This document shows, one piece after another, positions 1 through 58,449 of a stretch of DNA of 58,449 bases (positions are counted from its first letter, which is position 1; each line of letters begins with the position of its first letter). Both the position numbers and the translations under genes were made by a program. Below the pieces are notes generated by a model, which saw only the letters and a program-made list of their open reading frames with translations, made no database searches and was not told where the DNA came from. The DNA lies in NCBI GenBank assembly GCA_017455525.1, contig JAFTAP010000076.1, positions 1-58,449 on the forward strand. Direction: 5' to 3'. The DNA is from Lachnospiraceae bacterium (GTDB lineage: Bacteria; Bacillota; Clostridia; Lachnospirales; Lachnospiraceae).

Positions 1-609
1 GAAGTAATAGTTGGTGCAGTCAAAGTATGAGACTGACATATCCCTTTCATGGATTTTCTGTGAGTGGTCATAAACCCATTTCTGCAGGTCATCCTTATTC
101 TGTGCGATAATATCAAGCCCATGATATATGTCATCAAGTGAACAGTCATCGAAGGGCTCAAAAAAGAAATCCTTACTGTTCAATGTATAGCGCTTTGATC
201 CAGGATTAAGTGCTCTTGAAAATGTGAGCAGTTTCATTATCTGATCCGTGCTGAATTTCATCTTGCGGCCACGGGTCTTCCAGTTCCAGAACTTATCGAT
301 CTCCAGTTCCTTGTAGATATTTTTCAGGATTCCATAACCTACATTTCTGACGTCATTTGTTCCAACATCCATAGTAGATTTCATGTCGATGGATATGCTG
401 ACACTTTTTTCAGCGTTGGCTTTTTCTGTGAGTTCCTTAGCGTACTGGGTATAGTAGGCGATTGGATCCTCCATGGTTTCTTTTAGTTTGCTGAGATAGC
501 CAATGCTTTCAACGGTACGCTCACGTGAGCCGACTTTTGGAATGTGATATTTCTCTCTGATCGAAAGGTAAATGTCGCCATTAGGCTTCTTGAGTTTGTT
601 CAGATACAT
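1..609 (-). CDS. IS1634-type transposase, N-terminal part (runs off the left edge)
   Basis: The reading frame starts at ATG 607-609 and stays open to base 1, giving 203 codons without a stop. The protein begins MYLNKLKKPNGDIYLSIREK and continues with a short segment typical of IS1634-type DDE transposases (SRERTVESIGYL). It reaches YFDCTNYYF near the edge, which looks like the first catalytic Asp region (usually Y-D-x-T-x-x-Y-F). A good ribosome site (GGAGG) lies 7 bases before the ATG. The C-terminal two thirds, including the remaining catalytic residues, is outside the window, so I cannot say whether the element is intact. The family assignment is from recalled motifs and is moderately sure. 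The element's end is probably between 640 and 800, but no terminal repeat can be shown without the other end. Confidence 0.72.
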   Translation of the reverse strand, partial: MYLNKLKKPNGDIYLSIREKYHIPKVGSRERTVESIGYLSKLKETMEDPIAYYTQYAKELTEKANAEKSVSISIDMKSTMDVGTNDVRNVGYGILKNIYKELEIDKFWNWKTRGRKMKFSTDQIMKLLTFSRALNPGSKRYTLNSKDFFFEPFDDCSLDDIYHGLDIIAQNKDDLQKWVYDHSQKIHERDMSVSYFDCTNYYF

Positions 610-634
610 AGGACACCTCCGCATATATATAACT

Positions 635-663
635 ATTATACCACATCGTGCCATATCGTGCCA
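635..663 (-). promoter_or_regulatory. Putative promoter of the transposase gene
   Basis: On the minus strand a perfect TATAAT (635-640) is preceded at 17 bases by TGGCAC (658-663), a weak -35. The spacer holds a direct repeat of GGCACGAT (two copies 10 bases apart). The -35 call is uncertain; the -10 is convincing. Confidence 0.45.
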
Positions 664-783
664 TATATAAAATACAAAATGTTGACAAAAAATTTCCGCA
701 TACCACAACGGGTTGCGGATGATTGGTGCTATATTAAACTTCGGAACTCAGGCTTTTCCCTATAATGTGCCATTTTACCACGC

Positions 784-812
784 TTTTAGAAATAAGCGAA
801 ATGTTTTATAAT
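784..812 (+). promoter_or_regulatory. Promoter of the YigZ-family gene, close to the start codon
   Basis: TATAAT at 807-812 lies only 7 bases before the ATG at 820, so the transcript would begin at or next to the start codon. The -35 (TTTTAG, 784-789) is weak. No Shine-Dalgarno sequence is present between the -10 and the ATG. Confidence 0.5.
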
Positions 813-819
813 CGAATAC

Positions 820-1452
820 ATGAATTATAGTACAGTCACCAAGGGTGGGGATTCTCTTGTTGAGGTAAAGCGCTCAAAGTTCATAGGGATTATCAGGGCA
901 GTGTCCTCGGTATCAGAGGCGGAAGCGTTGATTCAAGGCGAGAGGAAGAAATATCACGATGCGAAGCACCATTGCAGTGCTTATATAATCCGAGGCATAG
1001 ACGGCGCTCCGGATATCATACACTCGTCAGATGACGGTGAGCCGTCGGGCACTGCCGGCGCTCCTATACTCGAAGTGCTTACAGGTGCAGGGCTTAAGGA
1101 TGTATGTCTTGTCGTCACGAGATATTTCGGTGGCACGCTGCTTGGCACAGGCGGTCTCGTGCGTGCCTACACCGATGCCGCAAAAGCCGCTTTATCTGAC
1201 TCCGTAATATCCGAAATGACGCTCATGCAGCAGTTTGGCATAATATTTGATTACACCTTCACAGGCTCCATAGACCATTTCCTGTCAAATAAAGGCATCA
1301 CGAAGCTCGACGCCATCTATACAGATAAGGTCGAATACAAGCTTGCCTGCCCCGAGGCTTCATTCGAGGAAATAAAGAAGAGTCTGACAGACATGACAAG
1401 CTCTGTTATCACTATTAATAAGGAAAACCTGGTGTACACTCCCGTAGGCTAA
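820..1452 (+). CDS. yigZ: YigZ/IMPACT family protein (UPF0029)
   Basis: A 210-residue protein of the YigZ/IMPACT family, at the family's usual length. The diagnostic N-terminal domain is clear: KSRFIG-like KRSKFIG near residue 20, HHCSAY around residue 51, SSDDGEPSGTAGAPIL near 69-84, and RYFGGTLLGTGGL around 104-116. The C-terminal part is the ferredoxin-like UPF0029 C domain. The exact biochemical role of bacterial YigZ is not settled; eukaryotic IMPACT acts on translational control through GCN1. The gene stands alone, flanked by the transposase fragment upstream and a convergent ferredoxin gene downstream. It lacks a visible ribosome site and may be translated from a leaderless mRNA. Confidence 0.93.
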   Translation: MNYSTVTKGGDSLVEVKRSKFIGIIRAVSSVSEAEALIQGERKKYHDAKHHCSAYIIRGIDGAPDIIHSSDDGEPSGTAGAPILEVLTGAGLKDVCLVVTRYFGGTLLGTGGLVRAYTDAAKAALSDSVISEMTLMQQFGIIFDYTFTGSIDHFLSNKGITKLDAIYTDKVEYKLACPEASFEEIKKSLTDMTSSVITINKENLVYTPVG

Positions 1453-1484
1453 AGATACTTCTGCGTGTAATCACTTACCAAACG

Positions 1485-1727
1485 TTATTCCACCGCTTTC
1501 TTCCCATACCTTATCGCTCCCTTCGGACACACCGTACCGCACTGGGCGCACATAAGACACGGCTTCCCCCAGTCAGGCCTGCCGTCTATCATCTTTATAT
1601 GACCCGTAGGACATTTCCTAAAACACTCTCCGCACCCATCACAATCAGATGTAGCATAAAAGTTATCTGCCATACCCTTTATTTCAATTTTCTTCTTCGG
1701 GTTAAAGAAATCCCTTAAAGCACCCAT
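1485..1727 (-). CDS. Small 2x[4Fe-4S] ferredoxin-like protein (resembles the C-terminus of EFR1 proteins)
   Basis: An 80-residue protein with two four-cysteine clusters, C29-C32-C35-C39 and C57-C60-C63-C67, each ending in CP, as in bacterial 2[4Fe-4S] ferredoxins. It would carry low-potential electrons in the cytoplasm. The sequence around the clusters (IKMIDGRPDWGKPC, PKGAIRYG) is more like the ferredoxin half of EFR1 flavodoxin-ferredoxin fusions than a free ferredoxin. No flavodoxin domain precedes it. The N-terminal 20 residues are charged and have no clear match. A GAAGG ribosome site lies just before the ATG, so it is probably expressed as a stand-alone protein, although a truncated fusion is possible. 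Confidence 0.8.
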   Translation of the reverse strand: MGALRDFFNPKKKIEIKGMADNFYATSDCDGCGECFRKCPTGHIKMIDGRPDWGKPCLMCAQCGTVCPKGAIRYGKKAVE

Positions 1728-1768
1728 ACCTTCGTCAGCTCAAAAATTCCGGCAGTAAACTATGACTT

Positions 1769-2755
1769 TTATCTGCTTCCCTTATCATACGGTATGCCCT
1801 CCGCCTTCGGTGCCTGCGAGTGCTTCGATGTGAATATGAGCACTATCATCGTCACGATGTACGGAAGCATCTGATAAAGCGACGATTGATCCTTCATTCC
1901 CTCAAACTTCGGCAAAAAGGGTATCGACTGATTATATGCGGCTACCACCTTAAAAAGTGCGAAGAAAACCGCAGAACCAAGTATCTGCACCGGCTTCCAG
2001 TTGCCGAAGATCATAACCGCAAGAGCAAGGAAGCCGTAACCGCCGACGCTTGAATTAAAGCCTGATCCCACGGCTATAGTGTAGGCTATGCCTCCTATGC
2101 CGCCGAGGAAGCCTGAGATAAGGACTCCCGCATATCTCATACGGTAGACGTTTATACCCACAGAATCCGCTGCCTGAGGATGCTCACCGCAGGCACGAAG
2201 CCTTAATCCGAATTTCGTCTTATACATAAGTATCCATGCGGCGAAGAAAAGCACTATAGCTATCGGAGTCGTAAGGTAGAAGTACTTGAATATAAGCATA
2301 TCCCAGAAGCCGTTGCCTGCCTCTAACCCGAAATTCGCCTGAGTTATCCTTATCCAGCTTGGTATCTGTATCGTAGTCAGCCCCTGTCCCTGTACAGCCC
2401 ACGTCACAACCACTGCAAAGGCGGGAGCGAAGGTATTAAGCGCAGTACCGCCTATCGTCTGATCCGCCTTCAGGTTTATCGCAGCGAAAGCAAGGAGTAT
2501 CGAAAACACCATGCCTGTAAATGCCGCAACTATTATGGCTATGAGCATGGAAAGCTGAGGATGCGCAGGTCCGAAGCCACTCTTATCAAAGGACTGCAAT
2601 GTAAAGCATGCACACAAAGCACCTATCACCATGATACCCTCTAAAGCAAGGTTTATAACCCCCGAATGCTCCGAATACATACCACCAAGGGCTACAAGCA
2701 TCAATGGCACCGCAAAGACTATAGTAAGTGAGATTATATTCGCCAGTATGTTCAT
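1769..2755 (-). CDS. Nucleoside ABC transporter permease (NupQ/YufQ type)
   Basis: A 328-residue membrane protein of the branched-chain amino acid/nucleoside permease family. It has about nine hydrophobic segments and the hallmark GVINLALEGIMVIGALCACF near the N-terminus, where GxxNLALEG is typical of NupQ/YufQ. It is the last gene of a three-gene operon: its ATG overlaps the stop of the upstream permease by 4 bases (ATGA). With the companion permease, the double ATPase and the BMP lipoprotein at 7.2-8.4 kb it should form a nucleoside (probably purine) importer, as described for B. subtilis NupNOPQ and Treponema PnrABCDE. Substrate is inferred from family only. Confidence 0.92.
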   Translation of the reverse strand: MNILANIISLTIVFAVPLMLVALGGMYSEHSGVINLALEGIMVIGALCACFTLQSFDKSGFGPAHPQLSMLIAIIVAAFTGMVFSILLAFAAINLKADQTIGGTALNTFAPAFAVVVTWAVQGQGLTTIQIPSWIRITQANFGLEAGNGFWDMLIFKYFYLTTPIAIVLFFAAWILMYKTKFGLRLRACGEHPQAADSVGINVYRMRYAGVLISGFLGGIGGIAYTIAVGSGFNSSVGGYGFLALAVMIFGNWKPVQILGSAVFFALFKVVAAYNQSIPFLPKFEGMKDQSSLYQMLPYIVTMIVLIFTSKHSQAPKAEGIPYDKGSR

Positions 2756-3933
2756 GCCTTCGCCTCCTTATTATCGTCCTTATCCATGCTGTCCGCCTTA
2801 TCTGCCGTCACATTTGCAGCATTCTCCGTAACCGCTGTCTCACGGGATTTTCCGCCCTTCATTATCCTTACTATAAGTCCTCTCATAAGCAGTGCGAACG
2901 CGGCCAGATAGATGATGACCGCTATGATTATGTCTGTTGACTCCGATGAGAAGTTAGGCTGCATAGCGGAGCCGCCGACCTGTATGTAGCTTATGAATAA
3001 GGACGAGAATATAGTCCCTATCGGGTTCGAGTTAGCAAGCAGGGCTACGGGTATTCCGTTAAAGCCCATGGCTAAAGTCTTCTTTTCAAGCACGTACTGT
3101 ATCGTGCCCGCAAGATAATAAAGCCCTCCGCCAAGTCCTGATAATGCGCCTGCGATTATCATTGAAAGAACGATATTCCTGTTTGCGTTTATTCCCGCAT
3201 ACCTTGAGCCTTCCTTATTAAAGCCGCAGGCCTTAAGCTCATATCCGAAGGTCGTCTTCTCTAAGATGAACCAGCAGATAATGGCGACTATTATCGCTAT
3301 AAAGACGCTTATGTTTATCCAGCTCGAATTACCGAAGAGCCTGTCCAATCCGCCCTTGGGTATGATAGCTCCGGGATTTGCCTGTGAAAGAGCCGCCGTC
3401 CTGTCGGAATTACTCGCTCCCCATGCGGACGCAAGCATTATCGGCATATTCGCAAGCAGGAGATTCACGAGGAACATCCCTATCCAGTTGAACATGATCG
3501 ATGTGATGACCTCATTCACATTGAATAAAGCCTTGAAAAGTCCCGGGAAGATGCCCCATATGGCTCCGCCTATAAACGAAAGGATAAGGCATACCCACCA
3601 CGGAAGCTGCCATGCGATTCCGCCAACCAATGCGCAGAAAGCGCCGATCGTGTACTGCCCCGTCGCTCCTATATTGAACATTCCGGTCTTAAACGCAAAG
3701 CCGACCGAAAGACCGCAGAGCATGAGAGGAGCCGATTGATAAAGCACCTTCCCGAACTGATCAAGCGACGAGAAGCCCGTTGTCATCATCGCATTTATCC
3801 CGATCCCCGCCTTAGAGGGATTAAGTATCATAAGAAGTATGAACCCGAAGATCAGTCCTATGATTATGGATACGACAGATGCCAGGACGCTTATGAACAT
3901 CTGATTCTCAGAAAGCTTTTTCTTTTCGCTCAT
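2752..3933 (-). CDS. Nucleoside ABC transporter permease (NupP/YufP type)
   Basis: A 393-residue permease of the same superfamily, paired with the shorter permease downstream. About nine or ten membrane segments lie between residues 15 and 350, with TGMFNIGATGQYTIGAF corresponding to the family's NIG-x-EGQ signature. The last 35 residues are a hydrophilic, Ala/Asp/Lys-rich cytoplasmic tail not usual in the family. Both ends overlap neighbouring genes by 4 bases (ATGA), so translation is probably coupled across the operon. It should provide one half of the membrane channel for imported nucleosides. Confidence 0.92.
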   Translation of the reverse strand: MSEKKKLSENQMFISVLASVVSIIIGLIFGFILLMILNPSKAGIGINAMMTTGFSSLDQFGKVLYQSAPLMLCGLSVGFAFKTGMFNIGATGQYTIGAFCALVGGIAWQLPWWVCLILSFIGGAIWGIFPGLFKALFNVNEVITSIMFNWIGMFLVNLLLANMPIMLASAWGASNSDRTAALSQANPGAIIPKGGLDRLFGNSSWINISVFIAIIVAIICWFILEKTTFGYELKACGFNKEGSRYAGINANRNIVLSMIIAGALSGLGGGLYYLAGTIQYVLEKKTLAMGFNGIPVALLANSNPIGTIFSSLFISYIQVGGSAMQPNFSSESTDIIIAVIIYLAAFALLMRGLIVRIMKGGKSRETAVTENAANVTADKADSMDKDDNKEAKA

Positions 3934-5477
3934 GATGCCTTAGCCTCCTTCCCGTCCTGTCTCTTAGCTCCCGCCATGTAGAGTCCGAGCTCTTCCACGG
4001 TAGTCTGCTTAGGATCGAATTCACCGACTATCTCACCCTCATACATGACAAGTATCCTGTCAGACAGATTCATGACCTCGTCAAGCTCCAGCGACACTAA
4101 AAGCACGGCCTTGCCGTTGTCACGCTCCTTTATGAGCTGCTCATGAATATACTCTATGGCTCCTACATCAAGTCCTCTAGTCGGCTGTACCGCGACTAAA
4201 AGCTCAGGCTGCTTATCTATCTCGCGGGCGATTATAGCCTTCTGCTGATTACCGCCGGACATCGAACGGGCGATAGTCACAGGACCCTGCCCCGAACGTA
4301 TGTCGAACTCCTCTATAAGCCTGTCCGCATATTTCCTGACTTCCCCGGCTTTTATAACTCCCTTATTCTGGAAAGCGCTCTCCCTGTACCTCTGAAGCAC
4401 GAGGTTCTGCTCCAGCGTGTAATCAAGGATAAGGCCATGCTTATGCCTGTCCTCAGGTATATGGCTCATGCCGTCCATCGACCTTTCCCTGATCGGAGCA
4501 TGGGTTATGTCCTTGCCCTTAAGGGTAATATTACCTGATATCACCTTTTCTAATCCTGTGATGCCGTATATGAGCTCAGTCTGTCCGTTGCCCTCTATAC
4601 CTGCCACGCAGACGATCTCTCCCTGCCTCACGTCGAAGGAAACTCCCCTCACGGCGTTATTATTATGGGTACGGCTCGGAATGACGAGATCCTTCACGGA
4701 AAGTATCACGTTCCCGGTCTTACAGGGCTTCTTATCAGCGGTGAGCCTTACGTCACGCCCGACCATCATCTTAGACAGTTCCTCCTGCGTCGTGCCTGAG
4801 ATGTCCACGGTTCCCATGTATTTACCCTTGCGAAGCACCGTACACCTGTCGGCGACCGCCATTATCTCCGCAAGCTTATGCGTGATAAAGAGTATGCTCT
4901 TGCCCTCATTCTTGAAGCCCCTCATTATCTCCATGAGCTCGTCTATCTCCTGAGGAGTCAGCACCGCAGTAGGCTCGTCAAAGATGAGTATCTCATTATC
5001 GCGGTAAAGCATCTTCAGGATCTCAACCCTCTGCTGCATGCCGACCGATATATCGGACACTAAAGCATCGGGGTCAACCCTAAGCCCATATTTCTCGGAA
5101 AGCGCCATGACCTTGCGCCTCGCCTCGTCCTTCTGTAAGAAACCATGCTTTGTATCCTCGACACCAAGGATGATATTGTCAAGCACCGAGAAGCACTCCA
5201 CGAGCTTGAAGTGCTGATGCACCATTCCGATGCCAAGCCTGTTGGCATCGTTCGGATCCTTTATCTGGACCTCCTTACCATCCTTTTTGATCGTGCCCTG
5301 CTCCGCCTGATACAGACCGAAAAGAACGCTCATAAGTGTAGACTTGCCCGCTCCATTCTCACCGAGCAGTGCGTGTAACTCGCCCCGCTTCAGCTGGAGC
5401 GTGATATCGTCATTCGCCTTTATGCCCGGGAACTCCTTCGTGATATGGAGCATCTCAATCACATAATCCGAAGCCAC
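3930..5477 (-). CDS. Nucleoside ABC transporter ATPase, two ABC domains (NupO/YufO type)
   Basis: A 515-residue ATPase with two tandem ABC domains, as in sugar and nucleoside importers. The first has Walker A GENGAGKST (about residue 39), signature ISVGMQQRVEI and Walker B ILIFDEPTAVL. The second has a degenerate Walker A (GIEGNGQTEL) and a signature MSGGNQQKAIIAREI, with VQPTRGLDVGA in place of a standard Walker B. Such a degenerate second site is normal for this family. The start codon is GTG (5475-5477), chosen because GGGAGG lies 6 bases upstream. This gene heads the transporter operon; the substrate-binding lipoprotein is encoded 1.8 kb away. Confidence 0.95.
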   Translation of the reverse strand: MASDYVIEMLHITKEFPGIKANDDITLQLKRGELHALLGENGAGKSTLMSVLFGLYQAEQGTIKKDGKEVQIKDPNDANRLGIGMVHQHFKLVECFSVLDNIILGVEDTKHGFLQKDEARRKVMALSEKYGLRVDPDALVSDISVGMQQRVEILKMLYRDNEILIFDEPTAVLTPQEIDELMEIMRGFKNEGKSILFITHKLAEIMAVADRCTVLRKGKYMGTVDISGTTQEELSKMMVGRDVRLTADKKPCKTGNVILSVKDLVIPSRTHNNNAVRGVSFDVRQGEIVCVAGIEGNGQTELIYGITGLEKVISGNITLKGKDITHAPIRERSMDGMSHIPEDRHKHGLILDYTLEQNLVLQRYRESAFQNKGVIKAGEVRKYADRLIEEFDIRSGQGPVTIARSMSGGNQQKAIIAREIDKQPELLVAVQPTRGLDVGAIEYIHEQLIKERDNGKAVLLVSLELDEVMNLSDRILVMYEGEIVGEFDPKQTTVEELGLYMAGAKRQDGKEAKAS

Positions 5478-5544
5478 CTCGTACCTCCCCCCAAAAAAAT
5501 ATATTCTATTTTATCCCAAAAAACATTCTACGTAAATCGCAATG

Positions 5545-6108
5545 CTACGCATTGCTAAACATGTAACAAAATGCCTGTGTCCTGCCTGCGAAAGGGTATT
5601 TTTTCAATAATTCGGCTATCTCGGATTTCGTGTACCATGCAGAGGTTATTTCCTCGAACTCGGATTCATTGTCATGGCGGAACTCACCTCTTGCCGTGCC
5701 CACTATCGTAAGGTTCTTCTCATTGGAAAACCCTACTGCCGAATAGCTCTCCCCTATCACGTCCTCTACGCTCACAAGTTCAAGCCCCGTCTCCTCGTAA
5801 AGTTCCCTCTTCGCAGTCTGCTCAGGCGTCTCTCCGGGATCTATCAGCCCTGCGGGGAAATTATACACGAAGCAACCCGGAGCAAGGCGGAACTCCTTAT
5901 CAAGCAGCACTCTTTCATGCTTCTCATCAAATATGACCAGCACCACCGCCTCGACATTGGGGTTATTCAGGTCTTCAAGTGTGTGCATATCTTTATTACG
6001 ACTTATCATCTCATATATCTTCTCATGCCCCTGTTCCGTAGTGTACGACACATCATATCGTGCTATGAATTTTCCTTCATGGACCTTCTTCATTCCGTTG
6101 AATTTCAT
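5545..6108 (-). CDS. NUDIX hydrolase, probable ADP-ribose pyrophosphatase
   Basis: A 187-residue NUDIX protein. The complete Nudix box lies at residues 87-109, starting G-L-I-D-P-G-E and ending R-E-L-Y-E-E-T-G-L, with all the metal-binding glutamates. Length and the N-terminal strand-rich region fit ADP-ribose pyrophosphatases, which split ADP-ribose to AMP and ribose-5-phosphate. This fits its position beside a nucleoside importer. The ribosome site GGGGGCG precedes the ATG. The gene is divergent from the flavin reductase-rubredoxin gene. Its likely promoter (TTGATA, 18-base spacing, TATAAT at 6151-6156) overlaps an FNR-like box. Substrate could be another nucleoside diphosphate derivative. 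Confidence 0.88.
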   Translation of the reverse strand: MKFNGMKKVHEGKFIARYDVSYTTEQGHEKIYEMISRNKDMHTLEDLNNPNVEAVVLVIFDEKHERVLLDKEFRLAPGCFVYNFPAGLIDPGETPEQTAKRELYEETGLELVSVEDVIGESYSAVGFSNEKNLTIVGTARGEFRHDNESEFEEITSAWYTKSEIAELLKKYPFAGRTQAFCYMFSNA

Positions 6109-6150
6109 ATCGCCCCCAAAATAAAACCATTTATTAAAATATCAATTTCG

Positions 6151-6193
6151 ATTATACTATAGGATATTGATTTTTATCAAAAAATCAATATCC
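6151..6193. promoter_or_regulatory. Divergent promoter region with FNR/CRP-type box inside a larger palindrome
   Basis: TTGATTTTTATCAA at 6167-6180 matches the FNR consensus TTGAT-N4-ATCAA exactly. It sits inside a larger perfect inverted repeat with 14-base arms (6162-6175 and 6180-6193). On the minus strand, TATAAT (6151-6156) with TTGATA 18 bases upstream would drive the NUDIX gene. On the plus strand, TATACT (6153-6158) would drive the flavin reductase gene, with a start point near 6165. The box overlaps the minus -35 and the plus start point, a position that suggests repression of both. Regulator identity is inferred from the motif. Confidence 0.6.
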
Positions 6194-6224
6194 GTATATG
6201 TAAAACCAAAAAGGGGGTATCAAT

Positions 6225-6863
6225 ATGGACAACAAGGCTTTATACAACTTATCCTACGGAGTTTTCATGCTTGCTACAAAGCAGGACGGCAAGGTGAACG
6301 GCTGCATCACCAACACCTGCATGCAGGTGGCAAACAGTCCCACGAGGGTAGCAATATCCTGCATCAATGCGAACTACACCTGCGAGCTGATAAAAAAGAG
6401 CGGTGTCTTCGCTCTCACGCTTTTAGACGAAACCTGCGACTTTGACACCATAAAGCATTTTGGCATGCAGTCGGGAAGGGATGTGGATAAATTCACGGGA
6501 GATTTCGACCTTAACAAACTCTCGGTTGACATAAACCAAATCCCATATCTGACAGACCATGCCTGCTCTGTCATTAGCTGCAAGGTATTAGACAGCACGG
6601 ACCTCGGAAGCCACACTCTCTTCATAGCAGAGATCGTAGATGCGAAGCTCCTTAATGACAAGAAGCCTCTCACCTATGCGGACTATCAGGCAAGGGTTAA
6701 GCCGAAGCCCGATGCTGCAAAGAATGAGAACGCAGGCAAGAAGATCGTAGGCTGGAAGTGCAAGATATGCGGATACGTGTATGAGGGAAGCGAGCTTCCA
6801 AAGGATTATACCTGCCCTCTGTGCGGTCATCCTGCCGAGGACTTCGAGCCGATCTACGAATGA
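6225..6863 (+). CDS. Flavin reductase-like domain fused to rubredoxin
   Basis: A 212-residue fusion. Residues 1 to about 155 are an FMN-binding split-barrel flavin reductase domain (LSYGVFMLATKQDGKVNGC, a typical start). Residues 174-209 form a rubredoxin with both C-x2-C pairs (WKCKICGYVYEG and YTCPLCGHPAEDFE). Such high-molecular-weight rubredoxins pass electrons to flavodiiron proteins and rubrerythrins that reduce oxygen, peroxide or nitric oxide in anaerobes; that partner is not in the window. A strong ribosome site (AAGGGGG) precedes the ATG. The FNR-like box upstream fits control by redox or nitrosative stress. A small conserved-looking gene follows 50 bases downstream and is probably cotranscribed. 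Confidence 0.92.
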   Translation: MDNKALYNLSYGVFMLATKQDGKVNGCITNTCMQVANSPTRVAISCINANYTCELIKKSGVFALTLLDETCDFDTIKHFGMQSGRDVDKFTGDFDLNKLSVDINQIPYLTDHACSVISCKVLDSTDLGSHTLFIAEIVDAKLLNDKKPLTYADYQARVKPKPDAAKNENAGKKIVGWKCKICGYVYEGSELPKDYTCPLCGHPAEDFEPIYE

Positions 6864-6913
6864 GCCAGTCGATATTTTGGTTGACATAAACCAACGACAT
6901 GATTTAGAAGCAT

Positions 6914-7162
6914 ATGAGTAACGGTGCGGTAGATATAAAAGTATCGGGGATATGCAGCAAGGACGGCAAGAAGCTTGCTTATGTGTCCTTTACGGACGGA
7001 GCAAGGTCCGCAGAAGGCATTATCCCCGACTGCGCTATCACGAAGAACAAAGGCTTCACGGACGATGAAGTCTCCCAGCTTGAGGGCTACATGAAAAAAG
7101 ACCTCGCCAATCTGAAAAAGATGGCGGCCGGCATAAACGTAGTAAAAGCACTCATGGATTAG
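6914..7162 (+). CDS. Small protein of unknown function downstream of the flavin reductase
   Basis: An 82-residue soluble protein that I do not recognise. It is acidic-basic mixed, has no membrane segment, and reads as a short strand-rich N-terminal half (VDIKVSGICSKDGKKLAYVSF) followed by a helical half rich in Lys and Asp. Residues 30-55 contain two cysteines that are not in a metal-binding pattern. It lies 50 bases after the flavin reductase-rubredoxin gene and before a strong terminator, so the two are probably one transcript and it may share the redox role. No convincing Shine-Dalgarno is seen; the best candidate is AGAAG just ahead of the ATG. Confidence 0.7.
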   Translation: MSNGAVDIKVSGICSKDGKKLAYVSFTDGARSAEGIIPDCAITKNKGFTDDEVSQLEGYMKKDLANLKKMAAGINVVKALMD

Positions 7163-7180
7163 AAATCAATAGTCATAAAG

Positions 7181-7217
7181 GAACTCCCGGAGCGGCACAT
7201 CTGCCATCCGGGAGTTC
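7181..7217 (+). terminator. Rho-independent terminator after the 6914 gene
   Basis: Perfect 10-base stem (GAACTCCCGG at 7181-7190, CCGGGAGTTC at 7208-7217) with a 17-base loop, followed by a T-rich tail on the plus strand. It lies between the ends of two convergent genes and may also stop minus-strand transcription of the BMP gene. Confidence 0.85.
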
Positions 7218-7247
7218 AATTATTTCTTTACTTCTTAAACTACTTTT

Positions 7248-8417
7248 TTACTCCTGATAATCAACGCTTACATTTGATACTGCAGGAGTCTTCTCGGTGT
7301 CGAAGCTGTTGTCAACTACGAGAGAGCCGTCTACGAGTGAAGCGAAGAGCTTGTCATACTGCTCCTGATTGAAGGTCGTGAACACGCTGCTCTCCATAGG
7401 AAGACCTACGCAGTCCTCAGCAGCTCCAAGGGTCGTCTCCTTGCCTGCATAAGCGTCAGAGAACTTCCAGTCGTTAGCCTTAGCGTCCGTAAGAGTAACG
7501 ATAACGGAATTAGACAGAGCCTTCATAGCTGATGTGATGACGCAAGGATCGAGATTTGACTGATCCACGTCAACGCCGATCATCTTGCCGTTATTTGCCT
7601 GTGCAGCAGCAAGACAGGAGTTGCAGATAGAACCGCCGCAGGCGAATACTACCTCTGTGCCCTCTGAATACCAGCTGTCCATCTTAGCCTTGATATCATC
7701 GGTAGCTACGAAAGATCCTGAATACCAATACTTGATATGCACATCAGATGCGCCCGTATCCTTTGCAGCCTGCTCAGCGCCCTGTACGAAGCCGTATCCG
7801 TAACGGATAACAGCAGGAACCGCCATACCGCCGAGGAAGCCAAGCTCCTTATAGCCGTCAGTCACTGCCGCATAGCCTGCAAGATAACCTGCCTGCTCTT
7901 CCTTATAGGTGATAAGAGCCGTATTCTTCGCAGGGGAAGCGAGGTCTCCTGTAGATACGTCAAGTGCGAGGAAGGATACATCAGGATACTTAGCCTGCGC
8001 CTCCTCAAGTGCCGCAGCAAAGAGATAACCTGCCATGACGACTACCTTCGCACCGTCCTTTACAGCATTATCCATCTGCTCCACGCGGGCTGCGTCAGAA
8101 TCCTCTGAAGGCTTGTAATAGTTAGCTGTGAGACCGTTGTCTGCGCAGAACTGCTGTACGCCCGCCCAGGTGTACTGGTTGAATGACTGATCGTCGATGT
8201 TTCCTACGTCGGTGACGAACGCCACGTCCGTCGTGCTGCCACCGGATGCAGTGTCTGCCGCAGCCGTGTCAGCGGATGAATCCGCTGCAGCCGTATCGGC
8301 AGCCGCCTCTGTGTCCGCTGCCGCAGGAGCTGCCGTATCAGCAGCCGATGATCCGCAAGCCGCAAGAGACAGAACCATTGAAGCAGCAAGTACCATTGCT
8401 ATTAGCTTCTTTTTCAT
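7248..8417 (-). CDS. BMP-family nucleoside-binding lipoprotein
   Basis: A 389-residue lipoprotein of the basic membrane protein (BMP/PnrA/NupN) family, the substrate-binding part of nucleoside ABC importers. A lipoprotein signal ends at Cys21 (LSLAAC). Residues 25-65 form a low-complexity Ala/Asp/Thr/Ser linker that would hold the domain away from the membrane. The BMP domain starts at DVAFVTDVGNIDDQSFNQYTWAGVQQF, where the D-x-G-x-I-D-D-x-S-F-N pattern is diagnostic. GGAGG precedes the ATG. It is not in the operon with its permeases and ATPase, 1.8 kb away, and has its own promoter, so its dose can be set separately. Confidence 0.94.
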   Translation of the reverse strand: MKKKLIAMVLAASMVLSLAACGSSAADTAAPAAADTEAAADTAAADSSADTAAADTASGGSTTDVAFVTDVGNIDDQSFNQYTWAGVQQFCADNGLTANYYKPSEDSDAARVEQMDNAVKDGAKVVVMAGYLFAAALEEAQAKYPDVSFLALDVSTGDLASPAKNTALITYKEEQAGYLAGYAAVTDGYKELGFLGGMAVPAVIRYGYGFVQGAEQAAKDTGASDVHIKYWYSGSFVATDDIKAKMDSWYSEGTEVVFACGGSICNSCLAAAQANNGKMIGVDVDQSNLDPCVITSAMKALSNSVIVTLTDAKANDWKFSDAYAGKETTLGAAEDCVGLPMESSVFTTFNQEQYDKLFASLVDGSLVVDNSFDTEKTPAVSNVSVDYQE

Positions 8418-8447
8418 TTCTTTCCTCCTATGTATGTTTACATAATT

Positions 8448-8506
8448 TAGCGTATTTACGCTATTTTTGACTTCAACATGGTATGATTGAAACTACTTTT
8501 TGTCAA
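8448..8506 (-). promoter_or_regulatory. BMP gene promoter with downstream palindrome
   Basis: On the minus strand TTGACA (8501-8506) is followed at 17 bases by TACCAT (8478-8483). The -35 overlaps the end of the thymidine kinase gene. A 16-base perfect palindrome, TAGCGTATTTACGCTA read on the plus strand (8448-8463), lies 8 to 23 bases after the expected start point. It could be an operator or a small leader hairpin. Confidence 0.65.
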
Positions 8507-9081
8507 GTGGCATTAAGTCCCAGCTTACCCTCCTTGAAATGCCTCCGGCAAAGTGATATATAGCTTTCATTCGCGCCTATGAAGACCTGCTCGCCTTCCC
8601 TGACTATCTTACCGTCAGCAATACGGGCGTTGAAGTGCGCCCTCTTTCCGCACCAGCAGACCGTAGGGATCTCTTCTATCTTATCCGCAAGCTCCATAAG
8701 CCTCATCGAACCTGGAAAAAGGACGCTTGCAAAATCAGTACGCAGTCCATAACAGATGACAGGCACTCCGCCATAATCCACTATGTCCGAGAATCTCTCC
8801 ACCTGCTCCGCCGTAAGGAACTGTGCTTCATCCACGATTATGGCATCGATTTCGCTCCAATCTTTTTTATTCTCAGTGCGCTCTAAGAATTCCTCGACAA
8901 ACTCACACGGATACTCAAGTCCCATCCTTGATTTCACGACTTTCTCGCCATCCCTGTTGTCGAGCATAGGCTTTAAAAGGATAGCATTCTTACCCTTCTC
9001 CTCGTAGTTATATCTCACCATAAGCGCATTGGCAGTCTTAGACGAGCCCATAGCTCCATATCTGAAATAAAGCTTTGACAT
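8503..9081 (-). CDS. tdk: Thymidine kinase
   Basis: A 192-residue type II thymidine kinase, phosphorylating thymidine to TMP in nucleoside salvage. The P-loop GAMGSSKT is at residues 9-16, the Walker B-like IIVDEAQFL near residues 84-92, and the lasso-region zinc cysteines appear as VCWCGKRAHFNAR near 141-153 with a final CRRHFK near the C-terminus. The length is usual for the family. It sits directly upstream of the BMP lipoprotein gene, so uptake and salvage of nucleosides are encoded side by side. No ribosome site conflicts with the chosen ATG. Confidence 0.95.
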   Translation of the reverse strand: MSKLYFRYGAMGSSKTANALMVRYNYEEKGKNAILLKPMLDNRDGEKVVKSRMGLEYPCEFVEEFLERTENKKDWSEIDAIIVDEAQFLTAEQVERFSDIVDYGGVPVICYGLRTDFASVLFPGSMRLMELADKIEEIPTVCWCGKRAHFNARIADGKIVREGEQVFIGANESYISLCRRHFKEGKLGLNAT

Positions 9082-9105
9082 ATTTTCTCCCTATTTTACG
9101 ACTTT

Positions 9106-9220
9106 CAGAACGCAAATAGAAAATGCGTTCTGAAATTCTGCGTTCCGCAGAACACGCCGACCGGCATGCCGGTCGGCTGGTCAAATACGATAACTGATTT
9201 TTTTATAAAAATCAGTTATC
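9106..9220. repeat. Hairpin array A (four consecutive inverted repeats)
   Basis: Four back-to-back inverted repeats fill the space between the lipoprotein gene and tdk. The arms are CAGAACGCA/TGCGTTCTG (9106-9132), TTCTGCG/CGCAGAA with a 3-base loop (9136-9152), the unbroken palindrome 9156-9177 built on GCCGACCGGC, and GATAACTGAT-type arms at 9189-9220. The last overlaps the stop codon of the 9212 gene. Read on the minus strand, the linker after the first hairpin is GTATTTGACC, like the linker in arrays C and D. Confidence 0.8.
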
Positions 9221-9880
9221 TATACAATCACACTTAGTATAGAACCCTTCATTAAGTATGTCCTGCAATGACATGGAACCATCGAATACCACTATCGTAT
9301 CGTATCCAAGCTCGCTAAAATGCGGCCCGTCCACCCTGTGCAGAAGGTTTGTCTCAGAATCTCCCACGAACTCCCCGAAGATAGCTGCATCGGGATATAT
9401 CTCCCTAAGCCCGTCAATTACCTCCGGATGTGAGTACAAAGCCTCATTCACTGCCTCCGCCGATATTATCCTGCCGTCAGGTATGCCTGCACCGCCACCA
9501 CTTGAAGCATCAGCTTCCGAAGGCTCTGAGCCCTCGCCCAGAACCTCAGCATCCGTAGAGCTGCCGTCAGCCTCCTCCTCTGATGCATTGTTTTCAGAAG
9601 GGCTGTCTGCTTCTTCTTCATACGAAACGGATTCATCATCCTCGTCATCTGATTCAGACGAAATCAAAGAAGGCAGGGCACTCCTTGTTGTCTGTTCAGA
9701 ATCATCATCTTCTCCGTCCGCCCCTGTCTCTGTCTCTGCAGTCTCTCCGCCCGCAGCCTCAATACCTGCGGCATACCCCTCATCATAACCGCGCTGATAA
9801 GGCGGCTTATAATTACACCCGCTAAGGAATAAGGCAGCTGATAAAGCATATACGATTGTAATGACAGTTTTCGTATGCAT
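9212..9880 (-). CDS. Acidic lipoprotein of unknown function
   Basis: A 222-residue exported lipoprotein that I cannot assign to a family. The signal peptide ends in LSGC with Cys22 as the lipid-attachment site. Residues 28-34 read YQRGYDEGYAAG, a repeat-like Tyr/Gly pattern. Residues 40-135 are extremely rich in Asp, Glu and Ser and are probably disordered. The C-terminal 90 residues look folded (ISAEAVNEALYSHPEVIDGL, then GYDTIVVFDGSMSLQDIL) and end with a Cys-x-Cys pair. The stop codon lies inside the first hairpin of array A. It follows the EAL protein by 45 bases and may be cotranscribed with it. Confidence 0.8.
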   Translation of the reverse strand: MHTKTVITIVYALSAALFLSGCNYKPPYQRGYDEGYAAGIEAAGGETAETETGADGEDDDSEQTTRSALPSLISSESDDEDDESVSYEEEADSPSENNASEEEADGSSTDAEVLGEGSEPSEADASSGGGAGIPDGRIISAEAVNEALYSHPEVIDGLREIYPDAAIFGEFVGDSETNLLHRVDGPHFSELGYDTIVVFDGSMSLQDILNEGFYTKCDCIDN

Positions 9881-9925
9881 ACTGCTTTTATATTAGCATA
9901 AATTGCGAAAGTATAAAACAACCCC

Positions 9926-12070
9926 TCAGATCAGCCTCTCCGACACCACGTAAGTCCCGTCGTTTATCTTGCCGTTAAGCTCCTCTATGGGCATGGGCTT
10001 GCCGTAGAGGTAGCCCTGCAGCCTCCCGCAGCCTGCCTTCTCTAAGAACTCCGCCGCCTCCTCGGTCTCCACGCCTTCCGTGAGCGACATCATACCTATG
10101 CTCTCGGCAAGCCTTATTATCGCATTGAGGATTATAGGAGACTTCTCATTCTTCTCGAAGCCCTTGAGGAAGGTCATATCAATCTTAAGCACGTCAAAGC
10201 TGTAATCCTTAAGTACGTTAAATGAAGAATAACCCGCACCGAAGTCGTCAAGCCATATAGCAAAGCCATCTTCTCTTATCTTCGTCATCGCTTCCTCAAG
10301 CACTCCCATATTCTCCATAAGGGCGCTCTCAGTTATCTCGACGTGTACGAAGTCCTTCGGTATATCATACTTGCTGACAAGCTCTTCTAAAAGCCCCACA
10401 GCGTCCATAAGTTCGAAATCAAGCCTTGAGAAGTTAAGCGATACAGGCACTATCTTCCTGCCAGCGTCAAGTCCCTCCCTCATATCCTTGCAGACCTGCT
10501 CGAAAATACATGCATCAAGCTTGTGTATCTGCCTGTATTCCTCAAGCACAGGAATAAATACGCCCGGTGACAAGAAGCCATAGGTCGGATCGTCCCAGCG
10601 GGCTAAAGCCTCACAACCACAAAGCTGCTTGCTGTCAGACCATACCACAGGCTGATAATAGACCTTGATATAGCCATTCTGCACGGCGCGGTCTATATGA
10701 TTCACTATATACTGCCTCTTATGGAATTCGGAATCCACGTCCTCATTATATTCCATATAGTTCCTGCCGAATTTATTCTTAATAAGCGAACAAGCGTATC
10801 TTGCGCAGTCTATCGCAACCCTCGGATCCGTGTCACGGCTCTTGGGAAGATACGCCCCGACCTTAAGCTCCAAGTAAACCTCGGACTCATTGCCCTTTAC
10901 CCTGCCCCGTACGAGCTCCGTCTTCTCCTCAATCTTGTCGATATCCGTGAAGACGACGAAATGGTCATCCGACTGCCTCGCCACTACATCATCAGGGAAG
11001 ACATCGCATATCAGGAGTGCAAGCGCCGTCAGATATTCATTTCCTGCCTGATAGCCGAACTGGTCGTTATAAGTCTTGAAGTTCTCGACATTAAGGAATA
11101 AGAACACTTTACGGCTTATATCTACTTCGGGGTCTTTAAGCATCTTTTCAGTTTCCTGATTGAAATAAAACATATTATTGATGCCTGTCAAGTCGTCCTC
11201 TACTGCGACCCGCTCTAGCTTCTCATTCGCCTCTAAAAGCCCCTCGTCCTTCTTTGCCTCATGAACCCTCTGCTGGTATATGCTGATACTCACCATTACC
11301 ATGACTATCCAAAGCATGAAATAGTTAATAGTATCGCCCTCTAACACCCTGCCTTCATTTGCTATGTCAAGCGCCATAAGGATTGGCTGCCACAGCTTAT
11401 AGAAATAAAGAAAAGCGACTCCCAGTATCACAAAGGACACATAAGGTCTCCATATTAGCATGAACACCACGAAGATCATCATCGTGATGAAGCAGAGTAT
11501 CTGCCTTGATTTACTTAAGTCGTAGAGCGAGGTCTCTACTCCGAAGCCTAAACAGATAAGAGCAAACAGGACATTCATAGCCTGTCCGTAAAGGTCGCTC
11601 TTCATATCCTTGCTTGCAAGCAGCAATTCGTACAATAGCAGCATAAGTGACAGAGCGAATAAGACCAGATGATACTTGATGCTCCATATCAACGTCCCGC
11701 CTGCTATCTCTCCTGCGCTCCTGTAGATAAAACGTATTATCATTACGACATCAAGCGCTAGAGCCGCTGACGCCACTATCCTTGTGGCAAGCGAGCTTTT
11801 TATTCTTCCGCTGTATCTTAATGAGAAGATGATAAGCACGAGTGCCGCCGTAAAGAATATAAGATAGTTCGTCTCTCCATCAAAATACTCAACAAAGGTA
11901 AGCCCCGGCCGCTTCACCACATAACGTATTAACATCCAAAGCTCAAGTATCATGACTATGAATGACATATATATGGCAGTGCGGATATTCGTCTCATTCA
12001 GATACCGCCGCTGGTATTCAGAGCTCTTATTGAAGCCCAGCTCGTCTTTAGCCCACTTTAGAAATCCCAT
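9926..12070 (-). CDS. Membrane EAL-domain protein with degenerate GGDEF domain
   Basis: A protein of about 714 residues: about eight membrane segments in the first 270 residues, then a GGDEF-fold domain and a C-terminal EAL domain. The GGDEF signature is replaced by SDDHF, so diguanylate cyclase activity is unlikely. The EAL domain keeps EALARW, the Asn of SLNFSRLDFE, EITES, DDFGAGYSSF, LKIDM, EGVET and QGYLYGKP, so it should hydrolyse cyclic di-GMP. Cyclic di-GMP turnover fits a motile cell. I place the start at ATG 12068-12070 because GGAGAGG precedes it; an upstream in-frame start at 12118 would add 16 residues but has no ribosome site. The membrane part could be a sensor. Confidence 0.9.
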   Translation of the reverse strand: MGFLKWAKDELGFNKSSEYQRRYLNETNIRTAIYMSFIVMILELWMLIRYVVKRPGLTFVEYFDGETNYLIFFTAALVLIIFSLRYSGRIKSSLATRIVASAALALDVVMIIRFIYRSAGEIAGGTLIWSIKYHLVLFALSLMLLLYELLLASKDMKSDLYGQAMNVLFALICLGFGVETSLYDLSKSRQILCFITMMIFVVFMLIWRPYVSFVILGVAFLYFYKLWQPILMALDIANEGRVLEGDTINYFMLWIVMVMVSISIYQQRVHEAKKDEGLLEANEKLERVAVEDDLTGINNMFYFNQETEKMLKDPEVDISRKVFLFLNVENFKTYNDQFGYQAGNEYLTALALLICDVFPDDVVARQSDDHFVVFTDIDKIEEKTELVRGRVKGNESEVYLELKVGAYLPKSRDTDPRVAIDCARYACSLIKNKFGRNYMEYNEDVDSEFHKRQYIVNHIDRAVQNGYIKVYYQPVVWSDSKQLCGCEALARWDDPTYGFLSPGVFIPVLEEYRQIHKLDACIFEQVCKDMREGLDAGRKIVPVSLNFSRLDFELMDAVGLLEELVSKYDIPKDFVHVEITESALMENMGVLEEAMTKIREDGFAIWLDDFGAGYSSFNVLKDYSFDVLKIDMTFLKGFEKNEKSPIILNAIIRLAESIGMMSLTEGVETEEAAEFLEKAGCGRLQGYLYGKPMPIEELNGKINDGTYVVSERLI

Positions 12071-12163
12071 ATGCCCTCTCCGATAATTCCTGCGATACAG
12101 CATTGTATCAATCCACATACATTCATATTTTAATGCTTTTACGGAATACTTACAACAAATTAT

Positions 12164-12192
12164 TTGAGCCGCGACGGGAAAGAGGGTATAAT
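12164..12192 (+). promoter_or_regulatory. Promoter of the WYL regulator gene
   Basis: TTGAGC (12164-12169) and a perfect TATAAT (12187-12192) are separated by 17 bases. Transcription would begin near 12199, which places the start codon at 12231 rather than at the in-frame TTG at 12195. Confidence 0.75.
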
Positions 12193-12230
12193 GCTTGAAA
12201 AGCCTGTTTGACAGAAAGGATTTAGCGACT

Positions 12231-13223
12231 ATGCCGAAAAGTTCAAACCAGAAACTAAAGCTTCCATACCTTATGAAGATAATGCTTGAAAAGACCGACG
12301 AAAGGCATGGTCTTACGATGCAGCAGATAATAGACGAGCTTTCGCTCTACGACATAACCGCCGAGAGAAAGAGCATCTACGCTGACTTCGAGGACATGAC
12401 AAGCTTCGGCATAGAGGTGCTCTGCGACAGGCAGGGCAGGGATCATCTGTATCATGTGGCCGGAAGGGAGTTCGAGCTTCCAGAGTTAAAGCTCTTGATA
12501 GACGCCGTTCAGTCATCGAAATTCATCACGGAGAAGAAATCAAGACAGCTCATAAATAAAGTAAAGATGCTCGCAAGCGAGAACGAGGCTTACGAGCTGC
12601 AACGGCAGGTCTATGTCCAGGGCCGGATCAAGACGATGAACGAAAGTATCTATTACAATGTGGACGACATACATAATGCGATAAATACCGACCGCAAGAT
12701 ACGCTTCAAATATTATAAATGGAATATAACAAAGAGGCTCGTCGCTCGTCACGGCGGAGACTACTTCTATGTAAGTCCATGGGCTCTCACTTGGGACGAT
12801 GAGAATTATTACATGATAGCCTTTGACGACTTAAGTCGCGAGATGCGCCATTACCGAGTGGATAAGATGGGACAGATCGACATCATAGACGAGAAGCGCG
12901 AGGGGCAGAGCCTTTTCAAGAACTTCGATATGGCAAGCTACTCAAAGATGAACTTCGGCATGTATATGGGAGAGATAAAAAAGGTAACCATCGAATTTCC
13001 CGATGAGATGTGCGGGGTCTTCATCGACCGCTTTGGCAAGGAAATTTCTTTCAGAAAATCAGGAACCGGCAGGAGCAGGCTCTCCGTTGACGTGGCGGTT
13101 AGCAATCAGTTCTTCGGCTGGATAATGAGCCTCGGTCCTGACGTGAAGATAACAGGTCCCGATGACGTAGTCGCACAGATAGCTAAAGTCTCAAAGAGAT
13201 TTGCTGCTAATTATAACGACTGA
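12231..13223 (+). CDS. WYL-domain transcriptional regulator
   Basis: A 330-residue regulator with an N-terminal winged-helix (LPYLMKIMLEKTDERHGLTMQQIIDEL) and a WYL domain around residues 140-215 (DRKIRFKYYKWN, then YYFYVSPWAL-like FYVSPWALTWDDENYYMIAFDD), where the conserved Trp-Tyr-Leu pattern is replaced by a closely related one. WYL proteins bind small ligands or nucleic acid and control stress, metabolism or defence genes. The start is ATG 12231, after AGAAAGGA and downstream of the -10 element. The transglutaminase-like gene follows after 17 bases and is likely in the same transcript. Target genes are unknown. Confidence 0.9.
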   Translation: MPKSSNQKLKLPYLMKIMLEKTDERHGLTMQQIIDELSLYDITAERKSIYADFEDMTSFGIEVLCDRQGRDHLYHVAGREFELPELKLLIDAVQSSKFITEKKSRQLINKVKMLASENEAYELQRQVYVQGRIKTMNESIYYNVDDIHNAINTDRKIRFKYYKWNITKRLVARHGGDYFYVSPWALTWDDENYYMIAFDDLSREMRHYRVDKMGQIDIIDEKREGQSLFKNFDMASYSKMNFGMYMGEIKKVTIEFPDEMCGVFIDRFGKEISFRKSGTGRSRLSVDVAVSNQFFGWIMSLGPDVKITGPDDVVAQIAKVSKRFAANYND

Positions 13224-13240
13224 ATAGTGGTAATCCTGTT

Positions 13241-14797
13241 ATGAACATAGTAAAAGGCATTTTAATAGGTCTGCTCGGAGCGATACTGATGCTCTGTGCC
13301 ATCATAGGCTTAAGTGCTGTGCGCCCCGATCTTTTCGAGGGCTTTACTAAGCATGACGCAAATGAAGAAACGGCATCGGAAATCCCTATTTTTACCTTGC
13401 CCGACGGAGAACCGGAGACAGAGCCATCCGAGCCATCTATATCAGAGGATACAGTTTCGGAAGATACGGTATCCGAAAACGATTCCGCAATAACAGACAC
13501 TTATTTCTCGGATAACGTGCCGGAATCAGGATTAAAAGGTGGGATCGAAAGCTCTTACGCCTCAGATGATACGGATGCTCCGGCAAATGTCCCCGGCGAG
13601 CTTAAGTCCATGACCGGATTTACAGAGCCTCACGGGACTTATGATGTGATGGAGGATGACAAGGCGGACGAAGTAGAGACTAACTTATCGACAGGTCCTA
13701 CCGGAGATGATCTAAGCTTTGACGAAGAGTTTTATCCTTATTATCATATGCTGGATGATACGGGGCAGCATCTCTATCGCCAAATATATGCCAATGCGAT
13801 GGAGCTTAATCCCGACTTCAAGGCCGTAGAAAAAAGCATGCCCTGGGCATCCTTTAAGAATGTATTCGAAGCAGTATTTAACGACCATCCGGAGCTTTTC
13901 TGGCTTAATACCGAATACTCCGCAGGCTACCGGAATAACGGCGAATGCCTTGAGATCGTGCTGTCCTTCAACCGCACGGCAAAGGACATAGATGCTTCCT
14001 CGTCAAGCTTTGACCAGGGGGCGAATAATATCGGGAATGCCGCCCATGGAAGCGAATACGAGCAGGAAAAGGCTATCCATGACACCATCCTAGACGGCTT
14101 CTCCTACAGCAAATCGGCAGAGATGAATCAGAGCGCATACAGCGGCTTCGTGAATAATTCAACGGTCTGCGCAGGCTATGCGAGATGCTTCCAGTATATA
14201 ATGCAGAATCTTGGCATACCCTGCTATTATTGTCGTGGCGTAGCAGGCGAGCCTCATGCATGGAACATCATAAAGCTTGGTGGCGACTACTACAATGTGG
14301 ATGCTACCTGGGATGACTCGGATCAGACATGGCAGTACGAATACTTCAATCTCTCTGATGCGGAGTTCAATAAAGACCACAGACGCACGAGTCTTTCGGT
14401 ATATCTTCCCGCCTGTAACGGCGGACAGTACAGCCATTTAGAGCAGGCACCGGAGGATACGGTAAGCGATGACAACGGAGACAGGGACGAAAACTCAGGT
14501 AATGATCCTTCCGAGCTTCCCGAAGGCACCTATGTGGGAAGCCTTGAAGAATATTTCACTCAGTGCACTAATACTATAAAGTCGAAGGGAAAGGGCACTT
14601 ATTCCTTTGACCTTTATACTACGGATAAGGAAGTGTATAATAGCTGCATGCGTTCCTATGCGAACGGAAGGGCTAAAAGCGAGTATATGAGTGACGCCTT
14701 CAATTCCGTAGAAGACCCCAAAGGAATGTCCGTAGACTTCGTAGGAACAGAAGAGGACGGCGTATATAAGATGACGCAGAGTGTCAAGCTATGGTAA
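13241..14797 (+). CDS. Membrane-anchored transglutaminase-like protein
   Basis: A 518-residue protein with one N-terminal membrane segment (residues 4-26), an acidic Ser/Thr/Glu-rich linker to about residue 160, and a transglutaminase-like core. The Cys-His-Asp triad is visible as C310 (STVCAGYARCFQYIM), H339 (EPHAWNII) and D354 (YYNVDATWDD). The fold is shared by transglutaminases and cysteine proteases; bacterial secreted members probably act on cell-surface proteins or peptidoglycan. A second acidic linker (residues 405-430) leads to a C-terminal domain of about 90 residues that I do not recognise. It follows the WYL regulator closely, which may control it. Confidence 0.88.
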   Translation: MNIVKGILIGLLGAILMLCAIIGLSAVRPDLFEGFTKHDANEETASEIPIFTLPDGEPETEPSEPSISEDTVSEDTVSENDSAITDTYFSDNVPESGLKGGIESSYASDDTDAPANVPGELKSMTGFTEPHGTYDVMEDDKADEVETNLSTGPTGDDLSFDEEFYPYYHMLDDTGQHLYRQIYANAMELNPDFKAVEKSMPWASFKNVFEAVFNDHPELFWLNTEYSAGYRNNGECLEIVLSFNRTAKDIDASSSSFDQGANNIGNAAHGSEYEQEKAIHDTILDGFSYSKSAEMNQSAYSGFVNNSTVCAGYARCFQYIMQNLGIPCYYCRGVAGEPHAWNIIKLGGDYYNVDATWDDSDQTWQYEYFNLSDAEFNKDHRRTSLSVYLPACNGGQYSHLEQAPEDTVSDDNGDRDENSGNDPSELPEGTYVGSLEEYFTQCTNTIKSKGKGTYSFDLYTTDKEVYNSCMRSYANGRAKSEYMSDAFNSVEDPKGMSVDFVGTEEDGVYKMTQSVKLW

Positions 14798-14852
14798 TAT
14801 TTATCTGGTGTTTACCACGATACTTATTAAACAGAAAGGGAATTAACCGGAA

Positions 14853-16130
14853 ATGAAAAACATCGCAGTAGCAGGAACAGGATACGTAGGAATGTCTCTT
14901 GCAGTCCTTCTGTCACAGAGGCATAAGGTCACGGCAGTCGATATAATACAGGATAAGGTGGATAAGATAAATAATAAGATATCCCCTATCCAGGATGACT
15001 ATATCGAAAAATACATGGCGGAAAAGGAGTTAACCCTCACGGCAACTCTTGATGCCAAAAGCGCATACAAGGATGCCGACATAGTTATCGTCTCTGCTCC
15101 TACGAATTATGATCCAAAGAAAGACTTCTTCGACTGCTCGCATGTGGAGGAAGTAATAGATCTCGTATTAAAGTCAAATGACCACTGTACGATAGTGATA
15201 AAGAGCACGATACCCGTAGGTTATACTATGTCCGTAAGAAAAAAATTCAATACGGACAGGGTCATATTCAGTCCCGAGTTCTTAAGAGAATCCAAGGCGT
15301 TATATGATAACCTCTATCCCTCCCGAATAATCGTTGGCTACGACAAGATATCAGACGATGCCTCAATAAGTGACTCCATAGGCGAGGTTTCACGGCACAC
15401 ATCAAAAAGTCGCGCTGAGGAATTCGCCTCTCTGCTTAAGGAAGCCTCTCTCCGGGAAGACGTGCCTGTGCTTATCATGGGACTTACGGAAGCGGAGGCC
15501 GTGAAGCTCTTTGCAAATACTTATCTGGCACTAAGAGTCTCCTATTTCAACGAGCTCGACACCTACGCCGAGACAAAGGGCTTGGAGACCGGAGATATAA
15601 TAAAAGGCGTATGCCTGGATCCCCGCATAGGAGATCAATATAATAACCCATCCTTCGGTTACGGCGGATACTGCCTGCCTAAAGATTCCAAACAGCTCCT
15701 TGCTAACTACAAGGACGTGCCGGAGAATCTGATACAGGCAATAGTAGACAGCAACCGCACAAGGAAGGATTATATCGCTGACAGGGTTCTTGAGATTGCC
15801 GGAGCGTACGATAACTCCGCTTCATGGAGCAGGGATAAGGAGCATGAGGTGGTAGTTGGCGTTTACAGGCTCACCATGAAATCAAACTCTGACAACTTCC
15901 GCCAGTCCTCTATACAGGGCATAATGAAGCGCATCAAGGCAAAGGGCGCCACGGTCATCATATACGAGCCTGCGCTTAATGACGGCGAGACCTTCTTTGG
16001 CTCTTATGTCGTGAATGACCTTGATGAATTCAAAAAAAGAAGCGGGTCGATAATAGCTAACCGCTATGACTCCTGCCTTGATGATGTAAAGGATAAGGTC
16101 TATACGAGGGATATATTTAAAAGGGATTAA
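14853..16130 (+). CDS. ugd: UDP-glucose/UDP-sugar 6-dehydrogenase
   Basis: A 425-residue nucleotide-sugar dehydrogenase that oxidises UDP-glucose (or a related UDP-sugar) to the uronic acid using two NAD+. The NAD-binding motif [10 protein letters not shown] is at residues 8-17, the catalytic cysteine is C274 in [10 protein letters not shown], and STIPVG lies near 118-123. UDP-glucuronate would feed surface polysaccharide synthesis, although the polysaccharide operon is 6 kb away on the other strand. The stop codon falls inside a hairpin shared with the convergent rho gene. Substrate could also be UDP-N-acetyl sugar, but the length and motif spacing fit Ugd. Confidence 0.92.
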
Positions 16131-16144
16131 AGAATCCCTTTTAA
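16117..16144. terminator. Bidirectional terminator shared by ugd and rho
   Basis: A perfect 12-base stem (TTAAAAGGGATT at 16117-16128 and AATCCCTTTTAA at 16133-16144) has a 4-base loop. It contains part of the ugd stop codon on one side and the rho stop codon on the other. It gives U-rich 3' ends in both directions. Confidence 0.85.
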
Positions 16145-17529
16145 TACCACCTCATCTTCTTAACCATCTCTATGAACTCACGGTTGCTGTGAGTACGGGA
16201 GAACAAGTCTATCAGCTTATCCGTAGCCTCTTCGGGCTTCATAGAATTAAAGGCCTTTCTTACTATGTCTATGCACTCAAGCTCCATCGGAGACAGAAGC
16301 AAGTCGTCTCTTCGTGTTGAAGACTTAGCAAGATCTATAGCAGGGAATACCCTCTTCTCCTGAAGCTTACGATCAAGAACCATCTCCATATTACCGGTTC
16401 CCTTGAACTCCTCGTAAACTACATCGTCCATCTTGCTTCCCGTATCTACAAGAGCCGTAGCAAGCACCGTGAGAGATCCGCCCTCTCTCATATTCCTCGC
16501 AGCTCCGAAGAATCTCTTAGGCATATGAAGCGCCGCAGGATCGAGACCGCCGGAGAGCGTCCTTCCTGAAGGCGGCACGGTAAGGTTATACGCCCTTGAA
16601 AGCCTCGTTATCGAATCAAGGAGTATCATAACGTCCCGTCTCGATTCCACGAGCCTTCTTGCCCTCTCTATCACCATCTCTGATACTCTCTTATGATGCT
16701 CGGGAAGCTCGTCGAAGGTAGAATAAATGACCTCGACATTACTGCCCTGTATTGATTCTTTTATATCCGTGACTTCTTCGGGACGCTCGTCTATGAGCAG
16801 GATGATAAGGTGCATCTCAGGATTGCATCTTGTTACCGCTTTTGCCACCGCTTTAAGAAGCGTGGTCTTGCCGGCCTTAGGCGGGGATACTATCATTCCC
16901 CTCTGTCCCTTTCCTATAGGGCTTATGAGATCCATTATGCGCATTGCGATATTATTATTTCCCATCTCAAGGTGGATACGCTCGTTGGGGAAGATAGGTG
17001 TCATGTCTTCGAAATTATATCTCGTAGCTGCCTCTGAAGGATGCATGCCGTTAATGCTCTTGACATAGAGCAGGGCGGAAAACTTCTCATTACCGGTCCT
17101 GATTCTCGTATTTCCTACCACGATATCGCCGGTCTTTAATCCGAAGCGACGTATCTGGCTCGGCGCCACATATACGTCATTCTCACCGGGCAGATAGTTC
17201 TCACATCGGATGAAGCCGTAGCCGTCCTGCATAACCTCCAGGATACCGTTAGCCACTATGCCGGAGTCGAGATCCTCCTTATCCTCGGGAAAGCTGTCCG
17301 CATCATAGGCCTCGACCGGCTCGCGCTTTCCTCCTGCATGCTCTACGCGTTTATCCTCCGCAGGCTTTACATGGCTCTCCTTCTGCTTATTCCCATCTTC
17401 CTTTTCAGCTTCAGTGGCAAGCAGCTCTATAAGCTCCGCCTTCTTCATCGTAGAGGTTCCCTTAAGCCCCTGTGACTTCGCAAGCTCCTTTAGCTGCACC
17501 AGTGGCAGCGTCGCTAATTTCTCTCTCAT
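16141..17529 (-). CDS. rho: Transcription termination factor Rho
   Basis: A 462-residue Rho, the hexameric RNA helicase that ends transcription. Residues 1-43 are the Rho N-terminal helical domain ([17 protein letters not shown]), 45-90 a charged linker, 93-160 the RNA-binding cold-shock domain ([24 protein letters not shown]), and the ATPase domain has P-loop [11 protein letters not shown] at 215-225 with [12 protein letters not shown] and [12 protein letters not shown] downstream. I place the start at ATG 17527-17529 because AAGGAAGGAG precedes it and the family begins here; the in-frame extension to 17712 looks like untranslated leader. That 180-base leader may carry autoregulation. It is divergent from the C39-like gene. 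Confidence 0.96.
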
Positions 17530-17710
17530 AAACTCCTTCCTTTTTGCGTTATTTTTATATTTAGTTTGTTTACTGTAGCTTTTATCTCTGGTTTTCTCTA
17601 TTTGATTATCTCTGTCTGGTATATATTTTGATTTGATATAAGACACAGTCCTTATACCCGGAAAAATATTAAAATTTGACCTGACATCTTTTGTATGATA
17701 CAACGAAGAC

Positions 17711-18319
17711 ATGAATAATGCAAGTACAAAAATAAATCACCATACCAATCGCACGGCAGATACGAGGCAGGTGCATAGTCAGCCAGACGGTCTTAATATA
17801 AATCCCTCATACAGCTTCCACAGCACGGGAGAATTCGGCAGGGGCTTTTATAGGAATCACTGCGGACCGACGGCGATAACCAATCTTATCGTAACTGCCC
17901 GTCAGTCTCAGAGAGGACAGATTCTCACGTCCGATGAAGTAAGGGATATATTCGAGAATGTAGCCTCGCTTGGAAGGCACCGCCTCGTATACAACAGGAG
18001 ATACGGAACAACCGACTTCTTCCTATGGTTCTATGTAAAGGCCGCTTTTAAGAAGCTTGGCGCAGATACGCTGCTGCGTCCTGTAATGAGGCATACTCTG
18101 AGCGCTTCAAATGCGAGAAGGATCTTATCAAAAGGAAGCTTCCTATTAATAGAGCTCTTCGGTCATCCCAAGTACGGATGGCATCAGATGGTCGTATATG
18201 ATGTAAGCGATGACGGTCTGTTCGTAACAGCGGACGGCTTCAGCCCCGCTCCCGTGTTGCTTGATGACGTAAGCATTGGCAGGGGGCTTTTCCTTGAAAT
18301 AAGAACTGTCCAAGAATAA
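17711..18319 (+). CDS. C39-like cysteine peptidase family protein
   Basis: A 202-residue cytoplasmic-looking protein of the C39/papain-like fold. The likely nucleophile is C51 in RNHCGPTAITNLI, with H158 in GWHQMVVYDV and D175 in FVTADGF as the other catalytic residues. C39-like proteins outside bacteriocin transporters are often of unknown role, acting on peptides or cell-wall crosslinks. There is no signal peptide and no clear ribosome site before the ATG. A possible promoter, TTGACC with TACAAC at 17 bases, would start transcription only a few bases upstream of the ATG. The gene is divergent from rho and followed by convergent malic enzyme. Confidence 0.82.
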   Translation: MNNASTKINHHTNRTADTRQVHSQPDGLNINPSYSFHSTGEFGRGFYRNHCGPTAITNLIVTARQSQRGQILTSDEVRDIFENVASLGRHRLVYNRRYGTTDFFLWFYVKAAFKKLGADTLLRPVMRHTLSASNARRILSKGSFLLIELFGHPKYGWHQMVVYDVSDDGLFVTADGFSPAPVLLDDVSIGRGLFLEIRTVQE

Positions 18320-18374
18320 ATGTAATCTCAAATCTAAGATAGTAGCCGGTCGTTCTATGCCAGCCGCATCCGTC

Positions 18375-19529
18375 CTATATGTGTTTCTTCACGGCTTCAG
18401 CTACAGCATCAGCCACTCTCGGATCGAAGGCCTCCGGCATTATAAAGTCCTCATTAAGCTCTTCGTCAGATACGAGAGACGCTATAGTCTCAGCTGCCGC
18501 AAGCTTCATTTCCTCGGTTATCTGCTCCGCCCTTCCCTCTAAGGCTCCCTTGAATATGCCGGGGAAGGCCACGACATTATTTATCTGATTAGGGAAATCA
18601 GAACGCCCCGTGCCGACTATCCTGGCCCCGGCTTCCTTCGCCTTATCGGGCATTATCTCCGGTATGGGGTTAGCCATTGCAAAGATTATCGCATCCTTAT
18701 TCATGGAGCGCACCATGTCCTGTGTCACGGAATCGGGCGCAGACACTCCTATGAATATATCCGCTCCCTTCATGGCGTCCGCAAGGTTTCCGCTCACATC
18801 CCTCGGATTAGTGACCTCAAGCATTTCTTTCTTTATCCAGTTAAGCGAGGCTTCATTGCGGGACTTGCTTATGACTCCGCTCCTGTCGCAGAGTATCACA
18901 TCCTTGAAGCCATAAGATAATAAAAGCTTTGTTATCGCTATCCCCGCTGCCCCTGAGCCGTTCACGGCTATACGGCATTCCTCCTTCTTCTTTCCCGTGA
19001 TCTTAAGCGCATTTATTATGGCTGAGAGCACGACTATCGCAGTGCCGTGCTGATCGTCATGGAAGACAGGTATTTTAAGGGTTTCCTTAAGTCTTCTTTC
19101 TATCTCGAAGCATCTCGGAGCGGATATGTCCTCAAGGTTGATGCCGCCATAGGACGGCGCAAGCCATGTGACAGCCTTTACTATCTCATCCGTATCCTGC
19201 GTGTCAAGGCAGATTGGGACAGCGTTCACGCCTCCGAATTCCTTGAATAAGACCGCCTTTCCCTCCATGACAGGCATAGCAGCCTCGGGCCCTATGTTTC
19301 CTAAGCCCAGCACGGCGGAGCCATCGGACACCACGGCTATAGTGTTCTGCTTCATCGTATACTTATAAGCAAGCTCCTTATCCTCAGCTATCTTCCTACA
19401 TGGCTCTGCCACTCCCGGAGTATAGGCAAGAGCAAGGTCTTCCCTCGTATTCACGTGAGCCTTCGCCTCCGTAGAAAGCTTCCCTTTCCACTCCTCATGA
19501 AGCTTCAGTGCTTTTTCATTCATATCCAT
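18375..19529 (-). CDS. NAD(P)-dependent malic enzyme
   Basis: A 384-residue malic enzyme of the short bacterial type, decarboxylating malate to pyruvate with NAD(P)+ and divalent metal. The N-terminal domain has [13 protein letters not shown] (residues about 29-41) with the catalytic Tyr, then [28 protein letters not shown] near residue 156 and the nucleotide fold with [15 protein letters not shown] follow. No phosphotransacetylase extension is present. It stands alone between the C39-like gene and the min operon terminator. GGAG lies 9 to 10 bases before the ATG. Confidence 0.95.
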
Positions 19530-19550
19530 GTTCTTATGCTCCTCTATACA

Positions 19551-19584
19551 AAGGAAGCCTGACCAAAAGATGTCGGGCTTCCTT
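19551..19584 (-). terminator. Terminator after minE
   Basis: Stem with 9-base perfect outer arms (AAGGAAGCC at 19551-19559 and GGCTTCCTT at 19576-19584) and further pairing inside, between minE and the malic enzyme gene. The T-run on the minus strand is short, so it may be weak. Confidence 0.65.
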
Positions 19585-19591
19585 AATAATA

Positions 19592-19867
19592 TCAGTTCCT
19601 CTGTCTGATAGTCCTGATGGGTATGTTCGCAAAGAGAGCTGGACCGCTTCTCTCGTCGAGCCCGTCGCCCTCAGACTGCGTTATCTTGATATCAAGCCCG
19701 TCCTGGTCTATCTCCACGTACTTAGACAGCACCTCTATGATATCGTTCTTTATTCTCTCCATTATCTCAGGCGAGCAGGCCGACCTGTCGGACACCAGCA
19801 CAAGCTTAAGCCTGTCCTTTGCCGTCTCGCCTGATGACTTTCTCTTAAAAAAATCACCAAATGACAT
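19592..19867 (-). CDS. minE: Cell division topological specificity factor MinE
   Basis: A 91-residue MinE. It stimulates MinD ATPase and drives pole-to-pole oscillation that confines the division inhibitor to the cell ends. The N-terminal membrane/MinD-binding helix region is MSFGDFFKRKSSGETAKDRLKLVLVSDR, and the dimerisation domain contains IKNDIIEVLSKYVEID and a final strand LFANIPIRTIR. It is the last gene of minCDE, 13 bases after minD. Its presence with MinD and MinC implies an oscillating rather than DivIVA-only Min system. Confidence 0.96.
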   Translation of the reverse strand: MSFGDFFKRKSSGETAKDRLKLVLVSDRSACSPEIMERIKNDIIEVLSKYVEIDQDGLDIKITQSEGDGLDERSGPALFANIPIRTIRQRN

Positions 19868-19880
19868 GACCGCCTCCTGC

Positions 19881-20663
19881 TCAGTTCTTCCCGAAAAGCT
19901 TTGCGAAGAAGCCCTTCTTCCTCTTTAACTCAAGGTATGGTACTTCCTCGCCCAGTATCCTGTGGCATATATTTATATAAGCCTGTCCCGCAAGCGACTC
20001 GTCCCCCGCAAGCGGCTCACCGTTATTCGTTGCTACTACTATCTGTTCGTCATCAGGCACGACTCCGATAAGCTTGATGCCAAGAACCTCTACGACATCA
20101 TCCGCACTCATCATGTCGCCCCGCTCTACCATATCAGAGCGAAGCCTGTTCACGACAAGCCTCACGTCCTGCATCTCATTTGCTTCTAAAAGCCCTATGA
20201 TGCGATCCGCATCTCTTACCGCCGATACCTCGGGAGTCGTGACGATTATCGCCCTGTCAGCTCCCGCTATGGCGTTCTTAAAGCCCTGCTCTATGCCTGC
20301 CGGAGAATCCATGATGACATAGTCGAATTCCTCCTTGAGTTCCTTCGCGACCTTCTCCATCTGCTCAGGAGTGACGGCTGACTTATCCCTCGTCTGCGCC
20401 GCAGGAAGCAGGCATAAGCCCTCATACCTCTTATCCTTGATAAGCGCCTGCTTCAGCTTACAATTGCCCTCAACCACGTCCACGACATTGTAGACTATCC
20501 TGTTCTCAAGTCCCAGTACCACGTCGAGATTCCTGAGTCCTATATCGGTGTCAACAAGGACTACCTTCTTGCCAAGCTTCGCAAGCCCCGTGCCGATATT
20601 CGCCGTAGTCGTTGTCTTGCCTACTCCGCCCTTTCCTGACGTGATGACGATTACTTCTCCCAT
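19881..20663 (-). CDS. minD: Septum site-determining ATPase MinD
   Basis: A 260-residue MinD. The deviant Walker A SGKGGVGKTTTT is at residues 9-20, LVDTDIGLRNLD at 36-47 is the switch region, and VIMDSPAGIEQGF is the Walker B-like region. The C-terminus KKGFFAKLFGKN is the amphipathic membrane-targeting helix. It recruits MinC to the membrane and is released by MinE. It lies between minC (41 bases upstream) and minE. Confidence 0.97.
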   Translation of the reverse strand: MGEVIVITSGKGGVGKTTTTANIGTGLAKLGKKVVLVDTDIGLRNLDVVLGLENRIVYNVVDVVEGNCKLKQALIKDKRYEGLCLLPAAQTRDKSAVTPEQMEKVAKELKEEFDYVIMDSPAGIEQGFKNAIAGADRAIIVTTPEVSAVRDADRIIGLLEANEMQDVRLVVNRLRSDMVERGDMMSADDVVEVLGIKLIGVVPDDEQIVVATNNGEPLAGDESLAGQAYINICHRILGEEVPYLELKRKKGFFAKLFGKN

Positions 20664-20704
20664 TTCTTCCTCCCAGTGTTACCTTTACTAAGCTCTATGG
20701 CTTT

Positions 20705-21547
20705 TCATTCTTTATCCGTGCTGCCCTTTACCGTATCTGCTGCTTCACTGCCCGCAGCCACATTTGCGCTGACTCTTTTTTTCTTATAGAATTTATTCTG
20801 CCTCACAAGGTCGCTGTCAAGATCAGCTATCACTATATGTCCTTCAGAAATAAGAGCAACCTCCGGCGGACGTACCTCTTTCTTATTGAATAATCCCTTC
20901 TTCTGTTTCGGAGCACTGTCTGCGGCTATAGCCATCGCCTCCGATATGCGAAGCTGTATAGGATCCATCTCCATTGCGAAAATAAAAGCGTCAGGATCGC
21001 CGTACGCTCCTGCATCCGCATTGCCCTGCAGCGCGCCTAATACGAATACGCAACCTCCGGCGGTGACAGTAGCGCCGGGCTTCACATCGCCTATTACCAT
21101 AACAGAACCCGGAGACTCTATATTAGCTCCGGACCTTAAGTTCCCCATGATGACCCGGCAGTTCATAGGATCGACTGCTGCCTGAAGCGTCTCTATGGTC
21201 TTGGCCATCTGCTCCCGCTCTTTCTTAAGTGCGGCAAGCTCCTTCTCATGCCCCGGATCAGGTCCAAGGAGCTTCTCAAACTTATCCTCAAGCTCGGGAT
21301 TTTCAAGCACCACACCCTCGCACTTCACCTTGGTATTCTCGGCAAGAAGCATGAGAACCTGCCCTGCCTCCTGCTCTGATATCTTGCGTCCTTCGATGGA
21401 AAGTATCAGGTGCTTATTCCCCAGAAATTCCGATGCGTTCTTAAATTTATCCTCTACCGCAGGAAGCAGCGCCGCGAATTCCCCGTTTTCGGGAAGCCTC
21501 AGCACTATCCCTGATTTCACGCCCTTGAGCGTGACTTTTTCTGCCAT
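20705..21547 (-). CDS. minC: Septum site-determining protein MinC
   Basis: A 280-residue MinC. The C-terminal beta-helix domain is clear (CRVIMGNLRSGANIESPGSVMVIGDVKPGATVTAGGCVFVLGALQGNADAGAYGDPDAFIFA, described here as residues about 132-190). The N-terminal domain that blocks FtsZ assembly is less conserved. After the beta-helix a 90-residue Lys/Ala-rich tail extends beyond usual MinC length. AAGGAGAT precedes the ATG. It heads minCDE; hairpin array B separates it from the polysaccharide operon upstream. Confidence 0.93.
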   Translation of the reverse strand: MAEKVTLKGVKSGIVLRLPENGEFAALLPAVEDKFKNASEFLGNKHLILSIEGRKISEQEAGQVLMLLAENTKVKCEGVVLENPELEDKFEKLLGPDPGHEKELAALKKEREQMAKTIETLQAAVDPMNCRVIMGNLRSGANIESPGSVMVIGDVKPGATVTAGGCVFVLGALQGNADAGAYGDPDAFIFAMEMDPIQLRISEAMAIAADSAPKQKKGLFNKKEVRPPEVALISEGHIVIADLDSDLVRQNKFYKKKRVSANVAAGSEAADTVKGSTDKE

Positions 21548-21607
21548 TGGTATCTCCTTGTTAAAAACCGGAATTCACTTCTATACAAGCTACTTCCTTC
21601 GGGATGC

Positions 21608-21750
21608 TGATGCGCATAGCGCATCAAAGCGCATCCATAAAACATCCACTGGATGTTTTACCATGTCTGTGCAGGTCATTCAGTGCCAAATCGAATTGTG
21701 CAAGCACATTCGGTTTGGCATCGCATGACCTTTGGGTATCATATACCAAA
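21608..21750. repeat. Hairpin array B
   Basis: Consecutive inverted repeats fill the gap between the last polysaccharide gene and minC. They are TGATGCGC/GCGCATCA (21608-21626), TAAAACATCC/GGATGTTTTA with a 3-base loop (21638-21660), a nested long hairpin bounded by AGGTCAT and ATGACCT (21673-21731) with inner arms TGCCAAA/TTTGGCA and TGTG/CACA, and a bulged repeat TTTGGGTAT/ATACCAAA (21731-21750). The rest of the 284-base gap shows no gene. Confidence 0.8.
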
Positions 21751-21831
21751 ACCAGCGTTATTGAAAACTACAAGATGTGGTATACAAAGCCGGAAAACAT
21801 GCGTAGTAACATAAAAAGTTTACATTAATCG

Positions 21832-23964
21832 TCACATCACCATCGGTGCAGGCGAAGCCTTCAGGGTAAAGTTACTATAATCAAGGCTGAAATTCGGGTT
21901 GAAGTAGGGATCGCCTTTTTCAAGGTCTTCCGCCCATTTCTTACGGAACGCCTCGGATTCCTGCTCGTAACGTGAAGCCCTGTCGGCATCCTCTCCGCTA
22001 ACATCGGAACCACGGCTTGCGGACTCATAATGGAAAAGCTCCGCAAACGGCGTGAATACATTAACTCTCCCCATATGACGGAGCTTGAGGCACAGATCCA
22101 CATCATTAAGCGCGACCGCAAAGTCCTCGTCAAGTCCTCCGCAAGCATCAAGATCAGCTTTTGAAGCCATAAGACAGGCTCCGGTAACAGCCGTAAAATT
22201 CTGTGCATAGCAGAGACGTCCCATATATCCGAGATTCGTGCTTGCAAGCTTATAATGCACATGTCCCGCAGTCCTGTGTGCGCCAAGTCCTATGACTACC
22301 CCCGCATGCTGTATGGAATGATCGGGGTAATAAAGCTTACATCCGACTGCTCCGACATCAGGACGCTGCGCATACATCATAAGCTCCTCTATCCAGCTTC
22401 TCGTTATTACCTCGGTATCATTATTAAGCAATATCAGATACTCGCCCGAAGAAGCCTTGACTCCCTTATTTATAAGCTCTGAATAATTAAACTTATCCTG
22501 TGATACATCGATGATCTTAATACAAGGTGCTTTCTTAAGCTCCTCATAATAATCCCTTATTCCCCGCGATGTGCTTCCGTTCTCTACGACCACTATCTCA
22601 TAATTCTCATAAGAGGTCCTCGTGAGGATAGAATCAATGCAGCGCCTAAGGTCGTCCTCATGCTCCCTGTTAGGTATGACTATCGAAACCAAGGGCCTTG
22701 CGACAAGCCTGTATCTTATCCTGAATATGGTCGCAAAAGCTTTAGAGCTTTCTATCTCAAAGCCTGTGAAGCCGTCACTTTCAAGTGATGATGCAACCGC
22801 CTTCTTCGCAGCGTTTATCGCATAAGTCTTTGCGTTTATATCAGCGGCGGTAGACCCCGCATGGCTTCTCCAGTAATACAGTATGTGCGGCACATGAACC
22901 ACGCCGTCCCCATGTTTTATGGCCTCATGCGTAAGCCTTAATATCAGGTCGTGATCCTGACTTCCGTCGCACTCTGAGCGGAACTTCCCGACCCTATCCA
23001 CAAGCTCCCTCTTGAAAGCAGATAAATGACAGATATAGTTATTCGCCCTTAAGTTATCAGGCGCAAAATCAGGCTTAAAATGAAGCGTCACCATGTCATT
23101 TATTGACTCTCCCTTAAAGGTTGCCTCATCTGAATAAATAAACCATGCGTCCTTATCCTCAAGCACCTTCATATACTCATAAAATGCTGACGGATGGAGC
23201 AGGTCGTCATGATCCATAAGCGCATAATAATCCCCGGTCGCAAGTTCAAAGCAGGCGTTAGTATTCTCGGAAATTCCGCCGTTGTGGTCAAGCTTTTTAT
23301 ATTTTATCCTGCTTTTACCGGGCTTACCATCACCAAAGCTCCACCCCTCATCCTTCGATGCATACTCCGCAACTATCTCTCCGACATAGCTGTGCTCCTC
23401 GTCCGAGCCATCGGCAAAGCACAGCTCCCATCCACCGTATATCTGCGCCTCAACGGAATCCAGAAGCTCACGCAAGAATTTCTCCGGCGTATTATATAAG
23501 GGAACGAGAATAGAAAATACATGCTTCTTCGTAAACTCATGCGCTTTCGCTTTAGCCTTTTCAAGCTCCTCACCCTTTAAGAAGCTCTCCGTGCCGTGAT
23601 ACTTATACGCAGCCCGCTCGATCCTCTTTGACTTGATCTTCCGACGGACTTCAGAAAAAGAGCCGAGCCTTTTTATCCTTATGCACGCATTCTTAAAATG
23701 CGACCATGCAAGACGGAAGGGCCATATGATGCGATAGATAAGGCTGTTCTTTAAGTTGTCCCATTTAAGGGACAGCTCGGCATGCTCTGCTTCAAGGTCC
23801 GTAAGCTCACGGGTAAGCTTCTCGTTCTTCTCTTTCTCTTTTTCATACAGGCCTTTATAAAAAGCAAGCATCTTACCGGCATCAGTCGTGCCTGCGCTAT
23901 CTGCCTTATTGCTATCCATAGTCATCAAATCCTTTGTGTTCAGATCTCTATTTTCTTCTGACAT
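21832..23964 (-). CDS. Two-domain family 2 glycosyltransferase
   Basis: A 710-residue protein with an N-terminal coiled coil (residues about 30-75) followed by two GT-A glycosyltransferase family 2 domains. The first begins FSILVPLYNTPEKFLRELLDS and contains the DHDD metal-binding motif. The second begins PLVSIVIPNREHEDDLRRCID and contains LLNNDTEVI and a later GLDEDFAVALNDVDL. Such twin-domain enzymes add two sugars in sequence during rhamnan or O-antigen-like chain synthesis. It is the last gene of the polysaccharide operon and overlaps the preceding glycosyltransferase by 25 bases. Donor sugars cannot be read from sequence; dTDP-rhamnose is plausible for at least one domain. Confidence 0.92.
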   Translation of the reverse strand: MSEENRDLNTKDLMTMDSNKADSAGTTDAGKMLAFYKGLYEKEKEKNEKLTRELTDLEAEHAELSLKWDNLKNSLIYRIIWPFRLAWSHFKNACIRIKRLGSFSEVRRKIKSKRIERAAYKYHGTESFLKGEELEKAKAKAHEFTKKHVFSILVPLYNTPEKFLRELLDSVEAQIYGGWELCFADGSDEEHSYVGEIVAEYASKDEGWSFGDGKPGKSRIKYKKLDHNGGISENTNACFELATGDYYALMDHDDLLHPSAFYEYMKVLEDKDAWFIYSDEATFKGESINDMVTLHFKPDFAPDNLRANNYICHLSAFKRELVDRVGKFRSECDGSQDHDLILRLTHEAIKHGDGVVHVPHILYYWRSHAGSTAADINAKTYAINAAKKAVASSLESDGFTGFEIESSKAFATIFRIRYRLVARPLVSIVIPNREHEDDLRRCIDSILTRTSYENYEIVVVENGSTSRGIRDYYEELKKAPCIKIIDVSQDKFNYSELINKGVKASSGEYLILLNNDTEVITRSWIEELMMYAQRPDVGAVGCKLYYPDHSIQHAGVVIGLGAHRTAGHVHYKLASTNLGYMGRLCYAQNFTAVTGACLMASKADLDACGGLDEDFAVALNDVDLCLKLRHMGRVNVFTPFAELFHYESASRGSDVSGEDADRASRYEQESEAFRKKWAEDLEKGDPYFNPNFSLDYSNFTLKASPAPMVM

Positions 23965-25640
23965 TCCTCGTCACCCTTGTATATTTTTCCACTTCTGCTG
24001 GAAAGCGCAGGATAAGCCGTCACTTCTCCTTTTATTCCAAGCCTTTTCATCTCGCCTGCCGGTATCCGTGCGATAAAGCCTGAATCCGCACTCTTCTTAA
24101 ACTTCGGGAAGACATCTCCGACGTCCGCTCTCCGCATAGGAAAAGCCTCCGCCGCATACCGCTTGCCGTCACACTCTAAAACAATGCACGGAGCAAGTTT
24201 CCCCCTGCCCTCTCTGAATACCCAGCCTAACGCCTCATAGAAATCCTCATTCCCGTAAGCGTCCGATAAATGGTACTCTATACTGTCCAGGGAGCCGTGC
24301 AAGCGCTTCTTATTCTTCGCTTTTCTATACATGACATTTACATCTGACATGCCCGCGAGCTCCCACTCATAGGGCAGGTTTATATCAAAGTCAAGCGAGT
24401 ACGGCGATAAGTTCTTATTCAGATAAGAATCGCCCGCATCTACGATATCCCCGTGCTTTGATATGAAATAAACCCTCTCCCGCTTCAGCCTCTCATAAGC
24501 CTCTCTGTTCTTCCTGTCATCCTTCCTTGTAGCTCCCTCATAATGTATCAGATGATGAGAGTTCATGCACACATTATTATATCCTTTTTCATATAGCCTC
24601 ATGCAGAGATCCACATCATTATAAGCCACGGGAAGCTTCACATCAAAGCCCCCTATGGAATCAAACCGGTCACGCCTTACCGCAAGACACGCCCCCGTTA
24701 CTGCCAGCGCATTTATATCATGGTCGCTGTAGCCGTAGTAATAAACATCATCCCTGTACCCCTGCAGCTTATGCGAAGGTCCCGTATGAAGCAGCGCTAT
24801 CCCGCAATGCTGTATCCTGTCCTCCTTCGGGTACAAAAGCTTTATCCCAACTGCCCCCGCATCGTCCGCAGAAGCCCTCGAAGCCAGCCTCTCCAGCACT
24901 CCCTTCTCCGATCCGGGCACCTCTATGTCGTCATTCATAAAGATAAGTATGTCTCCATGTGCCTTTGACGCACCGTAATTATTTAATTCAGAATAATTAA
25001 AATCAGACGGCTCATAATAATAGCTGATCCCAAGCTCGGCACATATCTCCTCATACCTCCGCCTCGCTCCGTCCTCGCTCCCGTTATCCACGAGTATCAA
25101 TTCGCAGTCATCGGTAAGAAGAGAAGCCCGCACGGTCTTAACGCAGCGGGAAAGCATATCGGGATTATCCTTTGAGAGCAGGATCACGGAAATCTTCCCA
25201 TGAAACTTATCAAAGAAAGGATCCGCCTCTGCCCTGTCCGGAACCGCCCTCTCCCTTCTCCTGTGATAAAGCGCCTTCTCAATATGGCACACCTTATCCC
25301 TCTCAAAAGAATAAAGGGCATCCTCTTCCCTGCCCTTTTTCACTGCTATCATCCCTGATATATATCCAAGGCTTCTCTCATTTTCCGGAGAGTACCCCGG
25401 CTTAAAATAAGGACGCATCCGCTCATGATCCCGCACCACGTCCTCATCACAATAGATCAGATCGTAGTCGCCTTTATCTGCCGCCATAGCAAACTGCGCT
25501 ATGGCATCGGGATCGGGAATATGATCGTCGCTGTCGTATATTATGGTGTAGGCTTCATTAAACCTGTCCAGCACATGACGCTCAGGCTTCACGCCCCGCC
25601 ATTTCTCATTCCGCTCTATGTACCACAGGTACCTTGACAT
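23940..25640 (-). CDS. Family 2 glycosyltransferase with one full and one partial domain
   Basis: A 566-residue protein. It opens midway through a GT2 fold: YTIIYDSDDHIPDPDAIAQ is the acceptor-side metal motif region, but the nucleotide-binding first half is missing. A complete GT2 domain follows from about residue 150 (ISVILLSKDNPDMLSRCVKT, LILVDNGSEDGARRRYEE, IFMNDDIEV, then PVAYNDVDLCMRLYEKGY). The last 130 residues are a separate domain with LHGSLDSIEYHLSD that I do not recognise. A good ribosome site (AAGGAAT) precedes the ATG, which overlaps the end of the methyltransferase-kinase gene by 35 bases. The second domain is probably the working transferase. Confidence 0.9.
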   Translation of the reverse strand: MSRYLWYIERNEKWRGVKPERHVLDRFNEAYTIIYDSDDHIPDPDAIAQFAMAADKGDYDLIYCDEDVVRDHERMRPYFKPGYSPENERSLGYISGMIAVKKGREEDALYSFERDKVCHIEKALYHRRRERAVPDRAEADPFFDKFHGKISVILLSKDNPDMLSRCVKTVRASLLTDDCELILVDNGSEDGARRRYEEICAELGISYYYEPSDFNYSELNNYGASKAHGDILIFMNDDIEVPGSEKGVLERLASRASADDAGAVGIKLLYPKEDRIQHCGIALLHTGPSHKLQGYRDDVYYYGYSDHDINALAVTGACLAVRRDRFDSIGGFDVKLPVAYNDVDLCMRLYEKGYNNVCMNSHHLIHYEGATRKDDRKNREAYERLKRERVYFISKHGDIVDAGDSYLNKNLSPYSLDFDINLPYEWELAGMSDVNVMYRKAKNKKRLHGSLDSIEYHLSDAYGNEDFYEALGWVFREGRGKLAPCIVLECDGKRYAAEAFPMRRADVGDVFPKFKKSADSGFIARIPAGEMKRLGIKGEVTAYPALSSRSGKIYKGDEECQKKIEI

Positions 25641-27720
25641 ATTCCTTCTTCTCCCTGAGCTTCTTCCTTATGCCCTTAGGCTCCGTCTCATAGACCACAA
25701 GCCTCGACAATATATCATCATATATTTCCATATCTATCATCTGCAGCGTGTACTCGATATGAAACACCGTAAGCCCCGACGGTATATTAAATATAAGCTG
25801 CGGATCCCGGTTATCAAATATGACCGTGCTCCAGCAAGCCCTTCCGTTTGCCATAGCCTCCTGCACGGATGCTGATATAAGCTTTACTATGCAGTAATTC
25901 TCCTGCGGGTCTATCCGAAGCCTCTTCGTGCCGGGAGGCAGAGGAATGTCAAGCTTCACCCTCATGTCGTAGGAGACCTCTGCATCAAAAAACGGCATTC
26001 CGTCCTCCGTGAAGCCCTCCCCCCTGTCGGCATAGACCTTGACATGACCGGGACGCATGATGCCCTTATAACCCTCCATGGCCTGCGGAAGCGTCACATA
26101 GCCCTTGCCGAAGATGCTGTACATCTTATCCAGAGTAATATAGTCGCCCGCTATCTCATGCTGCAATTCAAGCTCTTCCTTCTCATATTCCTCGTCCCTG
26201 TCAGCATCAAGCTCCGCTGCCTTGTACATATCTTCCTTGGATATGGTGTCAAGATGCTCCTCAAGGAAGTACCTTATCGCCCTGTATATCACGAAATCAG
26301 GCTCCGCCCCGTCCTTCATCCATTCATAATCGGTTATATTCCATGCCCCGTCCGCAGTTATCATTACATTCGAGAAGATAAGATCGAGATCGGGAAGCCT
26401 CTTTGCGCGGACGAACGCCGCAAATTGCTTTATTATCTTATCCGCTGTCTCTGCCCTGCCCTCTGATAAAAGCTCCGCAAGTATGTCCTCAAGCGTCCTT
26501 CCCTCAAGGTACTCAAACTGTATCCCTTGGAAATTCCCGTCCCAGTCGGTGAGAAGTCTCGCCCTGTTAACCTTCACGGAAGAATCTTTCAAGGCTCTTG
26601 CCATCTTGACAGACGCGTCATACATTCTTAATAGATGCGCCTCCGCCTCCTGTGTCTTCGGGTACTTCACGACATACTTCTTGTGATAGCCATCCTTTAA
26701 TATATCAGTCCTTATCTGATATTTCGGTGCCCGCTCGTCAGAGTGCTTTGAATAAAGGACATGCTTCACGTCAAAGCTTTCTATCCTGTCCTCTATTGAA
26801 TAGAGCACAAGGAAAGAATTAGAGACCATAGGAAATAAACCCTCCCTCACCATCTCGTCAAAAGCCTTGCCCTCATCAAAGGCTATGAAGCGACTGTTGT
26901 CGAAGTTCCTGATATTCTCCTTAAACTCCCCGGGATGCGGAAGCCTCTCGTCAGAGAATATGACAGACGGCAGCTTATAATCAGGATAAGGATAATAAAA
27001 CTCCGCCCGAAGCCCCGCCTTCTTTCCAAGCTCCAAAAGTCCGTTCCTCGAAAAAGTCTTAACCCTGTCGACCCCTCTGTAGCCCTCTATGCCGTCATAA
27101 AAGCCAGCCGTATGATCCTCCCTGCAGCCGGCGGCATACTTCAGGCCGTATTTATTCTCTATAGCCACTGCTATCTCCCCGCCCTGCGCAAGATGCGGCA
27201 TCAGCTTTTTCAGCATCGCAAGGTAAGGATCTCTCCCGCCCTTTGAAATATAAGAGCCCGCATACTCCAGCACGCCTATAAGGAAAATATAATCATATTT
27301 ATCCGTAAGGTTCGGCTCGATATCCTCAAGGTTTCCGACTACGATATCTATATTCTGATATTCCTTATTACGATAAGCGTTGATCAGGCTTCTCTTATAC
27401 GAAAGCTCTACCGACGTGACTTTCTCCGCCTTCCTCGCAAGCGTTCCCGTCACAGCTCCGCAGCCTGCGCCTATCTCCAGGACCTTATGCTTCTTCTGTA
27501 TCGGAATAAAATCGGCTATGTTCCCTCTGATGTCCGATAAATGGTACAGCCCGTTCCATGTCATCATGCGGGCTATGATGTCATTATAACGCTCCTGAGG
27601 CTCGTTCTTTACGACCTCAAGTATCTGATCCTCAGCATCGCCCTCGCTATAGAGATCCTCTCCGCTGTAATAAGAAAGGTCTATGTTCACGTTCCCGATT
27701 TTTTCAGATTTCTTTTCCAT
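25606..27720 (-). CDS. Methyltransferase-kinase protein, WbdD-like candidate chain terminator
   Basis: A 704-residue protein with a class I SAM methyltransferase in residues about 45-250 (motif I VLEIGAGCGAV at 80-90). A kinase-like domain follows: VVKYP with K352 as the beta-3 lysine, EAEAHLL as the alpha-C helix, hinge FEYLEGRTLEDIL (402-414), DLIFSN with D446 and N451 as the catalytic loop, and TDYEW with D464 as the metal site. A third domain of about 190 residues ends the protein. This order matches WbdD of E. coli O8/O9a, which phosphorylates and methylates the end of the O-chain to set its length. The gene lies directly after Wzt, which carries a recognition domain, supporting the same role here. 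The function remains inferred. Confidence 0.78.
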   Translation of the reverse strand: MEKKSEKIGNVNIDLSYYSGEDLYSEGDAEDQILEVVKNEPQERYNDIIARMMTWNGLYHLSDIRGNIADFIPIQKKHKVLEIGAGCGAVTGTLARKAEKVTSVELSYKRSLINAYRNKEYQNIDIVVGNLEDIEPNLTDKYDYIFLIGVLEYAGSYISKGGRDPYLAMLKKLMPHLAQGGEIAVAIENKYGLKYAAGCREDHTAGFYDGIEGYRGVDRVKTFSRNGLLELGKKAGLRAEFYYPYPDYKLPSVIFSDERLPHPGEFKENIRNFDNSRFIAFDEGKAFDEMVREGLFPMVSNSFLVLYSIEDRIESFDVKHVLYSKHSDERAPKYQIRTDILKDGYHKKYVVKYPKTQEAEAHLLRMYDASVKMARALKDSSVKVNRARLLTDWDGNFQGIQFEYLEGRTLEDILAELLSEGRAETADKIIKQFAAFVRAKRLPDLDLIFSNVMITADGAWNITDYEWMKDGAEPDFVIYRAIRYFLEEHLDTISKEDMYKAAELDADRDEEYEKEELELQHEIAGDYITLDKMYSIFGKGYVTLPQAMEGYKGIMRPGHVKVYADRGEGFTEDGMPFFDAEVSYDMRVKLDIPLPPGTKRLRIDPQENYCIVKLISASVQEAMANGRACWSTVIFDNRDPQLIFNIPSGLTVFHIEYTLQMIDMEIYDDILSRLVVYETEPKGIRKKLREKKEYVKVPVVHRAE

Positions 27721-29020
27721 TCTTAAATAATTGCACCTCTGAATCCATGTCGTAGTACCCCACGGTGTCCTTTGAGGAGATCACCTGCACATTAAATATA
27801 TCATATAATCGGTGATAGACGGTAAAATTTCCTTCCCGATAGCCCACAAGCCCAAGCGATATAAGATAATCTCCGCCCTGAAGCATCATCTTCTGCGTGA
27901 AGGTCGCGACTATCTCATCTCCGTCCTTACACTCACCTGTCGATAGCTTTTCAAACATAGTATTAGTGCCTGTGATCTCAACGCCCATGCGGTTCTTTAA
28001 GGATACCGCTATGATAGGCTCTGAAATATCTGCGTGATATTTAGTCTTAACCCTTACGGAATAGCTGTCGCCCTTTATCACGGTATTGGATATATTCCCT
28101 GCGTTGTCTATCAGGCAGAAATCCTCTATCTCCGCAAGCCCGCTGCCATAGGTGTCGTTTGAGGGATTAAGCGTCAGATAGGACTTCCATAAGCCATCTT
28201 TCTGATTCCGGTTCAGCGAGCCTATGAGCTTACCGTCCTTATCCACTCTTTCGGAATTAGACATGGCGGAGCTTGTCTGATTCACAAGCACCTTTTTATA
28301 CATATCTATGATCTCTTTAGGCTTGCCCTCAGCCATCTTCTCGCCGTGATTAAGGAGCACCACTCTGTCGCAGTATTTGCTTATCGAAGACAGATCGTGC
28401 GAGACGAATAAGATCGTCTTGCCGTCCTTCTTGAACTCCTCGAACTTGTGATAGCACTTATTCTGGAAGAACACATCTCCGACCGATAAAGCCTCGTCTA
28501 CGACGAGTATCTCCGGGTCTATATTTATGGCAAGCGCAAAGGCAAGACGCACGAACATACCGGAAGAATAAGTCTTGACTTTCTGGTTAACAAACTCGCC
28601 TATATCCGCAAAATCAAGTATCGCATCAAGCTTCTCATCAATCTCTTCCTCGGAAAAGCCGTTCATCGTACCGTTTAAGTAGACATTCTCTATGCCCGTG
28701 AACTCCATGTTAAAGCCTGCGCCAAGCTCCAGCAGGGCAGAGATTCTCCCATTTATCTCGACATTCCCAGCAGTAGGAGACAGCACTCCGGTTATTATCT
28801 TAAGTATGGTGGACTTACCGGAGCCGTTCGTCCCGATTATCCCGACAGTCTCTCCTTTATGCACCTGCATGGACACATCCTTCAAGGCATAGTGTTCCTT
28901 ATAAAGCCGCCTCTTCTTCCCCATGCCAAGCGCATCCTTTACCCTGTCCCGCTGCCTGTTATAAAGCTTATACATCTTATCCAGATGCTCTACATTTATG
29001 ATCACTTCATTTTCCATCAT
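27704..29020 (-). CDS. wzt: Polysaccharide ABC exporter ATPase with C-terminal recognition domain (Wzt)
   Basis: A 438-residue ATPase of the Wzt/TagH type. Walker A GTNGSGKST, signature YSSGMFVRLAFALAI and Walker B ILVVDEALSVGD lie in the first 220 residues. Residues about 280-430 are an immunoglobulin-like carbohydrate-binding domain of the Wzt C-terminal family (IEDFCLIDNAGN, VRVKTKYHADISEPIIAVSLKN). In O-antigen systems this domain recognises the modified non-reducing end of the finished chain. It overlaps wzm by 4 bases and the methyltransferase-kinase gene by 17 bases, so the three are probably coupled. Confidence 0.95.
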   Translation of the reverse strand: MMENEVIINVEHLDKMYKLYNRQRDRVKDALGMGKKRRLYKEHYALKDVSMQVHKGETVGIIGTNGSGKSTILKIITGVLSPTAGNVEINGRISALLELGAGFNMEFTGIENVYLNGTMNGFSEEEIDEKLDAILDFADIGEFVNQKVKTYSSGMFVRLAFALAINIDPEILVVDEALSVGDVFFQNKCYHKFEEFKKDGKTILFVSHDLSSISKYCDRVVLLNHGEKMAEGKPKEIIDMYKKVLVNQTSSAMSNSERVDKDGKLIGSLNRNQKDGLWKSYLTLNPSNDTYGSGLAEIEDFCLIDNAGNISNTVIKGDSYSVRVKTKYHADISEPIIAVSLKNRMGVEITGTNTMFEKLSTGECKDGDEIVATFTQKMMLQGGDYLISLGLVGYREGNFTVYHRLYDIFNVQVISSKDTVGYYDMDSEVQLFKNGKEI

Positions 29021-29991
29021 AATACATCCGCAAAATGAACCTTTAACCTCTTAAATACAAGCGCTCCGAAGAGGAAAGCCGCCACCGTGAATATCCAGAA
29101 ATACACCGTGGAATAAAAATGCTCAAAAAACCACATATGATCCAATAAAGCCATTCGGTAACCGTCTACAACATAGAATACCGGATTTAACTTAAATACA
29201 ATCTGCAAGGGACGGGAGAGATTTTCTATATCCCACATGATGGGAGTTATCCATACTCCGACCTGCAGGACTATGCTTATTATCTGTCCGAGATCCCTGA
29301 AGAAGACAACTACGGAACAGGTGATGTACGATATGCCAAGCACCAGCAGAAAAGTACATAACGAGAAATATGGTATCTGGATCCAATAAATATTAGGATA
29401 TATCCCGTTAAGTATCAGGATGACCAGAGTCACGCCAACAAGGAAAACATGAATGAATCCAGTCGAGATTATCTTTATGATAGGCAGGATGCTTATCTTG
29501 AATACTACTTTTTTCACAAGAAATGAATAACCGAGCAATGCTCCCGTACCGGAGCCCCAAGCATCCGAAAAGAAAAACCAAGGAACTATACCCACTATAA
29601 GCCAGCAAACGAACGGATAATCCCGCGTATCAGACACAGGCGTCCGCCCGCCCATAGTGAATACGAACCAATATACGAGCACCGTCACGGCAGGCTGAAG
29701 GAATATCCATACTATGCCCATGTAAGAGCCTGCGTACTTCGAACGGAAATCGTTCTTTGAAAGCTTCCAGATAAGCTTCCTGTTAGCCCAGAGCTCCTGT
29801 GGAAGTATGATTATCCTGTCATAAAGCTTTGCGAATACAATGAATGCTCCCCACAGAACCACTACGGAGATGCACTTCTTTATTATCTCCTGCTGTACAT
29901 CAGCCAGAGGATTATGATGAAAAACTATGTAAAAGCTCCAGATAACGGCTATTAGCGAGACCGCAATTATTACGTGCTTCTTATCAGTCAT
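29017..29991 (-). CDS. wzm: Polysaccharide ABC exporter permease (Wzm)
   Basis: A 324-residue ABC-2 type permease with six core membrane segments (YAGSYMGIVWIFLQPAVTVLVYWFVF starts the first). It is about 60 residues longer than usual because of an N-terminal extension holding two extra hydrophobic segments (residues 7-25 and 40-57). It forms the membrane channel through which a lipid-linked polysaccharide, made in the cytoplasm, is moved outward with the ATPase encoded next. It overlaps rmlC by 4 bases upstream and wzt by 4 bases downstream. Confidence 0.93.
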   Translation of the reverse strand: MTDKKHVIIAVSLIAVIWSFYIVFHHNPLADVQQEIIKKCISVVVLWGAFIVFAKLYDRIIILPQELWANRKLIWKLSKNDFRSKYAGSYMGIVWIFLQPAVTVLVYWFVFTMGGRTPVSDTRDYPFVCWLIVGIVPWFFFSDAWGSGTGALLGYSFLVKKVVFKISILPIIKIISTGFIHVFLVGVTLVILILNGIYPNIYWIQIPYFSLCTFLLVLGISYITCSVVVFFRDLGQIISIVLQVGVWITPIMWDIENLSRPLQIVFKLNPVFYVVDGYRMALLDHMWFFEHFYSTVYFWIFTVAAFLFGALVFKRLKVHFADVL

Positions 29992-30551
29992 GCCATACCA
30001 TGAGACGCCTTATACTCCGCAAAGGACGGCCATCCCCTGTCTCTGTCGTTTATATTGAGCGAACCGTCTATATCAGGCCACTCTATGCCTATCTCTTTAT
30101 CGTCATAAGGCAAGCCGCCCTCATCGCCAGGATGATAGAAATCAGTGCATTTATAGCAAAACTCCGCTGTGTCAGACAGCACCAGAAAGCCATGCGCGAA
30201 GTTCCTCGGTATAAAGAACTGCTTTTTATTCTCCTCTGAAAGCACCGCCCCGAACCACTTGCCAAAGGTAGCAGACCCCTTTCGCAAGTCCACGGCCACA
30301 TCAAACACCTCGCCCCTGACGACTCTTACAAGCTTATCCTGCGGATGCTCTATCTGGAAATGAAGCCCGCGTAGCACAGCCTTGGTGCTGGAGCTTTGAT
30401 TATCCTGCACGAATACCTCCGGTATGCCCGCATCCTTAAAGTCATTGTAATTATAAGTCTCCATGAAATAACCGCGCTCATCTCCGAAAACCTGCGGCGT
30501 TATGACCTTGAGTCCTTCTATTTCACATGTTTCTACTCTTATCTTCCCCAT
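29988..30551 (-). CDS. rfbC: dTDP-4-dehydrorhamnose 3,5-epimerase
   Basis: A 187-residue RmlC. It epimerises dTDP-4-keto-6-deoxyglucose at C3 and C5 in dTDP-rhamnose synthesis. The cupin core shows FGDERGYFMETYN, QDNQSSSTKAVLRGLHFQ and the final FIPRNFAHGFLVLSD. I place the start at ATG 30549-30551 because the family begins here and GGGGAT lies 8 bases upstream; an in-frame ATG and GTG a few codons earlier are alternatives. Together with RmlA and RmlB encoded upstream it supplies the activated deoxysugar, but the reductase RmlD is not in this window. Confidence 0.94.
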   Translation of the reverse strand: MGKIRVETCEIEGLKVITPQVFGDERGYFMETYNYNDFKDAGIPEVFVQDNQSSSTKAVLRGLHFQIEHPQDKLVRVVRGEVFDVAVDLRKGSATFGKWFGAVLSEENKKQFFIPRNFAHGFLVLSDTAEFCYKCTDFYHPGDEGGLPYDDKEIGIEWPDIDGSLNINDRDRGWPSFAEYKASHGMA

Positions 30552-30637
30552 TTGCAATATCCCCATCACAATAATACCTAACGCTTAATTTTAACACTTA
30601 AACTCTGTGTATACAAGTTATCGCCCATGTCAGGCTA

Positions 30638-32020
30638 TTACTTAATAAGCACATCTAAATCCACTCTCCCGTTTATTCCGTCCACGCTTCCGCTTGACGT
30701 ATACTGCCATATACTGTAGTCGCCATCATAGGTCGGTCCTTCCGCCCTGTATTGCGCAAGCCACTTCGTATACGGTGCAAGAGAGGACATATCAAGCCTG
30801 TTAGTCATCCATGTCTTGTTCGCATACACCCCTGCACTGTAGCCGAGATTTTCCGCTGTCTCACAGAAGGTACGGACGACCTCGGTTCTTGTCACAGTAT
30901 CAAGAAGATCGGCCCGCCCCCCGTTTACATTCCCGGAGCTCTCCACATCAAGGAATACCGGAAGCGACAGATCAGACGCATTCACAAGCGACGCAACCGC
31001 CTCCGCTTCCTCCCTTGCTTCATCGGGGTTCACCGCCTGCGTGAAGAAATAAACCCCTATCCGCATCCCGGCAGCCTTTGCTCCGGCAAGATTCTGTCTG
31101 AAATACGGATCTTCTACAAGTACGCCTGTAGAGGATCCGCGGTATCCCGCCCTGATTATCGCAAATTCTATACCGGACGAGCGTACTCTGTTCCAGTCTA
31201 TTTCTTTATTATACTTGGATACATCTATACCGAGAGTTCCCTGCGGAAGCGCTATGTCTGCAGGGCTTTCCGTTCCCTCGCCCTCACTCTCCGCCTCGTC
31301 TTCCTTCTCATCAGGCGTAGATGCTGTATCCTCGACAGCCGCATCGATGTCAGACTCCTGCATGACTATGCTCCTTATCCCTGCGGACGCCGTATACCTT
31401 ATCTTGGGCTTTATGGTAATAGAAGATGCCTCAACTATACCGGAACCGTTATCCACTACTACATCATAGCTTCCGGGGCTCATTTCATCCAGATAAATGA
31501 TGCCGTCCTCATCATCGTCCTCTGCCTCAAACTCATCGACATATTTATTTTCATCATCTGAATCAATATCACCGTCTGAATCAGAGACTTCACCCGCTTC
31601 GTCCGATAATCTCCGGACTTTCGCAACCCAGCTCATATCAGAAGCACCCTTGCCTGTGCTGTCAACCATCTGAATTCTTAAATCTGACTCGCTTGAAGTA
31701 AGAAGGAGCACGTATCCGCCGGAAAGATCCGGCTCATCATCTGCATCGTCATCATAGAAAGACTCATCAAGACCTACAGCCTCTATGTCATCCGACGCTG
31801 AATATGCCTCATCCATGTCGTCATAAGAAATATTCGCAGAACCCGTCGATCCACTTAAGGATGCGCCTGATGCATCCTCAGAAACAGTATTGGTATAATC
31901 CGATGCTCCGCCGCCTCTCTCTCGATTTATGCTTATCGCAAGTATCACGATAAAAGCAAGGCAGTTGAATCCTATTATAAGAGCCGGTATGAGCCATATT
32001 TTGCGATTGCTCTGGCGCAT
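30638..32020 (-). CDS. Membrane-anchored GH25 lysozyme-like protein
   Basis: A 460-residue protein with an N-terminal membrane anchor (residues 9-28), a long acidic Asp/Ser/Glu-rich region to about residue 265, and a GH25 glycoside hydrolase domain from 267 to the end. GH25 enzymes cut the MurNAc-GlcNAc bond of peptidoglycan. The fold shows GIDVSKYNKEIDW, FAIIRAGYRG, GVYFFTQA, LPVFLDVES and a final YSIWQYTSSGSVDGINGRVDLD. The catalytic Asp and Glu are present in GIDVS and LDVE. It sits between rmlA and rmlC and is likely in the same transcript, so wall opening may be linked to polysaccharide export. Confidence 0.93.
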   Translation of the reverse strand: MRQSNRKIWLIPALIIGFNCLAFIVILAISINRERGGGASDYTNTVSEDASGASLSGSTGSANISYDDMDEAYSASDDIEAVGLDESFYDDDADDEPDLSGGYVLLLTSSESDLRIQMVDSTGKGASDMSWVAKVRRLSDEAGEVSDSDGDIDSDDENKYVDEFEAEDDDEDGIIYLDEMSPGSYDVVVDNGSGIVEASSITIKPKIRYTASAGIRSIVMQESDIDAAVEDTASTPDEKEDEAESEGEGTESPADIALPQGTLGIDVSKYNKEIDWNRVRSSGIEFAIIRAGYRGSSTGVLVEDPYFRQNLAGAKAAGMRIGVYFFTQAVNPDEAREEAEAVASLVNASDLSLPVFLDVESSGNVNGGRADLLDTVTRTEVVRTFCETAENLGYSAGVYANKTWMTNRLDMSSLAPYTKWLAQYRAEGPTYDGDYSIWQYTSSGSVDGINGRVDLDVLIK

Positions 32021-32050
32021 GCAAAATTTATTCTCCTCTAATAACAGCCC

Positions 32051-32920
32051 TTACAACCCATTCGCAATATCCTTAAGATACTGTCCGTAAGCCGTTTTAG
32101 ACAGCGGCTCGGAAAGCTTCAAGAGCTGCTCTTTATCTATATAGCCCTTCTTATAAGCTATCTCCTCGATACAGGAAATATAAAGTCCCTGCCTCTTCTG
32201 AAAAGCTGATACGAAGTCCGCCGCATCAAGCAGCATATCATGCGATCCCGTGTCGAGCCATGCGAAGCCCCGTCCCAATGTCTCCACATAAAGGTCACCC
32301 CGACGCAGGTATTCATTATTAACGGAAGTTATCTCTATCTCTCCCCTTGCTGAGGGCTTCACATTGCGGGCTATCTCCACTACATCGTTATCATAGAAAT
32401 AAAGCCCCGGCACTGCGTAGTTGCTCTTCGGATGCTCCGGCTTCTCCTCTATGGATATAGCCTTGCCGTCCTCATCAAACTCAACCACGCCGTATTCCGT
32501 AGGGTCTTTCACATAATATCCGAATATAGTAGCTCCCGTCTCTCTCTCTGCGGCAGCCTTCAAAGTCTTAGAGAAGCTCTGTCCGTAGAAAATATTATCA
32601 CCAAGAACCATAGCGACATTGTCTGAGCCTATGAAATCCGCACCGATAATAAACGCATCGGCAAGCCCTCTCGGTGATTCCTGCACCGCATAGTGCATAT
32701 CAAGCCCAAGCTGAGAGCCGTCTCCGAAAAGCTCCTTAAAGCCCGGCAAGTCACGAGGCGTCGATATTATAAGTATCTCCCTTATTCCCGCAAGCATCAG
32801 CGTGGATAAGGGATAATAAATCATCGGCTTATCATAAACCGGCATCATCTGCTTACTGACCGCCTTTGTAAGCGGATAAAGTCTGGTGCCGGAGCCTCCG
32901 GCGAGTATTATTCCTTTCAT
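32051..32920 (-). CDS. rfbA: Glucose-1-phosphate thymidylyltransferase
   Basis: A 289-residue RmlA, making dTDP-glucose from glucose-1-phosphate and dTTP, the first step of dTDP-rhamnose synthesis. The N-terminal [16 protein letters not shown] signature is complete, with [10 protein letters not shown]-like [31 protein letters not shown] and [12 protein letters not shown] further on. The length is standard. It lies 131 bases downstream of rmlB, a gap filled by hairpin array C. Confidence 0.97.
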
Positions 32921-32957
32921 ACCTAACCTCTCTATAGTTTATCCAATATGCCGTGGG

Positions 32958-33059
32958 TTGATAATCGTGTAAAGGAAACACGATTATCAATCCTACGGAC
33001 AGGATTCTTACGAATCCTGCCAAATACGGATTCGAAATTGCTGATGTAATTTCAAATCC
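32958..33059. repeat. Hairpin array C
   Basis: Three perfect or near-perfect inverted repeats and one mini-hairpin follow each other. They are TTGATAATCGTGT/ACACGATTATCAA (32958-32990), TCC-TAC-GGA (32991-32999), CAGGATTC/GAATCCTG (33000-33019) and a repeat based on GAAATT/AATTTC (33028-33059). The last spans the stop codon of the dehydratase gene. On the minus strand it is followed by GTATTTGG. About 33 of 41 bases at this end match array D. Confidence 0.85.
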
Positions 33060-34131
33060 TATACATCCTCTTATAATAATCCTGATAATCTCCGGAGGTG
33101 ATATTCTCCATCCAGTCAAGATGATCCATGTACCATTTTATCGTAAGCCTTATGCCATCCTCGAACTTCGTATCGGGAAGCCAGCCGAGCTCCTTGCTTA
33201 TCTTATCAGGAGCTATTGCGTATCTCCTGTCGTGTCCTTTTCTATCCTCCACATAGGTAATAAGGTCTTCCGACACGTTCGCCTTCCTCGGATCATCGTT
33301 TGGAAGTATCTCCTGAAGCGTCTTTATTATAGTCTTAACTATCTGTATATTCTCGCGCTCGTTATGTCCGCCGATATTGTATTTCTCGCCTACCCTGCCC
33401 TTTTCTATGACCATGTCTATGCCCTTGCAGTGATCGTCCACATAAAGCCAGTCGCGCACGTTCTTGCCATCGCCGTAGACAGGAAGCTTCTTGCCTGACA
33501 GCGCATTATTTATGATAAGAGGTATCAGCTTCTCCGGAAACTGATACGGTCCGTAGTTATTCGAGCAATTAGTTATGCAGGCAGGAAAATGATAGGTATC
33601 CACATAAGCCTTCACGAGAAAATCCGCCGATGCCTTGCTTGCGGAATACGGTGAGTGCGGATCGTAGGGCGTAGTCTCATAGAAGTAATCCTTAGGGTCG
33701 CTCAGTGAGCCATATACCTCATCCGTAGAAACATGCAGGAATTTCTTCCCGTCCTTAAAGCTCCCACCCTCATTCTCCCATGCCGCCTTAGCCGCATTGA
33801 GCATTACCGCCGTGCCCAGCACATTCGTCTCAACAAAGACTTCCGGATTCACGATCGAGCGATCCACATGACTCTCCGCAGCAAAATGAACCACGACATC
33901 TACATCGTTCTCTGCAAATATCTTCTCTATAGCCTCTTTATTCCTGATATCCGCCTTGATGAAGGTGTAATTCTTCCTGTCCTCTATTCCCTTTAAATTC
34001 TCAAGGTTTCCCGCATAGGTCAGAGCATCCACATTTATAAGCCTGATGTCATCCCCATACTTGCGGAACATATAATAAACAAAATTAGAACCGATAAATC
34101 CGGCGCCGCCTGTAACTAAATAAGTACGCAT
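33052..34131 (-). CDS. rfbB: dTDP-glucose 4,6-dehydratase
   Basis: A 359-residue RmlB of the short-chain dehydrogenase family, converting dTDP-glucose to dTDP-4-keto-6-deoxyglucose. The NAD site TGGAGFIGSNF is at residues 7-17. HFAAESHVDRS, the catalytic STDEVYGSL and the YSASKASADFLV motif with Tyr and Lys are all present. GGAGAT precedes the ATG. It heads the polysaccharide operon, which runs on through rmlA, the GH25 gene, rmlC, wzm and wzt. Its stop codon lies inside the first hairpin of array C. Confidence 0.97.
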   Translation of the reverse strand: MRTYLVTGGAGFIGSNFVYYMFRKYGDDIRLINVDALTYAGNLENLKGIEDRKNYTFIKADIRNKEAIEKIFAENDVDVVVHFAAESHVDRSIVNPEVFVETNVLGTAVMLNAAKAAWENEGGSFKDGKKFLHVSTDEVYGSLSDPKDYFYETTPYDPHSPYSASKASADFLVKAYVDTYHFPACITNCSNNYGPYQFPEKLIPLIINNALSGKKLPVYGDGKNVRDWLYVDDHCKGIDMVIEKGRVGEKYNIGGHNERENIQIVKTIIKTLQEILPNDDPRKANVSEDLITYVEDRKGHDRRYAIAPDKISKELGWLPDTKFEDGIRLTIKWYMDHLDWMENITSGDYQDYYKRMYRI

Positions 34132-34233
34132 ATGATCTCCTTAAGTCTGTGTTTTATCTGATTTTTTATTTTACCACAATTCTACGCTCGGAACTACCTC
34201 GCCAAGGATTGTGATATGACTCGCATAAACGGC

Positions 34234-34905
34234 TCATAAAAAATACAACAATGCATTTACGATCGCCGCGGCTACCGGGCTCCCGCCCTTGTTTCCTTCA
34301 TTTATTATATAAGGTATATCCGTCTTCATGATAAGCTCTTTAGAATGGACGACATTTACGAAGCCAACAGGGGCTCCTATAATAAAATCAGGCTTGAAAA
34401 GTCCTTTAGAATATATATCATATAAACTTATCAAAGCTGTCGGAGCGTTGCCTATCGCAAAGATCATGGGTTTTTCAGGGTTCGCCTCATATAAGCTCAT
34501 CGCCTTTTCCATCGCCACATAAGCTCTAGTAAGCCCTCTTTCTTGTGCCTCCTTCGCCACATCCTCATCCGCCATGAAGCAGTGTACCTGTCCGCCGTGG
34601 CTTTCAAGCTTTTTTTTATTTATCCCCGCAAGCGCCATATTGGTATCAGTAACTATATCGGCGCCCTCACATAATAGTTTTTTTATTATATCAATCGCAT
34701 TGTCAGAAAACCGCAAGGTCCTTGCATAGTCAAAATCCGCCGTCGTATGTATGCAGCGATAAACTATACTGCGGCAGAGCTCCCTTTCCTCATCTGATGC
34801 CGTATCATACTGAGAAGGCACAGATATGCTCCGTGCCTTCAGTTCTTCCTCTATTATCTCGAAGCTCCTTCGCTCGATTTCCTCAGGTCTGATATTTTCT
34901 ATCAT
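34234..34905 (-). CDS. cbiC: Precorrin-8X/cobalt-precorrin-8 methylmutase
   Basis: A 223-residue CbiC/CobH, moving a methyl group from C11 to C12 of the corrin ring to give cobyrinate in cobalamin synthesis. Diagnostic stretches are RSFEIIEEEL near the start, VYRCIHTTADFDYARTLRFS with the catalytic His, DTNMALAGI, and IGNAPTAL followed by GAPVGFVNVVHSK. The length is standard. It overlaps the phosphoglycerate mutase gene by 4 bases, yet no other cobalamin gene is in the window, so this is an isolated pathway gene. A gap of 102 bases separates it from rmlB. Confidence 0.95.
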   Translation of the reverse strand: MIENIRPEEIERRSFEIIEEELKARSISVPSQYDTASDEERELCRSIVYRCIHTTADFDYARTLRFSDNAIDIIKKLLCEGADIVTDTNMALAGINKKKLESHGGQVHCFMADEDVAKEAQERGLTRAYVAMEKAMSLYEANPEKPMIFAIGNAPTALISLYDIYSKGLFKPDFIIGAPVGFVNVVHSKELIMKTDIPYIINEGNKGGSPVAAAIVNALLYFL

Positions 34906-36494
34906 TTCTTAATAAGCAGTGACTCTCCCGTCATCTCTTTTGGCTGGGGCATTTCCATTATCTGTAAGAGCGTCGGCGCTATGTCGCAGAGCTTGCCACC
35001 CTCACGCAGGGTATATGCCGGATCATAATTATATAGAATGAACGGAACAGGATTAGTCGTATGCGCCGTATGAGGCTCACCGGTCTCATAGTTTATCATC
35101 TGCTCTGCGTTTCCGTGATCTGCACAGATAAATAGGACTCCGTTCATCTGCTTCACGGCATCCACTGCGGCGCCTACGCACTGGTCTATCCTCTCGACAG
35201 CCTTTATCGCAGCCTCAAGCACTCCCGTATGCCCTACCATGTCAGGATTTGCGAAGTTGATTATTATCACATCATACTTTCCCGAAGTGATCGCTGCATC
35301 AAGCTTCTCCGATACCTCAGGCGCACTCATCTCAGGCTGCAGATCGTAGGTCGCCACAGCAGGAGAATTAACAAGCGTCCTGTCCTCGCCCTCGTTCGGC
35401 TCCTCTATGCCGCCGTTGAAGAAAAACGTCACGTGAGCGTATTTCTCTGTCTCAGCTATGCGAAGCTGCTTAAGCCCGTTCTTTGCAAGATACTCTCCGA
35501 GCGTATTAACTATCTCTTCCTTCTTGAAAGCGACGTACTTATTCGGGATAGTCTCGTCATAATCCTTGAAGCACACATAGGTCAAAGGCATGAAACCGTT
35601 TGCTCTTTTAAGATATGCTATGGTCTTAGTATCCGAAGGATCTCCGCCCTGGGCTTTGATATCATCATCAGAGAAGCAGAATGCCTTCGTTATCTCCCTC
35701 GCCCTGTCGGGGCGGAAGTTGAAGAATATGATGGAATCATCCGGCTTCACGACCGACACCGGCGATCCGTCCTCATTCGTTATCACGGTAGGCAGGACGA
35801 ACTCGTCCGTCACGTCCTTATCATAGGAATCCTGCATAGCCTGTATCGGATCTGTGGCCTTCACGCCCTCACCGAGTACCAGAGAATCATACGCCTTCTG
35901 TATGCGATCCCAGTTATTGTCCCTGTCCATCGCATAGTAACGGCCTGAAAGAGACGCAACCTTTCCTACGCCTATCTCCTTAGTCTTGTCGATAAGCTCC
36001 TGTAAATAATCCTTACCCGATGCCGGAGGCGTATCCCTTCCGTCAAAGAAAGGATGCAGATACACGTCCTCAAAGTTCTCCCTCTTGCAAAGCTCTAATA
36101 ATCCATACAGATGGGTATTGTGACTATGCACTCCGCCGTCAGAGAGCAGTCCCCAGATATGAAGGTCTGATTTATGCTCCTTACAATTATTTATAGCCCT
36201 CAGAAGCTCCTCGTTCTTGAAGAAGGTGCCCTCCTCTATATATTTCGTGATAAGTGTAAGATCCTGATAAATGATGCGTCCGGAGCCAATATTCATATGC
36301 CCCACCTCGGAGTTACCCATCTGCCCGTCGGGAAGCCCGACCGCAAGCCCCGAGGCATAACCCTTCTGGAAGGGACACTCCGCCATAAGCTTATCCATCA
36401 CCGGCGTCTTAGCCATATACACGGCGTTCGCTTCATGGTTATCCGACAAGCCGTATCCGTCAAGCACCATCATCACTACAGGTTTCTGTCTCAT
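34902..36494 (-). CDS. gpmI: 2,3-bisphosphoglycerate-independent phosphoglycerate mutase
   Basis: A 530-residue iPGM, interconverting 3- and 2-phosphoglycerate in glycolysis with two Mn2+ ions. The alkaline-phosphatase-like N-terminus is MMVLDGYGLSDNHEANAV, the phosphorylated Ser is in QMGNSEVGHMNIGSGR, and HFFDGRDTPP-like PFFDGRDTPPAS and ICADHGNAEQM are all seen. The length is slightly above the usual 510. GGAGGAAG precedes the ATG. It is the first gene of a transcript with cbiC. Confidence 0.97.
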   Translation of the reverse strand: MRQKPVVMMVLDGYGLSDNHEANAVYMAKTPVMDKLMAECPFQKGYASGLAVGLPDGQMGNSEVGHMNIGSGRIIYQDLTLITKYIEEGTFFKNEELLRAINNCKEHKSDLHIWGLLSDGGVHSHNTHLYGLLELCKRENFEDVYLHPFFDGRDTPPASGKDYLQELIDKTKEIGVGKVASLSGRYYAMDRDNNWDRIQKAYDSLVLGEGVKATDPIQAMQDSYDKDVTDEFVLPTVITNEDGSPVSVVKPDDSIIFFNFRPDRAREITKAFCFSDDDIKAQGGDPSDTKTIAYLKRANGFMPLTYVCFKDYDETIPNKYVAFKKEEIVNTLGEYLAKNGLKQLRIAETEKYAHVTFFFNGGIEEPNEGEDRTLVNSPAVATYDLQPEMSAPEVSEKLDAAITSGKYDVIIINFANPDMVGHTGVLEAAIKAVERIDQCVGAAVDAVKQMNGVLFICADHGNAEQMINYETGEPHTAHTTNPVPFILYNYDPAYTLREGGKLCDIAPTLLQIMEMPQPKEMTGESLLIKK

Positions 36495-36535
36495 AATCTT
36501 CCTCCAAATTTATTATTTTACATCAGTTCACTCCG

Positions 36536-36718
36536 TCACGCCGTGACGAACTTTTTTATGCCATCATCATATCGGAATCCCGCTGCTTCAAGCTTATCCT
36601 GTATCTCCTTTGCATCAAAGCCCTCGCTCACAGCCATATCATAAAGATCCTCATACTTATCCCTAAGCCCCATATTTACATAGCTCATAAGCATATTAGC
36701 ATCCCCGGGCAGTGCCAC
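36536..36718 (-). CDS. DUF4250 protein
   Basis: A 60-residue protein of the DUF4250 family, a small helical protein widespread in Clostridia with no known function. The typical features are the start MALPGDANMLMSYVNMGLRD, a Tyr/Asp-rich middle and a final hydrophobic stretch with YDDGIKKF. The start is GTG (36716-36718), supported by AGGAGGAGAG upstream. It lies between gpmI and the flagellin terminator and may have its own promoter in the 190-base gap upstream; the rest of that gap shows only a terminator hairpin. Confidence 0.88.
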   Translation of the reverse strand: MALPGDANMLMSYVNMGLRDKYEDLYDMAVSEGFDAKEIQDKLEAAGFRYDDGIKKFVTA

Positions 36719-36841
36719 CTCTCTCCTCCTATATCATGCGATACTTGTAGCAACGCTTATGATAACATAATTCTAAGCACATGTGAAACCCACTTTATGC
36801 ATATACAACTGTATCATAGAAACTTATCAGTCATAAAAAGA

Positions 36842-36870
36842 GGCTTTCGGATTCATATTCTCCGAAAGCC
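36842..36870 (-). terminator. Rho-independent terminator of the flagellin gene
   Basis: Perfect 10-base stem (GGCTTTCGGA and TCCGAAAGCC) with a 9-base loop. On the minus strand it is followed by CTCTTTTTA, a good terminator tail. Confidence 0.88.
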
Positions 36871-36908
36871 CCGTATCCTATCGTAGTACTTAGGCTTAAA
36901 CAAATATA

Positions 36909-37736
36909 TCAGTGAAGCTGTATATTCTGTAATGCGCCTGCCTGTGCCTGACGATCCTCTCTCTGCCTCTGAGCCGTCTGCTGCTGCGTCTTCTGAAGAA
37001 GCTGCGCCTGCCTGAGCTTCGTGGACTCCTTAGCCATGTCCGTGTCCCTGATCCTTGAATATGAAGCCGTCGTGTTCTCGCTTACGTTGCTGAGATTCCT
37101 TGACGTGGACTCCATCCTGTTGTACTGAGCTCCAAGGTTAGCCCTCTGGCTTGAAAGGCTCTCAAGCGCATCCGAGATAGGCTTAAGCGCCGCCCTTGAT
37201 CCCTCGGCTGTCGAGAGATTTATGCTGCCAAGCCCAAGTGTATCGGTGCTCATGGTCTTCATGCTGACAGCGATCTTATTGCCGGACGAGCCCTCAGCTC
37301 CTGCCTGGATATTAGTGTCGCCATTCTCCAAAACCTTGGTCTCATTGAAAGTCGTGCTGCCGGAAACTCTGTTGATGTCCTGCATGAGCTGGTCTGCCTC
37401 TGCAGTGATGGCGCTGCGGTCATCATCAGAGAGCGTGCCGTTAGAACCCTTGATGGCAAGCTCATTGAGCCTCTGAACCATGTCTCCGACCTCGTTCATA
37501 GCACCGTCTGCCACGTTTGTCATAGACATGCCGTCGCTGACGTTGTCTATTGCCTTATTCATGCCCTCGATCTGCTTCATCATCTTTTCAGAGATCGCAA
37601 GCCCTGCGGCATCATCGCCGCCGTTATTGATCTTATATCCGGATGAGAGCTTCTGCATGCTCTTCTGCTGAACTCTCTGGGTATTCTGCTGCATCCTTGC
37701 GTTATTGAGACCGCTTACATCGTTTCCTATCCTCAT
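36909..37736 (-). CDS. Flagellin, short and divergent at the C-terminus
   Basis: A 275-residue flagellin. The N-terminal D0/D1 region is standard (MRIGNDVSGLNNARMQQN, KLSSGYKINNGGDDAAGLAISEKM), with the usual NQLA-like LNELAIKGSNGTLSDDDR. The central domain is very short. The D1 C-terminal helix is kept (RANLGAQYNRMESTSRNLS and NTTASYSRIRDTDMAKES), but the last 30 residues are Gln/Arg-rich (LLQKTQQQTAQRQREDRQ) rather than the usual Ala/Leu helix ending in a LAQAN-like motif. The ribosome site GGAGTC precedes the ATG. No sigma-28 promoter is seen upstream, which is unusual for the main filament gene; it may be a minor flagellin. Confidence 0.9.
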   Translation of the reverse strand: MRIGNDVSGLNNARMQQNTQRVQQKSMQKLSSGYKINNGGDDAAGLAISEKMMKQIEGMNKAIDNVSDGMSMTNVADGAMNEVGDMVQRLNELAIKGSNGTLSDDDRSAITAEADQLMQDINRVSGSTTFNETKVLENGDTNIQAGAEGSSGNKIAVSMKTMSTDTLGLGSINLSTAEGSRAALKPISDALESLSSQRANLGAQYNRMESTSRNLSNVSENTTASYSRIRDTDMAKESTKLRQAQLLQKTQQQTAQRQREDRQAQAGALQNIQLH

Positions 37737-37743
37737 ATCTGAC

Positions 37744-37780
37744 TCCTTTCATTTATGATGTCAAATTCCAGTTCCAATCC
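37744..37780 (-). promoter_or_regulatory. CsrA-binding-like GGA cluster in the flagellin leader
   Basis: On the minus strand the flagellin mRNA leader has four GGA motifs, at 37778-37780, 37773-37775, 37767-37769 and in the ribosome site at 37744-37746. CsrA binds GGA motifs and in B. subtilis blocks translation of flagellin, relieved by FliW. csrA and fliW are both in this cluster. The binding is inferred. Confidence 0.5.
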
Positions 37781-37829
37781 ATATCACGGAAACTCGCCGT
37801 TCACTATGTTCTGTAAACCGACTACTTTA

Positions 37830-37858
37830 ATAATAACATAGAATATCTGTGTTGAAAA
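37830..37858 (-). promoter_or_regulatory. Possible sigma-A promoter of the flagellin gene
   Basis: On the minus strand TATTAT (37830-37835) has TTTTCA 17 bases upstream (37853-37858). The match is only fair, but no better sigma-28 match was found in the 179-base gap. Confidence 0.35.
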
Positions 37859-37880
37859 GCTTTTTTACAAGCAAAAAACC

Positions 37881-37898
37881 GTACAAAATCAAGTACAA
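37881..37898 (-). repeat. Direct repeat GTACAA-N6-GTACAA upstream of flagellin
   Basis: Two copies of GTACAA 12 bases apart (37881-37886 and 37893-37898) sit about 22 bases upstream of the candidate flagellin -35. The same layout occurs at 48860-48877, upstream of flgM. Confidence 0.5.
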
Positions 37899-37915
37899 TC
37901 CAAGCTAAATCCCGC

Positions 37916-38392
37916 CTATTTCTTGTTGTCAAGAAACATTGAGTCTATCTTATTCATCCGTCTCATGTTAACGGCATAGACATTCGCCGCCTTGACGGAG
38001 CCGCGGCTTTCCTTCAGATTCTGCCTTCGCTTTTTCATGAAATTCTCGAAATTCACCTTTGAACGGGCCTCAATCGCCTCGACCTCGGCGATCTTCTCCG
38101 TGATCTTGCGGATAAGCTCCTGCAGGGTGCGTATCTCTTCCTTGTGAGCGTCCTTTTTCTCTATGAACTCATCACGGACCTTCGCATAGAGAGCCTCGAA
38201 GCCGTCATCCAGCCTGTCAAGCTCCGCAACAAGAGCACCCTTTGCGGTTATATTCGCATTGAGTGCTCCCATATCAGGCTTCTCGCCTGTCATTATCTCT
38301 TCCTGTTCCTTGTCCAGTTCGATCGCCCGATTAAGAAGCTCCAGCTTCTTCTCCTGACTCTCGATCATCATCGTCATGTATGCATCTGACAT
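37916..38392 (-). CDS. Coiled-coil flagellar protein, possible export chaperone
   Basis: A 158-residue protein predicted to be almost fully alpha-helical and coiled coil, with two long charged helices (LELLNRAIELDKEQEEIM and DAHKEEIRTLQELIRKI) and a basic C-terminus ending in MNKIDSMFLDNKK. I cannot place it in a named family. Size and helical makeup recall FliT/FlgN-type export chaperones. It lies between fliS and the flagellin gene on the same strand, and ends in its own gap, which supports a flagellar role. GGAGG precedes the ATG. Confidence 0.75.
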   Translation of the reverse strand: MSDAYMTMMIESQEKKLELLNRAIELDKEQEEIMTGEKPDMGALNANITAKGALVAELDRLDDGFEALYAKVRDEFIEKKDAHKEEIRTLQELIRKITEKIAEVEAIEARSKVNFENFMKKRRQNLKESRGSVKAANVYAVNMRRMNKIDSMFLDNKK

Positions 38393-38437
38393 ATATGCCT
38401 CCCAATATTCAGGAAGTCACGGTATTGCTTCTCTGCC

Positions 38438-38535
38438 TTTTGAGTCGGCTAGAGAAACCGCCTCAAAACCCGCTTTGCGGGTACGCTCCTACGGAGTTAG
38501 ACCAATACGGATCCGAAATTTCTGATGAAATTTCG
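38438..38535. repeat. Hairpin array D
   Basis: Inverted repeats TTTTGAG/CTCAAAA (38438-38468), AACCCGC/GCGGGT (38467-38482), mini-hairpin TCC-TAC-GGA (38487-38495) and CGAAATTTC/GAAATTTCG (38514-38535) fill most of the 147-base gap. The last lies immediately next to the fliS stop codon at 38540-38542 and on the minus strand is followed by GTATTGG, matching array C. Confidence 0.85.
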
Positions 38536-38539
38536 TCTC

Positions 38540-38941
38540 CTAGGCCTGTGCTGCCTCCGGCATTGAGTACTGTCCGGTCTGCTTCATGACTTCCTTCCAT
38601 GTATCCCTGAGGCTTCTCATGTGAGTGATGCACTCGCCTAAGATCTCCGTATCCTTGGCTACGTTCGCCTCATGAAGCCTTCTTAATACATAATCATATA
38701 TGTTATCGAAGTCTTTTGCAACCTCGTACTTGTGGTCAAGAGTCATCTGGAACTCGCCTATGATGCGCTCCGCCTTGCGGATATTCTGGTTAGCTGCCGG
38801 ATAATCCTTTGCATTTATAGCCATGACAGCCATGTTGCAGAACTTTATGCATCCGTCATAGAGCATTAAAGTGAGCTCTGCGGGAGATGCTGTCAATATC
38901 TTGCTGTTCTTATACTGCTGAAATGCTATTGTTGCCTTCAT
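38540..38941 (-). CDS. fliS: Flagellar export chaperone FliS
   Basis: A 133-residue FliS, the cytoplasmic chaperone that binds the C-terminus of flagellin and prevents early assembly. The four-helix bundle core and the family stretch SPAELTLMLYDGCIKFCNMA near residue 20, followed by NQNIRKAERIIGEFQMTLD, are clear. The divergent C-terminus of the local flagellin raises the question whether it is the true client. It is preceded by a 166-base gap after fliD containing a hairpin and a partial sigma-28-like -10 (GCCGATAT). GGAGG lies ahead of the ATG. Confidence 0.94.
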   Translation of the reverse strand: MKATIAFQQYKNSKILTASPAELTLMLYDGCIKFCNMAVMAINAKDYPAANQNIRKAERIIGEFQMTLDHKYEVAKDFDNIYDYVLRRLHEANVAKDTEILGECITHMRSLRDTWKEVMKQTGQYSMPEAAQA

Positions 38942-39004
38942 GATCGTATCCTCCAGTGTGTTAACTAAGTGTTTAATAATTTTTACACTCTATATATCGG
39001 CCGA

Positions 39005-39025
39005 GGGGTTCAGATCCTGAACCCC
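39005..39025 (-). terminator. Hairpin between fliD and fliS
   Basis: A perfect 9-base stem (GGGGTTCAG and CTGAACCCC) with a 3-base loop. It could attenuate read-through from fliD, but there is no T-run on the minus strand. GCCGATAT nearby (38994-39001) is a partial sigma-28 -10 without a matching -35. Confidence 0.5.
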
Positions 39026-39107
39026 CCGAATGTAAAAAATATTAAAAATTCAGAGACAATGAAAGTCATATATATACTTGTCTCTGAACACACTTAGCCA
39101 AGCTTTA

Positions 39108-40856
39108 TCAGCCTGTGCCAAAGAGCCCTGCTAAAGCGTCGGACTTGGAGTTGACCTTAGCCATAGCCTTCTCCATAGCTGCGAACTTGTCGTACCACTT
39201 ATCCTCGTAGTCGGAGAGATAGTCCTCTTCCTCCTTGAGTTCCTTGGTCAGCTTGTCGTAGTCCGACTGAAGCTGCTTATCATCATAGAGCTTCTGGAAG
39301 GATCTGGTTCCCTCTACTCTCGTCATCTGCTTGCCAAGGCTTTCATATACGCCTTGAGCGAGCTGATTGAAGAATTCCGTCACATCCTCGAGGTTATTGC
39401 TAAGTGCTTCCTTCAGCTTATCCGAGTTGCCCTTCGTCTTCTCATCATCAGAGTCACCGTCTATATGGTAAGCCCCTCTCTCATTTTCATCCGCCTCAAA
39501 GTACGAAAGCGTATTTATCCCAAAAGTACTTAGAGAATAAGTGTTCTCTCCAATAGTAAACTGCTTGGACATACCGTCTTTAAGAGTATTTATGACTGTC
39601 CTCAGATTATCATCCCTACGGAGCAGGGCATCCTTTATCTTCTGCTCCCACTCCTTTATCTCATCCTCGGACATCGCATCCTTCTCATCTTCCGTAAGAG
39701 GCTCATAGTCCTTGTCGGAATCGGCATTGAAGAGCTTGTCCATCTCGTTAATGATCTCATTGTACTTCTTAAAGAATTCCTTTATCGAATTATAGACAGT
39801 GTCTATATCATTCGATACGGTCAGAGTCGTAGCTTTATAATTGCCGCTTTCGTCTTTCTCTGACTCACTAGTAGCAGTAATATTAAGCCCGTTGATTGAG
39901 AAAGTGTTGTTGCTGTTGGTATACCGCGCCCCATTCAGCTCTATTACAGCATCCTGCGCATTGATAAAGCTTCCTCCGTTGGGATTATCCGAAGTTGCCT
40001 TTGTAGCGGTAGTAAGACCAAGAACCTCCAGCCAGTTGCCGCTGTTAGCCTTTGCATTCTTAATCTCGCCTTCCGCTTCCTCATCAGTGCCAAGAGCATT
40101 TAATCCGCCGATGGTTTTGATCTCAAACTGTCCCTCTGACCCCTCCTTCAGCGAAGAAAGATAAAATCTCCCCGTACCCTCATCAAAACTCGCTTTAAGT
40201 CCTGCTTTAGCAAAGGCAGCGGCTACATCTTTCATGTGCATATCCGCTTTAAGCTCTACCTCTTTGAACTCGGAGTCACCATCTGCCCGTACCGAAAACT
40301 TCTGGGACTCGCCGCCCCACATTGCCTCAAGTTCATCATAGGCATCAGCTCTTACGACGGTTCCGATCTTATTATTGTCCATGATCCCGCCGTCATCTAT
40401 TCTCGTGAACTCACCTGCCTTTGTCCTGCGATCCATCTCATCGTTAATCTTCTTTTGCAGGATCTGTCCTAAAGAAGTTTGTTCTTCCGCAGTATACTTT
40501 ACATCCTCAAGCTTTGCTCCTGTAATGTACGCCTGCTTCGCAAGCTGCCTTACAACTAGCTGCTGGCTACCGCTAACTGCCTTTGTATCCGCACTCACCG
40601 TAGCCACATTGCTGTCGGATATGCTTGCTTTTTTAGCTGTAAAGGTTCCCTGCAATCTTAAATTACCGAACTGCTCGTTGTAGAGGCTATAGAGCTTCGA
40701 GTTAAGCGAAGACCATGCGTCCTGCTTCCAGCTGAGCTTGGTCTGCTGCTTCTTTAATTTCTCCTTCTTAGAACTCTTCGCCGTCACAAGCTGCTCGACT
40801 ATGGACTGCGTGTCCATGCCGGAGTTGATACCGGTCATCCTCAATCTGTTAGACAT
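39108..40856 (-). CDS. fliD: Flagellar filament capping protein FliD
   Basis: A 582-residue FliD (HAP2), which caps the filament and guides flagellin folding. The N-terminus MTGINSGMDTQSIVEQLVTAKSSK is typical, with ten-plus residues of D0 helix. The C-terminal D0 helix contains DKLTKELKEEEDYLSDYEDKWYDKFAAME and ends LAGLFGTG. The length is within the family range. The start is ATG, with AAGGAGTG upstream, 14 bases after flaG, so the two form an operon under the sigma-28 promoter at 41.4 kb. Confidence 0.95.
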   Translation of the reverse strand: MSNRLRMTGINSGMDTQSIVEQLVTAKSSKKEKLKKQQTKLSWKQDAWSSLNSKLYSLYNEQFGNLRLQGTFTAKKASISDSNVATVSADTKAVSGSQQLVVRQLAKQAYITGAKLEDVKYTAEEQTSLGQILQKKINDEMDRRTKAGEFTRIDDGGIMDNNKIGTVVRADAYDELEAMWGGESQKFSVRADGDSEFKEVELKADMHMKDVAAAFAKAGLKASFDEGTGRFYLSSLKEGSEGQFEIKTIGGLNALGTDEEAEGEIKNAKANSGNWLEVLGLTTATKATSDNPNGGSFINAQDAVIELNGARYTNSNNTFSINGLNITATSESEKDESGNYKATTLTVSNDIDTVYNSIKEFFKKYNEIINEMDKLFNADSDKDYEPLTEDEKDAMSEDEIKEWEQKIKDALLRRDDNLRTVINTLKDGMSKQFTIGENTYSLSTFGINTLSYFEADENERGAYHIDGDSDDEKTKGNSDKLKEALSNNLEDVTEFFNQLAQGVYESLGKQMTRVEGTRSFQKLYDDKQLQSDYDKLTKELKEEEDYLSDYEDKWYDKFAAMEKAMAKVNSKSDALAGLFGTG

Positions 40857-40870
40857 AAGCCATCACTCCT

Positions 40871-41308
40871 TTATTTCTTCTCGTCTACGAGTATGCCTGC
40901 CATTTCCCAGACCTTCGCTATCATATCGAGGGTCTTCTCAGGAGGAAGCTCCTTTATTACTTTCTTGGAGTCCTTATCTACTATCTTGATAGTCACCCTG
41001 TTAGTCTTCTCATGTATGCCGAATACTGCCTCCGAGTGAGCTTCCATCTTCTTATTAAGCTCCTCGACTGCGTTCTTGATCTTCTCGTTCTGCTTTGCCT
41101 GATCGCTTGCATTGCTCTGACCCTGACCGCTGTTAGCTCCGTCTTCGGCGGTATTCTGGGTTTCCTTAACCTTGGGCTCGGCCTTGGCAGCTTCCTCTGA
41201 GATCACCATCTTATCGGCAGCGTCAGCCGCCACCTGCTCTACGGGCTTCGCCTGAGGCGTGTTCTGTACCTGATAAGTCATACCGGTATTGATAGGTTCT
41301 ATTGCCAT
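40871..41308 (-). CDS. flaG: FlaG family protein
   Basis: A 145-residue FlaG, linked to filament length control. The first 70 residues are Ala/Glu/Gln-rich and low in complexity. The C-terminal 70 residues form the conserved domain (LNKKMEAHSEAVFGIHEKTNRVTIKIVDKDSKKVIKELPPE). I place the start at ATG 41306-41308 because AAGGAGGT lies 11 bases upstream; a further in-frame Met would only add leader residues. It is the first gene downstream of a near-perfect sigma-28 promoter and is followed by fliD. Confidence 0.92.
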   Translation of the reverse strand: MAIEPINTGMTYQVQNTPQAKPVEQVAADAADKMVISEEAAKAEPKVKETQNTAEDGANSGQGQSNASDQAKQNEKIKNAVEELNKKMEAHSEAVFGIHEKTNRVTIKIVDKDSKKVIKELPPEKTLDMIAKVWEMAGILVDEKK

Positions 41309-41417
41309 GACAGTTTTACCTCCTTGTCTAAACTGATCCGCAACCTCTGTAAATTCCGATGCTCCTTGCGGCTTCATACGCATCACGCAAACCGCCACTT
41401 AGATACATCTATTACAT

Positions 41418-41444
41418 TTATCGGCCATTTTTACAAAAACTTTA
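41418..41444 (-). promoter_or_regulatory. Sigma-28 (FliA) promoter for flaG-fliD
   Basis: On the minus strand TAAAGTTT (41437-41444), 11 bases, then GCCGATAA (41418-41425). This matches the full sigma-28 consensus TAAAGTTT-N11-GCCGATAA at every position. The expected start point is near 41410, about 100 bases before the flaG start. Confidence 0.92.
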
Positions 41445-41471
41445 GCTTTTTTTATAAAATCAGAAAAAAAA

Positions 41472-41495
41472 TCCCCGGAAGATGCCCTCCGGGGA
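41472..41495 (-). terminator. Rho-independent terminator after csrA
   Basis: Stem TCCCCGGA (41472-41479) and TCCGGGGA (41488-41495) with an 8-base loop. On the minus strand it is followed by TTTTTTTT. It closes the flgM-to-csrA transcript. Confidence 0.9.
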
Positions 41496-41511
41496 AAATA
41501 AATACCAAAAA

Positions 41512-41733
41512 TCACTTCTTGAACAGTCCCTTGAGCCCCTCCAGACCCTCCACTGACGTGGCGTTCTGATTGGCGTCCTGTATCTGCATATAAATTTCTT
41601 TCCTGTATATAGGCACTTCCTTAGGAGCGGATATGCCTACCTTCACCTGATCGCCCTTGATGTCAAGGATAGTCACCTCGATATTGTTATTCACGATCAG
41701 GGATTCATTCTTCTTCCTTGATAGTGTGAGCAT
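41512..41733 (-). CDS. csrA: Carbon storage regulator CsrA
   Basis: A 73-residue CsrA, an RNA-binding dimer that blocks translation of target mRNAs. The N-terminus MLTLSRKKNESLIVNN is complete, with VTILDIKGDQVKVGISAPKEVPIYRKEIY. The C-terminal tail is normal. The start overlaps fliW by 1 base, so FliW and CsrA are translationally coupled. FliW binds CsrA and flagellin alternately, tying flagellin synthesis to secretion. Likely targets in this window include the flagellin leader. Confidence 0.97.
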   Translation of the reverse strand: MLTLSRKKNESLIVNNNIEVTILDIKGDQVKVGISAPKEVPIYRKEIYMQIQDANQNATSVEGLEGLKGLFKK

Positions 41734-42221
41734 CAGTTATCCCCTTTCGCCTTTGCTATCGCCTCGTCCTTCGCCTTCGCAAGTATCTCATATATAGGAT
41801 ACTTCACAGGATACTTATCATCCTCGTCAAGTATTACCTGCACTGCCTTCCTCGTATCCGCATTGACTATGAAGGGCGCCATCAGATTGACCGTCATCTT
41901 TGTGATGTCATGGGGAACCGTCACGGTTACGAGAACCAGCATATCCTCTTCCTTCATTTCACCCAACGGAATAAGATAGTCGTCCTCTACGACAGGGTTG
42001 TAATTGTCCTTTACTATCAGTGGGTTCACGACGGGCATTGCGAATGCGGGTTCATCAAGGGAAACAAGGAATGAGAGCCCCTGTCCGCCGTCATCATCCG
42101 GCTCGTCATGCATCAGCGCGAACCTTTTCAGATCCGGGAAGCCTACTATGCCTCCGTCAAAGCAGATGATCTTGTCATCATCGATCTCGATCTCTCCGAA
42201 AAGCTTTGTGTTTACCTTCAT
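41733..42221 (-). CDS. fliW: Flagellar assembly factor FliW
   Basis: A 162-residue FliW. It binds and inhibits CsrA until flagellin competes for it. The family core is KLFGEIEIDDDKIICFDGGIVGFPDLKRFAL, followed by PFLSL-like LSFLVSLDEPAFAMPVVNP and a C-terminal domain with VTVTVPHDITKMTVNLMAPFIVN. I choose ATG 42219-42221, preceded by GGAGG at 5 bases, rather than an in-frame upstream start at 42284. It is followed directly by csrA and lies 138 bases downstream of flgL. Confidence 0.95.
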   Translation of the reverse strand: MKVNTKLFGEIEIDDDKIICFDGGIVGFPDLKRFALMHDEPDDDGGQGLSFLVSLDEPAFAMPVVNPLIVKDNYNPVVEDDYLIPLGEMKEEDMLVLVTVTVPHDITKMTVNLMAPFIVNADTRKAVQVILDEDDKYPVKYPIYEILAKAKDEAIAKAKGDN

Positions 42222-42359
42222 GTGTACCTCCATATTTGGGCATGAGATGTCTGCATAAGCAGACGGAGTCCTGATGCCAGTCACTTTTCAACAATATAAT
42301 CATAATTCCGGGAGGGTTCCCCGAATTAAAATTATACTGAAGCTATTTTAGCACCTTTC

Positions 42360-44225
42360 TTAAATATAGTCTACCAATGTCTGCTGGCTTATGCGTCCTG
42401 TAGCCATCAAAGCCGCATTATAGACCAGATTTGCTTCGGAGACCTCGACCGCCACATTGGTGATGTCCACGTTTTCATTCTCTGACGCAAGCGTCGTGAC
42501 AGTGGTCTTCTCCTCGGAGAGCCTGTTGGATATTAGGTTTAGCCTGTTCTCGACGGTTCCGCAGGCAGTCTCTGCCTGATTTGCCTGATTGAAGAAGTTG
42601 CCGAACTGGGTTATAGCGTCCTCATATGTCCACTGAAGCTTATTCTTCGCAAGGTCAAGCTCTTTGTTAGCCGCTTTAAGAAGCTCCTCGACCTTCTCGT
42701 CCTTACCGCTTCTCTTCTCTGACAGCTCCTTCAGCTTATTTACCTTCGCCTCGGCGTTATTATACCCGTCTATAGCCGCCAGCACATCGTCAATCTCACG
42801 CATTATCTGAGTATCAAAGACATCCTCAGCGTAAGTATTTATCTGCACGCTCTGATTAGTGCCTACGGTATAATAAATGCTCTGCTCGTGGGAGTCGTAG
42901 AGGATGTTGTCATCACTCTTATTTTCGTATTTAGTTCCGTCTTCGTAATTAATGCAGTCAAAGTAATGCTGAGGCTGCACGTCGCCCTCAGAGAACCTTG
43001 TCTTATTGTACTTCACGGATATAGTGTCAACTCCTGCCACTGCAGGAAGCTCAGATAGCGTAGTAGCAATATCCGATCCCATGATCAGCTCGCCGGTATC
43101 CTTCAGCATATAAATCTTGCCTTTATTACCATCCACTGCGCTAGCTCCTGCTTCATTAAGCTTCATGTAAGCATATACATCTTCGTATGTATCTGACCCA
43201 TCCGTTATGGCATCCGTAGAGTTCAGCACCTCAACCTTGACATCCGTCTCCGAATACTTCGAAGTTATGGTACGGCCGTCTGCCGATATATTATAAACCT
43301 TCCTGCCATCCGACGTACCATCCGGCGTCATGAAGGTTAACGTGCCATCATTATGTACCGTGACAATGCCGTCATCGACTGTTATAGGCGAGTTCTGGTG
43401 CGTAAAGCCATCCTCGCATGATAAGGTCATCTTTGTCCCGGTCTCATCTGTCAGGACAATTTTATTGATCACTCCGGTAACCGGGTCTTTGCCGCCGCTC
43501 GGTATACTAAGCGAAGGATTCTGCGTTCCGTTAAGATTTTTTCTATAAGTAAGAGTAGTCGTATCAGTATCGGTCTCTACATCATCATAGGACAGACGGA
43601 TGCGATAAACCTCGTTCTCCATTATTGCCTGCTCTTGGGTGACATCATCGGTGGAGTAAGCTGTCGTTTCGAGCTTATTTATCTCATCCATCTTAATCTC
43701 GCCCTCGGTGTAGCTGGCTTTTACTACGTCGGCGGCGTTGAAGGTGTCCTTGATGTCGCGGTAATATGCCTCGGTGTCATTTGCGAAGGTAAGCCTCTGA
43801 CCGGTCCTGTAGCCTGTGAACACGCTGCGTCCGGCATTGGTCACGTTGCCGTTAGAATATACCTGCGTCTTTAGGGCGTTCATATTCTCATATATCTTCT
43901 GCCTGTCGGATGCGGTATTCGTGCCGTTCGCGCCCTGATCGGCATACGACTTCAAGGAAGAGAGGATTTCCTTCGTGGAGCTTATCGCGCTCTGCGTCAC
44001 ATCAACCCACGCCTTTGCATCGGGAACATTCGCGCCGTAATACTGAGTAAGCTCGGAGAGATTGCTGCGAAGCCTAAGTGCCCTTATCGCTATGATAGGG
44101 TCATCGGAGGGTCTTGTTATCTTCTTTTCCGTAGCCATCTGGTTATTGAGCTTATCGAGGTATTCCTTATTCGTGTTGATATTTGAAAGGGAATTGCCCG
44201 ACATCATCTTGTTAGTGATCCTCAT
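42360..44225 (-). CDS. flgL: Flagellar hook-filament junction protein FlgL, unusually large
   Basis: A 621-residue FlgL (HAP3), joining hook to filament. The D0/D1 N-terminus is MRITNKMMSGNSLSNINTNKEYLDKLNNQMATEKKITRPSDDPIIAIRALRLR, described here as its first 53 residues, and the C-terminus ends VYNAALMATGRISQQTLVDYI. Most FlgL proteins are 300 to 400 residues, so the central region (about 190-500) is a large insertion rich in Thr, Asp and Gly that would project outward. It lies 45 bases after flgK, in the same operon. Confidence 0.92.
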   Translation of the reverse strand: MRITNKMMSGNSLSNINTNKEYLDKLNNQMATEKKITRPSDDPIIAIRALRLRSNLSELTQYYGANVPDAKAWVDVTQSAISSTKEILSSLKSYADQGANGTNTASDRQKIYENMNALKTQVYSNGNVTNAGRSVFTGYRTGQRLTFANDTEAYYRDIKDTFNAADVVKASYTEGEIKMDEINKLETTAYSTDDVTQEQAIMENEVYRIRLSYDDVETDTDTTTLTYRKNLNGTQNPSLSIPSGGKDPVTGVINKIVLTDETGTKMTLSCEDGFTHQNSPITVDDGIVTVHNDGTLTFMTPDGTSDGRKVYNISADGRTITSKYSETDVKVEVLNSTDAITDGSDTYEDVYAYMKLNEAGASAVDGNKGKIYMLKDTGELIMGSDIATTLSELPAVAGVDTISVKYNKTRFSEGDVQPQHYFDCINYEDGTKYENKSDDNILYDSHEQSIYYTVGTNQSVQINTYAEDVFDTQIMREIDDVLAAIDGYNNAEAKVNKLKELSEKRSGKDEKVEELLKAANKELDLAKNKLQWTYEDAITQFGNFFNQANQAETACGTVENRLNLISNRLSEEKTTVTTLASENENVDITNVAVEVSEANLVYNAALMATGRISQQTLVDYI

Positions 44226-44270
44226 ACCGTTCTCTCCTCTTAAATAAAATCTTTACGCCTGTGTCAGCCC

Positions 44271-46181
44271 TTAAACTCCTGTATTTAATATCAGTCTGTC
44301 GTACATTTCCGTCATAGTCTGTATGACCTTCGCCGATAACTCATACGCATGCTGGAACTTCACGAGGTTAAGCGCTTCCTCATCCGTATCAACTCCCGAA
44401 ACCGAAAGTCTCTGATTAGTGATCGCCTGACCTATGATAGTGAAATTCTTCTCAAAAGTATTAGCACTCTGCTTCACAAGTGCCACATCAGACAGCACGC
44501 ACTGCAGGAACTCCGCGCTGGAGCAGCCTCTGAAGGTCAGCTTATCCTTATCGGTCTTGATAGCGGACAGATCCTTCAGCAGATCGGAGCCGTCCACGGA
44601 AGTGTCCGATTCCTTATTATAGGTAGTAGCCATCTTCCTGTGGTCTGCGAATATGTCAGAGCTTATCTTGAAATTCTTCGCCGTAAGGGCATTATACGTA
44701 TACAGACCGTTTGACTGGCTTGCATTCTTTATTATATAAGCACTATTATCGATCCGGCTGTCATCAACCTGCATCAGATCATGCTGGGTCCCCTCGATAT
44801 CTATCATCTGGAAGAAGCCCCTGTCGCCCATAGCGTCCCCGTCAAGATCATAGCCCCTCGACTGTATCTTATTAAAGACGCTTGCAAGGGATCTCACGAA
44901 CTCATTAAGCTGGGACTGGAAATAAGGCACTCCCATGTAATCTATGCTCTGGCTGAGTCTCGTCGTCATGTCCGTCTTGACCGCATCAAGAAGACCATCC
45001 TGCATGACATTATTGGAATCCCTGTACTGCAGATTATTAAAGGTATATGTTCCCGTGCCATCGCCATTGTCCACGAAAGACCATGAATTATATACATAGT
45101 CAAACCCGCTGACATTTATCGTGCCGCTGTCAGGCAGAGTACACTTAGCCATATCAAGCAGATTAGAATCCGTGACTGTGACAGTTATGGATGTATCCCC
45201 TACGCTTCCGTCCGCTGCAAGCTTCCCGTCAAAAAACTCCTTATTATTCCCATCCCTAAGCTGCAAAAGTCCTTTTAGCTGACCACTCAGCACAGGCGCA
45301 AGCGGAGAGAACTTCCCGCCGTTCTTCTTCCAGTAAATATCATACAGACCGTCCACGTCCGACTGATTGCACTTCGCATCCCTTGCGCGGCACTCTAAGG
45401 TGTCATACTCATATCCGTCAACCAAGGTGCTCGCGCCGCCTATCATTACCTGGAAAACCTTCGCTCCCGTCGGGTTGTCGGGATCGGCATAGTTATAAAC
45501 CTCTACCTCTCTTGTCTCCACATCCACATAGGCAGAAAGCTCATCAAGAAGCACCGCCCTCTGGTCACGAAGCTCATTCGCCGTCGTGCCCCTCATCTCT
45601 ATGGTGTTAATCTGCTTATTCATAGAGGCTATCTGTGATGCGATAGAATTTATCCTGTCTACGACATCCTTTATTTCCTGATTCACATTATCCTGAGTCT
45701 TCTCGAGGTTTATCGCCATGTGATTGAAGTACTCGCAGACGCTCTGGGCCTGCGCGATGAAATCTCCTCTGGTCGTCGTGCTTCCCGGATCGTCCTCAAG
45801 CTTACTTAGTGCATTATAGAAGTTCTCCACATAGACCGTATTAAAGCCGGGTACCATATTAGTATCCGTGAAGTAATTCTCAAGCTCGCCCATGTACGAA
45901 TTCTTCCTCGAATACTCGCCTATGCTTGCCTGATTCGCCCTGTACTTTAAGTCGATATACTCATCCCTTATCTGATCTACGCTCTTAGCATCGACGCCTG
46001 CGCCCGCCATGCCATAGGTAGTATATGTCCTTAAGGCCGACGCCGCCTCCTGCTTAAGCTGCTGTCTGGAGTAGCCCTCGGTATTTATATTCGCTATGTT
46101 GTTCGCAGTGATATTCTGGGAAGCCTGCGCGGCTGTCAGTCCCGAATATCCTATCATCAGTCCGAAAAATTGTGAAGGCAT
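44271..46181 (-). CDS. flgK: Flagellar hook-associated protein FlgK, second copy
   Basis: A 636-residue FlgK (HAP1) at the hook-filament junction. The N-terminus MPSQFFGLMIGYSGLTAAQASQNITANNIANINTEGYSRQQ is standard, and the C-terminus ends ELSAKVIQTMTEMYDRLILNTGV. It follows a shorter FlgK by 14 bases and is clearly a paralogue, not a repeat, because the sequences differ throughout. It keeps the family ends needed for assembly, so both may be built into the hook junction, perhaps at different stages or with different partners. AAGGAGGAG lies ahead of the ATG. Confidence 0.94.
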   Translation of the reverse strand: MPSQFFGLMIGYSGLTAAQASQNITANNIANINTEGYSRQQLKQEAASALRTYTTYGMAGAGVDAKSVDQIRDEYIDLKYRANQASIGEYSRKNSYMGELENYFTDTNMVPGFNTVYVENFYNALSKLEDDPGSTTTRGDFIAQAQSVCEYFNHMAINLEKTQDNVNQEIKDVVDRINSIASQIASMNKQINTIEMRGTTANELRDQRAVLLDELSAYVDVETREVEVYNYADPDNPTGAKVFQVMIGGASTLVDGYEYDTLECRARDAKCNQSDVDGLYDIYWKKNGGKFSPLAPVLSGQLKGLLQLRDGNNKEFFDGKLAADGSVGDTSITVTVTDSNLLDMAKCTLPDSGTINVSGFDYVYNSWSFVDNGDGTGTYTFNNLQYRDSNNVMQDGLLDAVKTDMTTRLSQSIDYMGVPYFQSQLNEFVRSLASVFNKIQSRGYDLDGDAMGDRGFFQMIDIEGTQHDLMQVDDSRIDNSAYIIKNASQSNGLYTYNALTAKNFKISSDIFADHRKMATTYNKESDTSVDGSDLLKDLSAIKTDKDKLTFRGCSSAEFLQCVLSDVALVKQSANTFEKNFTIIGQAITNQRLSVSGVDTDEEALNLVKFQHAYELSAKVIQTMTEMYDRLILNTGV

Positions 46182-46195
46182 AAGTCTCTCCTCCT

Positions 46196-47887
46196 TTAGG
46201 TCATTGAGTTGATCAAAGTGTCAAGCATTGAGTTTATCGTGTTTATATACCTTGATGAAGCGTTGTACGCATTCTGATACCTTATCATCTGCGTGAGCTC
46301 GTCGCTGTCGGAAACCCCCACGACCTCCTGTCTCTGGCTGTCTACCGACATTACCATAGCTTCCTGATTCTCGGATATCGACCTGTAAACCTTACCGTTA
46401 GTGGCGTTCTCGCTGATAAGCGCCGAGTAATAGCCTGCGAATGTCAGCTGCGTGCCTGTGTCGGGATTCAGCGTCGAGAACTTATTCGAGAATAAATTCA
46501 CCAGCGCATCCGCCTTCTGCTGGTCTCTTGAGCCGTCGTCAAGGATGAAGCCATTATTCATAAGGGTAGGGGTCTTCTGCACGTCAGGATTGATCATGAG
46601 ATTAGTGGTCGTCCATCCGTCCGTGCCGTCGTCTACCTCTGCAGAAATCTTGGAGAATAAAAGCGTGTCATCGCTCGTGCCGTCTGCCGTACTGTTCGAT
46701 GAAAGCACTGAATTCATGCCCGTGACTATGCCTCGGACTAAGTTGTCGAACTCAGCCATGACCGACATCACGGATGACCTCTTAGTAGTCTTATCAAACA
46801 TATTTATACTCTCGGACTCACTGATAGGATAAGGATTACCATCCGAGTCACAGAGTTCGGGATATTCGGGATATTCCTCTCCTACAGGATAGAGATCCCT
46901 GTATGTTGCTCTCTGATTGCCCCTCGCATTATAAAGAGCCTTTAACGCTCCTATGTCCGTATTCCTGTCGGAAGATATCGTCTCCGTAGCGGAGAATACT
47001 TCCTGATTCTTATATCTGGGCCATACCGGGATATAGAAAGTCTCCTCGACAGGTCTCTTAAGTCCGTTCTCTATGTCCTCTGCGAAATAGTCATTGTAGC
47101 TCTTCACCGTCTCCTTGTCATAGCCCGTCATGTAGCCCATCTCGTTCACATAGTCTGGGGTAACGAAATCAACGCCCTCGAACTGGACAGTGACCATGCC
47201 GTGCGAGTCTTCCTCATATGAGATCTTCCCAAGAGCAGCAAGCTCGTCAAGCATCTGATCTCTCGCATCCCTTAGGTCATTCGCTCTCTCGATGCCGCCC
47301 ATCTCTATGGCTGCGACCTTCTGATTTATCTCCCATATCTTATTGCCGTAATAATTTATCTTATCTATAGTCGTAGCTATCTGGGAGTTGATATTGTCCT
47401 GATAATCAGCGAGACCGTTGTAGACAGCCTGCGCCCTCTCAAGGAAGGTCTGCGACTTGCTGACAAGAAGCCCCTGATTCGTAGCGTCCTCGGGCTGCTT
47501 CTTTAATTCCTCAACCGCCCTCGTAAGCTCCGTAAGAGACTCCTGAAAAGCCACGCCCTGAAGCTCGCCGAAAAGCGTCTCCATTTCCGTGACTACATTA
47601 TAATTAGTGGTATAATATTCCGCCCTGCCCTGCTCCTGGCGGTATGCCTTATCGAGGAAATAATCGCGCACGGAACGGACATCAGCATAAGAAACACCAA
47701 GCCCTACCTGATTAGGTGCGATGTATGACTGGCCTATCGTGTCATAATGCCTGTTCGCCTGTATGATCTGCTGGCGGGTATAGCCTGTCGTGCCAATGTT
47801 AGACAGATTGTGCGCCGTCGTATTTAATGCATTCTGATTGGTTTGTAATCCTGACGCTCCTACATACAGACCCGAAAATAGCGACAT
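46196..47887 (-). CDS. flgK: Flagellar hook-associated protein FlgK, first copy
   Basis: A 563-residue FlgK. The N-terminus MSLFSGLYVGASGLQTNQNALNTTAHNLSNIGTTGYTRQQI and the C-terminus AYNASSRYINTINSMLDTLINSMT are typical of the hook-filament junction protein, and most of the middle is helical D1 plus an outer domain. It is the nearer of the two flgK genes to flgM and flgN, 39 bases after flgN. Its likely secretion chaperone is FlgN, encoded just upstream. Confidence 0.94.
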   Translation of the reverse strand: MSLFSGLYVGASGLQTNQNALNTTAHNLSNIGTTGYTRQQIIQANRHYDTIGQSYIAPNQVGLGVSYADVRSVRDYFLDKAYRQEQGRAEYYTTNYNVVTEMETLFGELQGVAFQESLTELTRAVEELKKQPEDATNQGLLVSKSQTFLERAQAVYNGLADYQDNINSQIATTIDKINYYGNKIWEINQKVAAIEMGGIERANDLRDARDQMLDELAALGKISYEEDSHGMVTVQFEGVDFVTPDYVNEMGYMTGYDKETVKSYNDYFAEDIENGLKRPVEETFYIPVWPRYKNQEVFSATETISSDRNTDIGALKALYNARGNQRATYRDLYPVGEEYPEYPELCDSDGNPYPISESESINMFDKTTKRSSVMSVMAEFDNLVRGIVTGMNSVLSSNSTADGTSDDTLLFSKISAEVDDGTDGWTTTNLMINPDVQKTPTLMNNGFILDDGSRDQQKADALVNLFSNKFSTLNPDTGTQLTFAGYYSALISENATNGKVYRSISENQEAMVMSVDSQRQEVVGVSDSDELTQMIRYQNAYNASSRYINTINSMLDTLINSMT

Positions 47888-47926
47888 ATCATTCTCCTCG
47901 CAAAACTTCTATATTGCAGTTTCATG

Positions 47927-48445
47927 TTACTGTTTTGCGTCAAAGCCGCCTGTCGGTCCTCCCAGAGCTGATCCTGCTATGCCGGCGGAACTTGTGTAGT
48001 TCCCTGTCTCCGGAGCAGATCTTTGAGATTTAATAAGATTGAGATTAAAATCAACAATATCCAAGGACTGCTTTATGAGCTCGCGATTCTGGTCGTTTAC
48101 CATCTTAAGCTCACCCACCGTGGCTTTGAGCTGGTCGTGAAGAGCTACTAATGCGTCCCTCTCCGCCGGCCTCTTTTCAAGCATTTCTATAAGATGCGAA
48201 AGCTTCAAAGTCTTAACGTCCTTGTTCATGACTTCAGCGATGTCCTTCATTGCCTCCGCCCTCTTTTTATCAAGAGCTACGAGCCTGTCCACCACTGACT
48301 GTTCCTCATCCGTGATAGTTTGAAGTTTTTCTATGTCTCCTGCGACAACCACAGGAGTCTTTTTCCTCGACAGATCCAGTAATGTGACGTATTCACTTTC
48401 TTCTTTTGTAAGTGTATCAATAAGCACTTCTACAAGGCTCGCCAC
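47927..48445 (-). CDS. flgN: Flagellar export chaperone FlgN family
   Basis: A 172-residue helical protein of the FlgN family, the chaperone for FlgK and FlgL. Long helices dominate (LIDTLTKEESEYVTLLDLSRKKTPVVVAGD is the first, and LKATVGELKMVNDQNRELIKQSLDIVDFNLNLI the last). The C-terminal 30 residues are Gly/Ala-rich and flexible, as usual. It lies between flgM and flgK, the standard order, and is 21 bases after flgM. Confidence 0.9.
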   Translation of the reverse strand: MASLVEVLIDTLTKEESEYVTLLDLSRKKTPVVVAGDIEKLQTITDEEQSVVDRLVALDKKRAEAMKDIAEVMNKDVKTLKLSHLIEMLEKRPAERDALVALHDQLKATVGELKMVNDQNRELIKQSLDIVDFNLNLIKSQRSAPETGNYTSSAGIAGSALGGPTGGFDAKQ

Positions 48446-48465
48446 GTCACATCACTCCGATCTTA

Positions 48466-48753
48466 TCAAGCAATCCCAGCCGCCTCGTTGTACTTAGCAA
48501 GAAGCTTGTCAGCAAAGCTCTCGCCGGACACGTTGTATGTGCCGTTCGCAATCTGCTTCTTAAGGTCAGCCACTTTATCTTCCCTTACGTCGGGTGCTGA
48601 CTTAACTGCTGCCTTTGCCGTCTGGATGTCCTTTCCTATGCTGGAGATCTCCACAGCGTCGCGTCCGCCTGAAACACTGTTCGTCCTTGATGTCTTCCTG
48701 TTCTTGCCGACGCCGTATACCTGCTGTATCTGTGTAATAGCATCTATACGCAT
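48466..48753 (-). CDS. flgM: Anti-sigma-28 factor FlgM
   Basis: A 95-residue FlgM, which holds sigma-28 inactive until the hook is complete and is then exported. The N-terminus MRIDAITQIQQVYGVGKNRK is flexible, and the C-terminal sigma-binding part reads SKADLKKQIANGTY-like VADLKKQIANGTYNVSGESFADKLLAKYNEAA. The length is usual. It is the first gene of the flgM-flgN-flgK-flgK-flgL-fliW-csrA transcript and has a candidate sigma-28 promoter, so it would be under its own regulator's control. Confidence 0.93.
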   Translation of the reverse strand: MRIDAITQIQQVYGVGKNRKTSRTNSVSGGRDAVEISSIGKDIQTAKAAVKSAPDVREDKVADLKKQIANGTYNVSGESFADKLLAKYNEAAGIA

Positions 48754-48811
48754 TGAAGTTCTCCTCCTTTCTTACTTATATTGTGTGCAGTTCCATCTGC
48801 TTACACTATAT

Positions 48812-48838
48812 TTATCGGCAGACTTGGGAAATATATTA
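48812..48838 (-). promoter_or_regulatory. Candidate sigma-28 promoter for flgM
   Basis: On the minus strand GCCGATAA (48812-48819) is perfect, and TAATATAT (48831-48838) is a weak -35 at the expected 11-base spacing. The expected start point is near 48805, about 50 bases before the flgM start. Confidence 0.7.
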
Positions 48839-48859
48839 GAGGGGAATCAGAAATTTAAA

Positions 48860-48877
48860 TTGTACTTTTTCTTGTAC
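48860..48877 (+). repeat. Direct repeat TTGTAC-N6-TTGTAC upstream of flgM and the VTC gene
   Basis: Two copies of TTGTAC 12 bases apart, at 48860-48865 and 48872-48877. The sequence lies 21 bases beyond the candidate flgM -35 and matches the layout upstream of the flagellin gene. It also forms an inverted repeat, ATTGTAC with GTACAAT (48859-48880). The remaining bases of the gap show nothing else. Confidence 0.45.
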
Positions 48878-48991
48878 AATCTTGCAGGCAGCCCTGATGT
48901 TCACAAAAAATACATCTATACTTATTATTATTTGTGACTAAATCAATAATCATTTATAACAATTGGTCTAAACAAAAGAGAGGACCTGCCT

Positions 48992-49681
48992 ATGGAAGTT
49001 AAGAAGGAAAAGCATTACAGGCATGAGTGGAAGCATGAGATATCTTATGCGGACCTGCTTTCCATACGTGCGAGGATGAGCGTGGTCGCCATACCCGATC
49101 CGCATGCGATGGATGGGAAGTACCTGATACGTAGTCTTTATTTTGACAATAATAAAGACAAGGCTCTCAGGGAGAAGGTTGACGGAGTGAATATGCGGGA
49201 GAAATTTCGCATCAGGTATTATAACTTCGATCCGTCGATAATCCATCTGGAGAAGAAGAGCAAGGTAAACGGACTTGGCACGAAGTACAGTGCTAATCTC
49301 ACAGCAGAAGAGGCAAAGAAGATAGTTGATGGCGACATTGATTGGATGCTTGAGAGTAGCAGACCGCTTATCGAGGAGCTCTACTGCAAGATGCGGTATC
49401 AGGGAATGAAGCCGATGACTGTCGTTGACTATACGAGAGAGCCTTTCATATTCGGACCCGGTAATGTAAGGGTGACGCTTGACTACGACATTCGCACGGG
49501 GCTTGCGGATACTAATTTTTTAAGGTCGGATTTAGTTACAATACCTGCGGGCGATGCGCCGATAATCCTCGAGGTCAAATGGGACGCATACCTGCCTGAT
49601 ATAATAAGGGATGCCGTACAGCTTCCAAATCGGAGAGTCGGGGCATTCTCAAAGTATGCACAATGTAGGATCTATGGATAA
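48992..49681 (+). CDS. VTC-domain polyphosphate polymerase-like protein
   Basis: A 229-residue protein of the VTC (vacuolar transporter chaperone) family. In yeast VTC4 this tunnel-shaped domain makes polyphosphate from ATP; the bacterial proteins are little studied. The N-terminus YRHEWKHEISYADLLSIRARM, SLYFDN and KFRIRYYNFDPS carry the basic residues expected to bind polyphosphate, and IILEVKWD ends the core. It is the first of three genes (VTC, DUF4956, carbohydrate-binding) found together in many Clostridia. GAGAGGA precedes the ATG. The region is divergent from the flagellar operon. Confidence 0.92.
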   Translation: MEVKKEKHYRHEWKHEISYADLLSIRARMSVVAIPDPHAMDGKYLIRSLYFDNNKDKALREKVDGVNMREKFRIRYYNFDPSIIHLEKKSKVNGLGTKYSANLTAEEAKKIVDGDIDWMLESSRPLIEELYCKMRYQGMKPMTVVDYTREPFIFGPGNVRVTLDYDIRTGLADTNFLRSDLVTIPAGDAPIILEVKWDAYLPDIIRDAVQLPNRRVGAFSKYAQCRIYG

Positions 49682-49696
49682 AAAGGAGAAAAAACT

Positions 49697-50368
49697 ATGA
49701 CATTCAGTGACATTTTCAAATCAAGCTTCTTGGAGAACGTTACAAGCGTGAGCGCCTTCGACATGGTGCTCGGCATGGTGCTTGCCTTTGCGATAGGATT
49801 ATTTATCTTCTTTATATATAAGAAGACTTATTCGGGAGTGATGTATTCGTCAAGCTTCGGAGTGACGCTCGTGGCTCTTACGATGATAACGACCTTCGTG
49901 ATACTTGCCGTGACAAGCAATGTAGTGCTTTCACTTGGTATGGTAGGTGCATTGTCAATCGTGCGTTTCCGTACAGCGATAAAGGAGCCCTTGGACATAG
50001 CGTTCTTATTCTGGGCTATAGCTGCCGGAATAGTGCTTGCGGCGGGCATGATACCTCTTGCGGTATTCGGAAGCATAATAATCGGCATCATCATAATGAT
50101 ATTCGCTAACCGGAAGGAAGCGGCTGATCCCTATATAGTAGTCATTCGCTGCGACGGCTCCGAGAGCGAGAAGAAGGCTTTTGAATATCTTGCAGGAAAG
50201 ACGAAGAGGTGCGTGGTAAAGAGCAAGACCGCACGCAAAGGATCAGTAGAGGTTAATGCGGAGATAAGACTCAATGATGACAACACTGATTTCATAAATG
50301 AACTATCAGAGCTTCCGGGCGTAGAGAGCGCAGTATTGGTAAGCTACAATGGGGATTACATGGGCTGA
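49697..50368 (+). CDS. DUF4956 membrane protein
   Basis: A 223-residue protein of the DUF4956 family. The first 135 residues hold about four membrane segments with the family core GALSIVRFRTAIKEP; the remaining 85 form a cytoplasmic domain of alternating strands and helices. Function is unknown, but the family almost always accompanies VTC proteins and may help move or anchor their product. It follows the VTC gene by 15 bases, and its stop overlaps the start of the next gene (TGATG). Confidence 0.9.
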   Translation: MTFSDIFKSSFLENVTSVSAFDMVLGMVLAFAIGLFIFFIYKKTYSGVMYSSSFGVTLVALTMITTFVILAVTSNVVLSLGMVGALSIVRFRTAIKEPLDIAFLFWAIAAGIVLAAGMIPLAVFGSIIIGIIIMIFANRKEAADPYIVVIRCDGSESEKKAFEYLAGKTKRCVVKSKTARKGSVEVNAEIRLNDDNTDFINELSELPGVESAVLVSYNGDYMG

Positions 50369-52473
50369 TGTCAACGAATAAACATTTCGACCTCATCTGC
50401 GTCATAGTGACGATATGTGCCGTGATCGTTACCTTACTTTTTATTAACGGTAAGGCGATCGGCATCACGCCTATCGTAGATGAAGATTCGGAGAATTACG
50501 AGGGAACTGAATATTTCACGGCGAATGACCAGGACGCTTCATGGACGGAGAACACCGATGATATGACTATTATTGACCTTCACGGGTCAGGCGCTGATAT
50601 AGACGGTAACGGCGCATATTTCTATGATGGCGACCTGTATATCACGGGTTCGGGAAAATACGCGATCGGCGGCATCAGCTATGGAAGCATAATCGTGGAT
50701 GCATATGAGTCATCTAAAGTCTATATTCTGCTGGACATGCTGGGGCTTACCTGCGATGATAATGCCTGCTTTATAGTGAACCAGGCGGACAAGGTCTTTC
50801 TTACGCTTGCAGAGGGAAGTGATAATTCGTTCGTGAGCGGCACGGAGTATTCTGATGAGGCCCTGGCAGACGAGATAACGGGCGTGATATTCTCACATGA
50901 CGATCTTACGATAAACGGCAGCGGCTCGCTTACGGTCACAGGCGGGTTCAAGCATGGCATAGTCGCAAAGGATGACCTTGTGATCACAGGCGGCAATATA
51001 TCAGTGGAAGCTCCCACGGATGGAATAAGAGCTAACGACAGCCTTCGCATACGGAATGCGGATATCACCGTGGATGCAGGGGATGACGGCATGGTCTTAA
51101 ACCATGAGGGCGGATATTTCTATATGGAATCAGGAAGCCTTGATGTGACGAGCGGCGATGACGGAATCCATGCAGGCGGTGATGTGACGGTTGTAGGCGG
51201 TGATATCACAATATCAGCTAATGACGATGGTATACATTCAGATACAGCGTTTCTTATAAACGATGGTACTATAACGATAAATGAATGCTATGAGGGTATA
51301 GAGGCCGAGACAATAGACATAGCAGGCGGCGATACGCTTATATATCCTAAAGACGATGGACTTAATGCTAACGGCGGCTCCGGCGATATGTTCGGTATGG
51401 GCGACGGCATGGGAGGTCCCGGCGATATGGGCGGACACCATATGGGTGGTGGCTCAGAGTCCGCAAATTCAGTGTCGGGAAATATGAAGGACTTTCCGGA
51501 CTCATGGAACAAAGCAGATGTATCAGGAAATATGCCTAATATGTCGATAGATATGAATATGGATGAGGACAAAAGTGTAACTGCATCCGAAGAAGGTAAT
51601 CAAGACTCTGATGATTCGGGGAGCGAAGAGGCCTACGTAAAGATAAGTGGCGGAAATCTTACCATAATAAATGACTCCGGTAATGACGCTGACGGCATAG
51701 ACTCAAACGGCGACCTTATCATTACGGGCGGAACCGTGAGGGTGAGCCTTGTAAATAATGGGAACAACAGCGCTCTTGACTACGGAAGCGAGTCGGGCGG
51801 TGTAGCGGAGATCAGCGGCGGAACCGTCATAGCCTGCGGTAATTATTCCATGGCGGAGCAGTTTGATTCATCATCAACTCAGGCGTCGATACTCTATACA
51901 TATAGCGATGGCGCAGAGGCGGGGACAAAGGTTGCTTTAGAGGATACGGACGGCAGCGTCATTCTTGAATACGAGGTACCGCAGACCTTCTCGTCGATGA
52001 ATATGAGCTGCCCTGAGATGCAGGTTGGGGAGACTTATCTCGTAGTCATCGGCGATAATGTAGAGGAGATTACGATAGATGAGATATCGGCATCCTACGG
52101 TGATGCGACAAGCGGCGGCTTCGGAGGAAGCATGAACTTCGGCGGAATGCAGCCCAGAGGCGATTTCGGAGGCTTCGGCGGAGATCATGGTATGGGCGGC
52201 TTTGCGTCAGGCAATGGCATGGAACGCGGCGGTCATGGAGGTCCGCCCGATATGAATAGCAGTCAGGGCATTACGGGAGGTCCCGGCGATATGCCGGGGG
52301 ATGAGACAGACGGAGCAGACGAGGAAGGCACGGAAGCGGCACAGGCAGCCGTGTCGGGTACGACACTTACGGAGTTTGGTTCCGACACATGGACGGCTCT
52401 CGGCACGTCGGTGGCAGCGATCATAGCCGGGATATGCGTTGCAGTGATTTATAAGCGTAGATGGAAAAGATGA
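50368..52473 (+). CDS. Surface protein with carbohydrate-binding beta-helix domain (DUF4353/Cthe_2159 type)
   Basis: A 701-residue protein with an N-terminal membrane segment (residues 8-28) and a C-terminal one (AAIIAGICVAVIYKRR) with a basic tail. The region from residue 65 to about 330 is made of repeated short strands with Gly/Asp turns (GGDITISANDDGIHSD, GGDTLIYPKDDGLNAN), as in Cthe_2159-type beta-helix proteins that bind acidic sugars. A Gly/Met-rich section (residues about 345-370 and 585-650) adds low-complexity repeats. It overlaps the DUF4956 gene by 1 base. The three genes probably act together at the cell surface. Confidence 0.88.
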   Translation: MSTNKHFDLICVIVTICAVIVTLLFINGKAIGITPIVDEDSENYEGTEYFTANDQDASWTENTDDMTIIDLHGSGADIDGNGAYFYDGDLYITGSGKYAIGGISYGSIIVDAYESSKVYILLDMLGLTCDDNACFIVNQADKVFLTLAEGSDNSFVSGTEYSDEALADEITGVIFSHDDLTINGSGSLTVTGGFKHGIVAKDDLVITGGNISVEAPTDGIRANDSLRIRNADITVDAGDDGMVLNHEGGYFYMESGSLDVTSGDDGIHAGGDVTVVGGDITISANDDGIHSDTAFLINDGTITINECYEGIEAETIDIAGGDTLIYPKDDGLNANGGSGDMFGMGDGMGGPGDMGGHHMGGGSESANSVSGNMKDFPDSWNKADVSGNMPNMSIDMNMDEDKSVTASEEGNQDSDDSGSEEAYVKISGGNLTIINDSGNDADGIDSNGDLIITGGTVRVSLVNNGNNSALDYGSESGGVAEISGGTVIACGNYSMAEQFDSSSTQASILYTYSDGAEAGTKVALEDTDGSVILEYEVPQTFSSMNMSCPEMQVGETYLVVIGDNVEEITIDEISASYGDATSGGFGGSMNFGGMQPRGDFGGFGGDHGMGGFASGNGMERGGHGGPPDMNSSQGITGGPGDMPGDETDGADEEGTEAAQAAVSGTTLTEFGSDTWTALGTSVAAIIAGICVAVIYKRRWKR

Positions 52474-53687
52474 GAGCAGTGAGATATATTAACTTATCGG
52501 ACAAGACGGCATCAAAGATCGAGCAGGACAGGCAGAATCATACCGACAACCCCTATGCCTGCAAGGATGAAAATATAATAAGAAGAGATTCCTCGCACGA
52601 TGTGGCGAATCTCCATCGTCCCGCCTTTGTGCGCGACGTGGAGAAGATAATGAATGTGCCTTATTATAACAGGTACTCAGATAAGACACAGGTCTTCTCC
52701 CTCGTCCGCAATGACGATATATCAAGGCGGGCGATGCATGTACAGTATGTGTCGAGGATAGCGAGGAATATCGGAAAGCTCTTAAACTTAAATATAGACC
52801 TTATAGAAGCCATAGCTCTTGGCCATGACATAGGACACACACCCTTCGGACATGCAGGGGAGAGGGCGCTTTCAAAGCTGTATCGCGCCCGCACGGGCAG
52901 GTATTTCAATCACAATGTGCATTCCGTAAGAGTCTTGGATGATATCTGCTGTCAGAACCTCTCGCTCCAGACACTTGACGGCATAATTTGCCATAACGGT
53001 GAGATGGAAATGAAGGAATATGCTCCCCGCAAGGATAAGATGACCTTTGAGGAGTTCGATTGCATGAAGGAAGAGTGCTATGTGGATCAGGAAGCGATAG
53101 GGCGTCTTATTCCCTGTACGATGGAGGGCTGCGTCGTAAGGATATCAGACATCATAGCCTACATAGGCAAGGACAGGCAGGACGCAGAGAGGCTGGGATT
53201 ATTTGATAAGTCGCCTGAATATTCGCAGGAGAAGATAGGCACGAACAATGCCGAGATAATAAATAATATGATAGTCAATATCGTGGATAATTCATACGGA
53301 AAGCCATATATCAAGATGGATGATGATTATTTCATGGAGCTTAAAGCGGCTAAGAAAGAGAATTACTCACATATATACGGAAATGAAAAGACTGAAGCAG
53401 CTTTTAAGGAGCATATAGAGCCAATGTTTGGGGAGCTTTATGATGCTTTAATAAAACAGGCGGAGGAAATGCGTCCTGATTCCGTCTTCGTGCGCCATCA
53501 TGTAGACTATGTGGAGCGAAGTACGCAGTATGTTCATGTGGAGCATAAGGATTACAGGGAGAATACCCCCGATGATATGGTTGTTGATTATATAGCGAGT
53601 ATGACGGACGACTATTTCATAGACCTTCATACGTACTTATTCCCGGAGTCGGAGCATAAAGTTAAGTATTTGGGCTACTTTGACTAA
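52470..53687 (+). CDS. HD-domain dGTPase-family protein
   Basis: A protein of about 405 residues of the deoxyguanosinetriphosphate triphosphohydrolase family. The metal-binding HD signature is clear: HVQYVSRIARN with the first His, and GHDIGHTPFGHAGE with the HD pair and the second His. dGTPase enzymes hydrolyse dNTPs to deoxynucleosides and triphosphate and can limit phage replication. I place the start at ATG 52470-52472, overlapping the upstream stop by 4 bases (ATGA), a pattern used several times in this genome; ATG 52461 would add 3 residues. It follows the VTC trio. Substrate specificity is not clear. Confidence 0.9.
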   Translation: MRAVRYINLSDKTASKIEQDRQNHTDNPYACKDENIIRRDSSHDVANLHRPAFVRDVEKIMNVPYYNRYSDKTQVFSLVRNDDISRRAMHVQYVSRIARNIGKLLNLNIDLIEAIALGHDIGHTPFGHAGERALSKLYRARTGRYFNHNVHSVRVLDDICCQNLSLQTLDGIICHNGEMEMKEYAPRKDKMTFEEFDCMKEECYVDQEAIGRLIPCTMEGCVVRISDIIAYIGKDRQDAERLGLFDKSPEYSQEKIGTNNAEIINNMIVNIVDNSYGKPYIKMDDDYFMELKAAKKENYSHIYGNEKTEAAFKEHIEPMFGELYDALIKQAEEMRPDSVFVRHHVDYVERSTQYVHVEHKDYRENTPDDMVVDYIASMTDDYFIDLHTYLFPESEHKVKYLGYFD

Positions 53688-53692
53688 AGAAT

Positions 53693-53791
53693 CTATTCTA
53701 AGCTTTCGTATAGTACGCCCGTAATGATTTTTATAAGGTCGCTATCATAAAAAGCCCTTATTGGTGCAATATATCTTTCTCTTTTTATCAT
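53693..53791 (-). pseudogene. Remnant of a DUF4143-type ATP-binding protein gene
   Basis: A 32-codon frame beginning MIKRERYIAPIRAFYDSDLI and ending KIITGVLYESLE before a stop. Its first 26 residues match the typical opening of ATP-binding proteins with a C-terminal DUF4143 domain, where the next residues would be the Walker A RRCGKS. Here the frame breaks exactly before the P-loop. A GGGAG ribosome site and a strong promoter (53828-53856) remain. I infer that the rest was deleted. Family match is from recall; a short chance frame is unlikely given the fit. Confidence 0.68.
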
Positions 53792-53820
53792 AAAAATACT
53801 CCCATGATGACTCGTATCTT

Positions 53821-53900
53821 ATTGAGAATTATAACGCAATACGGAATATTTCTCAATACAACTGAGAATTTTTTCTAATTGCAGAAATATTCTCAATAGC
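53821..53900 (-). promoter_or_regulatory. Promoter with two 40-base tandem repeats of TTGAGAAT inverted pairs
   Basis: On the minus strand TTGAGA (53851-53856), 17 bases, TATAAT (53828-53833) form a strong promoter reading into the ATPase remnant. TGAGAAT (53823-53829 and 53863-53869) and its reverse, in TTCTCAAT (53850-53857 and 53890-53897), give two inverted pairs of 37 bases each, in tandem with a 40-base period. One copy is the -35 itself. Confidence 0.7.
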
Positions 53901-53927
53901 AATTGGTTGATTTCAAAAATGATATGG

Positions 53928-55826
53928 TTATCGTTTTGTGATTAAAGCCCTTATTGCATTAAGCACGCAGAGCACCATGACGCCTACGTCGGCGAAGACC
54001 GCAAGCCACATTCCCGCAAGTCCGAGGGCGGACAGGAGCAGGCAGAGAAGCTTTATCCCTATTGCGAAGACTATGTTCTCTTTTACTATGCGGAGGCATT
54101 TCTTCGCTATCCTTATCGCATCGGCAATCTTTAGCGGATCATCGTCCATCAGAACGACGTCCGCTGCTTCTATCGCCGCATCAGAACCCATAGCGCCCAT
54201 AGCTATACCTATGTCTGCACGGGAGAGCACGGGAGCGTCATTTATGCCGTCCCCCACGAAGGCAAGCTTTCCCTTGCCGCCCTTAGCAGAAATAAGAGCG
54301 TCAACCCTGTCCACCTTATCGGACGGCAAAAGCTCCGCATGTACTTCATCTATATGAAGCTCCGAAGCGACCTTATCAGCAATCTTTACAGCATCTCCTG
54401 TCAGCATCACGGTCCGCTTCACGCCGCAGGACTTCAAAGCCCGCACAGCATCGGCAGAATGAGGCTTTATTATATCGGATATAACTATGTGTCCCGCATA
54501 TTCGCTGTCTACCGAGACATGGATCACTGTACCTATATCATCAGGGCACTCTATATACTCTGCCCCGACCGCCGCCATAAGCTTCGTATTCCCGACTGCC
54601 ACACGCTTACCGTCAACTACCGCCTTTATTCCCTGCCCTGCGATCTCCTCTATATCCGAAACCCTTGACCTGTCGATTTCCCTGCTGTATGCCCGTCTTA
54701 AGCTCTGGCTTATCGGGTGCGTCGACGCTGCCTCCGCAAGAGCCGCCATCTCGATCAGCTCGTCCTCCTTTATTGGGCAATGATGGACAGCATCCACCTC
54801 AAAATTCCCCTTGGTAAGCGTGCCTGTCTTATCAAATACGACCGTGTCCGTCTCCGATAAAGTCTCCAAATAATTAGAACCCTTGATCAGCACTCCCGCA
54901 TGGCTCGCGCCGCCAATGCCTGCGAAAAACGTAAGCGGGATAGAGACAACCAATGCGCACGGACAGGATATTACAAGGAATGAAAGCGCCCTGTATACGA
55001 AGCTTCCCCACATAGGCTCTGCTCCCATGAAAAGCATCCGTACTATCGGAGGAAGCACCGCAAGGGCGATAGCGGAATAAACAACCGCCGGCGTATATAT
55101 ACGGGCAAATTTCGTGATGAAATTTTCTGACTTTGATTTGTGGGATGAAGCGTTCTCGACAAGGTCAAGAATCTTTGATACCGTGGACTCTCCGAATTCC
55201 TTCGTAGTCTTTATCCTAAGAGGGCTTGTGAGATTGATGCAGCCGGATATGACTTCATCGCCTTCTACTATATTCCTCGGAAGGCTCTCCCCCGTGAGGG
55301 CAGCCGTATCGAGAGTGCTGCTTCCCGACGCCACTATGCCGTCTATCGGTATCTTCTCTCCGGGCTTCACATATATGACCGTGCCAACCTCTACCTCATC
55401 GGGATCGACCTGCTCTAATTCCCCGTCAGTTTCTATATTCGCATAATCAGGACGGATATCCATGAGCTCCGTGATGTTGCGGCGGCTCTTTCCGACAGCG
55501 ACGCTCTGGAACCACTCGCCCACCTGATAGAAAAGCATGACGGCTATCGCTTCGACATAATCGCCTTTTAGCCCCGACAGATCCTGATAGACCGCAAGCA
55601 CTATCGCGCCGACTGTCGCTATGCACATAAGCAGCGACTCATCCATCGGCTGGCGGTTTTTTATTCCCTTAAAGGCTTTACGAAGCACGTCATATCCGAT
55701 GATGAAATAAGGAACCATGTACAGGATAAACCGCAGCGCGCCGGTTACCGGAATAAAATACAAGGCAATAAGAAGCACCGCCGATATTATTATCCTGTAT
55801 AATGTTTTCTTCTGTTTCTTATTCAT
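53928..55826 (-). CDS. Heavy-metal P1B-type ATPase (Zn/Cd/Pb exporter type)
   Basis: A 632-residue P-type ATPase of the CadA/ZntA group. It has about eight membrane segments, the ion-binding CPC in SCPCALVVS, the phosphorylation site DKTGTLTKG, and TGES and GDGINDAP motifs. The usual N-terminal HMA domain is absent; it is encoded by the small gene 54 bases upstream. Export of Zn2+, Cd2+ or Pb2+ is inferred from the CPC motif and the ArsR regulator nearby. The product would act in the cell membrane. It is convergent with the dGTPase gene. Confidence 0.95.
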   Translation of the reverse strand: MNKKQKKTLYRIIISAVLLIALYFIPVTGALRFILYMVPYFIIGYDVLRKAFKGIKNRQPMDESLLMCIATVGAIVLAVYQDLSGLKGDYVEAIAVMLFYQVGEWFQSVAVGKSRRNITELMDIRPDYANIETDGELEQVDPDEVEVGTVIYVKPGEKIPIDGIVASGSSTLDTAALTGESLPRNIVEGDEVISGCINLTSPLRIKTTKEFGESTVSKILDLVENASSHKSKSENFITKFARIYTPAVVYSAIALAVLPPIVRMLFMGAEPMWGSFVYRALSFLVISCPCALVVSIPLTFFAGIGGASHAGVLIKGSNYLETLSETDTVVFDKTGTLTKGNFEVDAVHHCPIKEDELIEMAALAEAASTHPISQSLRRAYSREIDRSRVSDIEEIAGQGIKAVVDGKRVAVGNTKLMAAVGAEYIECPDDIGTVIHVSVDSEYAGHIVISDIIKPHSADAVRALKSCGVKRTVMLTGDAVKIADKVASELHIDEVHAELLPSDKVDRVDALISAKGGKGKLAFVGDGINDAPVLSRADIGIAMGAMGSDAAIEAADVVLMDDDPLKIADAIRIAKKCLRIVKENIVFAIGIKLLCLLLSALGLAGMWLAVFADVGVMVLCVLNAIRALITKR

Positions 55827-55879
55827 TCCTGCTTATCTTTTTGCTGTGAAATAACCTGGCGAAAGTCGCTTGCTTATGA

Positions 55880-56098
55880 TCAAAAAAATATCTCGCAGTC
55901 GTCCTCGACCTTCTTGCAATTATCCAATACCCTCGGCATTACTTCCTTCGGATCTGCCCCGTCCTCGAACTCCACGTTCATCTTAAGCATCATGAAGTTG
56001 ACCGTCGCATCCTTCACGCCCTCGGTATTCTTCGTCGCATCCTCCATCTTCGCCGCACAGTTAGCACAGTCCACGTCTATCTTATAGCTTTTCTTCAT
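55880..56098 (-). CDS. HMA-domain metal-binding protein
   Basis: A 72-residue protein with a single heavy-metal-associated domain. The metal-binding CxxC is in IDVDCANCAAKMEDATKN near residue 10, and the ferredoxin-like fold continues with VNFMMLKMNVEFEDG. A second Cys pair sits near the C-terminus (CKKVEDDCEIFF). It may bring metal to the ATPase encoded 54 bases downstream, replacing the N-terminal domain that the ATPase lacks. GGGAGGA precedes the ATG. The divergent ArsR gene and its operator lie just upstream. Confidence 0.92.
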   Translation of the reverse strand: MKKSYKIDVDCANCAAKMEDATKNTEGVKDATVNFMMLKMNVEFEDGADPKEVMPRVLDNCKKVEDDCEIFF

Positions 56099-56119
56099 CT
56101 TCGATCCTCCCTTTATTTT

Positions 56120-56161
56120 AACGATTAAACGATTGTTTAATCGTTTGCTTTATATTATACT
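56120..56161. promoter_or_regulatory. ArsR-type operator and divergent promoter
   Basis: A perfect inverted repeat with 11-base arms, AACGATTAAAC (56120-56130) and GTTTAATCGTT (56135-56145), has a 4-base centre. It overlaps a plus-strand promoter (TTGTTT at 56133-56138, 17 bases, TATACT at 56156-56161) for the ArsR gene. The same repeat faces the metal-export genes, so one repressor would control both sides. Confidence 0.75.
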
Positions 56162-56211
56162 GAACATCAGTGGAATGTCAATACATATTTAGGCTTCGAG
56201 GAGTCACAGAA

Positions 56212-56580
56212 ATGAAACTGCCGCATGATCATGGAAACTGCGAATGTTCAGAAAATCTAATGGAAGAAATGCCAAGTCTTGAAGGTTTTTCGGTCGCATC
56301 AGATATATTCAAGCTATTAGGCGACCCATCGAGGGTCAAGCTTTTCTGGCTTCTGTGCCATACAGAGGAATGCGTGACAGACCTTGCGGCAATGATGGAA
56401 ATGTCAGCCCCTGCGCTGTCGCATCATCTTAGATTTCTCAAGACCGCAGGACTCATAGTTTCAAGGCGCGAAGGAAAAGAGGTCTTCTACAGAAGCGCCG
56501 GCACAGAGCTTGCCGATGCCCTGCATCATATAATAGAAAATGTAGTAGAGATAGCCTGCCCTGACGAAGGGAAATTATGA
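56212..56580 (+). CDS. ArsR/SmtB-family metal-responsive repressor
   Basis: A 122-residue winged-helix regulator of the ArsR/SmtB family, likely sensing Zn2+, Cd2+ or Pb2+. The N-terminus has His/Cys residues (MKLPHDHGNCECSENL) and the helix-turn-helix reads CHTEECVTDLAAMMEMSAPALSHHLRFLKTAGLIV, with CVTDLA the usual metal-binding alpha-3 motif. The start is ATG 56212-56214 with GGAG 9 bases upstream. It is divergent from the HMA/ATPase genes and binds the palindrome between them by inference. Its 3' end overlaps the convergent Maf-like gene by 55 bases. Confidence 0.93.
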   Translation: MKLPHDHGNCECSENLMEEMPSLEGFSVASDIFKLLGDPSRVKLFWLLCHTEECVTDLAAMMEMSAPALSHHLRFLKTAGLIVSRREGKEVFYRSAGTELADALHHIIENVVEIACPDEGKL

Positions 56581-57044
56581 TACAACCGCCTGTATATCTC
56601 CGCCACCGGAAGTCCTTTGACATTGCTGTAATCTCCGTCTATCTTTTCTACGAGTATCGCTCCCCTGCCCTGTATGCCATAAGCTCCCGCCTTATCTAAA
56701 GGCTCGCCGGATTTGGCATATTCCCGAAGGATTTGCTTATCAGAGTCATACATCTTTACATCAGTCTTTACATGGAAGGTTTCCATATCCCGCTCCTGCC
56801 CGTCCGCTCCTTGCGGAAATATAAGCGTAACCCCTGTGTAGACTGAATGCGTCCTGCCCGCAAGCATGCAGAGCATACCATAGGCCTCATCCACATCTGC
56901 CGGCTTACCCAATATCTTATCATCAATCTCAAGTATCGTGCCTTCAGGTAATCCCGTCATCAATTCATTTCTCACGAAAGCCGCTGCTTTCGGATGAGCA
57001 CTTTCAAGCCTTTTCATTATTCCTAACATTGCGAATGGGTTCAT
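56526..57044 (-). CDS. Chimeric protein with the C-terminal part of a Maf nucleotide pyrophosphatase
   Basis: A 172-residue protein. From about residue 36 it matches Maf proteins: LGKPADVDEAYGMLCMLAGRTHSVYTG, then SGEPLDKAGAYGIQGRG and the final SNVKGLPVAEIYRRL. The N-terminal 34 residues (MNPFAMLGIMKRLESAHPK and on) are not Maf. The SxSPRR motif is missing and the active-site Asp in DTVV has become Gly (EGTILEI). The last 13 residues extend into the ArsR gene. I infer a gene fusion; catalytic activity is doubtful. The N-terminus resembles a separate small Clostridia protein as I recall it. It starts 2 bases after the ATPase gene stop, with the ribosome site inside that gene. Confidence 0.8.
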   Translation of the reverse strand: MNPFAMLGIMKRLESAHPKAAAFVRNELMTGLPEGTILEIDDKILGKPADVDEAYGMLCMLAGRTHSVYTGVTLIFPQGADGQERDMETFHVKTDVKMYDSDKQILREYAKSGEPLDKAGAYGIQGRGAILVEKIDGDYSNVKGLPVAEIYRRLYHNFPSSGQAISTTFSII

Positions 57045-57046
57045 GG

Positions 57047-58108
57047 TCAAATCTCCTCTCTGCCTGTATCGTAGTTACGCAGCACATATTCCTCAAATAA
57101 TGGTAACGTGAATTTTATGTATCCATGCTCGCTTCCGTCAAGGATACCTCTCTTAACAAGTCTGTCTCTGTAGGGCGTGTATTCGTTGTTGGATATTGCA
57201 AGGAAATCCTTGATTTCCTTTGCCTTACCGGTCTTTGAGTTCGCTAATCCATATGCAAGCTTCCTGTCGCCTGCTGACATTTCCGCCCATATCTTCTCAT
57301 AAGAATAATCTTCAAGATACTGTCTGTATTCAGATATTGCCTCGGCGTATTTGCCGTCATTATTCCATGTATAATAGCCTAACACCTGAAAAGCAAGAGA
57401 ATAACCCTTCGTAAGCTTCGCCATTTTTAGAGCATCCTCATCATTAAGACTGAATTTCCTTTTATAGCTTTCAGCTATCGTACCTATATTCAATGGCTTT
57501 AATTCAATCTTAGGCGCACGGTAAAGAAAAGTCAGGTTCTTTTCATTCTGAAGATTATTTATATTTTCATATAGCCCTGTCATAAGTAAGTAGACCGGCA
57601 GATCCTGTCTTACGAATATCTGAAAAGCACCGGCAAAAGCCCTCATATATTCTGTAGAAGTAACTTCGTCTATGCAGATCAGCAGCTTTTTCTTATGCTT
57701 TTTCATGCTCTCAAGCATCTTGGATATGGCTACCTGCATATTAGTTATAGGCACGCCGCCTTTTACCTCAAGACCTATACCGAAGAATGAAAGATTTATG
57801 CTCGCCTGCTGAAAAATCCGCGCCAGATAATCTTCACTGCTGAGGCTTGCAGCTAAATCCATCATAAGGTCCTGAGACGAATTAAGCTCTGCAATGATCC
57901 ATTCGTCATGCTTCAAAAATTCTTTTTCAATCTCCGTCATAAATACGGTTTTCCCGCATCCTCTGACTCCGGTAATCATAAAAATCTGTTGCGAAGCCGG
58001 TTCATCAAGGAAGGTCTCTATCACCTCTGATTTCTGCACGGTACGGTCTATAGTTTCTAACGGCTCCTTGCCGAATGTAAGAGAATAAGGATTTTTCTTC
58101 ATGATCAA
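57047..58108 (-). CDS. AAA/STAND-like ATP-binding protein of a Clostridia family
   Basis: A protein of about 351 residues with Walker A GVRGCGKT (residues 47-54) and Walker B LLICIDEVTS, followed by a sensor-like FVRQDLPVYLLMTGLYENINNLQNEKNLTFLYRAP and a helical lid region with a winged-helix-like end. It is a family common in Clostridia whose function is unknown. The first in-frame codon at the window coordinate is TTG, followed by Ile and then the ATG, which is the likelier start (58100-58102). It heads a two-gene unit with the Maf-like gene. Upstream lies a tandem repeat array. Confidence 0.88.
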   Translation of the reverse strand: MIMKKNPYSLTFGKEPLETIDRTVQKSEVIETFLDEPASQQIFMITGVRGCGKTVFMTEIEKEFLKHDEWIIAELNSSQDLMMDLAASLSSEDYLARIFQQASINLSFFGIGLEVKGGVPITNMQVAISKMLESMKKHKKKLLICIDEVTSTEYMRAFAGAFQIFVRQDLPVYLLMTGLYENINNLQNEKNLTFLYRAPKIELKPLNIGTIAESYKRKFSLNDEDALKMAKLTKGYSLAFQVLGYYTWNNDGKYAEAISEYRQYLEDYSYEKIWAEMSAGDRKLAYGLANSKTGKAKEIKDFLAISNNEYTPYRDRLVKRGILDGSEHGYIKFTLPLFEEYVLRNYDTGREEI

Positions 58109-58119
58109 TCACCCACATA

Positions 58120-58195
58120 TTTATCGTTTTTTATCATTTTCAATATTTTTTATCATTCTTTATCATTTTTAAGAATTTTATCATTCTTTATCATT
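58120..58195 (-). repeat. Three-unit tandem repeat upstream of the ATPase gene
   Basis: Six copies of TTTATCATT (the first reads TTTATCGTT) start at 58120, 58130, 58149, 58159, 58177 and 58187. They form three pairs with 10-base spacing inside each pair and 28 to 29 bases between pairs. A TATAAT on the minus strand (58208-58213) lies just upstream, so the repeats fall in the transcribed leader or operator zone of the ATPase gene. Confidence 0.85.
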
Positions 58196-58207
58196 TTTGT
58201 CTATGGT

Positions 58208-58237
58208 ATTATATAGCTTAGCTCTTACTTTTATTCA
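58208..58237 (-). promoter_or_regulatory. Putative promoter of the ATPase gene
   Basis: On the minus strand a perfect TATAAT (58208-58213) has TGAATA 18 bases upstream (58232-58237), a weak -35. Transcription would start near 58201, directly before the repeat array. Confidence 0.5.
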
Positions 58238-58280
58238 TAAAGTACAGTAAAATCTGCACAGATGCATTTTTTAAATATTA

Positions 58281-58449
58281 AAAATCTGCACGCATGCAGA
58301 TTTTCGGCAATTATAGTAAGCGAAATATGTAATTTCGCTTACTATAAAGCCTCCGGCGGATGCGCTCGGATTTTGTAAGGAAATATGCCGCTTTCAGCGG
58401 CCAAAATCCGACGCAGTAAACGCCAAAACGAAAAGAGTTTTGTCGTTTA
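58281..58449. repeat. Hairpin array E, running to the right edge
   Basis: Consecutive inverted repeats: AAAATCTGCA/TGCAGATTTT (58281-58304), a 16-base perfect stem TTATAGTAAGCGAAAT/ATTTCGCTTACTATAA (58311-58347), TCC-GGC-GGA (58352-58360), CGGATTTTG/CAAAATCCG (58367-58410) enclosing GCCGCT/AGCGGC (58387-58401), and CAAAAC/GTTTTG near 58424-58443. The window ends inside it, so its full length is unknown. No gene is visible here. Confidence 0.8.

Follow-up and report, generated by a model that had tools for sequence, protein, structure and literature searches.

A family of folded intergenic repeats in Lachnospiraceae, probably mobile and often placed at stop codons

Several rows of hairpins stand between genes in a 58,449-nt contig of a Lachnospiraceae bacterium (the window, meaning the whole stretch of DNA analyzed). 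An earlier note had joined five of them, arrays A to E, into one family of variable stems and shared linkers, and had suggested a mobile or RNA-stability element. Do these arrays belong together, and what keeps their fold? The answer we favor would give this group of gut bacteria a small mobile element that is structured and was recently active; we found none described for it in the literature searched. It also raises the question of how an element of 105-125 nt is moved when its fold is kept but the sequence of its ends is poorly conserved.

Three arrays of the window share one architecture

Arrays A, C and D are subtypes c, b and a, respectively, of one element family. A full copy is ~105-125 nt long and consists of a head hairpin, a CGTATTTG-like linker and then a four-way junction (P1-P4), the body being three hairpins closed by the short P1 helix; the terminal hairpin loop mostly reads CATCAG or CATCGG. 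Matches were scored with two models: R1, built from 16 copies of the window's own genome (G000), D included and A and C excluded, and R2, built from 25 type-c copies, A included.

Array D (38435..38543, minus strand) is a type a element that scores 104.5 bits with R1 and 54.1 bits with R2. It has the head hairpin, the linker CGTATT, P1 (GTCT/AGGC), a P2 containing TCCGTAGGA, P3 and P4. Its neighbors are fliS (38540-38941), identified by Pfam and NCBIfam, and a FlgN-like gene (37916-38392) whose FlgN match is below cut-off; the TAG at the 5′ end of the array is the fliS stop codon. Array C (32955..33062, minus strand), of type b, scores 59.8 bits with R1 and 54.1 bits with R2, and is composed of the head hairpin, the linker CGTATTT, P1 (GG/CC), P2 (CAGGATTC/GAATCCTG), P3 (TCCGTAGGA) and a P4 with the loop TTCCTT. 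On either side are genes that we named rmlB-like (33052-34131) and rmlA-like (32051-32920) from their Pfam families, and the TGA stop of the upstream gene falls in the head of the array. Array A (9100..9223, minus strand), of type c (123.6 bits with R2, 66.9 with R1), combines the head hairpin, the linker CGTATTTG, P1 (GAC/GTC), P2, P3 and P4. It is flanked by an open reading frame that matches no Pfam family (9212-9880) and by a thymidine kinase gene (8503-9081; Pfam). In all three arrays, the first 12 nt contain the stop codon of the upstream gene (TAG in D, TGA in C and A).

A solo type-c head hairpin stands on the plus strand at 6157..6197, between CTATA and GTAT and upstream of a flavin-reductase-like gene (by sequence and Pfam). 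It is 90% identical to positions 1-41 of the type-c DNA query and is matched by R1 over the head only (6159-6206, 31.3 bits) and by R2 (42.2 bits). We rejected it as part of an autonomous copy, since a flavin reductase follows.

Array B (21608-21750) gave no match to R1 or R2 at E ≤ 10 with default filters, and array E (58281-58449) reached only 13.9 bits at best (E 0.17), with R2. The proposed family of five thus holds for A, C and D, while B and E are recognized by neither model. Head and linker are indeed common to C and D, but the TCC-N3-GGA motif of B and E, also offered as a sign of kinship, is no evidence for it; in C the motif is the P3 mini-hairpin and in D part of P2. The hairpins, described as perfect, are roughly so, with mismatches in the head and P4 of D, and the array limits first given were about right, the true ones being slightly wider. 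Rfam 15 had no match in the window and, over seven loci at E ≤ 1, three matches that were all under the gathering score.

Stable stems between genes could be plain intrinsic terminators or assembly artefacts, an explanation that we consider extremely improbable. None of the 11 terminator sites called in 32000-39000 lies inside C or D, which agrees with the earlier view that these are not plain terminators. No T tract follows the copies, whose last bases before the flank are AGG, CC, CG or GTC; one copy separates rpmJ from an rpsM-like start; and the same family is found in independent assemblies.

Compensatory changes keep the fold

Loops and linkers stay constant, and compensatory changes preserve pairing. 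Changes on both sides of a pair were found for 22 of 40 pairs in type a (16 sequences), 29 of 39 in type b (17 sequences) and 29 of 41 in type c (25 sequences). The covariation score was reached by 0 of 500 shuffles in each type, a comparison that overstates independence because the copies are related, and slid controls gave at most 0.142, versus 0.380, 0.454 and 0.613 for types a, b and c. In type b, the closing pair of P1 is GC in 10 sequences, CG in six and UA in one, with none broken; P4 of this type is paired in only 83.8% of cells. P1 of type c is without variation and thus lends no covariation support, and the measure of further pair types in type c was reached by 38 of 500 shuffles. 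G-U pairs exceed A-C pairs by 18:5 and 35:6, leaning to the sense strand, although this excess rests largely on single columns (9 and 22 of the pairs in one column each).

Copies are widespread in the genome and patchy among relatives

Allowing ≤ 3 mismatches, a search of the own genome with the head pattern GAAATTNCATCAGNAATTTC gave 37 matches, and its reversed control gave 3; at least three of the 30 head-pattern loci listed (L021, L028 and L029) are non-members. Twenty-two of these 30 went into alignments A1/A2, with L004, L008, L015, L017 and L018 judged partial by eye, and the copies in alignments A3 and A4 were picked by hand by subtype. At E ≤ 2.7e-5 the own genome holds at least 39 matches, with 150 of 778 candidates scored. 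The further copies that the earlier note had expected were therefore found, and models and covariation together uphold its picture of a genome-wide intergenic family whose stems covary and whose linkers and loops are fixed.

Among the compared genomes, many of them fragmentary, R1 matches occur in 16 of 41 of the own genus, 3 of 200 of the family and 2 of 13 in the genus of G142, and R2 matches in 4 of 397 of the family (own genome counted). In the own genus, 19 of 48 genomes match type-c DNA. In several genomes the copies multiplied recently, and relatives lack them. G231 carries 11 full-length copies that are 98-100% alike, with flanks that differ outside ATAG...GTCA(T), and G219 carries four identical type-b copies and four type-c copies, three of them identical. 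Near-identical recent copies occur in both orientations. Their differing sites, and relatives whose sites are without the element, support the mobility that had been suggested.

In a search for an autonomous copy, an all-against-all blastn of 109 loci revealed no recurrent flank except in overlapping or syntenic loci and a second repeat of G142. This second repeat, with inverted ends TTTCTGGAACACCCACTA, had been considered as a downstream gene and turned out to be a separate repeat. On viral contigs, two short patterns picked out at least 120 and 35 stretches; R1 had no match at E ≤ 0.1 in the 155 searched, and the short-pattern matches were accordingly taken for chance.

At two empty sites, the sequence is compatible with a duplication of 2 bp (AT). 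For one G231 copy, joining the flanks gives a sequence that agrees with an uninterrupted paralogue, ...AAAAATCT-AT-AAAT, at 83 of 85 positions. The fliS site of G230, with the element, reads CAGGC-AT-AG...GTC-AT-AAGG, while 10 of 24 fliS loci of relatives read CAGGCATAA, without it. AT appears once without the element and twice with it at both of these sites, the duplication resting on only 2-4 matching bases beyond the right AT. AT also stands on both sides of recent copies. At the fliS place of array D, no element was found in 24 loci of relatives, on which R2 was run as well. Among 12 joined sites searched for empty counterparts, L126 was spanned in G223, G220, G204, G000 and G222, in sequences too diverged for exact limits, and L127 by a match in G257. 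In the comparison of G142 with G247, site L072 had changed too much to be of use, and site L066 holds a full element in one genome and an inverted solo head in the other.

Elements lie between genes and often supply a stop codon

Of 123 placed elements (43 in the own genome and 80 in others), none is crossed by a gene called with our home-made codon score, a result that a gene broken by an element would also give, because the break ends the open reading frame. The 43 comprise 37 of 44 model matches and 6 of 17 type-c DNA matches, L452 and L454 being placed by partial matches. Left out were the contig-end copy L056, the fragment C17:21056, array A and the solo head of the window, the weak C3, C79, C7:29055, C20:3866 and C77:29283, and C96:5365, C7:96540 and C89:2631. 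Among the 80 from other genomes are a 3′-truncated G231 copy and orthologous pairs from two close genomes, G142 and G247.

The element supplies the upstream TAG stop in 14 of 43 own and 15 of 80 other placements, versus 1.96% under a null that uses one 58-kb window and assumes uniform insertion at AT; in G231 it does so in only 2 of 12 (p 0.02). In co-directional spacers, an element stands at the stop in 12 of 24 cases versus 7% (p 1.8e-8). Selection against insertion into short spacers could account for much of this excess. The rebuilt TAG is made of the T of the stop and the AG of the element. Protein ends are apparently intact where the element supplies the stop, as judged from 12 of 14 upstream proteins that match their family profile to ≤ 5 positions from its end, two of these 12 only below the curated cut-off.

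Twenty-four of the 43 own elements lie between two genes on the element's strand and nine between two opposite ones. This bias would suit a host-maintained intercistronic RNA element, selected for operon mRNA processing or stability and spread by occasional duplication. The covariation in types a, b and c, the excess of G-U over A-C pairs (with its concentration in single columns) and the sites at fliS and between rpmJ and the rpsM-like start point the same way. However, the patchy presence, the relatives' sites without an element and the recent near-identical copies in both orientations argue for a parasite, and the nine own copies antisense to both neighbors also speak against selection as RNA. 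We therefore regard host maintenance as somewhat unlikely.

Elements show no association with Y1 or IS630 genes

The earlier note had pointed to a RAYT-type transposase. In a REP/REPIN-type element, a RAYT (Y1) enzyme would act on single-stranded hairpins. Flanking ORFs often take their TAG stop codon from GTAG REPs, and these REPs share with our elements an intergenic position, mostly between unidirectional or convergent genes, and a hairpin with a TAG foot (available sections of PMC3733652). Y1 genes are present in 20 of 41 genomes of the genus, and in G231, G219 and G203, which have recent copies. By contrast, Y1_Tnp (PF01797) has no match in the own genome, and G230, G217 and G234 have no Y1 gene. 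Such genes occur in 6 of 16 genomes with R1 matches versus 14 of 25 without (Fisher p 0.34), or, counting type-c DNA too, in 7 of 19 with elements versus 13 of 22 without. The Y1 loci tested contained no R1 or R2 match (R2 on part of these loci), a search that also covered hairpins in eight loci with longer, presumably RAYT-like, Y1 proteins; the G231 IS200 ends looked unrelated to the element by eye, and no RAYT flanked by repeats was seen. The foot, GTAG or CGTC in REPs, is ATAG in 14 and GTAG in 5 of 29 own copies, and ATAG in 35 and GTAG in 3 of 55 copies elsewhere. GTAG REPs and REPINs measure 20-40 bp, far shorter than the 105-125 nt here with further helices, and AT on both sides sets our elements apart. 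A REP/RAYT origin is thus very doubtful, and we rejected Y1/RAYT as a general mover.

If the element were a DDE-type MITE, such as one of the IS630/Tc1 group, an IS transposase would cut its short inverted ends and the internal hairpins would be passengers. The AT (or TA, shifted one base) at both ends, found duplicated at two sites, would then be its target duplication. By eye, terminal inverted repeats appear partly present in type b, as a DDE transposase would need, but are not evident in types a and c. DDE_3 genes (PF13358) were found in 5 of 48 genomes, among them G203 and G219, both with identical or near-identical copies. Yet, counting either R1 or type-c DNA matches as elements, they are present in 2 of 22 carrier genomes versus 3 of 26 non-carriers, and are absent from G000, G230, G217, G234 and G231. 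Ten DDE_3 loci gave no R1 match at E ≤ 10 and three of these no R2 match; the G203 IS630 ends differ from the element ends, and a search of G231 with its own element returned no longer element with the same ends at E ≤ 1. In these searches, no ends in common with an autonomous IS were seen. IS630 is therefore not supported as the mover over 48 genomes (PF13358), 10 loci (R1) and three loci (R2), and a DDE-type MITE seems unlikely. Among Y1 and IS630 (DDE_3) genes, no mobilizing enzyme was found.

Discussion

Taken together, copy number, recent amplification, empty sites and intergenic placement lead us to view the family as probably non-autonomous and mobile, a ~105-125 nt element whose folded strand would be recognized in trans by an enzyme. 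The enzyme would recognize this strand as single-stranded DNA or a cruciform, or possibly as RNA, rather than a long terminal inverted repeat. Such recognition would explain why the stems vary freely and the shape does not. Because no mover was found, movement as a folded strand is something that we infer, and the structure could equally be kept by a host-selected RNA function. Transcribed in operons, the hairpins probably affect mRNA processing or stability, as a by-product or through later recruitment. More tentatively, the folded junction and head may make up a minimal mobile element that is recognized as structure, duplicates 2 bp of AT and docks on stop codons, rebuilding TAG; its arms would be kept matched, by selection or hairpin-templated correction, while the sequence drifts freely between species.

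An element that often appears to land exactly on the stop codon of a gene and rebuild it leaves hairpins exactly at the stops of fliS, ftsY, feoB and rpmJ, a natural experiment on expression effects. The family is also a reminder that covariation alone is no proof of a host RNA function.

By analogy, the element may work like REP, BOX or ERIC. BOX elements of Streptococcus pneumoniae are modular, dispersed and non-autonomous, with predicted stem-loops (PMC3049150, in part), and occur in clusters (PMC10969869, in part); our elements likewise share these traits. They differ from BOX, going by descriptions only, in that BOX has a variable number of boxB modules where full copies here have a fixed number of helices, in the terminal inverted repeats and the proposed IS (ISSpn2) of BOX, neither established here, and in host (streptococci versus Lachnospiraceae). 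The ends of ERIC, RUP and NEMIS pair into one long hairpin, whereas here a separate hairpin forms at each end, with a closed junction as the body. ERIC/IRU, RUP and NEMIS/Correia-type MITEs have a TA target duplication. Common to them and to our elements are a length of ~100-150 bp, non-autonomy, an intergenic position often near gene ends and a short AT-type duplication (in part from the available sections of PMC10969869). In our data, as in IS200/IS605-derived elements, hairpins lie near the ends and there is no long inverted repeat, but Y1 genes do not track the elements and AT stands on both sides. Palindrome elements derived from IS200/IS605 characteristically have such hairpins near their ends without a long inverted repeat; those of the G231 IS200 differ in sequence, by eye, from the hairpins of the element.

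Arrays A, C and D are subtypes of one element

Three of the arrays, A, C and D, represent different subtypes of a single element of ~105-125 nt and all lie on the minus strand. Array D (38435-38543) is of type a, array C (32955-33062) of type b and array A (9100-9223) of type c, and all three are matched by two covariance models, R1 (built from 16 copies of the window's own genome, with D included and A and C left out) and R2 (built from 25 type-c copies, A among them). The earlier note had treated five arrays as one modular family of fixed linkers and variable stems. A, C and D do belong together, and a solo head hairpin at 6157-6197 can be added to them, but array B matches neither model and array E reaches only 13.9 bits with R2.

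Read on its own strand, the element starts with NTAG. A head hairpin of ~14 pairs follows, its loop being CATCAG or CATCGG in most cases, and a CGTATTTG-like linker leads on to a junction comprising P1, P2, P3 and a long P4 (with a TTCCTT-like loop in types a and b). The P1 helix differs by subtype: type a has a CCT/AGG-like one, type b GG/CC or CG/CG, and type c GAC/GTC. The head hairpin is also found alone, without the junction body, and tandem and head-to-head elements occur too, linked through a shared AT.

The own genome spans 2.72 Mb in 110 contigs (completeness 93.07), the window being its contig 28 (58,449 bases). Here the head pattern matched 37 times, versus 3 for a reversed control. 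R1 gave at least 44 matches at E<=1, of which at least 39 reached 2.7e-5; this count is a lower bound, as 150 of 778 candidates were scored. Array A, found in a separate R1 search, is absent from it. Among 16 type a sequences, 95.8% of cells are paired and both sides have changed in 22 of 40 pairs, with corresponding values of 91.8% and 29 of 39 for type b (17 sequences) and 98.8% and 29 of 41 for type c (25 sequences). The covariation score was reached by 0 of 500 shuffles in every subtype, a test made optimistic by the shared descent of the copies, and dropped to <=0.142 in all three when partners were slid by 1-3 columns. One measure fared less well, further pair types in type c being equalled by 38 of 500 shuffles. 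The match counts and the compensatory changes in all subtypes support a genome-wide family with covarying stems.

In type b, the outer pair of P1 is GC in 10 sequences, CG in 6 and UA in 1, and is never broken. In type a, 2 of 4 P1 pairs show both-sided change, and the P1 of type c is invariant and thus uninformative on covariation. Because the type b outer pair and two of the type a P1 pairs covary, these alignments argue for a single closed structure rather than a simple row of hairpins.

Copies at different sites and patchy distribution

One genome, G219, carries two sets of four copies at different sites: a type-b set of 112 nt, all identical, and a type-c set of 124 nt, 3 of them identical. 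In G231 (main contig 4.09 Mb), 11 copies are full-length and 98-100% alike, and there are also one 5′-truncated copy, one 3′-truncated copy and one solo head; the flanks of the G231 copies are unlike one another outside ATAG...GTCA(T). For one of these copies, the same genome has an uninterrupted paralogue of the left flank. Joined with one AT, the flanks match this paralogue at 83 of 85 bases, across the junction and up to four bases past the AT.

We compared relatives at fliS through 24 loci found by a FliD query, all from Lachnospiraceae and nearly all metagenome-assembled; several are titled as coming from the rumen or from other gut samples of ruminants, and one is a scaffold of Lachnospiraceae bacterium AC3007. 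Neither model found an element at the fliS site in these 24 loci. The fliS end reads CAGGCATAA in 10 of them, 7 of which are among the 10 with FliS 84-88% identical. The fliS stop in the window carries a type a element (CAGGCCTAG), and in another genome, G230, this stop is occupied by one of type c (CAGGCATAG ... GTCATAAGG). Judged from these sequences, two subtypes have inserted at one place.

Element presence across genomes is patchy. Within the genus, 16 of 41 genomes have R1 matches, and 19 of 48 match type-c DNA used as a query; elements occur in 2 of 13 genomes of the genus of G142. Family-wide, under the strict filters applied to large sets, R1 matched 3 of 200 genomes and R2 4 of 397, the own genome included. 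At one site shared by close relatives, G142 (L066/L475) has a full element and G247 (L473) the head hairpin alone, inverted and flanked by AT.

Elements supply stop codons

Placement was assessed with gene calls based on a codon score trained on the window. None of the genes called spans any of the 43 own or 80 other elements placed, a check to which genes broken by an element are invisible. Of the 43 in the own genome, 24 have both neighbouring genes on their own strand and 9 have both on the opposite one, 5 and 4 fall in mixed arrangements, and 1 has a single neighbour.

In 14 of the 43 own elements and 15 of the 80 others, the ORF upstream ends in frame on the TAG that the element provides. 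As the null, we pooled the window's intergenic AT sites, taken in either orientation, with stops that follow an A, which gave 19/969 (p = 6e-14 for the own genome). Restricting to co-directional spacers left 12/24 at a stop against 14/199 (p = 1.8e-8), and the young copies of G231 gave 2/12 (p = 0.02). At the 14 own stops, 12 upstream proteins match a family profile to <=5 positions from its end, counting those at L034 and L004, whose matches fall below the curated cut-off; the exceptions are at L036 (NuoC-like) and L446. Those reaching the profile end include FliS, FtsY, FeoB, DegV, a LacI-type regulator, a permease and a Nim-like protein. At a fifteenth own site, the element follows a complete rpmJ, overlooked by the gene caller because it is short, and 39 bases behind the element starts a gene that we take to be rpsM-like. 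As the element begins with AG, a copy that lands directly behind the T of a stop codon restores a TAG, and therefore site preference and selection could each yield the stop excess.

Candidate movers and comparison with known repeats

A RAYT-type transposase, proposed earlier as worth seeking, is absent from the own genome (no Y1_Tnp domain) and shows no link with element presence. Y1_Tnp occurs in 6/16 genomes with R1 matches versus 14/25 without (Fisher p 0.34), or in 7/19 genomes with elements versus 13/22 without when type-c DNA is also counted (p 0.21). The IS630-type domain DDE_3 occurs in 2/22 genomes with elements versus 3/26 without (p 1.0). Searches of the tested Y1 and DDE_3 loci turned up no element, and none of greater length with the same ends came up in G231 at E<=1.

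Loops and linkers remain constant while stems drift, across genera as well; in the G153 copies and in one weak G154 match (31.7 bits), loop and layout are retained and the stems are different. Recognition of the folded strand by an enzyme would predict such a pattern. Between the near-identical genomes G247 and G142, one orthologous head (L115 and L117) carries a matched pair of changes, one arm having G to T and the other C to A at the partner base, the 60 bases upstream being identical, a single case that would fit selection or hairpin-templated correction.

The element family is real, recently mobile, non-autonomous and structured, and belongs with the small interspersed bacterial repeats. 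GTAG REPs, too, often give a flanking ORF its TAG stop and are situated mostly between unidirectional or convergent ORFs (PMC3733652). The stop-supplying habit is common to both and so already known; our element differs in tag, length and mover. BOX elements are described as modular and predicted to fold (PMC3049150), and prokaryotic MITEs as mostly intergenic and able to cluster and to alter mRNA stability (PMC10969869). Set against known small repeats, the element is unusual in its apparently closed, covarying junction, its free stems and the lack of a mover in searches for Y1_Tnp and DDE_3. Among the literature matches listed, drawn from a collection that lacks most subscription journals, none described this family.

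Other repeats nearby

Array B (21608-21750) consists of several long hairpins between minC and a glycosyltransferase gene, and three of its strings have no second copy in the loci fetched. Array E (58281-58449), cut by the contig end, is possibly a separate IS630-type palindrome. It reads TATA-GTAAGCGAAAT...ATTTCGCTTAC-TATA and resembles one IS630 copy of the genome G203 at that copy's inverted end (GTAAACGACATT). Locus L131 of G203 repeats the 11-base core, which two loci on viral contigs share as well (perhaps a chance match), and a TTTATCATT-like repeat run at ~58128-58200 adjoins array E.

In G142, a second repeat with TTTCTGGAACACCCACTA-like inverted ends directly follows the element in 9 of 15 fetched loci (L061, L065-L067, L069, L070, L072, L075, L076). 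Given this adjacency, and since several G142 contigs end in or near the second repeat, the two may travel together. Another repeat of ~95 nt, matched at 86-98% by several genomes of the genus, abuts the element copy in the right flank of L129 (G203:C6:22904-23033).
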